29,694 nucleotides of DNA, taken from positions 1-29,694 of the IMG/VR virus record IMGVR_UViG_3300044647_002181, one strand, 5' to 3'. Shown here piece by piece: positions 1 through 29,694 of the stretch. This DNA comes from a virus. The notes under the pieces were generated by a model that was not told the DNA's origin, searched no databases, and worked only from the letters and a program-made list of their open reading frames with translations. How positions within the stretch are numbered: position 1 is the stretch's first letter; each line of letters starts with the position of its first letter. Both the position numbers and the translations under genes were made by a program.

Positions 1-117
1 ATCATTTAGTACCGTGACAGTCTCAGACGGTACTGTAGTTTCGTCGTTTAATCCTGAAGATATTGATTGGGTTTCTGCAGTTACATCAATAGAAAATGAA
101 TTGTTTTCTTCATTCAT
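1..117 (-). CDS. N-terminus of an unidentified protein, cut by window edge (tape-measure candidate)
   Basis: Only the first 39 codons are in the window, reading leftward from ATG at 117 and still open at base 1. The start overlaps the stop of the preceding short ORF as ATGA (117-114), which is typical translational coupling and supports the start. The visible residues are polar and acidic, rich in Ser, Thr, Glu and Asn, with no motif I recognise. In long-tailed phages the gene immediately after a frameshifted tail-assembly-chaperone pair is usually the tape-measure protein, so that role is an inference from position only; another baseplate hub component is equally possible. Confidence 0.6.
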   Translation of the reverse strand, partial: MNEENNSFSIDVTAETQSISSGLNDETTVPSETVTVLND

Positions 118-323
118 AAATTAAAATATCCTTCGGATTGTATGCTACTCATTTGTTGCTCTTGCTTCTTTTTTTCTTGATATTCTATGACTAGTTTTAA
201 ATATATGTCTCTTTCCCAGTAAATCATGTTTTCGATATCACTAAGAGACCATGAAAAATTATTTATTAGGGTAAAGTTTGTAATGAAATAATCTCTTAGA
301 TCAAAAAACTTTACCGATAAGTA
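114..323 (-). CDS. Short -1 frame ORF after gp26, probably made as a gp26 frameshift fusion (gp51-like position)
   Basis: Reading leftward in the -1 frame relative to gp26, 69 codons are open from the slippery run at 329-323 to a TGA at 116-114. The product begins YLSVKFFDLRDYF, then has an aromatic region (NNFSWSLSDIENMIYW) and a charged Glu/Lys/Gln tail. The frame is open back to about 353 but has no ATG, GTG or TTG before codon 33, so the apparently folded first half cannot be reached by ordinary initiation. Slippage at T TTT TTT would yield a 286-residue gp26 fusion. Its stop overlaps the next start as ATGA. In T4 gene 51, a hub assembly factor, adjoins gene 26; the analogy to gp51 is by position, while the frameshift architecture resembles the tail assembly chaperones of lambda (gpG/gpGT) and P2/Mu. 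Confidence 0.65.
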   Translation of the reverse strand, partial: YLSVKFFDLRDYFITNFTLINNFSWSLSDIENMIYWERDIYLKLVIEYQEKKKQEQQMSSIQSEGYFNL

Positions 324-973
324 AAAAAATTTAGTAAACCACTTACCTCCTTTTCACCATCTTTTGATGGTAATGAAAGATAAAGTTCGGGTTGTTTTTT
401 CCAAAATAATTCTAACTTTGAAATTGTATTCAACGGTAGATTGTTTATCAATTCTTTGATTTCATTCGTTACAAATTTATTGAGATTATATATTTCTCCA
501 CGCACAATAATTTTTTCTATGCATGCTTTATATAAATCATCTTTATTTAAAGAATCAATTTGCAATAATTTTTTAACGGATGGTGTACTTAAAACTAAAG
601 TAACATCACTTCCTATACTTATTTGTTCTTCTATAAAAGAATTTCTTCCTTTAATTTCTGATATGTTGACTTGTATTTTTTCTTCTTTATACATTAAGTT
701 TAATACTTCGTCAACACTTTTAGATCTTATTTGTAAAAATAAGTATTCTGCATCAGGTAAGCATAAATCTTCTATATTTGTATTTTTAGAACAACTTTTT
801 AAAAGATCTACCATTGCTTTTAAAGCAAGTTTTTTATTATTTTCTTGAAGTATTATTGTTAAAGTTTTTGCATCCTTTACTTTAAAAGGAGTAAAACTTA
901 CTAATTGATTAGAAAATGGAAGAACAGTTTCGTACTCTGGTAAAAGATTATTTAAAGATTCAAGTATATTCAT
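311..973 (-). CDS. gp26: Baseplate hub protein, T4 gp26-like
   Basis: This 220-residue protein fits the T4 gp26 baseplate hub family (T4 gp26 has 208 residues), known for building the central hub. The N-terminal part (ETVLPFSNQLVSFTPFKVKD) and the following helix-rich segment are family-like: a short beta region then a region that sets the length of chemoreceptor-like helices. The gene starts 3 nt after the stop of the tail-tube-fold gene in the same leftward operon. Its 3' end carries a T7 run (329-323) after an internal Shine-Dalgarno-like AAGGAGG (352-346), and a -1 shift there extends the protein by 69 residues. The unshifted protein ends TYR. The identification is from overall pattern, operon position and size, not from a catalytic motif. 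Confidence 0.7.
   Translation of the reverse strand: MNILESLNNLLPEYETVLPFSNQLVSFTPFKVKDAKTLTIILQENNKKLALKAMVDLLKSCSKNTNIEDLCLPDAEYLFLQIRSKSVDEVLNLMYKEEKIQVNISEIKGRNSFIEEQISIGSDVTLVLSTPSVKKLLQIDSLNKDDLYKACIEKIIVRGEIYNLNKFVTNEIKELINNLPLNTISKLELFWKKQPELYLSLPSKDGEKEVSGLLNFFTYR
321..352 (-). promoter_or_regulatory. Candidate programmed -1 frameshift site with upstream SD-like stimulator
   Basis: On the minus strand the gp26 codons CTA AAT TTT TTT ACT place a perfect T TTT TTT heptamer at 329-323, where both Phe anticodons can re-pair after a one-base backward slip. AAGGAGG, a strong Shine-Dalgarno sequence with no start codon in a useful frame after it, lies at 352-346, 16 nt before the heptamer. 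In E. coli dnaX an internal Shine-Dalgarno about 10 nt upstream stimulates -1 shifting, so the spacing here is somewhat long. I did not find an obvious strong downstream stem. Confidence 0.6.
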
Positions 974-976
974 AGT

Positions 977-1537
977 TTAAGTTATTGTAAAGTCTCTATA
1001 GTTCATCAATACTTGGTATGTCATAAACTCATTTGGTTTTGCCATAGCCAATTCAAAAGGAAGATTTTCAACGGGATAAACTTCATAGAAAGTAAATGTT
1101 TTATTTACATTTCCGTTTGGATCTAACATATTTACTTTCATTGTGCTATTATAAACTACACTATCGTAAAAATTTGTCACATATGGTGCGCTATAATTAC
1201 CAGTAATACGACCACCAGAATGTATTAAATTAAACCAACGATTAAAAAAATCTATAATAAAATTATCATTTGTCATTGGAAAAACTAAAAATACTCCTCC
1301 AACAAATTTTTGATATCTTGGGACAATTCTTCCAGGACCATATCCTGCTAAATTATCTGCAATACCATCTATAGCTCTAGAACCCATTGCAACAGCTGCA
1401 CACTTAAAATCATCTGGAGGAATTGTATTGATTGCTGAAGGTAAATTGTAAAACGACACACTAAATCGGTTACTTCTTTGAAGTCCGTTGTGCCTAGAGA
1501 AAAAATCTTTAATTGTAAGTATTGAATTATTGCTCAT
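977..1537 (-). CDS. Tail-tube-fold protein, candidate tube initiator (gp54/gp19 superfamily)
   Basis: From ATG at 1537 the protein has 186 residues. Its N-terminus (SILTIKDFFSRHNGLQRSN then RFSVSFYNLP) has the layout of T4 gp19/gp54 proteins: a short helix, a basic N-R-F motif, then a beta strand. The C-terminal half ends in strands around NKTFTFYEVYPVENLPFELA, again tube-like. A longer reading from 1621 is possible but overlaps the upstream gene by 95 nt; the 1537 start has AAAGAGA about 9 nt upstream and only an 11-nt overlap, so I prefer it. Because it sits with gp4 and gp26 rather than next to the sheath, a role at the baseplate-tube junction like gp54 is plausible, but a second tube or terminator protein cannot be excluded. 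Confidence 0.6.
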   Translation of the reverse strand: MSNNSILTIKDFFSRHNGLQRSNRFSVSFYNLPSAINTIPPDDFKCAAVAMGSRAIDGIADNLAGYGPGRIVPRYQKFVGGVFLVFPMTNDNFIIDFFNRWFNLIHSGGRITGNYSAPYVTNFYDSVVYNSTMKVNMLDPNGNVNKTFTFYEVYPVENLPFELAMAKPNEFMTYQVLMNYRDFTIT

Positions 1538-1949
1538 TGGCGAATATCTCTTTTTCTGTAATAATTTTGAATTCCATGTTGTTTTGATCGCAATATCTCT
1601 TTGCTGCTTCCCATTTAGCACTATTAATAATCCAAGTAATTTTTTCTTTCTTGGATGCGTTTTCTTTTAAGTATGTTTGTTTTTTTGGTTTTATTTCTAC
1701 CATCCAAGTTTGAATTCCCGAATCATTTTTAAATTGTATTAAAAAATCTGGAAAATAATTGTGTTGTTTCTTGTCTAATGGATTTATATAAGGAATTATT
1801 ACTTCTTCAAAGGACCATTTAACTATATTTTCTGTCTGATCACAAAATTTACATATATTCCTTTCCCATAAAGAACGGCATATAATTTTTTCTGGATCTC
1901 CTATATACTTCTTTTTATTTTCTGGAATAAATCTAGTCTTATATGCCAT
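1527..1949 (-). CDS. gp4: Head completion protein, gp4-like TnsA-type nuclease fold
   Basis: This 140-residue protein matches the T4 gp4 (gp50) head-completion family, which acts on the packaged head before tail joining and has the TnsA endonuclease fold. The likely metal-site residues are visible in order: Glu in RSLWERN near residue 29, Asp in NYFPDFLIQF near 68, and Glu-x-Lys in MVEIKPKK near 83-87, the classic E...D...ExK pattern of restriction-type nucleases. Two Cys in ICKFC near 32-35 are notable. It is the first gene of the leftward unit; a CCTAAATA late-promoter-like octamer (1962-1955) ends 5 nt before its ATG with no Shine-Dalgarno between. The next gene overlaps its end by 11 nt. 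Confidence 0.8.
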   Translation of the reverse strand: MAYKTRFIPENKKKYIGDPEKIICRSLWERNICKFCDQTENIVKWSFEEVIIPYINPLDKKQHNYFPDFLIQFKNDSGIQTWMVEIKPKKQTYLKENASKKEKITWIINSAKWEAAKRYCDQNNMEFKIITEKEIFANEQ

Positions 1950-1954
1950 AAAAA

Positions 1955-1962
1955 TATTTAGG
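1955..1962 (-). promoter_or_regulatory. Late-promoter-like octamer CCTAAATA before gp4
   Basis: The minus strand reads CCTAAATA, five bases before the gp4 ATG. It is a one-core-base variant of the T4 late promoter TATAAATA and forms a divergent pair with TCTAAATA at 1971-1978 on the other strand. With the T4 spacing the transcript would start at or within one or two bases of the start codon. Confidence 0.5.
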
Positions 1963-1970
1963 TAATTTTA

Positions 1971-1978
1971 TCTAAATA
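1971..1978 (+). promoter_or_regulatory. Late-promoter-like octamer TCTAAATA before gp48
   Basis: TCTAAATA ends 9 nt before the ATG at 1988. A second, weaker match TATAAATG overlaps the start codon itself. No Shine-Dalgarno lies between the octamer and the start. It is paired head to head with the octamer serving gp4, and the intergenic space is only 38 nt. Confidence 0.5.
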
Positions 1979-1987
1979 ATAATATAA

Positions 1988-2809
1988 ATGGCCTCACAAT
2001 TTAAATATCCATTTGGAATTTACGCAGCAGAACAGCCTTTATGGTTGAATTTTTTTGCTGCTCCATACTCCCTTAAAAATACAGAAAGAACAAGACCCGG
2101 TGTTATAAATCGAGCCGAATTCAGAATTCAGTTACCTATGCCAAAAGAACCTGGGTATCAGATTGCTCACAATTATGGTGAAAGCAATAATAATCCAGTA
2201 GGCCCTGTTTTATCTAGAGCGGGTATTGCTAATGCTGGGGGTGGATTGGGTGGATTTGCCACTCAATTAAGTAGAGTATTTCAACCAGCTCTTTTTTATG
2301 CTGAAAGAATGTTTGCCACAACAACATATAGACGATTTAGCAATATTGCAGAAATGACAATGGTTTCTGAAGGAAGAAAACAATACTTTTTTCAATATAT
2401 TTTGGTTCCAAAAAATGAAGAAGAAAGTCTTCAAATTGAAAGTATAGTTGGAACATTTAGAAAATGTTCATATCCTGCAGTTGCTACAGGATTACCAGAA
2501 CGTTCTTATCCACAAAAATTGTGGACTTTGGCTGTAACACCAGGTAATGCCACAGTTCTCAATAATGATCCTGCAAGTTTAACTGCAAATTGGCTGGGAG
2601 AACCTTTGGTATGTGTATTGAATACAGTAATAGTAAAGAAAAATGATGATGCTGATGCGGTGGTTCGTTATCTTCCAAATGGAGCTTCAGCAGTAACTCT
2701 ACTTGGTTTAGTATTTACTGAATTTGAAACAGGAACATATGTTCCTGGTGCAAATGCAACTTGGTCTAAATCAGAAATATCTTCTTATTATTTTGGTGAA
2801 AGCGCATAA
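1988..2809 (+). CDS. gp48: Baseplate tail-tube cap, T4 gp48-like
   Basis: This 273-residue protein is the first gene of the rightward virion unit. In T4, gp48 caps the baseplate hub and, with gp54, forms the platform from which the tail tube polymerises. The C-terminal two thirds follow the gp48 plan: a strand-rich tube-like domain (RRFSNIAEMTMVSEGRKQ, then YFFQYILVPKNEEESLQIES, residues about 115-150) and a closing segment RYLPNGASAVTLLGLVFTEF near 226-245 that corresponds to the T4 C-terminal Pro-Asn-Gly and beta-strand region. It is shorter than T4 gp48 (364 residues), mainly lacking the serine-rich N-terminal part. It is followed by the gp53-like gene one nucleotide after its stop. Confidence 0.7.
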   Translation: MASQFKYPFGIYAAEQPLWLNFFAAPYSLKNTERTRPGVINRAEFRIQLPMPKEPGYQIAHNYGESNNNPVGPVLSRAGIANAGGGLGGFATQLSRVFQPALFYAERMFATTTYRRFSNIAEMTMVSEGRKQYFFQYILVPKNEEESLQIESIVGTFRKCSYPAVATGLPERSYPQKLWTLAVTPGNATVLNNDPASLTANWLGEPLVCVLNTVIVKKNDDADAVVRYLPNGASAVTLLGLVFTEFETGTYVPGANATWSKSEISSYYFGESA

Positions 2810-2810
2810 A

Positions 2811-3641
2811 ATGAAATATTTTGATAATCTTCCCCAAAAAAGTTTTGAAACAACAATCGGATCATTTGTGATAAGTGATTTTTTTACTTATTTGGACGCA
2901 ACCTCTTCAAACTTTGTAACAAATGATGTTATCGTTGATAAAAAATCTACTCTTTTAGAAATTTCTCATTTACTTTATTCAGATCCAAATTCGTTCTGGT
3001 CTTTAGTTACAGCAAATAATACTATAAATCCATTCACACTTTCTAATGTGAACACAGAAATTTTTGAAATTGAATATCAAGATAAAATAAATCTTCAATT
3101 ATCTGGTAATTCTCTTGGCACAACTGGATATGTATTTCCTGCTGGTAGCATTATTGCGCCATTTAAATCAAATACAGGTGGTTCATACAATTATACATCA
3201 GTTGGAAATTTTGATTTAAATGGGCCTCTTTCTGTTATAGAAAGTGTTTCATATTATGATGGAAATATGATAATCAAAGATCAAACAGGAGCTACATATT
3301 CATTTATAGCACCTTCGGGAGCAACATTATCTGTTGTGATAATGTATCCAGTCCAAGGTGGGACCTATGCAATAGAAAAACCTTATTTCACAACAAACAC
3401 TAAAAAAGCTTTAGATACAATTGTTAGAACTAAAAAACCTTCTGAAGGTAAAGTTGAAATATCAGAAGAAAAAAGCATTTACATTAAAGAGTGGCAGGAA
3501 GTGCCTGCTCCATTAATAACAGACGGAACTGAAGTAACTCTCTTAACTCAAGTAGAACAAACTAACAAAAACATTAAATCATACAGTTCTAGTGATTTAG
3601 GAGCTTTGAGAAGTTATTTTGTGACCACTAAATATAATTAA
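2811..3641 (+). CDS. gp53: Baseplate wedge protein, gp53-like
   Basis: I start this gene at ATG 2811, one base after the gp48 stop; an upstream in-frame ATG at 2724 would overlap gp48 by 86 nt. The 276-residue product shows the gp53/LysM-like wedge signature in its first 110 residues: YFDNLP at the N-terminus, then TLLEISHLLYSDPNSFWSL followed by VTANNTINPF, matching the T4 gp53 region in which a small 'YGNP..YW..L..N' unit folds like LysM. T4 gp53 (196 residues) joins neighbouring wedges into the hexagonal baseplate. The remaining 160 residues are strand- and Gly-rich and are not recognised; they may be an inserted domain. The next gene begins 2 nt after its stop. Confidence 0.65.
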   Translation: MKYFDNLPQKSFETTIGSFVISDFFTYLDATSSNFVTNDVIVDKKSTLLEISHLLYSDPNSFWSLVTANNTINPFTLSNVNTEIFEIEYQDKINLQLSGNSLGTTGYVFPAGSIIAPFKSNTGGSYNYTSVGNFDLNGPLSVIESVSYYDGNMIIKDQTGATYSFIAPSGATLSVVIMYPVQGGTYAIEKPYFTTNTKKALDTIVRTKKPSEGKVEISEEKSIYIKEWQEVPAPLITDGTEVTLLTQVEQTNKNIKSYSSSDLGALRSYFVTTKYN

Positions 3642-3642
3642 G

Positions 3643-5607
3643 ATGGCTAATACACAGAAGGATTTTAATCCAGCTTATTCTACTATAAAAGCAATATATC
3701 TAGCAAACGATGCTGGTATTTTAGGTTCTGGTGATGGAGCAGAAAAGCTTAATATAATTCGTCAAAACACAGAATGTGTTTTTGAAAAAATTGAATTTGT
3801 AGAAAATATAAATGATGTTTTGCCTAATGGCGTATTGGTTGTCAAAGACACTAAAGATATTGCATCACGTTTAAGAGTTTTTAAAATTAATAAAATTGTA
3901 GTTGAATTTTTTAATCAAAGAACTTGGAATCTTGATATAACAAGTGTCAGTTATTTAAACAACGCTGCTTCTGATACTGAAGAAAATTTTGTTGGAATAT
4001 ATTTTAGTAATGAATATTATAGAAAAGTACAAGAAATTTCATTAAATCAAAAGTTAGGTTTTAAAAAACCACAAGTAGCAGTTATTAGCGATTTTATTGA
4101 TTATGTGAAAGCAAATATTTTTGATATTTATGTCGATGATCGAAATTATGGTTTTACTGATAAAACATCAAATTATGTTTTATATAGACCAATAAATTCA
4201 ATTGATTGTAGATTGGAAGCTGTCTCGGATAATCCATTAACATATTTGAATTATTTGGCAACATATGCAACTGATGATGTAAATCAAAATCCTCATTACT
4301 TTTTTTGGACACAATTTGATGGATCATTAAATTTTAAATATTTTCATAATGATTTAAGAAAAGACAAAACATTTCAAACATTGGATCAAGATTATAGATG
4401 TTTTGCAGTTTATGATGGTGATTCAGTTCTTCAAAAAATTTCAGTATCTAAAAATACAGGAAAATATTTTAGAAAATGTTATTTCTTAAATACAAATCCA
4501 GCATATCAATATATTTCTAAAAACTATTACTATATAAGAAAAACACCAAAATTTTTAGATGTTTTAACTCCGGGACTTACAGGAGAAGCTGCATATAAAG
4601 AAATTTATTCTGGATTAAATTATCAGTTTCAAGATGAAGGGCAAAAATATTATATCGAAGCTATAAATCATGGTAATTCTGGATCAATTATTCCCGGCTC
4701 TCAACAACTTTTTTATGATAATCACTGGGGCTATTATGATGGTCTAGAATCTACAAATGGTACATCAGATTTAACTCATATGGGTCAAAAATTTGGCACA
4801 GATAAATCATTTGGTAAATTGAATTTAATGGGGTTGACAGGATTTATGCCATATGTTGATGATTCTGAAATGTGGAAAAATGCTTTTGATTTAACCCCAG
4901 TTCATCCTAATTATAGCGGTTATGGTACAAATCCTGGCTCAACATCTGGACCAAATACTAAACTACAAAAAATTATTGATATTAGATATAATAATTTTAT
5001 TAATTCAATTGGTTTGACTGGTGATAAGTATCTGGAAAAAATACGTGAAATAGAATTGCAAAATTTTATTATGTATTCATTATGTTGTATGGGAAGTGGA
5101 GATCATTGTTTTTTTGCTGTATTGACTAAATTTGAAGTCGATAATAATTCAAAAGATGGTGTAAATTCAAATGGTAAAAAATACCGTTATGAATGGAATA
5201 AAATTAAATTTGATAGTCCTTATGGGTCTACAGGTCCAATAGGTGCTTGTGGTTATACTGGTGCGACATATTATATACATGAATTGGAACGCTGGCATCT
5301 TGATGACTTAAAATCATCAACATTTCAAGATGAAAGTTGGGCAATAAATTTGAATGAACGTGGATTGAGTGCTGATTATTTACCACAGGGATGGGCCACA
5401 CCAATACCACCTGGATTTAAACTTAGACCAATAGGAGCAAAAACACCTGTTTTAGGAACAGGAGGCTCCATATACCATGTTGTAAAATTATGTAGAATGC
5501 CGATTGATGAATTATTGGTTGAAAGCAATAATAAAGTATATCCAAATTATCTTGGAAAATATTTGTATTATTTTGAAGCTGAGAATGCCTTAGATGGAAC
5601 ATGTTAA
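3643..5607 (+). CDS. Baseplate central hub, N-terminal and middle domains (gp27-like)
   Basis: The 654-residue product has the layout of phage hub proteins of the T4 gp27 / P2 gpD / Mu gp44 type: an N-terminal tube-like barrel (residues about 15-95, with a typical strand-turn pattern ending RVFKINKIVVEFF), then a helical-plus-strand region where DNPLTYLNYLATYA and HYFFWTQFDGSLNFKYF resemble the gp27 segment with 'FVFVW.D..G.N'. The gp27 C-terminal barrel is missing here and appears instead in the next gene, so the hub is split. Around residue 527 there are four collagen-like Gly-X-Y triplets (GPIGACGYTGAT). The gene is far longer than T4 gp27 (391 residues), as in other environmental T4-like phages with large hubs. 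It lies between gp53 and gp25 genes. Confidence 0.6.
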   Translation: MANTQKDFNPAYSTIKAIYLANDAGILGSGDGAEKLNIIRQNTECVFEKIEFVENINDVLPNGVLVVKDTKDIASRLRVFKINKIVVEFFNQRTWNLDITSVSYLNNAASDTEENFVGIYFSNEYYRKVQEISLNQKLGFKKPQVAVISDFIDYVKANIFDIYVDDRNYGFTDKTSNYVLYRPINSIDCRLEAVSDNPLTYLNYLATYATDDVNQNPHYFFWTQFDGSLNFKYFHNDLRKDKTFQTLDQDYRCFAVYDGDSVLQKISVSKNTGKYFRKCYFLNTNPAYQYISKNYYYIRKTPKFLDVLTPGLTGEAAYKEIYSGLNYQFQDEGQKYYIEAINHGNSGSIIPGSQQLFYDNHWGYYDGLESTNGTSDLTHMGQKFGTDKSFGKLNLMGLTGFMPYVDDSEMWKNAFDLTPVHPNYSGYGTNPGSTSGPNTKLQKIIDIRYNNFINSIGLTGDKYLEKIREIELQNFIMYSLCCMGSGDHCFFAVLTKFEVDNNSKDGVNSNGKKYRYEWNKIKFDSPYGSTGPIGACGYTGATYYIHELERWHLDDLKSSTFQDESWAINLNERGLSADYLPQGWATPIPPGFKLRPIGAKTPVLGTGGSIYHVVKLCRMPIDELLVESNNKVYPNYLGKYLYYFEAENALDGTC

Positions 5608-5619
5608 AGGAACTAAAAT

Positions 5620-6447
5620 ATGTCTTTTGAAAAATTTACAATTGGAGCAACAGATACTGAACATGCGTTATATCCAGTAGCATCAAAAGATGGATATGCT
5701 TGTGCTAATTCTTCAATTTCACGTGGTGTATGTTCCGCACCAGATTCAATCAACGAATGTTTTAACAGATTTCCTACCATAGCTGAAACAGCATTTTATT
5801 TGGGTTTTTTAGGTAATACTGGCGAATATTCTTGGTATGATAAAGGTGGTAGGCGCGGTGGTTGTGGTTCTGGTCTTACTTTTTATTATAATATGTGGAC
5901 AGGTTTAACACAACCAGAATCAAATTTAATGAATTCGTTTCAACCTACAGATATGTTTTTTGCTACTCCTAATCCGGAATGTTCTGGTGTGGCAGCATCG
6001 ACTGATCTTGGCACTGGTTGGCTTGGTTGTTTGTGGGGTACTCCGGATGCAGCATATAGCTGCACATGCCCAGAAATAGGACAATTTTATGAAGCTTATT
6101 TAAAATTGAGACTTAATGTTGCGACCTTTTGGAATACACCTAAAAACACACCTGTCAAAAGAGCTGAGTTTCTAGATTCAATAAAATATGGAAGAAAAAT
6201 CAATATTACTGTTGCGGGTGATTTTAATCTTAAATTGGGTCAAGTTGTACAAATAAATGTTGATGGAATCAGTGGGTTTCCTTATGCTTCTTATGAATCT
6301 TCTCTTAATGGGTTATATTATATAACTGGAATCAAACATGTTATAACTAATTCTGGAACACATGAAAGTGCTTTAGAATTAACACAGGTGCCTGCAATAA
6401 CCACTGTAAGTAATGCTGGGAGCACATATGCCGTCAATTACCCGTGA
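5620..6447 (+). CDS. Second baseplate hub polypeptide, cysteine-rich with gp27-type C-terminal barrel
   Basis: A clear Shine-Dalgarno (AAAGGA) lies 8 nt before ATG 5620, so this is an independently translated gene and not a frameshift remnant. Residues 185-255 (INITVAGDFNLKLGQVVQIN to TGIKHVITNSGTHESALEL) match the last hub barrel of T4 gp27, where 'GNFNLTPG' and a His-containing final strand occupy the same places. Residues 1-160 are unfamiliar and cysteine-rich: nine Cys lie between positions about 27 and 150, including CTC. It is separated from the larger hub gene by 12 nt. I infer that the two polypeptides together make the hub; the Cys-rich part could bind a metal or be an extra ornament. 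Confidence 0.55.
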   Translation: MSFEKFTIGATDTEHALYPVASKDGYACANSSISRGVCSAPDSINECFNRFPTIAETAFYLGFLGNTGEYSWYDKGGRRGGCGSGLTFYYNMWTGLTQPESNLMNSFQPTDMFFATPNPECSGVAASTDLGTGWLGCLWGTPDAAYSCTCPEIGQFYEAYLKLRLNVATFWNTPKNTPVKRAEFLDSIKYGRKINITVAGDFNLKLGQVVQINVDGISGFPYASYESSLNGLYYITGIKHVITNSGTHESALELTQVPAITTVSNAGSTYAVNYP

Positions 6448-6455
6448 TATAAATA
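6448..6455 (+). promoter_or_regulatory. Perfect late promoter octamer TATAAATA before gp25
   Basis: TATAAATA is identical to the T4 late promoter core. It ends only 5 nt before the gp25 ATG (6461) and overlaps the region just after the hub gene stop. No Shine-Dalgarno lies between, so transcripts from here would be leaderless or have a leader of a base or two. Confidence 0.6.
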
Positions 6456-6460
6456 TCTAG

Positions 6461-6838
6461 ATGGCTATTAAAGATTTTTCAATTTTATTGGAACCTATCA
6501 ATACTATAACCACCAAAAAAGATATTGGTATGGTTAGTGGTTATAATGCAATAGTCCAATATATGGAAACTGTAATGAAAACTCAAAAAGGAGAACTCAT
6601 TTCAAACATGGATTTGGGTTCAGATTATTTTAATTATAGTTTTGGAACAGATGATAAGGCTGTATTGGAATTAAATTTAGCTTCATATATTGAAGCTGCA
6701 ATGGTTCAAATCAGAAATGTAAAAGTTCGTTTGATTTATTATAGTCAAGACAGACTTCAATTTGAAGTTAATTTTTCTTTATTGGATGGAATAAAAATTC
6801 AAAATAATATTTCTTGTTTTATTGAGGTAGAAACATAA
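6461..6838 (+). CDS. gp25: Baseplate wedge subunit gp25 (GPW/gp25 family)
   Basis: The 125-residue protein fits T4 gp25 (132 residues), the sheath-initiating wedge subunit conserved in contractile injection systems. Family features are the NAIVQYMETVMKTQKGEL segment (residues about 29-46), in which the chain enters the beta domain, the following SNMDLGSDYFNY loop, and the late strand RLIYYSQDRLQFEVNFSLL. The usual EPR-type handshake region appears as KGELISN. The stop and the next start overlap as TAATG, so it is translationally coupled to gp6. Confidence 0.82.
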   Translation: MAIKDFSILLEPINTITTKKDIGMVSGYNAIVQYMETVMKTQKGELISNMDLGSDYFNYSFGTDDKAVLELNLASYIEAAMVQIRNVKVRLIYYSQDRLQFEVNFSLLDGIKIQNNISCFIEVET

Positions 6839-7914
6839 TGGCATATGATATTAAAAATTTAAACGTTGCTTCTCTGGATTTTGATAATATAAAATCTTCA
6901 TTGATTACATTTTTAGAGCAACAAAATGATTTAAAAGATCTAGACTTCAGAAATAATGCAAGTGCTGTAAATTTGCTTTTAAATATTTTAGCAACAGTTA
7001 CAGCATATAATGGTGTATATGCTCAATATGGTTATGTAAACAGTTTTGCAACAACAACAACTTTGTTGGAATCTATTTTAGGTATTGCTTCAAACAGTTC
7101 TGTACTCATTGCCCCAACTTTATCAGCTTCGACTACAAGAACAATCAATGCAGTTGGAGCAACTTTAGAAGAATATAGTACTTTTTCTGCAAAATCACCT
7201 AGTGGTTCTGACCCTTTCTTTTTTAATATTGAAAGCATTAATAAAGATTCAACAAAAGCAATTACATTGTATTCTGGTTCAGAAGTTGTAAATTACACAG
7301 GTTATAATTATGAAACACAATCGGTTGAATTGCCTTACACAGTAAATCCAGAAACAATAAGTTTTTATGAATCATCAATTACTAAAGGAGAAACTGTAAA
7401 GTGGACTAGAGTAGAAAAATCTTCTACAGCCATTACAGGTGATAATAGACATTTTACGGTAATAAATGGTCCCAGAGGTTACATTGTAACGAATAATTTT
7501 GCTTCTGCAAGAACAATTACTACAACAAGCAAAGTTTTGCTAACTGCTATTATAAGCAATGGAGGAATAGGAAATAATGCTGTTATTTTCCCAAAAGCAA
7601 ATACTACATTTGCAACAACACCTCTTCCAACAGGTGGTTATTCCTTAATAACCGTTGCGCAAGCAAAAGCAATGGCAATGTTTAAAGCAACTGGTCAAGC
7701 TAGATGTGTGACATTGGCAGATTATAAAAAAGCAATTCTTGGATCTGGTATTAATGGAACTGAAAATGAATCTGATATCAGTGTTGTAAATGGCGATTAT
7801 CCAGGACAAGTAAAAATTTATGTAAACAATCTATCAAAAACATCTCAAGATGAACTGATGGATTACCTTTCTTCCAAGACTATGGCAGGAATTGGAGTTG
7901 TGTACGAGCAATGA
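6838..7914 (+). CDS. gp6: Baseplate wedge gp6 (Baseplate_J family), short form
   Basis: In T4, gp6 dimers form the inner ring of the wedge that opens when the baseplate switches from hexagon to star. This version has 358 residues compared with 660 in T4. The N-terminus (LDFDNIKSSLITFLEQQ, then DLDFRNNASAVNLLLNILA) is the typical gp6 start. The C-terminus, from VAQAKAMAMFKATGQARCVT through LADYKKAI to VKIYVNNLS, carries the Baseplate_J core in which a 'T..DY...' helix precedes two strands. The shortening appears to be loss of the middle domain. Its ATG overlaps the gp25 stop and its end overlaps the next start by 4 nt (ATGA). Confidence 0.78.
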   Translation: MAYDIKNLNVASLDFDNIKSSLITFLEQQNDLKDLDFRNNASAVNLLLNILATVTAYNGVYAQYGYVNSFATTTTLLESILGIASNSSVLIAPTLSASTTRTINAVGATLEEYSTFSAKSPSGSDPFFFNIESINKDSTKAITLYSGSEVVNYTGYNYETQSVELPYTVNPETISFYESSITKGETVKWTRVEKSSTAITGDNRHFTVINGPRGYIVTNNFASARTITTTSKVLLTAIISNGGIGNNAVIFPKANTTFATTPLPTGGYSLITVAQAKAMAMFKATGQARCVTLADYKKAILGSGINGTENESDISVVNGDYPGQVKIYVNNLSKTSQDELMDYLSSKTMAGIGVVYEQ

Positions 7915-8546
7915 TTTTATTTTTTAATGAACAGCCAGTAACTGAATTAGTCAAAATAGAAAAAATGTTTGACCGGGCTAAAGAACTTTATGGTTCTGAA
8001 TTTTATAATATACAAAATATTCCTTGGTTTGGTGATAATATAACAGTTGAATCTTTATTTCCTTCTTGGATATTAAAAGAATATGATAAAAATCCAAATA
8101 ATGTTTTGGTTGTTCCTTTAATAAAAAATTATATAAGATGGCTCTTATCTTTAGAGTATGGTTATGGAGCTCAATTAAATTGGGAAAATTTACGTGTTCC
8201 TTTATACACCAATTCCATTTTTTTAGAAGCATTAGCCGATTTTAATTTTAATGGAGCTGATTTTTCTGTATCACCATTAAAAGAAACTTTACCAAATTTA
8301 AGAAAATTTTTGATAAAATCTGATGAAAACTATTTTAATCAAAAAGGTACACCAGAAGCAATTAAATATTTAATAACAAATTTATTAGGGTTTAAAATTA
8401 CTGATGTCGAAATCTATACAAGTAATTACGGTGTTCTTCAAATAAAAATTAAAAATTCTGAGTACAATTCATTTATTAAATTCCAAACATTTTTAGAACA
8501 ACATGTTTTACCTGCAGGGATTAGTATTTTATATGGAGTTAAGTGA
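7911..8546 (+). CDS. Baseplate wedge protein of the tail-protein-I / gp7 type
   Basis: The 211-residue product resembles P2 tail protein I and the N-terminal part of T4 gp7, wedge proteins that sit beside gp6. The diagnostic stretch is LPNLRKFLIKSDENYFNQKG followed by TPEAIKYLITNLLGFKITDV (residues about 126-166): a helix, the 'KGT..AI..L' turn, and a second helix leading into the C-terminal strands. It follows gp6 with an ATGA overlap, the order J then I found in P2-like phages and T4 (gp6-gp7). T4 gp7 has 1032 residues, so if this is the functional equivalent it is a minimal form. Confidence 0.6.
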   Translation: MILFFNEQPVTELVKIEKMFDRAKELYGSEFYNIQNIPWFGDNITVESLFPSWILKEYDKNPNNVLVVPLIKNYIRWLLSLEYGYGAQLNWENLRVPLYTNSIFLEALADFNFNGADFSVSPLKETLPNLRKFLIKSDENYFNQKGTPEAIKYLITNLLGFKITDVEIYTSNYGVLQIKIKNSEYNSFIKFQTFLEQHVLPAGISILYGVK

Positions 8547-8548
8547 TA

Positions 8549-8995
8549 ATGTTTCAAAAAATGATGATGTTTGCTGCTTCTATTGCATCTAGAGGAATCA
8601 GCAATACTAAAATTGATATTCCCACAAAACAATTAAGAGTCTTGTCCTGTTTTGGTAATGACAATGTAGCACCCTGCCCACATTTAAAACAAAGTAAAAA
8701 TGAAATAAATCATTATTGTGGAAAATGTGGTTGCGGTGATCATAAACATACTTGGTTAGTTCGAAACTCAAATGAGTATTCAAAATTAGATTATCCAAGT
8801 TTAAATTGCCCATTAAAAATGCCTGGTTTTACAAACTATGATCCAAATTTTTATAATTTAGAAACAAAAGAAAGAAAACAACAAATAGAGTCTTTGGATT
8901 TAGATCAGTTGCAATTAGTACAAGTTACTGTTGGATATAGTGAACAAAAAGAAAAAATTTTGAATGAATTAAATAAAATTGCTGGAAATTCATAA
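8549..8995 (+). CDS. Small cysteine-rich, probably zinc-binding protein of unknown role
   Basis: From ATG 8549 the protein has 148 residues. A GTG at 8543, overlapping the preceding stop, is an alternative start adding two residues; GGAG at 8535-8538 is 4 nt from the GTG and 10 nt from the ATG, so either is possible. Cysteines at about 34, 43, 57, 60 and 62 with His 65 and 67 (HYCGKCGCGDHKH) and a further Cys at 87 suggest a zinc ribbon or knuckle. The N-terminus (MFQKMMMFAASIASRGISN) is amphipathic and Met-rich. The charged C-terminal 40 residues look helical. It lies between the last wedge gene and the neck genes in the late operon, so a virion or assembly role is likely, but I do not recognise the family function. 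Confidence 0.6.
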   Translation: MFQKMMMFAASIASRGISNTKIDIPTKQLRVLSCFGNDNVAPCPHLKQSKNEINHYCGKCGCGDHKHTWLVRNSNEYSKLDYPSLNCPLKMPGFTNYDPNFYNLETKERKQQIESLDLDQLQLVQVTVGYSEQKEKILNELNKIAGNS

Positions 8996-8998
8996 ATA
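8991..8998 (+). promoter_or_regulatory. Late-promoter-like octamer CATAAATA before gp13
   Basis: CATAAATA overlaps the stop codon of the cysteine-rich gene and ends 8 nt before the gp13 ATG. The spacing leaves room for only about a two-base leader and no Shine-Dalgarno. Confidence 0.5.
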
Positions 8999-9006
8999 AT
9001 TTTATC

Positions 9007-9834
9007 ATGGCAATAACTTCCAGACAAGAATTCATAGACTACACGCTACGCTCCTTGGGGGCCCCTGTAATTCAAATAAACGTTGATCCACAACAAGTGG
9101 AAGACCGCTTAGATGAAGCTATAAAATTTATGGAAGAACGTCATTTTGATTTTAATCATAGAGCACTATTTGCTTATGAAATTAAACAAAACGATGTAAA
9201 TAGACAATATTTTGATACATCAACATTTGGTAATGCTCTGGGTGCTCAACTTGTAACAAAATCAGATGGTAGCACGGCATATTCTCCTGTTGCTTCTGAT
9301 ATTCTTTCTATATCAAAGGTATATGCTCCATCACAACAAGTTGGAGACTATATGTTTGATTTAAGATATCAAATGACGCTATTTGATTTCTTTGGTCTCT
9401 ATTTTAATCAATCAGGTTATCCACAAGGACCAATGGCTTCTTATATGGAAACAATGTCATATGTAAAATTAGTAAACGATGTATTTAATTACCCTTCATC
9501 TTTTACATTTACAAAAACAACAAACAGACTTTATGTTGAAACAGAAAATCCAAAGCTTAGAGTTGGAAATTATATTTTAATCGAAGCCTATGTAAGAGTT
9601 GATAGTAGTGAACACAATAAAGTTTGGGAAGATAGAATATTTAAAAAATATTTTACGGCTTTGTTAAAACGTCAGTGGGCTCAAAATTTAATGAAATTTA
9701 ATGGTATACCTCTTCCTGGTGGTGCTCAATTAAATGCTGCGGCCATAATGCAAGATGCTGTCAGAGAAGAAACTGAAGTTGAAACAGAATTGCTCAGAAG
9801 ATATGAAGTTCCTGTAGATCCATTCATAGGATAA
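9007..9834 (+). CDS. gp13: Neck protein gp13
   Basis: T4 gp13 (309 residues) forms the ring below the portal that closes the filled head and receives the tail. This 275-residue protein has the family N-terminus (SRQEFIDYTLRSLGAPVIQI then NVDPQQVEDRLDEAIKFMEE), a helix pair that binds the portal, and the conserved FDLRYQMTLFDFFGLYF region near 116-132. A 'NYILIEAYVRVD' strand and a final helical segment ending VPVDPFIG complete it. It is followed two bases later by gp14, as in all T4-like phages. The first 80 nt of the coding region are GC-rich compared with the rest. Confidence 0.85.
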   Translation: MAITSRQEFIDYTLRSLGAPVIQINVDPQQVEDRLDEAIKFMEERHFDFNHRALFAYEIKQNDVNRQYFDTSTFGNALGAQLVTKSDGSTAYSPVASDILSISKVYAPSQQVGDYMFDLRYQMTLFDFFGLYFNQSGYPQGPMASYMETMSYVKLVNDVFNYPSSFTFTKTTNRLYVETENPKLRVGNYILIEAYVRVDSSEHNKVWEDRIFKKYFTALLKRQWAQNLMKFNGIPLPGGAQLNAAAIMQDAVREETEVETELLRRYEVPVDPFIG

Positions 9835-9836
9835 TA

Positions 9837-10505
9837 ATGGCAACAAATCCATACATCAATTTAACATCAGTACAATCTGAACAAAATTTGGTAGAGGATA
9901 TAACCATTGAAACTATAAAAGCAATGGGTCAGGATTGTATCTATGTTCCAAGAAAGGCATTAAACATTGATAGGGTGTTTGGTGAAGATCCAACATCCTA
10001 TTTTGAAAAAGCATATACAATTGAAATGTATATTCAATCATATAAAGGATTTGATGGAACAGATGTAATTACTCAATTTGGAATTGAAATTAAAGATAAA
10101 GTATCCCTTTTAATTTCAAGAAAAAGATTTAAAGAACAAGTCACTTACGCAGATTCAACTATTACAAGACCACGCGAAGGTGATTTAATTTATTTTCCAT
10201 TATCAAAATCATTATTTGAAATAAATTTTGTTGAACATGAAAATCCACTATATCCTTTAGGAAAACTATATTCATATCAAATAACAGCAGAATTGTTCAC
10301 TTACAGCTACGAAAAAATGGCAACTCCTGTTGGTGCAATAAATTCACCATATGTTACAACTGGAGTGACTACAGGAAATACGTTTGCACCCAAATCAAAT
10401 ATTCTTGGAACTACATTTGGAATAAACAAAATATTTGATGAAGAAGCTGCTTTATTTAATTTTGATCCTGGCAATCCATCTTCTAGCAACTGTCAAAACC
10501 CATAA
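9837..10505 (+). CDS. gp14: Neck protein gp14
   Basis: The 222-residue product matches T4 gp14 (256 residues), the second neck ring protein that bridges gp13 and the tail terminator. Recognisable parts are EDITIETIKAMGQDCIYVPR near residue 20-40, the IDRVFGEDPTSYFEKAYTIE region that follows, and the strand pair EGDLIYFPLSKSLFEINFVE near 114-133. AGGA in the end of gp13 serves as its Shine-Dalgarno. The last 40 residues are low-complexity. The order gp13-gp14-gp15-gp16-gp17 is the T4 order. Confidence 0.85.
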   Translation: MATNPYINLTSVQSEQNLVEDITIETIKAMGQDCIYVPRKALNIDRVFGEDPTSYFEKAYTIEMYIQSYKGFDGTDVITQFGIEIKDKVSLLISRKRFKEQVTYADSTITRPREGDLIYFPLSKSLFEINFVEHENPLYPLGKLYSYQITAELFTYSYEKMATPVGAINSPYVTTGVTTGNTFAPKSNILGTTFGINKIFDEEAALFNFDPGNPSSSNCQNP

Positions 10506-10513
10506 GGATAAAA

Positions 10514-11167
10514 ATGTTTGGATATTATTACAATAAAAGTTTAAGAAGAATAGTAGTTGGATTTGGATCTCTTTTTAGTGGAATAGTTGTAGAACATGAA
10601 AATTCTACTGGCCAACCTACAAAGATTCAAGTTCCAGTTACATATGCTTCTCAAGAAAAATTTATTCAAAGATTACTATATCCTTCTTCTATTACAGATG
10701 GTACAAGAATTGAAACTCAATTGCCACGAATAAGTTTTCAGTTAAACAGTATTGCTCCAGATCCTTCTCGTAGGCGTGCAAGAATAAATCCAACCAGAAC
10801 GCAGGTTGGTGGCAACTGCTCTAGTATAAATGAAATTGCAACAGAAGCACCTGTAAACATTTCTTTAAATTTATTTGCATACACAAGACATATTGATGAC
10901 ATGATGCAAATCTTTGAACAAATATTGCCAATTTTTATTCCTGATCATATCATAAAAATGAAGTTAACTGATACATCGCCTGAGCTGACAATTCCAATTG
11001 TCATGGTTTCAAATTCAATAACAGACAGATATGAGGGGGATTTTAATTCTCGTAGATTGCATGTGGGTTCTTTTAACTTTATTGCTAAGTCATATTTGTT
11101 TGGAAAACAAACATCTAATATCACAACAATTAATGCTAATAGCGATCTTGAAATAGAATTTGATTAA
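10514..11167 (+). CDS. gp15: Tail sheath stabiliser / tail completion protein gp15
   Basis: The 217-residue protein starts MFGYYYNKSLRRIVVGFGSL, the characteristic gp15 N-terminus, and continues with the 'KIQVPVTYASQEKF' and 'ITDGTRIETQLPRISF' segments of the family. T4 gp15 (272 residues) forms the hexamer that terminates the sheath and tube and docks to gp14. AAGGA 5 nt upstream of the ATG is a good ribosome binding site. The end overlaps the TTG candidate start of gp16 but not its ATG. Confidence 0.87.
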   Translation: MFGYYYNKSLRRIVVGFGSLFSGIVVEHENSTGQPTKIQVPVTYASQEKFIQRLLYPSSITDGTRIETQLPRISFQLNSIAPDPSRRRARINPTRTQVGGNCSSINEIATEAPVNISLNLFAYTRHIDDMMQIFEQILPIFIPDHIIKMKLTDTSPELTIPIVMVSNSITDRYEGDFNSRRLHVGSFNFIAKSYLFGKQTSNITTINANSDLEIEFD

Positions 11168-11168
11168 A

Positions 11169-11621
11169 ATGAATATCAATAAAAATTTAGCTAAATTATT
11201 TTCTGTTCCTGAAATAAAGAACGATTCTGTTCCACAAAAATCTGAATCTGGTGGCACATTTGATACTAATAATTTTCAAAAAGATTATAAATTAGTTCAA
11301 GAAAATTTAAAATCCTTAATTGGCAGTGGAAATATAGCCTTAGAAAGTGCTTTAAAAGTTGCCACAGAATCTGATAGTCCCAGAGCATTTGAAGTTGTTG
11401 CAATTTTATTGAAAACTATGGCAGACTTAAATAATAATGTATTAGATGTTCATAAGAAAGCCAAAGATACCACTGGAAGTAAAGTTGAAGTAAAACAAAC
11501 AAATAACTCAGTTTTTGTAGGTTCTACAAAAGATTTGCAAAATCTCTTAAATAAAGAGAGAAGTACAGAAAAAGATATTGTGGAAGCTGAAGTGATTAAT
11601 GATGTTCACGAAAAACGATAA
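11169..11621 (+). CDS. gp16: Small terminase subunit gp16
   Basis: From ATG 11169, one base after the gp15 stop, the protein has 150 residues (T4 gp16: 164). A TTG at 11160 is a possible earlier start, but MNINKNLAKLFSVPE is the expected beginning. The middle, residues about 42-110, is two long helices (FQKDYKLVQENLKSLIGSGN and ESDSPRAFEVVAILLKTMAD), the oligomerising coiled-coil hairpin of T4-like small terminases that binds DNA and stimulates gp17 ATPase. The acidic C-terminus overlaps the start of gp17 by 23 nt. Confidence 0.82.
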   Translation: MNINKNLAKLFSVPEIKNDSVPQKSESGGTFDTNNFQKDYKLVQENLKSLIGSGNIALESALKVATESDSPRAFEVVAILLKTMADLNNNVLDVHKKAKDTTGSKVEVKQTNNSVFVGSTKDLQNLLNKERSTEKDIVEAEVINDVHEKR

Positions 11622-13260
11622 TCAAGGATATAGAAATAACCCAAAACTAAAGTTACCTGGTGTAGAAATGCAGTACACCAAGGAGCAGTTTGATGAATAT
11701 ATCAAATGTGCCAATGATCCTGTCTATTTTTGTGAAAAATATATTAAAGTAAAAACATTAGATAAAGGAGTTGTCCCATTTAAATTATATGAGTATCAAA
11801 AAAAGTTTATTCAAGCTTTACATCAAAATAGATTTGTAATTTCTAAATGGCCCCGTCAGTGTGGTAAGTCTACATGTGTTACAAGTTATATATGCCATTA
11901 CATAACATTTAATCAAAGTGTAAATGTGGCAATTCTTGCAAACAGATTAAAAACAGCAAAAGAAGAATTATTTTCAAAGCTTCAATTAGCTTATGAAAAT
12001 TTACCACATTTCCTTCAACAAGGAGTTGTAGAATGGAATAAGACGAGCTTTAAACTAGAAAACGGCTCCAGGGTCATGTGTGACGCTACATCCTCTACAG
12101 CGATCCGTGGTGGCTCTTATAACCTATTGCTGTTAGACGAGTACGCATTCTTGCCAAGCCATGTTGCCGAAGATTTTTATACATCCACGTACCCGACAAT
12201 ATCTGCTGGTACAACAACAAAATTAATAATTGTTTCTACTCCAAATGGAATGAATCATTTTCATAAATTGTGGGTTGATGCTATGCGGCCCATTGGTCAC
12301 AAATTAAAAAATAAATTTTACCCAATGGAAGTAACATGGAAAGAAACCCCAATAAGTCCTGGAAGTCCAAAATTAAGAGATGATGTTTGGGCATCAGAAC
12401 AAATAGCAAATACTAGTCCAGAACAATTTGAACAAGAATATGGTTGTAGTTTTTTGGGATCTTCAAATACACTTATTTCAACAAGTAAATTGAGTGTTTT
12501 AGCCCCAGAAGATTGTTTGGAAGAAGATAAAGAGGGTTTAAAAATTTTTGAACAACCAATAAATGATAGAATTTATTTTATTCAAGCAGATGTTTCTAGA
12601 GGACAGGGATCAGACTTTTCTGCTGCTACAGTCATTGACGGAACTTCAGCCCCATATAAAGTTGTTGCCAGTTATAAAAATAATACTATAAGTCCATTTA
12701 ATTTTCCAACTATATTAAAAAAATTAGGAGAAAAATATAATAATGGATATGTGTTAGTTGAGACTAACGATATCGGGGGTCAAGTTTCCACAATATTGTA
12801 TAATGACCTATCTTATGAAAATGTTCTAATGACTAGAATGATGGGTAGAAAAGGTCAAATTTTATCGCAAGGATTTGCTTCAGGAAAAAGCGAAATGGGA
12901 TTAAGAACAACCACCCAAACTAAAAAAATTGGTTGTGCTATTTTAAAAAGATTAGTAGAAGAAGATAAAATTTTAATAAATGATGAAAGAATTTTGGCTG
13001 AGTTAACCACATTTGTTTCTAAAGCAAATACATATAAAGCCGAGGAAGGTCATAATGATGACTTAGTGATGACTTTGGTGTTTTTTGCTTGGCTGACACG
13101 ACAAGAATATTATGCAGATTTAATTGAAACTGCTAAATTTGATTATGAAAAAACAACAAATCCTGAAGATGATAACGTTCTGTTGTCCTTTAACAAGAAC
13201 GAAGACGGTGATGATGATGAACCATTTTCACAAAATGGTGTTGTTTGGTATCCAGTTTAA
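11599..13260 (+). CDS. gp17: Large terminase subunit gp17: packaging ATPase and nuclease
   Basis: The 553-residue protein drives DNA into the prohead at the portal and cuts it to length (T4 gp17: 610). The ATPase domain has the terminase Walker A, KWPRQCGKST at residues 83-92, and Walker B with catalytic Glu, LLLLDEYAF at 176-184, then the coupling motif IIVSTPNG. The RNase H-like nuclease domain begins near 325 with the first acidic residue in FIQADVSRGQGSDFSAATVI, a second in VLVETNDIGG and the last in GHNDDLVMTL. ATG codons at 11599 and 11602 are both possible starts. A block coding the segment just before and through Walker B (12061-12120) has 33 of 60 G+C, against 17 of 60 at 12301-12360. 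Confidence 0.95.
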   Translation: MMFTKNDNQGYRNNPKLKLPGVEMQYTKEQFDEYIKCANDPVYFCEKYIKVKTLDKGVVPFKLYEYQKKFIQALHQNRFVISKWPRQCGKSTCVTSYICHYITFNQSVNVAILANRLKTAKEELFSKLQLAYENLPHFLQQGVVEWNKTSFKLENGSRVMCDATSSTAIRGGSYNLLLLDEYAFLPSHVAEDFYTSTYPTISAGTTTKLIIVSTPNGMNHFHKLWVDAMRPIGHKLKNKFYPMEVTWKETPISPGSPKLRDDVWASEQIANTSPEQFEQEYGCSFLGSSNTLISTSKLSVLAPEDCLEEDKEGLKIFEQPINDRIYFIQADVSRGQGSDFSAATVIDGTSAPYKVVASYKNNTISPFNFPTILKKLGEKYNNGYVLVETNDIGGQVSTILYNDLSYENVLMTRMMGRKGQILSQGFASGKSEMGLRTTTQTKKIGCAILKRLVEEDKILINDERILAELTTFVSKANTYKAEEGHNDDLVMTLVFFAWLTRQEYYADLIETAKFDYEKTTNPEDDNVLLSFNKNEDGDDDEPFSQNGVVWYPV

Positions 13261-13263
13261 AAA

Positions 13264-13271
13264 TATAAATA
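13264..13271 (+). promoter_or_regulatory. Late promoter TATAAATA before tail sheath gene
   Basis: This exact T4 late core stands 20 nt before the gp18 ATG, immediately after the gp17 stop, with AAGGA between octamer and start. It is a conventional late promoter with a normal leader and Shine-Dalgarno. Confidence 0.75.
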
Positions 13272-13291
13272 TTTCATAACAAAGGACCACA

Positions 13292-14584
13292 ATGGCATCA
13301 CTCAGCTCGTTTATTAATTCTAGCCAATATGTAAAGGAAAATTCTACATTTCCCTTCGTAGCGGGCATGATTTTAGGATCAACCTACAGTCCACCCGTTT
13401 TTAGCGGTGCTAGCAATGCTGCTTCCAACGATCCAGGTGGTCTTTTTGGTTGGTTGACTTATTCTAGATCAAATACTGCATATTTTAATCCAGTAAAGGG
13501 TTCCACATCTAGTCAATATATTGTTTATAACTCGCCAGCAGATTTGGTCGGTGATTTGAATGTTTTGGACGGAGTAACATATTGCTTGATTTCAGGTGTA
13601 AGTGCTGGTGGTACATATGGATTCTTCTCTTATGAAGGAAATGTATTAAACCCAAGAAATATAGGAACTCAATTTTTATATGCTATAAACTATATGGCAT
13701 ACGGCGGTACTTTGGTAATAGCAGGATCATCTTCGGGCTTAAATAAATACACAGACGATACAAATAATCTTTTTGACGTTGTTATTGATAAAGACCATGA
13801 TGCTAATTTAGCAAAATGGCTAATAACAAAATCATATACTACTGGTATTTTTCCAACAATTTATGTAAGTGGTGGATATACGGGAAATGGTTACACAATG
13901 GCTAATTTTGCTAGCCTTTTGGGTTCTGCAGCCCTCACATCTGGTAATACCGTAGCAAACAGAATTTTTAACATTTGTGGTGTTAAAACTGTTACGAATT
14001 TAGACACAAGCACAGTTCAACCCAATACAAAATTAACATATGATATTTCAACCGCCCCAGATGTAGGTGGATTCTTTGTAAGAACAAAGAATAGAAATGA
14101 ATTATATTTAAGTATTGCGGGTATAGACAGATCCACTGTTTTAAATGGAAATATATCAAACCCAATTTCTTGGTCCAGCGATTTGAAAGCAGTTCTTAGA
14201 AATAATAGAGTAAATTTCTTTGTAAATAATAATCCTAAATTTTTAGGATCTGATCTTGTTGGAGCCACAGCATCAACAGCTGAAGTAACAGTTGGCGAAA
14301 GAGTTGGTCCTTCCAAACTCAAGTCTGAACTTACAAATATTTTAGATCAAATTGCTCTAAAATATCTGTTTGAAATTAATAATCAAACCACAAGAGATCA
14401 AATAGTAACAGAAGTACAAACATCTATAGATAAATTTGCTCCATATTTGGATACAACCAAAACACAAATTATTTGTGATAATAGCAATAACCAAAATAAT
14501 ACAGCTACATTAGCAATAAAATTGGTAGTGCAACCAATTTTGAGTGTTGAATCGTTTGTGATCGATGTCTCGTACACACAATAA
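13292..14584 (+). CDS. gp18: Contractile tail sheath protein gp18, short form
   Basis: The 430-residue product is the sheath subunit whose contraction pushes the tube into the cell. T4 gp18 has 659 residues; the difference corresponds to absence of outer inserted domains. The C-terminal third shows the conserved sheath core: VKTVTNLDTS, 'NNRVNFFVNNNPKFLGSDLV', the VGERVGPSKLKSELTNILDQ helix and the closing strands ALAIKLVVQPILSVESFVID that make the inter-subunit handshake. The N-terminus (ASLSSFINSSQYVKENSTFP) includes the arm that joins neighbours. It has its own late promoter and Shine-Dalgarno, consistent with high copy number. The stop overlaps the tube gene start as TAATG. Confidence 0.88.
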   Translation: MASLSSFINSSQYVKENSTFPFVAGMILGSTYSPPVFSGASNAASNDPGGLFGWLTYSRSNTAYFNPVKGSTSSQYIVYNSPADLVGDLNVLDGVTYCLISGVSAGGTYGFFSYEGNVLNPRNIGTQFLYAINYMAYGGTLVIAGSSSGLNKYTDDTNNLFDVVIDKDHDANLAKWLITKSYTTGIFPTIYVSGGYTGNGYTMANFASLLGSAALTSGNTVANRIFNICGVKTVTNLDTSTVQPNTKLTYDISTAPDVGGFFVRTKNRNELYLSIAGIDRSTVLNGNISNPISWSSDLKAVLRNNRVNFFVNNNPKFLGSDLVGATASTAEVTVGERVGPSKLKSELTNILDQIALKYLFEINNQTTRDQIVTEVQTSIDKFAPYLDTTKTQIICDNSNNQNNTATLAIKLVVQPILSVESFVIDVSYTQ

Positions 14585-15144
14585 TGTCAAACTCAATAAC
14601 TACATTTAAAACTAATTTTAATGGTGGTACAAGAGCCAACAGGTTTGTTGTTAGACCAAAATGGCCATCTGGTGTTAACTATACACCTACAGATGGAACC
14701 TTTAAAATGGTCTCTACTACACTTCCAACAGCAACAATTAATACAATAACTGTCCCTTATAGGGGAAGAATGATAAGTTTTGCTGGAGATAGATTATATA
14801 ATCCCTGGTCTGTTGGAATTTATGATGACGGAAATTCTAACAATTTATGGCAGGCTTTTCAAAAATGGAAAGAATTGTTAGATGGTCACTATAACCATCT
14901 TGTTTCTGGAAATGATTTTAATTATGATACTTTGCAGACAACATGGATGGTTGAACAACTTGATATAAATAATTCTAAGGTGTTGCGACGAATTACTTTA
15001 TATCGGTGTTGGCCAAGTGTTGTCGGAGAGTTTAATTTAAATATGGGAGACAACGCATTTGTTTCCTTCCCAGTAACACTTACTTTTGATAATTTTACGA
15101 TCCAAATACCAAACAATAGTGCACCAACAAACAATGCTCAATGA
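14584..15144 (+). CDS. gp19: Tail tube protein gp19, first copy
   Basis: The 186-residue protein fits T4 gp19 (163 residues), stacked as hexamers inside the sheath. Key features are the N-terminal FKTNFNGGTRANRFVVRP, the APTTLP-like loop VSTTLPTATINTITVPYRGR, the 'NPWSVGIYDD' strand followed by LWQAFQKWKELLDGH, and the final beta strands (ITLYRCWPSVVGEFNLNMGD). It is followed, with an 11-nt overlap, by a paralogue of similar length. Both copies share the FKTNFxGGTRxNRF opening and the RCWP/GCWP motif, but differ widely elsewhere. Confidence 0.85.
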   Translation: MSNSITTFKTNFNGGTRANRFVVRPKWPSGVNYTPTDGTFKMVSTTLPTATINTITVPYRGRMISFAGDRLYNPWSVGIYDDGNSNNLWQAFQKWKELLDGHYNHLVSGNDFNYDTLQTTWMVEQLDINNSKVLRRITLYRCWPSVVGEFNLNMGDNAFVSFPVTLTFDNFTIQIPNNSAPTNNAQ

Positions 15145-15697
15145 ATTTAAAACAAATTTTTCAGGTGGAACAAGATCAAATAGATTTTTGATTGAAGGTA
15201 CATTTCCCACTGGTGGGGCATTTACAAAGTTTCATGTTAGATCCACTATAATGCCTCAGCTTTCAACCAAAACTTTAACACTTGATTATTTTGGAAGAAA
15301 ATTTCATTATCCAGGAGAAAAGGAATATGGAACATGGACATTTTCAGTATTGGATGATCAAGGTGGAACACAGGATTTGTGGCAATATTTTCAAAATTGG
15401 CAAAATAGTATAAACAATCATCAAACAAATATATCATCTCCAATTGATCAAAATACATCATATAAAGCATATGGATGGCGAATTAAGCATTTGGACATGA
15501 ATGGCACATCAATATTAAAAGAATATATTATGCATGGTTGTTGGCCTACAGCAATAAATCAAATGAGTTTAAACATGGCCAATCCAAATATGATGAATGT
15601 CTTTCAAGTGATTGTTGTTTATGACTATATTGAATTGGTTTCTCAGGGTATAAATATTACTAATACATCTCTTTCAAATAATCAGAATGTGAGTTAA
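15134..15697 (+). CDS. Second, tandem tail tube protein (gp19 paralogue)
   Basis: From ATG 15134 this 187-residue protein begins MLNEFKTNFSGGTRSNRFLI, aligning without gaps to the first gp19 copy. The order of motifs is the same: STIMPQLSTKTLTLDYFGRK for the loop, YGTWTFSVLDD for the central strand, LWQYFQNWQNSINNH for the helix and EYIMHGCWPTAINQMSLNM near the end. An upstream in-frame ATG at 15086 would overlap the first copy by 59 nt and lies outside the alignable region. It may form part of the tube, for example alternate rings or a cap, or be a terminator protein. It immediately precedes the portal gene. Confidence 0.8.
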   Translation: MLNEFKTNFSGGTRSNRFLIEGTFPTGGAFTKFHVRSTIMPQLSTKTLTLDYFGRKFHYPGEKEYGTWTFSVLDDQGGTQDLWQYFQNWQNSINNHQTNISSPIDQNTSYKAYGWRIKHLDMNGTSILKEYIMHGCWPTAINQMSLNMANPNMMNVFQVIVVYDYIELVSQGINITNTSLSNNQNVS

Positions 15698-15700
15698 TTT

Positions 15701-17257
15701 ATGGAATTAGAATTATTTGGTTTTGAATTTGGAAAACAAAAAACAACAAAGCAAGATAAAAAAGAAAAAGCTTTACAGTCTTTTGCCGCACCTGAAGTAT
15801 ACGACGGCACCGTTACTGTAGAAGCTGGTGGATTTTTTGGTACAGCTTTAGATTATGCTGCAAACCTGAGAGATGAAAGCGCTTCTGTTGTTCAATACAG
15901 AAACATGTCTGTTTATCCAGAAGTAGACAATGCAGTTGATGAAATCATAAATGCTTCAATAGTTTTAGGAACAGACAGAAAACCAGTAAAAATTGATTTA
16001 TCAGAATTACCTGTTTCTGAAACAATTAAAAATAAAATTCAAAGAGAGTTTGAAACAATATTGCATCTTTTTGATTTTAATAATAAATCCTATGAAATTT
16101 TTAGACGTTGGTATATTGATTCTAAAGTCTTTTATAATCTTGTAATTGATAAAGATTTTCCAACAGAAGGTATAAAAGAAATTATTCCAATAGACCCATT
16201 AAAAATTAAAAAGATAAGAAAAATTAAAAAAGAAATGGAAAGAGTTGACAACAATTCTGTTTCATTGATTAAAGATATTGAAGAATATTATCTTTATACA
16301 AATACAGATAAAGACACCTACATGGTAACGGGGCCTGGTGGTTTGCAGCTATCCGTAGATAGCATCATTTATGTTCCATCTGGCATAATTGATTTAAATA
16401 CAAAAAGAGTGCTTGGTTATTTACATAAAGCAATTAGACCATTGAATATGTTAAGACAACTAGAAGATGCTCTTCTAGTTTACCGTGTAGCACGTGCACC
16501 CGAGAGAAGAGTGTTTTATGTAGACGTGGGGCAATTACCAAAACAAAAAGCCGAGCAATACATCAGAGACATGATGAGTCGATTCCGCCAGCGCTTGATT
16601 TATAATCAAGCAACTGGAGAAGTTAGAGATGAAAGAAATCATTTATCTGTTCTTGAAGATTACTGGTTGCCACGCAGAGAAGGTTCAAGGGGAACAGAAA
16701 TTACTACCTTACCTGGTGGCCAAGCAATGTCTCAAATAGAAGACGTTGATTATTTTAAGAAGAAGCTATACAATTCCTTAAACGTCCCAATTAGCAGATT
16801 AACATCTGAATCAACAGGATTTAATATGGGTCGTTCTGTTGAAATTACAAGAGAAGAAGTAAAGTTTTATAAATTTATTGATAGATTACGACATCATTTT
16901 TCTAAGTTGTTCATAGACACAATGCGTGTTCAACTTTTGTTAAAAGGAGTTGTGACTGATGATGATTGGCGCCATTTAAAGGGCGACATTAAATTTATTT
17001 ACAATACTGATAATTATTTCTGGGACTTAAAAGAAGCAGAAATTTTAGCTGAAAGATTAAAAATGATTTCTTTTGTTGACCCATACATTGGCAAATATTT
17101 TTCTTCACAATACGTAAGAAAACACGTTTTACGGCAAAGTGAAGAAGAAATGAGAGCAATGGACAAAGAAATGGAAGTTGATAGACAAAGAATGCAACAA
17201 GAACAAATGGCGGCTATGGCACAGCAACAAGCCGCAGAACAACAAGGGCAGCAATGA
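15701..17257 (+). CDS. gp20: Portal vertex protein gp20
   Basis: The 518-residue protein is the dodecameric portal (T4 gp20: 524) that nucleates the prohead and carries the packaging motor. The family pattern is clear from about residue 60 (QYRNMSVYPEVDNAVDEIIN), through the wing (KSYEIFRRWYIDSKVFYNLV) and the highly conserved clip/stem block ARAPERRVFYVDVGQLPKQK with RDMMSRFRQRLIYNQATGEV (about 265-312), to LPGGQAMSQIEDVDYFKKKL and NVPISRLTSESTGFNMGRS. The last 25 residues are Gln-rich (MAAMAQQQAAEQQGQQ). The stop overlaps the next start by 4 nt. Confidence 0.95.
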   Translation: MELELFGFEFGKQKTTKQDKKEKALQSFAAPEVYDGTVTVEAGGFFGTALDYAANLRDESASVVQYRNMSVYPEVDNAVDEIINASIVLGTDRKPVKIDLSELPVSETIKNKIQREFETILHLFDFNNKSYEIFRRWYIDSKVFYNLVIDKDFPTEGIKEIIPIDPLKIKKIRKIKKEMERVDNNSVSLIKDIEEYYLYTNTDKDTYMVTGPGGLQLSVDSIIYVPSGIIDLNTKRVLGYLHKAIRPLNMLRQLEDALLVYRVARAPERRVFYVDVGQLPKQKAEQYIRDMMSRFRQRLIYNQATGEVRDERNHLSVLEDYWLPRREGSRGTEITTLPGGQAMSQIEDVDYFKKKLYNSLNVPISRLTSESTGFNMGRSVEITREEVKFYKFIDRLRHHFSKLFIDTMRVQLLLKGVVTDDDWRHLKGDIKFIYNTDNYFWDLKEAEILAERLKMISFVDPYIGKYFSSQYVRKHVLRQSEEEMRAMDKEMEVDRQRMQQEQMAAMAQQQAAEQQGQQ

Positions 17258-17667
17258 ATACAACACACATTTTATTAAAAAATGGCATTCAATCAATGTT
17301 TATGGAGGAAAATGAAAAACATTTTCAAGAAAACATAACACAAGCTTTGGCTATAAAGCTTAATGATTGCATTGATGATGTAAAAAAATCTGTATCTAAA
17401 AAATTACTTGAAAAAAAGATTGTAACCAATAGTTCTAGTCAATTAAATGAATTTATATCATTTATAGAAGAATTTAAAGAAGGCAAATTTTTATTTCAAG
17501 ATGGTTCAAGTATAAATATTACTGAAAATGAAATGAAAATAATAAAAATGTTATTTGAATCCCTAAATGCTGAAAATAGAGAAAAAATGATTTGTGATAT
17601 ATTCAAAAGCAGCAATGAATTCAAACAACATTTAAAATTTGCAAATGACTCTAAAGGATTAATATGA
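17254..17667 (+). CDS. Probable prohead core protein in gp68 position
   Basis: This 137-residue, helix-rich, Lys/Glu-rich protein has the size and place of T4 gp68 (141 residues), a minor prohead core protein made between portal and protease genes. Features visible are an N-terminal helix with two Met, a mixed region DDVKKSVSKKLLEKKIV, then INITENEMKIIKMLFESLNA and a C-terminal helix ending HLKFANDSKGLI. There is no transmembrane segment or catalytic motif. The start overlaps the portal stop by 4 nt (ATGA) and the end overlaps the following small gene by 4 nt. The assignment depends mainly on context and general composition. Confidence 0.6.
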   Translation: MNTTHILLKNGIQSMFMEENEKHFQENITQALAIKLNDCIDDVKKSVSKKLLEKKIVTNSSSQLNEFISFIEEFKEGKFLFQDGSSINITENEMKIIKMLFESLNAENREKMICDIFKSSNEFKQHLKFANDSKGLI

Positions 17668-17834
17668 AAAACGACGTAAGAGAAATTATTAAAAATGTCA
17701 TAGAAGAAAATGCTGTTTCATTTAAAGAAAACGCTGGAAAATTATTGTATGCCAAAGTAGGAACAAAATTAGAAGAAAAGTATAAAGAAGTTGCTAAAAC
17801 AATAATGGAACCAAAAAATGAAACTAATAACTGA
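17664..17834 (+). CDS. Small 56-residue gene, probable prohead core protein in gp67 position
   Basis: A short gene runs from ATG 17664 (ATGA overlap with the previous stop) to TGA at 17832-17834, overlapping the start of gp21 by 17 nt. AAAGGA lies 7 nt upstream of the ATG, a good ribosome binding site. The product begins MKNDVREIIKNVIEE and is a single amphipathic, charged helix with GKLLYAKVGTKLEEKYKEVA in the middle. T4 has the small core protein gp67 (80 residues) at this locus; this one lacks the acidic C-terminal tail of gp67. Coupled overlaps on both sides argue that it is real. Function as a head core component is inferred from position. Confidence 0.6.
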   Translation: MKNDVREIIKNVIEENAVSFKENAGKLLYAKVGTKLEEKYKEVAKTIMEPKNETNN

Positions 17835-18465
17835 ATTAACAGAAGACGTAAAGTATATTAAAGAAAACATCGGTAATGGTGAAAAAGTTTATTTCATCGA
17901 AGGTGTTTTTATGCAATCAGATGTAAAAAATAGGAATGGAAGAATTTATCCACAAAATACATTGTTAAAAGAATGCAAACGATATATTACTGAATATGTT
18001 GATAAAGGTCGCGCCATGGGCGAATTGAATCATCCAAGCGGCCCAACAGTTAATTTGGATCGTGTTTCTCATATAATTAAACAACTTCATGAAGATGGTA
18101 AAAATGTATATGGAAAAGCAAAAGTTCTTGATACCCCTATGGGCAGAATCGTCAAAAATTTAATTGATGAGGGGGCTCAATTAGGTGTTTCTACCCGTGG
18201 TATGGGTTCTTTACGTGCAAAAAACGGTTATCAAGAAGTCCAAGAAGATTTTATGTTAGCTGCTATTGATATTGTTGCAGATCCTTCTGCTCCAAATGCT
18301 TTTGTGAATGGAATCATGGAAGGACGAGAATGGATTTTTGAAAACGGTTTGTGGCAAGAAAGAGATCATGAAAGAGCCGTTCAATTGATAAAAACTTCAT
18401 CTAAAAGAGATTTAAGCAAAAATATTGTTAAAGTATTTGAAAATTATTTCAAAAAAATGTCATGA
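17818..18465 (+). CDS. gp21: Prohead core protease gp21 (peptidase S77)
   Basis: This 215-residue serine protease (T4 gp21: 212) matures the prohead by cutting scaffold and capsid proteins after Leu/Ile-x-Glu and then destroying itself. The catalytic region shows GELNHPSGPTVNLDRVSH (His 72 or His 85), the nucleophile in GVSTRGMGSL (Ser 125) and a conserved AAIDIVADPSAPNAF segment with Asp 151 and 155. The FMQSDVKNRNGRIYPQNTL stretch near 31-50 is the family substrate-side strand. Translation is coupled to both neighbours by overlaps. Confidence 0.93.
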   Translation: MKLITELTEDVKYIKENIGNGEKVYFIEGVFMQSDVKNRNGRIYPQNTLLKECKRYITEYVDKGRAMGELNHPSGPTVNLDRVSHIIKQLHEDGKNVYGKAKVLDTPMGRIVKNLIDEGAQLGVSTRGMGSLRAKNGYQEVQEDFMLAAIDIVADPSAPNAFVNGIMEGREWIFENGLWQERDHERAVQLIKTSSKRDLSKNIVKVFENYFKKMS

Positions 18466-19121
18466 ATAAAATAGGAAATACAACTAAACTGTATTTAATT
18501 GCTTCTTTAAACGAAGAAATTCAAAATAATAAAGATGAAACAATATACAATTCTTTAAAGAAGTATAAAACTCTATTTGAAAAAAAATCTGTTGCTGAAC
18601 CCGGTGGTTTTGGTGTTGGTTCTGCTGAAAAATCTAATAGAACTAAACCAACAGTTTCAAATATTTTAAGAGGTGATACGGATGATACAGGAGTTGGTTT
18701 AGCTGTTGGTGCGTATGCTGCGGGCGGTTTAGGTCAATGGTTGGGAAATTTGATAGGAACAAAAATTGGCACAAAGGCTATGGGTTTGGATGGAAAAGGT
18801 TTAGCCAATACATTAGGAAAATCTTTAGGTGTTGGTGGAGCGCAAATGATACAGAAGCTTGGAACACAAATAGGTGATATTACTGGTTTTAATTTTGCTA
18901 ATGCACAAGCTGACAAAATTGGTAGAGACCAAGTAAGACTTGGAATACAAGGAGCTGGATCACCTCCAGTAGAATTTGAACTTCCCGGAGCTGTAGGAAC
19001 TCCAAAATACAAAGCAGAACCAAAACCAGGTCCTAATGATGACCTTAAAGATTTGAGAGATAAAATTGAAAGAGAACAAGTATTGAGGCAAGCAAGAAGA
19101 TATGGTATACCAATACCATAA
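18462..19121 (+). CDS. Unknown glycine-rich protein between head protease and scaffold
   Basis: The 219-residue product starts inside the gp21 stop (ATGA) and sits directly before the scaffold gene. I do not recognise it. Residues 77-135 form a Gly/Ala/Leu-rich stretch with many Gly-x-x-x-Gly spacings (VGLAVGAYAAGGLGQWLG, then NLIGTKIGTKAMG), resembling glycine-zipper or membrane-inserting segments. The N-terminal 45 residues are charged and helical and hold two gp21-type Leu-x-Glu sites (LNE at 16-18, LFE at 38-40). The C-terminal part has a Pro-rich linker followed by a basic helix ending ARRYGIPIP. Its place suggests a head-internal protein, possibly processed by gp21 and delivered with DNA, but this is an inference. 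Confidence 0.7.
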   Translation: MNKIGNTTKLYLIASLNEEIQNNKDETIYNSLKKYKTLFEKKSVAEPGGFGVGSAEKSNRTKPTVSNILRGDTDDTGVGLAVGAYAAGGLGQWLGNLIGTKIGTKAMGLDGKGLANTLGKSLGVGGAQMIQKLGTQIGDITGFNFANAQADKIGRDQVRLGIQGAGSPPVEFELPGAVGTPKYKAEPKPGPNDDLKDLRDKIEREQVLRQARRYGIPIP

Positions 19122-19132
19122 AATCTAATTAT

Positions 19133-19140
19133 TATAAATA
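19133..19140 (+). promoter_or_regulatory. Late promoter TATAAATA before scaffold gene
   Basis: An exact T4 late core stands 25 nt before the gp22 ATG. AAGGA at about 19153-19157 lies between it and the start, giving a standard leader with Shine-Dalgarno. Confidence 0.75.
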
Positions 19141-19165
19141 TTTTTACATTTAAGGATCCCTGAAT

Positions 19166-20182
19166 ATGACAAATAAAAAGAACAAGAATTTAACTGAAGC
19201 CGCTGCCCAATCAATGGGTAAGACTCCAATTTCTGATAACAAACCAGATTATGATGCTTCTGGTCGTGGATCAATGGTTCCCGAACCAATTGTTGCTGGT
19301 AATCCAGTTGCTATGGCTGTAGGAGCCCCAATTGTTCCCAATTCAATGGTTGGTGCAGTAATGGCTAAAGCACCACAAACTTCTTCTGAAGAAGAAACAG
19401 AAGAAACCACAGAAGAAGATGAAAATGTAGAGGAAGTTGCTGAAGAAGCAAGACAACAATTCCGTGCTGCTTTGGCTTCTCTTCTAGGAGAAGAAAATGC
19501 TTCTGACGAACTAATAGAACAATTAGAAGCAATCTTTGAAGCCGCTGTAACAGATCGCGTTGAAAAAACTGTTGCTACTTTAGCTGAAGGCATTGATGGA
19601 AACGTCAAAGAATATCTTGACACAGTAACAGAATCTTTGGTAGAAAAAGTAGATGACTACCTTGATTATGTTGTTGAAGAATGGATGCAAGAAAATGCCG
19701 TTGCAGTTGAGCAAGGAATTAAGACACAAATTGCTGAAAACTTCATTAGTGGTTTAAAGAATCTTTTTGAAAATCACTACATTGATGTTCCAAACGAAAA
19801 GTATAACGTGCTTGACGAACTATATTCTCAAAACCGTGATTTGGAAACTAAACTCAATGAGGCTTTCAATGCCAACATCAATTTGCGTAAGCAAGTTGAA
19901 TTAACAGAATGTGCTGGAATTTTTGTAGCAGAAACAAAAGATTTGGCTGATACACAAATTTCTAAGCTTCAATCTCTAATGGAAAATGTAACTTTTGCAA
20001 CCCCCGAAGAATACCGTTCTAAGTTGGTTACAGTTAAAGAAAATTATCTAAAACCAGCAAAAGTTTCATTACCCACCAGAACAATCGAACCAGAGCAAAC
20101 TTTTTCAAAAATCAATAGTGCTCCAACAACGTTAGTTGAAAACTATGTTGGTGCATTAGGAAGACTTAATAAAAAGGTCTAA
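19166..20182 (+). CDS. gp22: Prohead scaffold (core) protein gp22
   Basis: The 338-residue protein is the main internal scaffold on which the capsid shell assembles (T4 gp22: 269), later cleaved to peptides by gp21. It is acidic and mostly helical: a flexible Pro/Ala/Gly N-terminal 70 residues, a Glu/Thr-rich acidic block at about 73-92, long helices from 92 to 290 (ARQQFRAALASLLGEEN, KEYLDTVTESLVEKVDDYLD, YSQNRDLETKLNEAFNANIN) likely to form coiled coils, and the family C-terminus TPEEYRSKLVTVKENYLKP. A gp21-type site, LTE|A, is at residues 9-12. It has its own late promoter. Codon use is less AT-biased than in neighbouring baseplate genes. Confidence 0.88.
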   Translation: MTNKKNKNLTEAAAQSMGKTPISDNKPDYDASGRGSMVPEPIVAGNPVAMAVGAPIVPNSMVGAVMAKAPQTSSEEETEETTEEDENVEEVAEEARQQFRAALASLLGEENASDELIEQLEAIFEAAVTDRVEKTVATLAEGIDGNVKEYLDTVTESLVEKVDDYLDYVVEEWMQENAVAVEQGIKTQIAENFISGLKNLFENHYIDVPNEKYNVLDELYSQNRDLETKLNEAFNANINLRKQVELTECAGIFVAETKDLADTQISKLQSLMENVTFATPEEYRSKLVTVKENYLKPAKVSLPTRTIEPEQTFSKINSAPTTLVENYVGALGRLNKKV

Positions 20183-20193
20183 AAACAATTTTT

Positions 20194-20201
20194 ACTAAAT
20201 A
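20194..20201 (+). promoter_or_regulatory. Late-promoter-like octamer ACTAAATA before capsid gene
   Basis: ACTAAATA lies 28 nt before the gp23 ATG, followed by AGGAG, a normal Shine-Dalgarno. The core differs from TATAAATA at the second base, as do the octamers at 1955-1962 and 1971-1978. Confidence 0.6.
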
Positions 20202-20229
20202 ATTTTAACTCACAGGAGAAACTTAACAA

Positions 20230-21633
20230 ATGCAATTCGCAGAAAATACACCATATGACGTTCTAACAGAAAAATGGGAGCCCGTTCTTACCCACGACGC
20301 TCTCTCGCCCATCAAGGACGATTATCGTAAGAAGGTAACAGCTGTTCTTTTAGAGAACCAAGAGCAAGCTCTTCGTTCACAACACCTAACAGAAGACATG
20401 GGTTCCAATAACCTTGGAATGCCAATGACATATACCAACAGCAACAGTGTTGCTGGATATGATCCTGTTCTCATTTCATTGGTTCGTCGTGCTATGCCAA
20501 ATCTAATGGCATATGACATTTGCGGCGTTCAACCAATGACAGCTCCAACAGGTCTAATCTTTGCAATGCGTTCTCAATATGCATTTGGTGGAACTAATGG
20601 ATTGTCTTATGGTGCTGCTGAATATGTTGAAGCAATGTATCAAGAGCCACAAGCATCCTTCGGTGGATCAGGTTGGACTCTAGATTCATTGTTCGCAGGA
20701 TCAAAGGGCATTTCTGCTGGATGGAATTACACAAGAGGTGTAACTTCATCTTCAGCACAAATTAATGCTCTTCGTGCAATGCTAACACAAAACGGCGAAG
20801 GTATTGGACGCAATGCTCCATATCAAAACTGGAACCAAATGGCATTCTCAATTGATCGTGTAGCCGTACAAGCACGTACACGCGCTCTATCCAGCAACTA
20901 CACAATTGAATTGGCTCAAGACCTCAAGGCTGTTCACGGTCTAGATGCTGAAGCTGAACTTGCCAATCTTCTCAGCACAGAAATTCTTGCCGAAATCAAC
21001 CGTGAAATCGTCAAGACAATTTACTTTGTTGCTAAGTCGGGTTCACAACAATTAGACCTTACATCCAGAGGAAACTACGATCTTGACGTAGATTCTGACG
21101 GTCGTTGGTCTGCTGAACGCTTCCGTGGTCTAAGTTTCCAAATCGAACGCGAATGCAACTACATCGCCAAGGAAACCCGCCGTGGTAAAGGTAACTTTAT
21201 CGTATGCGATAGCGATACAGCTGCTGCTCTAGCTATGTCTGGATTCATGAGCCTCAGCCCAGCAATCGCACCACAAATCAATGCTGATGACACACAAAAC
21301 ACCTTTGCTGGTGTCCTCTCAGGAAAGATTCGTGTTTACATCGATCCATATAGCCCAGCAGGATTTAACTTCTTCTGCGTCGGTTATAAGGGCGAAACCC
21401 CATACGATGCTGGATTGTTCTACTGCCCATACGTACCGCTACAAATGGTACGTGCTGTAGATCCCAATACTTTCCAACCACGTATTGCCTTCAAGACACG
21501 TTACGGTGTCGTAGCCAATCCCTATGTTTTGAACACCACCACACTACAACCAGATGGTGAGAATCTAACAGCTGGATTGAACCACTACTACCGTCTAACT
21601 AACGTGCAAAACCTACACGGTAATACTCTCTGA
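20230..21633 (+). CDS. gp23: Major capsid protein gp23
   Basis: The 467-residue protein is the HK97-fold capsid subunit (T4 gp23: 521). Recognisable conserved blocks include LVRRAMPNLMAYDICGVQPM with TAPTGLIFAMRSQYAFG (about 88-118), ELAQDLKAVHGLDAEAELAN near 230, RFRGLSFQIERECNYIAKET, and the C-terminal YVPLQMVRAVDPNTFQPRIA with FKTRYGVVANPY. The N-terminal delta peptide carries LxE sites for gp21, the best being LTE at 53-55. The gene is markedly more GC-rich than the rest of the window (31 of 60 G+C at 20281-20340), fitting codon selection for very high expression. A strong terminator follows. Confidence 0.96.
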   Translation: MQFAENTPYDVLTEKWEPVLTHDALSPIKDDYRKKVTAVLLENQEQALRSQHLTEDMGSNNLGMPMTYTNSNSVAGYDPVLISLVRRAMPNLMAYDICGVQPMTAPTGLIFAMRSQYAFGGTNGLSYGAAEYVEAMYQEPQASFGGSGWTLDSLFAGSKGISAGWNYTRGVTSSSAQINALRAMLTQNGEGIGRNAPYQNWNQMAFSIDRVAVQARTRALSSNYTIELAQDLKAVHGLDAEAELANLLSTEILAEINREIVKTIYFVAKSGSQQLDLTSRGNYDLDVDSDGRWSAERFRGLSFQIERECNYIAKETRRGKGNFIVCDSDTAAALAMSGFMSLSPAIAPQINADDTQNTFAGVLSGKIRVYIDPYSPAGFNFFCVGYKGETPYDAGLFYCPYVPLQMVRAVDPNTFQPRIAFKTRYGVVANPYVLNTTTLQPDGENLTAGLNHYYRLTNVQNLHGNTL

Positions 21634-21656
21634 TTGGTAAGTTAATCTAACCTTCG

Positions 21657-21690
21657 AAAACCTCCCGAGAAATCGGGAGGTTTTTGTTTT
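21657..21690 (+). terminator. Intrinsic terminator after capsid gene, GAAA tetraloop
   Basis: A perfect 8-bp stem CCTCCCGA / TCGGGAGG (21661-21668 and 21673-21680) closes a GAAA tetraloop and is followed by TTTTTGTTTTT; preceding A residues extend the pairing. It ends transcription of the head operon 24 nt after the capsid gene and immediately precedes a new late promoter. Confidence 0.92.
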
Positions 21691-21692
21691 TA

Positions 21693-21700
21693 AATAAATA
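21693..21700 (+). promoter_or_regulatory. Late-promoter-like octamer AATAAATA
   Basis: AATAAATA starts within 3 nt of the terminator T-run and ends 5 nt before the ATG at 21706, with no Shine-Dalgarno between. It would restart transcription for a single gene just after termination of the head operon. Confidence 0.5.
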
Positions 21701-21705
21701 ATATT

Positions 21706-22245
21706 ATGAGTAATTGTACATCAAATATAAATCCGCTCTACAATAGTTACTTTCGTCTATTTTTTGGGCGAGGTACTAATCAGATGGAATTATTATGTCA
21801 AAAAGTAAATTTGCCAGGTATTTCTGTTCCTGAACAACCACAACCAACTACTTTAGGTATTACAATTCCTGTTCCTACAATGGCCGCAAATTTTGATGCT
21901 TTAACGGCAGAGTTTATTGTTGATTCGGATTTAAGTAATTGGAAGGCAATTTATTCTTGGATAAGAAATATTACAAATATTGCTAATGATTACGAACACA
22001 ATCTAGAATATCAAAATTGGCATTATCAAGCAAATTTATTTTTATATGACCCATCTACAAATTGTGAATTTTTAAAAGCAACTTTTTATAATATTATACC
22101 AACCAAATTAGGTGGATTATCTTTTCAATCAGATAGTTCTGATGCATTGATTCAAAAATCAACTTGTGTTTTTAAATATTCGTATTTTGATTTAACATTA
22201 AATGATGAAGATTTAGTTCCATCAAATTTACATAATACGCTTTAA
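21706..22245 (+). CDS. Tail-tube-fold protein, candidate tail terminator/completion protein
   Basis: This 179-residue protein has the tube-like plan of short phage structural proteins: an N-terminal YFRLFFGRGTNQMELLCQK strand, a 'VNLPGISVPEQPQPTTLGIT' loop, the strand FDALTAEFIVDSDLSNWKAI leading to a helix with IYSWIRNIT, and closing strands ATFYNIIPTKLGGLSFQ and STCVFKYSYFDLTL. The VNLPGIS...DxDLxNW...FKYxYFDL pattern is common to a family near gp23 in environmental T4-like phages. The role of T4 gp3, tail tube terminator, would fit, but I cannot show it from sequence. Its stop codon overlaps the stop of the convergent gene by two bases. Confidence 0.65.
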   Translation: MSNCTSNINPLYNSYFRLFFGRGTNQMELLCQKVNLPGISVPEQPQPTTLGITIPVPTMAANFDALTAEFIVDSDLSNWKAIYSWIRNITNIANDYEHNLEYQNWHYQANLFLYDPSTNCEFLKATFYNIIPTKLGGLSFQSDSSDALIQKSTCVFKYSYFDLTLNDEDLVPSNLHNTL

Positions 22246-22883
22246 ATATAATCTTTTGGATCATCAGACCAGCTCTCTGGGTTTTCTGGTGGGCTGTCTG
22301 GATTATAAGGCATTTTATTTGTCTCTGGTTTGACTCTCTTGCGTTTCTTCTTCTTTGGCTGAGGTCTGGCTTCCTCTACTTCTTCGGGCTCTATAAACGA
22401 TTCTACATCTTCTATTTCTTCTTCTATATTTTCACCTTCAAAACTTTCAATCAAATCGTTAACAAAACCAACAAAATCTTCATTATTAAATAATTCGTTC
22501 AATAATTGAAGACCATTTTCTGGCTGTATATCATCAGGCATTCCATGAGCTAAAACAGATGTTGGATTATCTTGGATGAGTGTAATGTACGCTTGATACA
22601 TTTTTTCTAAATCATCTGAGGGAAATCCACTATAAATTACAGATGTTCTTTGTATTGCTATATGAAAATCTTTTATATTATAAACATAATTTGCTAATTT
22701 TACAAATTCAACAATATCTCCTGTTGGAGATTTAGAAACATAATTTTGTAAAAGTGCTGGCAGTTTTATTGTGATTACATCTGGTGATGTATCATTTACC
22801 AAACCAATCAACTCTTCTCCGGTTACTAGTTTAACTACTTTAAGAACACCAGTAACAGGATTTTCAGGAAGTGAGTCGGACAT
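22242..22883 (-). CDS. Unknown protein with Sm-like N-terminal domain candidate and acidic/basic tail
   Basis: The 213-residue product begins with a small strand-rich region (TGVLKVVKLVTGEELIGLVN to VITIKLPALLQNYV, residues about 11-48, then ANYVYNIKDFHIAIQ) that reads like an Sm/LSm barrel: the 'V.L.TGEEL.G.V' first strands and a late 'Y...K...' strand. A helix follows, then a strongly acidic stretch (149-171) and a basic cluster KKKKRKRVKP (177-186), ending in a Pro/Asp-rich tail. It may bind RNA or single-stranded DNA; the function is unknown. GGAGGA lies 7 nt upstream of the ATG. It follows uvsW in the leftward unit but has its own AATAAATA octamer. Confidence 0.6.
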   Translation of the reverse strand: MSDSLPENPVTGVLKVVKLVTGEELIGLVNDTSPDVITIKLPALLQNYVSKSPTGDIVEFVKLANYVYNIKDFHIAIQRTSVIYSGFPSDDLEKMYQAYITLIQDNPTSVLAHGMPDDIQPENGLQLLNELFNNEDFVGFVNDLIESFEGENIEEEIEDVESFIEPEEVEEARPQPKKKKRKRVKPETNKMPYNPDSPPENPESWSDDPKDYI

Positions 22884-22903
22884 ATAATGTCCTCCCTTCC
22901 TTA

Positions 22904-24412
22904 CTATTTATTTTTTTCGATGTGTTTAAAATCCATACCATGTGTATTATAGTCAAATTTTTCTTTTTTGTAAATCTTTATACGCTCTTCAAAATGACGA
23001 TACACATGATTTTTGTAAGACATCCAACACAAATCATCTACAATGTCATATACTTTTAATGTTTTTTTCTTTGGTGATACTCTTAAACCACGGCCAATGC
23101 TTTGTAATAATCTTATAATCGATTTAGTAGGTGAAGCAAAAATAATATTGTCAAGATTGACAATGTTGATGCCAGTGCTAGTCGTACCAAAACTGGCAAC
23201 CAAAATGGCGTTTGATTCTCTGTCGATGACTTTACGGATGTATTCTCTTGACTCTGCTTCTGTTTTTCCGTGTATGAGATATATTTTGCGATCCGTTCCC
23301 GCTGCTTCCAAGAGAGCTGCGAGTGGTTTCCCGTGGTCTTCGACGTAATTAAAGAGGACAAGGGTATTCCCCTTGGTGTGGAGGGCGAGTTCTTTGATGA
23401 ATTCGTTTCGCTTTTCATTCGTTACGATCCATTTTAATTCATCAATATATTTTTGTTTTTTGATGAATTGTTTTTCCTCTTCATTATATTTAAGAATTAT
23501 GCAATCTATACCAAGCTTTGCAAGCAAGCCTTTGTTCATCAATCCTTTTGTTTGAATGAACTGGATAGCAGGACCAAGAATACCTTCAATACTCAGTCTA
23601 TGTGCTTGAGCCTGATCAAGTGTTCCAGTAGTTCCAATGCGAAACCAAGCTTTTGAAAGTTTTTGACCGATGAAGTTAATTGATTCGGCTTTGGCTTGAT
23701 GGCATTCATCAAAGAATACAGCATCGAATTGATCGAACCAAGATTTCGGTAATTTGTAGATTGATTGCCAAGTAGATATTACAAGTTGTTTATGTAAATC
23801 TTTCTCTTCACCAGCCATTATTTTTTGAATGTATTTTTTACAAGACCAAGATTTATCGTTCTTTGAATAGTCAAAAAAATCTGATTCCATCTGATTGACC
23901 AGACCAACCGTGGGAACCAATATGAGTATTTTCCGATCTGATTTTAATACGGATTGAAGAAACCGGACCAAGACGTATATGATCAAACTTTTGCCCGAAC
24001 CAGTAGGAGAAATCAGCACGCATCTGTGATGATTCAAAGCATGCAGTATAGCCTTTTGTTGATGATCGTGCATTTTCACTGCCTGTTTCTTCACGGAAAC
24101 CTGCAATGTATCGTAGAACTGTGTAAGTTTGTCCTCTGCTATACATAGAGGATTCTTTGTCTCTTTTATATTTAGGTCGTATGTTCGATCTTTGCAAAAT
24201 TTTTCCAAATAAACTTTTAATCCACGTGGAAGAGTTGAAGATAAAATGTCATAAAGACGAATTTTACCATCCCATAACCGTTTTTTATACATTGGCATAT
24301 ACTGAGCACCCGGAACCATAAATGAAAAATAATCACGCAACTCTTGTTTTGTGCTTTTGTCGGTTTTTACAAAATACCGAACTTCATCTATAGATTCAAC
24401 TTCAATATCCAC
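22904..24412 (-). CDS. uvsW: UvsW-type SF2 DNA/RNA helicase
   Basis: The 502-residue protein matches T4 UvsW (about 500 residues), which unwinds R-loops at origins, promotes branch migration and remodels stalled forks. The N-terminal double-stranded-DNA-binding part contains ELRDYFSFMVPGAQYMP and RLWDGKIRLYD. The helicase motifs are Walker A SPTGSGKS (135-142), DECH (235-238), TTGTLD (261-266), ASFGTTSTGINIVNLDNIIF (406-425) and QSIGRGLR (437-444). The only usable start is GTG at 24412; an in-frame TAG lies five codons upstream. TATAAATA ends 4 nt before that GTG, and there is no Shine-Dalgarno, so translation is either leaderless or coupled to uvsY, whose stop is 7 nt upstream. Confidence 0.92.
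   Translation of the reverse strand: MDIEVESIDEVRYFVKTDKSTKQELRDYFSFMVPGAQYMPMYKKRLWDGKIRLYDILSSTLPRGLKVYLEKFCKDRTYDLNIKETKNPLCIAEDKLTQFYDTLQVSVKKQAVKMHDHQQKAILHALNHHRCVLISPTGSGKSLIIYVLVRFLQSVLKSDRKILILVPTVGLVNQMESDFFDYSKNDKSWSCKKYIQKIMAGEEKDLHKQLVISTWQSIYKLPKSWFDQFDAVFFDECHQAKAESINFIGQKLSKAWFRIGTTGTLDQAQAHRLSIEGILGPAIQFIQTKGLMNKGLLAKLGIDCIILKYNEEEKQFIKKQKYIDELKWIVTNEKRNEFIKELALHTKGNTLVLFNYVEDHGKPLAALLEAAGTDRKIYLIHGKTEAESREYIRKVIDRESNAILVASFGTTSTGINIVNLDNIIFASPTKSIIRLLQSIGRGLRVSPKKKTLKVYDIVDDLCWMSYKNHVYRHFEERIKIYKKEKFDYNTHGMDFKHIEKNK
22905..22912 (-). promoter_or_regulatory. Late-promoter-like octamer AATAAATA before Sm-like gene
   Basis: The minus strand reads AATAAATA just before the uvsW stop codon, 21 nt before the ATG at 22883, with GGAGGA in the leader. 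It is a conventional late promoter arrangement. Confidence 0.55.
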
Positions 24413-24416
24413 ATAA

Positions 24417-24424
24417 TATTTATA
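24417..24424 (-). promoter_or_regulatory. Perfect late promoter octamer TATAAATA before uvsW
   Basis: On the minus strand TATAAATA overlaps the uvsY stop codon and is only 4 nt from the uvsW GTG. With T4 late spacing the first transcribed base would fall in or beside the start codon. Confidence 0.6.
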
Positions 24425-24857
24425 CTATACCATTCATCATTTTTTGCCAATCAATAGCCGATTTGATGGCAAAGTTACGGTTATTGAGCCCCTTTAAAAA
24501 CTCTTCAATCATTTTTATTTTAATCTCTGTAACAGAAATCTTTGATTTAAGTTCTATTAATTTTGGATCTGCTTCCATAAACTTATCAACATCTGTTTTT
24601 AAAATATCCAAATCAAAAGGTTCTTCTTTCCAACTTTCAAGTTCTTCCTCGGAAGCTTTGCCTGTATAAATTTTCCATTTACGCAAACGCAAAATGGCAA
24701 ATTCATGTTGGTACTTTGTCAAAAGTAATTTAAGATCCGTAAGTTGATTAAGATACTTAGAGTGTATTTGAGGTATCTTAAGAGACTCTATACCTAACTC
24801 AGTAGAGTCTATTTGAGAGTCTTTAGTTATAGAGTTCTTTAGTTCTTCTAGATTCAT
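24420..24857 (-). CDS. uvsY: UvsY recombination mediator
   Basis: The 145-residue protein corresponds to T4 UvsY (137 residues), which loads UvsX recombinase on gp32-covered single-stranded DNA. The opening MNLEELKNSITKDSQIDSTE copies the T4 start (RLEDLQEELKKDVFIDST), and SKYLNQLTDLKLLLTKYQHE and RLRKWKIYTGKASEEE continue the pattern; the C-terminal helix FAIKSAIDWQKMMNG matches the T4 hexamer-forming end with 'FAIK'. It is the first gene of the leftward unit and is preceded by a sigma70-like promoter. The first 75 nt of its coding strand contain several short direct and inverted repeats. Confidence 0.88.
   Translation of the reverse strand: MNLEELKNSITKDSQIDSTELGIESLKIPQIHSKYLNQLTDLKLLLTKYQHEFAILRLRKWKIYTGKASEEELESWKEEPFDLDILKTDVDKFMEADPKLIELKSKISVTEIKIKMIEEFLKGLNNRNFAIKSAIDWQKMMNGIV
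24783..24810. repeat. Inverted repeat AGACTCTA/TAGAGTCT inside the 5' end of uvsY
   Basis: AGACTCTA (24783-24790) and TAGAGTCT (24803-24810) are perfect 8-nt inverted arms separated by 12 nt. A further direct copy, AGAGTCT, is at 24816-24822. In mRNA the arms could pair over codons 16-25 of uvsY. Confidence 0.6.
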
Positions 24858-24884
24858 CTTTAGTATTGTTCTTTAAAGTTCTTT
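24834..24884. repeat. Cluster of GTTCTT(T/C) repeats across the uvsY start
   Basis: GTTCTTT occurs at 24834, 24868 and 24878 and GTTCTTC at 24842, four copies in 51 nt that flank the uvsY ATG. AGTTCT at 24877-24882 can also pair with AGAACT at 24889-24894. On the uvsY mRNA the copies read AAAGAAC. They could be operator or iteron sites, or translational control sites in the leader. Confidence 0.5.
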
Positions 24885-24892
24885 TTAAGAGA

Positions 24893-24920
24893 ACTATAGA
24901 GTATGTTTAAATAAAGTCAA
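24893..24920 (-). promoter_or_regulatory. Sigma70-like promoter for uvsY operon
   Basis: On the minus strand TTGACT (24920-24915) and TATAGT (24898-24893) are separated by 16 nt. Each hexamer has five of six consensus bases. The predicted start gives a leader of about 30 nt to the uvsY ATG, containing two AAAGAAC repeats. Confidence 0.6.
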
Positions 24921-24930
24921 CTAAATATAC

Positions 24931-24958
24931 TTGACAATTCTTTAGAATAATCTATAAT
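24931..24958 (+). promoter_or_regulatory. Consensus sigma70-like promoter for glycan operon
   Basis: TTGACA (24931-24936) and TATAAT (24953-24958) are both perfect matches to the bacterial vegetative consensus with a 16-nt spacer. It lies just before a GAGGA Shine-Dalgarno and the GT25 start. A late-like ACTAAATA also occurs upstream at 24920-24927. Confidence 0.82.
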
Positions 24959-24975
24959 TTCTGTGAGGACTAATG

Positions 24976-25611
24976 ATGCAAATTGATTTACGTGAAATAC
25001 CTGTTGTTTGGATAAATTTAGATACAGCAACAGAAAATGCAAAGCAGATGGAACAAAAATTAAAAGATTATGGATTTAAACATACTTTTAGAAAGTCTGC
25101 TTGCGTAATTGAACCCCCGCCGGGAACACCATCTACTATAGCACATTATGTGGGTTGTGCACAATCTCATATTGATATTTTAGATGACAACAATTACCTA
25201 GCACCTCTTCTAATTTTAGAAGATGATGCTGAATTTACTGATTCATTTAATCCAATTTTAGATATTCCAGATGATTCTGATGGAATCTATCTTGGTATAT
25301 CTACAGGCAACCGCTATTATCAAACAAAAAGATATAATGAAAATTATTTGCGAATAGGTGGTATATTAGCAACCCACGCAATATTATATGTCAATGAATC
25401 ATATAAAAAGATTATGTCACAGGCTGCAAAACATTGTATTATAGATTTAAAACAACCATGGGATTTGGGTGCATCATCAGTTCAATTTAGTCAAAGAGTA
25501 TATACTCCAAATAAACCATATTTTTATCAGGCAGATCATAAACAATCTGCAAATAAATGGCAGTTTTTTACTGATAATGAATTAGAAGATAGAAATTCGC
25601 CATATCTATGA
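24976..25611 (+). CDS. Glycosyltransferase family 25 protein
   Basis: The 211-residue product is a GT25-type (LPS beta-1,4-galactosyltransferase-like) transferase. It starts on the usual pattern IPVVWINLDTATENAKQMEQ ('NL....R...') and carries the two family motifs: VGCAQSHIDIL (about 59-69, G-C...SH) and LLILEDDAEF (about 78-87, the metal-binding EDD). HAILYVNESYKKI near 140 is the downstream conserved segment. Two adjacent ATG codons exist (24973, 24976); AGGA is 6 nt before the second, so I choose it. It opens a tightly packed rightward operon read from a consensus promoter. The donor sugar cannot be deduced. Confidence 0.85.
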   Translation: MQIDLREIPVVWINLDTATENAKQMEQKLKDYGFKHTFRKSACVIEPPPGTPSTIAHYVGCAQSHIDILDDNNYLAPLLILEDDAEFTDSFNPILDIPDDSDGIYLGISTGNRYYQTKRYNENYLRIGGILATHAILYVNESYKKIMSQAAKHCIIDLKQPWDLGASSVQFSQRVYTPNKPYFYQADHKQSANKWQFFTDNELEDRNSPYL

Positions 25612-26396
25612 TAACATTTCAAAGATTAGGACACCATGGGCTTTTGGGAAACCAAATGTTTCAGTATGCGACTCTTTTTTCTGTTGCTAAAACAAATAAT
25701 TTTGAATATGGAGTACCTTACTCTAATACTGGAGATATACAGTTTAAAAACTTTTTTTTACCTAATTGTTTTTCAAATTTAACTGCTCAAGATTCTAACA
25801 ATTCTAATATAAATTTTATTTTTTTAGAATGTAGTTTTGAATATAATCCAGAAATTTTTTCTATATCTGATAATACTGATATAAGCGGTTATTTTCAAAC
25901 CGAAAAATACTTCAAACAATATAGATCAAATTTACTAAAAGAATTTACATTTTCTGATTTATATGCTGCAAAAGCAAATGATATACGACAACAAATACCA
26001 GATGAAGTAATCTCATTACATATACGTTTGGGTGACTATACTCATTTAGAAGATAGACATCCAGTATGTTCTTATGAATATTACAATAAAGCTTTTGATT
26101 TACTTCCTAATGGTAAAACCATATTAGTTTTTAGTGATGATTTGATACTTGCACAAAATTTATTATCAGCGTTTGATAAACAATTTATTTTTTCTGATAG
26201 TAATTGCAAATATACGGATATGTGTTTGATGAGTTTATGTGATTATCACATTATTGCAAATAGTTCTTTTAGTTGGTGGGGTTCTTGGTTAAGTAATTCT
26301 AAAAAAACTATTGCTCCAGCTGTGTGGTTTGGTAATAACCCCAGTATGCCAAAAAATTGGAATGACATATATTGTGAAAATTGGAGTATTATTTAA
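25608..26396 (+). CDS. Alpha-1,2-fucosyltransferase-type enzyme (GT11)
   Basis: The 262-residue product has all GT11 signatures: GLLGNQMFQYA (11-21) near the N-terminus, ISLHIRLGDY (135-144) with the donor-binding His-x-Arg-x-Gly-Asp, ILVFSDD (172-178), and HIIANSSFSWWGSWLS (214-229). These enzymes transfer L-fucose from GDP-fucose to the 2-position of galactose; some members use other acceptors. There is no GDP-fucose synthesis gene in the window, so the donor would come from the host or other phage genes. The start overlaps the GT25 stop (ATGA). Confidence 0.92.
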   Translation: MITFQRLGHHGLLGNQMFQYATLFSVAKTNNFEYGVPYSNTGDIQFKNFFLPNCFSNLTAQDSNNSNINFIFLECSFEYNPEIFSISDNTDISGYFQTEKYFKQYRSNLLKEFTFSDLYAAKANDIRQQIPDEVISLHIRLGDYTHLEDRHPVCSYEYYNKAFDLLPNGKTILVFSDDLILAQNLLSAFDKQFIFSDSNCKYTDMCLMSLCDYHIIANSSFSWWGSWLSNSKKTIAPAVWFGNNPSMPKNWNDIYCENWSII

Positions 26397-27170
26397 ATGC
26401 CTTTAGAAATAGAAGGAACCGATCCCTGTTGGGTTGATTTACATAAAAAACTTTTGGTTGAAAGACCGGATTTATGTAATAAAGAAATATATTTAACGGT
26501 TAATTATATAAATTTTAAAGAAAATAAAAAAAATATTTTATGGATTCATGAATCACCTGGATTATTTCCCGATTTAATCGAACATATAAAAGTTCATTCA
26601 AACACTTTTATAGAAAATAATACAACAGTTTATACTTGTGTTGAAGATTTATTTTATTTACCTTTTGTAAAAAAAATACACCCATCATTTTCTTCATGGA
26701 TTAAAAATCCAATTTTCATGCCAACAAAAACTAAATTAGTAAGTATGATATCTTCTTCTAAAAATTTTATAAAAGGTCATGCAATTAGACATGCAATTAT
26801 AAACCAATTACCATACTGTATAGATTTATATGGAATGGGATTTAATTATATTGATGATAAAAAAGATGGACTTGTAGATTATTGTTTTTCTGTAGCAATA
26901 GAAAATGATGATACAAATTTGTATTTTACAGAAAAACTTTTAGATTGTTTTTTGACATGTACAATCCCAATTTATTGGGGAGCACCCAAAATTGGAAATA
27001 TTTTTGATTCTAATGGAATTATATTTTTAAATAATCCACAAGATATTTGCAATCTTACATACACAGATTATATTAGTAAGATAAAATCAGTTGAACAAAA
27101 CTATTATACCGCATTAGAAAATAATATAAGTCCTTTTACATCTTTAATAAAAATTTTGGAAAAAAATTGA
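26397..27170 (+). CDS. Alpha-1,3-fucosyltransferase-type enzyme (GT10)
   Basis: The 257-residue product has the conserved GT10 C-terminal donor-binding block at 163-199: SVAIENDDTNLYFTEKLLDC and TIPIYWGAPKIG, equivalent to the 'FENS...DYVTEK...G.VPVYWG' of bacterial alpha-1,3/4-fucosyltransferases. The N-terminal part (NILWIHESPGLFPDLIEH; LVSMISSSKNFIKGHAIRHA) is GT-B-like with a short acceptor domain. It directly abuts the preceding stop (TAA ATG). Coding here is very AT-rich (15 of 60 G+C at 26521-26580). GT10 specificity for fucose is typical, but related GDP-sugar donors cannot be excluded. Confidence 0.82.
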   Translation: MPLEIEGTDPCWVDLHKKLLVERPDLCNKEIYLTVNYINFKENKKNILWIHESPGLFPDLIEHIKVHSNTFIENNTTVYTCVEDLFYLPFVKKIHPSFSSWIKNPIFMPTKTKLVSMISSSKNFIKGHAIRHAIINQLPYCIDLYGMGFNYIDDKKDGLVDYCFSVAIENDDTNLYFTEKLLDCFLTCTIPIYWGAPKIGNIFDSNGIIFLNNPQDICNLTYTDYISKIKSVEQNYYTALENNISPFTSLIKILEKN

Positions 27171-27856
27171 GTAAAATTTCTGTAGCAATTCCTGTTTATG
27201 AAGCCCATGGAAGTGGTTGGCTTTATTTATCCGAATTATTAAACAGTATTTGGAAACAAACAGAAAAAGATGTAGAAATTGTCATTAGCGATCAAAGTTT
27301 AGATCAAAATATAAAAAATATTTGTGATTATTATTCTTCTTTTTTAAATTTAAAATATGTCTGTGGAAGACATTTAAAAAGAAGTAATTCACCAAATGCA
27401 AACAATGCAATAAAAAACTGTTCATCTGAAATAATCAAAGTAATATTTCAAGATGATTTTTTTGTAATGGAAAACGCATTACAAGAAATAATAAAAGCAT
27501 TCGAATCCAATACAGTCAATTGGCTGGTTTCCGGATGCTTTCATTGTTCAAACATACACTTCTTACAAAGACCTTTTTTACCATCTTATAATGAAAACAT
27601 TATAAGAGGTATAAATACAATTAGTTCCCCAAGTGTATTATCTTTTAGAGGTAAACATTATTTTGATGATTGTTTAATAATGATGATGGATTGTGATATG
27701 TATACAAATTTATATAAACTATATGGCGACCCATTTATATTAAATGATTGTCAAATTTGTAATAGAATACATCCAAATCAATTACAAAATTTATCAAAAG
27801 ATGTGACTGAAAAAGAGATTGAATATTGTTTAAACAAATATAAGGATATAAAATGA
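27167..27856 (+). CDS. GT2-type (GT-A) glycosyltransferase with TTG start
   Basis: The 229-residue product opens with ISVAIPVYEAHGSGWLYLSE and has the GT2 nucleotide-binding strand pattern EIVISDQSLDQN (about 37-48) and the metal-binding acidic cluster VIFQDDFFV (92-100, QDD in place of DxD). The C-terminal acceptor region is short and ends after a run of Lys/Glu-rich residues. The only start that keeps the first beta strand is TTG 27167, overlapping the GT10 stop as TTGA, with GGAAAA upstream. The last codons overlap the next gene by 4 nt. Confidence 0.8.
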   Translation: MSKISVAIPVYEAHGSGWLYLSELLNSIWKQTEKDVEIVISDQSLDQNIKNICDYYSSFLNLKYVCGRHLKRSNSPNANNAIKNCSSEIIKVIFQDDFFVMENALQEIIKAFESNTVNWLVSGCFHCSNIHFLQRPFLPSYNENIIRGINTISSPSVLSFRGKHYFDDCLIMMMDCDMYTNLYKLYGDPFILNDCQICNRIHPNQLQNLSKDVTEKEIEYCLNKYKDIK

Positions 27857-28851
27857 AAAAAAGAATCTTAATAACAGGTGGTTGTGGTTTTGTCGGTCAT
27901 CATATGGTTGAATTTTTGCTTCATAATGATGATTGTGAAATAGTAGTTTTAGATCGTTTAGATGTATCTGGTAATCTTAATCGTCTCACGGAACTTCCTA
28001 TTTGGCAAAAAGAAGGTAAAAGAGTTTCTTTTGTATGGCACGATATGAAAGCTGAATTGCATTCAAATGATATTTTGAATTCCATGGTAGGAAAAGTAAA
28101 TACAGTTTTGCATATTGGTGCTTCCTCACACGTTGATAGATCCATTTCAGATCCTATGAGCTTTGTTATGGATAATGTTGTTGGCACATGTAATATGTTA
28201 AATTTTGCAAGAACACAAGATAATTTAGAAAATTTTGTTTACTTTTCTACTGATGAAATATTTGGCCCAGCACCAGAGGGAGTAAACTATAAAGAAAATG
28301 ATCGTTACAATTCAGGAAATCCATATGCTGCTTCGAAAGCAGGTGGCGAAGAATTGTGTGTATCGTTTCATAATACCTATAAAATGCCAATCATGATTAC
28401 ACACTGCATGAATATTTTTGGTGAAAGACAACATCCAGAAAAATTTATTCCACTTTGTATCAGAAGAAGCGTTACAGGTGAAGCAGTAAAAATCCACTCA
28501 AATAAAACGTTAACCAAAGCTGGAAGCAGATATTATATTCATGCAAAAAATGTTTGTGATGCAGTATCATTTTTGCTAAAAAATGGAAAGCATGGAGAAA
28601 AATATAATATTGTTGGTGAAAGAGAAGTAGATAATCTAACTTTGGCTCAAATGATCAGTTCACTTGTAGGCAAACCATTAATCACTGAAATGGTAGATTT
28701 TCATAGCAGTCGTCCCGGCCACGATTTGAGATATGCATTAGATGGATCTAAAATGGCGGAACTTGGATGGAAACCAGTTGACAATCTAGAACAATCACTT
28801 AAAAAATTAGTTGATTGGTCTTTGGCCAATCCAAAATGGATTGGCATGTAA
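27853..28851 (+). CDS. rmlB: NAD-dependent sugar-nucleotide 4,6-dehydratase (RmlB type)
   Basis: The 332-residue extended SDR enzyme has the Rossmann Gly motif TGGCGFVG (8-15), the RmlB-type SSHVDRSISDP (91-101), the catalytic triad segment FSTDEIFG (131-138, Thr133-Asp134-Glu135), YAASKAG (158-164; Tyr/Lys) and RPGHDLRYALD near 283-293. Thr-Asp-Glu together with GHDxRYAxD is the dTDP-glucose 4,6-dehydratase signature rather than that of GalE epimerases (no Asp/Glu there) or GDP-mannose dehydratases. It would make a 4-keto-6-deoxy sugar nucleotide as a precursor for deoxy sugars used by the operon. The start overlaps the GT2 stop by 4 nt; the stop overlaps the next start as TAATG. Confidence 0.88.
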   Translation: MKKRILITGGCGFVGHHMVEFLLHNDDCEIVVLDRLDVSGNLNRLTELPIWQKEGKRVSFVWHDMKAELHSNDILNSMVGKVNTVLHIGASSHVDRSISDPMSFVMDNVVGTCNMLNFARTQDNLENFVYFSTDEIFGPAPEGVNYKENDRYNSGNPYAASKAGGEELCVSFHNTYKMPIMITHCMNIFGERQHPEKFIPLCIRRSVTGEAVKIHSNKTLTKAGSRYYIHAKNVCDAVSFLLKNGKHGEKYNIVGEREVDNLTLAQMISSLVGKPLITEMVDFHSSRPGHDLRYALDGSKMAELGWKPVDNLEQSLKKLVDWSLANPKWIGM

Positions 28852-29540
28852 TGCGTATAGCGATACTAACATCACTTTTTGGTAATCGTGATATTTTGCA
28901 TCCACCAGAAATACCTTTTGAAGGTATTGATTATTATGCTTTTGTTGACAAACCTAGAAATACATCTACATGGAAAGAAATTGTTGCACCAAAGTTTACT
29001 GTAGATGAAATATACAACAATAGACGGAATGCTAAAATTTATAAAATTATGTCTCCAATAATTTTATCAACTTATGATTATTACATTTGGAGAGATGTAA
29101 CACACGAAGTAATCGAAGACCCTAGATTGATTATTGAAAATTATATGCAAGATGCAGAGGTTGCTTGTTTTCCTCACACAACAAGGAACTGTGCATACAA
29201 AGAAGGACAAGAAATTTTACGCTTGAACTATGATAATCCAGAAAATGTAATAAGACAATTGGAGTTCTATGCTTCAGATGGGTTTCCAGCCGAACAGGGT
29301 TTATGGGAAATGTCAGCTTTTATATTTAAAAATACATTTCAAGTTAAAAAATTATCAATGATGTGGTGGGAACAAATTTGTAAATACAGTTCTAGGGATC
29401 AAATTAGTTTTCCTTATTGTTTGTGGAAATGTGGTATAACTCCGGTCGTTTTGCCTGGGTATGCTAATGGGTATAATATACATACAGGTAAAATAGGAAA
29501 TAATCCTATTATCCCTCAACGATACAGTCATATATATTAA
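28851..29540 (+). CDS. DUF616-type glycosyltransferase-like protein
   Basis: ATG 28851 overlaps the preceding stop as TAATG; an in-frame ATG at 28815 would run back over the dehydratase. The 229-residue product follows the DUF616 (TOD1/MUCI70-related) pattern: ILTSLFGNRDIL at the start, RRNAKIYKIMSP (58-69), YDYYIWRDVTHEV (75-87, the D-x-D-like region being W-R-D), CFPHTTRNCAYKEG (106-119), GLWEMSAFIFKNT (150-162) and KYSSRDQISFPYCLWK (178-193). Members are thought to be GT-A-like transferases, though few have known donors. It fits the surrounding sugar-modifying operon. Confidence 0.82.
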   Translation: MRIAILTSLFGNRDILHPPEIPFEGIDYYAFVDKPRNTSTWKEIVAPKFTVDEIYNNRRNAKIYKIMSPIILSTYDYYIWRDVTHEVIEDPRLIIENYMQDAEVACFPHTTRNCAYKEGQEILRLNYDNPENVIRQLEFYASDGFPAEQGLWEMSAFIFKNTFQVKKLSMMWWEQICKYSSRDQISFPYCLWKCGITPVVLPGYANGYNIHTGKIGNNPIIPQRYSHIY

Positions 29541-29694
29541 TGTGTAGCTTTTTAGTAACAAATAAATTAGTAACTGATTTAAATTCAGTAAACCAGATTA
29601 TCAAACATCGCGGTCCTGATTATACAAATTCAGTTGTGTATAAAAATTTTACTTTTGTACACAATCTACTATCAATAACTGGAGATTACACGAT
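29540..29694 (+). CDS. N-terminus of class II glutamine amidotransferase (asparagine synthetase type), cut by window edge
   Basis: An open frame from ATG 29540 (TAATG with the preceding stop) runs to the window end, 51 codons. It begins MCSFLVTNK: Cys2 after Met removal is the Ntn nucleophile of class II amidotransferases. IIKHRGPDYTN near 25-35 and FTFVHNLLSITGDY near 39-51 match the HRGPD and 'H.RLSI.G' motifs of asparagine synthetase AsnB. The usual Gly at position 3 is Ser here. Such proteins occur in phage and O-antigen operons, where they may amidate a sugar acid or an amino acid. Only the N-terminus is visible. Confidence 0.85.
   Translation, partial: MCSFLVTNKLVTDLNSVNQIIKHRGPDYTNSVVYKNFTFVHNLLSITGDYT

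Follow-up and report, generated by a model that had tools for sequence, protein, structure and literature searches.

A conserved gp26/gp51 cassette of T4-like phages with a dnaX-like signal predicted to direct -1 frameshifting

The tail-assembly chaperone genes of T4-like phages were reportedly identified by Vladimirov, Gautam and Davidson in 2022, in a work whose title is said to argue for a mechanism other than frameshifting. A 2016 review holds G-T frameshifting to be widely conserved in the long-tailed phages, with T4 as the exception (PMC5009743). Two later papers that cite Vladimirov 2022 bear on the T4-like phages: one states that some of these phages have a short and a long copy in place of frameshifting (PMC10885494), and the other that the TAC-N genes of T4-like phages are known to contain slippery sites of the poly-T kind (PMC12846349). 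For bacterial -1 frameshift signals, the published description calls for a Shine-Dalgarno (SD)-like element 6–17 nt before the second base of the slippery motif, together with a hairpin that begins 4–10 nt after the motif and is closed by a G-C pair (PMC4066793). The principle is known, then, and this apparently includes poly-T frameshifting in T4-like chaperone genes; the novelty here lies in this lineage, in the complete signal and in how it is conserved. We found no literature report of gp26/gp51 frameshifting specific to cyanophages or pelagiphages, and no report of an SD-like element with a hairpin for the gp26/gp51 family, the 2022 work being represented in our search through the papers that cite it.

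The stretch of DNA considered here ("the window") is the whole of IMG/VR virus record IMGVR_UViG_3300044647_002181, a 29.7 kb contig (29,694 bases) that carries T4-like head and tail genes, namely portal, major head protein, terminase and baseplate parts. The features on which the discussion turns are the following.

Positions 977 to 1621, minus strand: tail tube family gene directly upstream of gp26 (phrog_45, 9e-16); context only.
Positions 311 to 973, minus strand: gp26 ORF of 220 aa, encoding the short product (TAC-N).
Positions 345 to 352, minus strand: SD-like candidate stimulator AAGGAGGT, inside gp26, its AAGGAGG ending 16 nt before the heptamer.
Positions 323 to 329, minus strand: slippery heptamer T TTT TTT, on invariant Phe-Phe codons.
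Positions 311 to 313, minus strand: zero-frame stop of gp26, TAA, read directly from the sequence and lying within the 5' arm of the hairpin.
Positions 306 to 315, minus strand: predicted hairpin 5' arm GGTAAAGTTT.
Positions 270 to 279, minus strand: predicted hairpin 3' arm AAACTTTACC, placed by the fold, the recoding test, covariation and the stem survey.
Positions 114 to 323, minus strand: -1 frame extension of 69 codons plus TGA, a gp51-type domain that would form the C-terminal part of TAC-NC.
Positions 1 to 117, minus strand: start of the next ORF, from ORF reading; context only.

The 3' end of gp26 reads ...CTA AAT TTT TTT ACT TAT CGG TAA, in which the run at 329-323, taken in the gp26 frame, is T TTT TTT and fits X XXY YYZ. 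From there the -1 frame stays open to the TGA at 116-114, which overlaps the ATG of the next ORF at 117-115 (ATGA). Of ATG, GTG and TTG, the first to occur in that open frame is an ATG lying 102 nt from the heptamer start, so that 32 residues of the extension precede it. An earlier, sequence-only reading of this DNA had pointed to the heptamer, to the length and end of the open frame and to the missing start codon, and in all three respects direct reading agrees with it.

We consider it very probable, on the strength of the sequence comparisons below, that programmed -1 frameshifting makes a short and a long tail-assembly chaperone from gp26 and the -1 segment. Most ribosomes would complete the 220-aa gp26. 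At U UUU UUU, where tRNA-Phe occupies the P and A sites alike, a minority would slip back one base and read 69 more codons, giving a 286-aa gp26-gp51 fusion (TAC-NC), with slippage probably aided by the upstream AAGGAGG and by the hairpin downstream, in the layout of dnaX and IS911. The peptide spanning the gp26 FF into the -1 frame would be, in the window, EVSGLLNFFYLSVK.

How much of this layout might arise by chance can be gauged from the window itself. Slippery heptamers of similar type are frequent in this AT-rich DNA (32% GC), and for that reason we judge the heptamer by itself to be weak evidence. The TTTTTTT of gp26 is nevertheless the window's only one near a gene end with a long open -1 frame after it, an open frame of 69 codons arises in 0.1% of composition shuffles, and AAGGAGG occurs a single time when both strands are scanned. 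What we regard as decisive for the proposed cassette is its conservation across relatives. Elsewhere in the window, a glycosyltransferase-10-like gene on the plus strand (26397-27170) has an in-frame A AAA AAT at 27161-27170, 7 nt ahead of its stop, and reading on in the -1 frame leads into a glycosyltransferase-2-like gene (27167-27856) whose TTG start overlaps the upstream stop; this overlap is probably ordinary translational coupling, a second frameshift fusion being possible.

Of 155 related loci, 154 have the in-frame heptamer, T TTT TTT or T TTT TTC, together with its -1 extension. It is present in all 53 viral-contig relatives, whose gp26 proteins are 47–100% identical to that of the window, and at eight named-phage loci (P-TIM68, HTVC008M, P-SSM2, Cr30, pf16, KVP40, phiM19 and S-CAM7), and every one of these 53 and 8 loci that is not cut by a contig end has an open, conserved -1 frame. 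A further 94 loci add 93 with the heptamer, 84 of them reading T TTT TTC and 9 T TTT TTT. Comparison of relatives, which the sequence-only reading had proposed, has in this way come out on the side of its cassette, and most of the close relatives are without a usable separate start for the extension. The sole exception is L146, a close relative of pelagiphage HTVC008M whose gp26 is interrupted well upstream by a premature stop, perhaps through an error of assembly.

The extension carries conserved FFYLSVKFFDL...WERE/D motifs, and among 22 sequences of the window group its -1 frame has pS 0.64 and pN 0.21, the other two frames being without such a signature; these substitutions indicate purifying selection on the extension, confined to its -1 frame. 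These results bear on the reading in which a single gene has been split by a homopolymer indel, through sequencing error or decay. Homopolymers do invite sequencing errors, and the window is a contig of uncultured origin, but the same frame relation recurs throughout the 154 loci, finished phage genomes among them, and the extension is selected as protein. Sequencing error and pseudogene were both rejected on conservation, and we assign the split-gene reading practically no chance of being correct.

A search of 2.9 million contigs points the same way. The DNA pattern used specified nothing beyond the SD element, the heptamer and two conserved positions lying between them. It found 88 stretches, of which 79 were read, and every one of the 79 has the gp51 domain encoded in its -1 frame; 62 of the 79 were absent from the earlier sequence set, 34 of the 62 being distinct. 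The specificity of the pattern derives in part from conserved gp26 coding sequence, and we take the search as support for the cassette rather than proof.

The SD-like element itself shows a marked codon preference. Its glutamate codon is GAG in 37 of 38 distinct sequences, as against 15% gene-wide, and the preceding codon, where it encodes lysine, is AAG in 28 of 29, again as against 15%. The single exception (L053) has GGAGGG a few bases nearer the heptamer, at about the cyanophage spacing; in the cyanophages the element is TTG GAG GG, roughly 11 nt from the heptamer. The sequence-only reading had located AAGGAGG correctly, 16 nt upstream, and had described it as having no use as a start signal. 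There is in the window no -1 frame start codon able to use it; we read AAGGAGG as a conserved candidate frameshift stimulator rather than as an unused start signal.

Downstream, the window folds into a hairpin that starts 7 nt after the heptamer, with a G-C closing pair and a predicted stability of -12.6 kcal/mol (z -3.5). Each native sequence was compared with 1000 synonymous recodings that leave the product of the -1 frame unchanged; 33 of 43 distinct sequences were more stable than their recodings (p<0.05; mean z -2.6), with z values of -3.6 for the window, -5.3 for P-SSM2 and -4.5 for Cr30. In a 17-sequence alignment all 153 cells pair, three pairs having changed on both sides in compensatory fashion; the covariation score was not reached by any slid or shuffled version, although, as the sequences were preselected for fold and the shuffles keep relatedness, this is not to be read as a probability. 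The complete 9-bp stem is present in 52 of 71 distinct sequences.

A sister group (L025, L028-L032, L034, L035, L037, L040-L046, L049-L051 and L053) retains the 5' arm but pairs it with another 3' arm lying much closer (TCGGTAAGAT with ATCTTACCGA), which leaves a loop of 6 nt as against 28. By its predicted pairing, this is a partner switch that preserves the stem. The alignment of this near stem (A3) barely varies and gave no covariation. A convincing hairpin is absent from at least six distinct sequences, and the hairpin is on that account not indispensable. The loci L026, L033, L036, L038, L039, L048 and L052 keep the heptamer and GAGGT, without a stable downstream hairpin.

Taken together by their layout, SD-like element, heptamer and hairpin constitute a putative -1 frameshift signal of the dnaX/IS911 kind. 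The spacings in the window and the G-C closing pair fall within the published bacterial description (PMC4066793), the SD-like element lying at the far edge of the tested 6–17 nt range. E. coli dnaX and IS911 share with this locus a heptamer, an upstream SD-like element, a downstream hairpin and matching spacings (PMC4066793); they differ in gene and in having A AAA AAG where the present heptamer is U-rich, and stimulation here is predicted. A nearer parallel in motif is phage Adele (Vandenendeviridae / Andersonviridae), for which PMC12846349 describes a poly-T -1 site at the end of TAC-N, with the downstream segment mis-annotated as a separate gene; Adele belongs to other phage families and uses the motif GTTTTT.

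The composition of the signal also bears on whether the shift would take place in transcription. RNA polymerase might slip on the T7 run, giving a mixed mRNA pool in which messages with an extra U specify the long product, and the seven T's in an AT-rich context would suit such a process. The cyanophage relatives, however, mostly have six T's followed by C (84 of 93), and a conserved SD-like element and hairpin are elements that act on ribosomes. We regard transcriptional slippage as very improbable, and ribosomal frameshifting as the preferred reading.

The identity of the two protein parts strengthens the case. In profile searches gp26 matches PF12322 (5e-29) and phrog_150 (3e-27), while the extension alone matches phrog_634, the baseplate hub assembly catalyst, that is gp51 (3e-16). 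The virtual fusion of 286 aa gives one continuous phrog_150 match over profile positions 12-277 of 282, scoring 117 bits vs 97 for gp26 alone; T4 gp51 likewise matches this profile over its whole length. The fold model of gp26 is good (pLDDT 88); it found no match in the PDB at E<=0.001, where the library may lack a relevant structure, and its matches in a viral library are T4-type baseplate hub/gp26 proteins. The extension is predicted with moderate confidence to be helical.

In T4 itself, phrog_150/PF12322 takes in both gp26, of 208 aa and on the minus strand, and gp51, of 249 aa and on the plus strand; the phrog_634 domain is found in gp51 (1e-23) but not in gp26. T4 gp51 consists, in other words, of a gp26-like part and a gp51 domain in a single frame, the same fusion that frameshifting would give here, and because of this the fusion is the expected product. 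What T4 makes as a short and a long chaperone from two separate genes on opposite strands would here be the work of a single gene containing a -1 frameshift site. With T4 gp51 as query, 1339 phage records were found, and 1226 with T4 gp26, mostly of enterobacterial, Acinetobacter and Aeromonas phages. One record labelled "Staphylococcus phage SAJK-IND" (GenBank MG010123.1, 24584-25207) contains a T4 gp26 that is 98.6% identical to that of T4, which suggests a mislabelled or contaminated record.

The extension as query found 527 public records, in which a separate gp51 or a hypothetical protein is commonly annotated under the match. The annotation of cyanophage genomes in GenBank assumes that the gp51 domain is a separate small protein (~57 aa), whose translation would begin at a start of its own through coupling or reinitiation once gp26 has terminated. 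In cyanophages such as P-SSM2 there is an ATG right after the gp26 stop, near the start of the gp51 domain, and a separate gp51 is annotated. Yet the P-SSM2 ATG sits in the hairpin, and in two cyanophages checked (L055 and L057) the ATG is too far from GGAGGG for Shine-Dalgarno use. Conservation, moreover, reaches upstream of the cyanophage ATG to the Phe-Phe slip site, the first possible start in the window falls within the gp51 domain, and T4 makes the gp26-like and gp51 parts in fused form. We consider a separately started gp51 unlikely, though less so than either transcriptional slippage or a split gene, and continue to favor the frameshift fusion.

The analogy with lambda gpG/gpGT, which the sequence-only reading had drawn for a gp26/51 pair, is supported by the gp51-family extension and by the fusion in T4. 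As in lambda, a -1 extension branches off close to the end of the gene for a short chaperone, and a tail tube family gene lies directly upstream. By that analogy the common N-terminal part would hold the tape measure protein, while the C-terminal part would recruit tail tube subunits. The heptamer is a different one, however, and the tape measure gene is not next here; the likeness drawn is one of layout. The same reading had cited the common position of such genes just before the tape measure gene, and for this lineage that detail is wrong, the next gene being a small ORF. In L001 it occupies 3219-3752 (window 1-117 and beyond) and encodes 177 aa of no known family, the relatives' ORFs at that place being mostly 110-204 aa; in L001 and L012 the gene beyond the small ORF is gp32, in the opposite orientation. 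Relatives among the cyanophages, the pelagiphages and the phages of Caulobacter, Pseudomonas and Vibrio have a gene of 480-690 aa, either next to the cassette or separated from it by one small ORF; two records, HTVC008M and Cr30, annotate this gene as tape measure. A 654-aa gene at 3643-5607 was considered as the tape measure; it has no family match, and its sequence is not characteristic.

For the T4-like phages at large, we think it reasonably likely that a single gene with a dnaX-like, doubly stimulated frameshift signal yields both chaperones in most members outside the T4 group proper, which include pelagiphages, cyanophages of marine and fresh waters, and phages infecting Vibrio, Caulobacter and other hosts. 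On that view T4, with its two genes, would be the exceptional case, and the hundreds of gp51 genes now annotated separately would not stand for proteins of their own. The proposed frameshift arrangement is conserved in the T4-like group at large, T4 having two genes instead, and it would provide a precise rule for the re-annotation of gp26/gp51 in several hundred phage records. The same loci lend themselves to comparative study, by alignment, of how frameshifting may be tuned by an SD-like element and an arm-switching hairpin.
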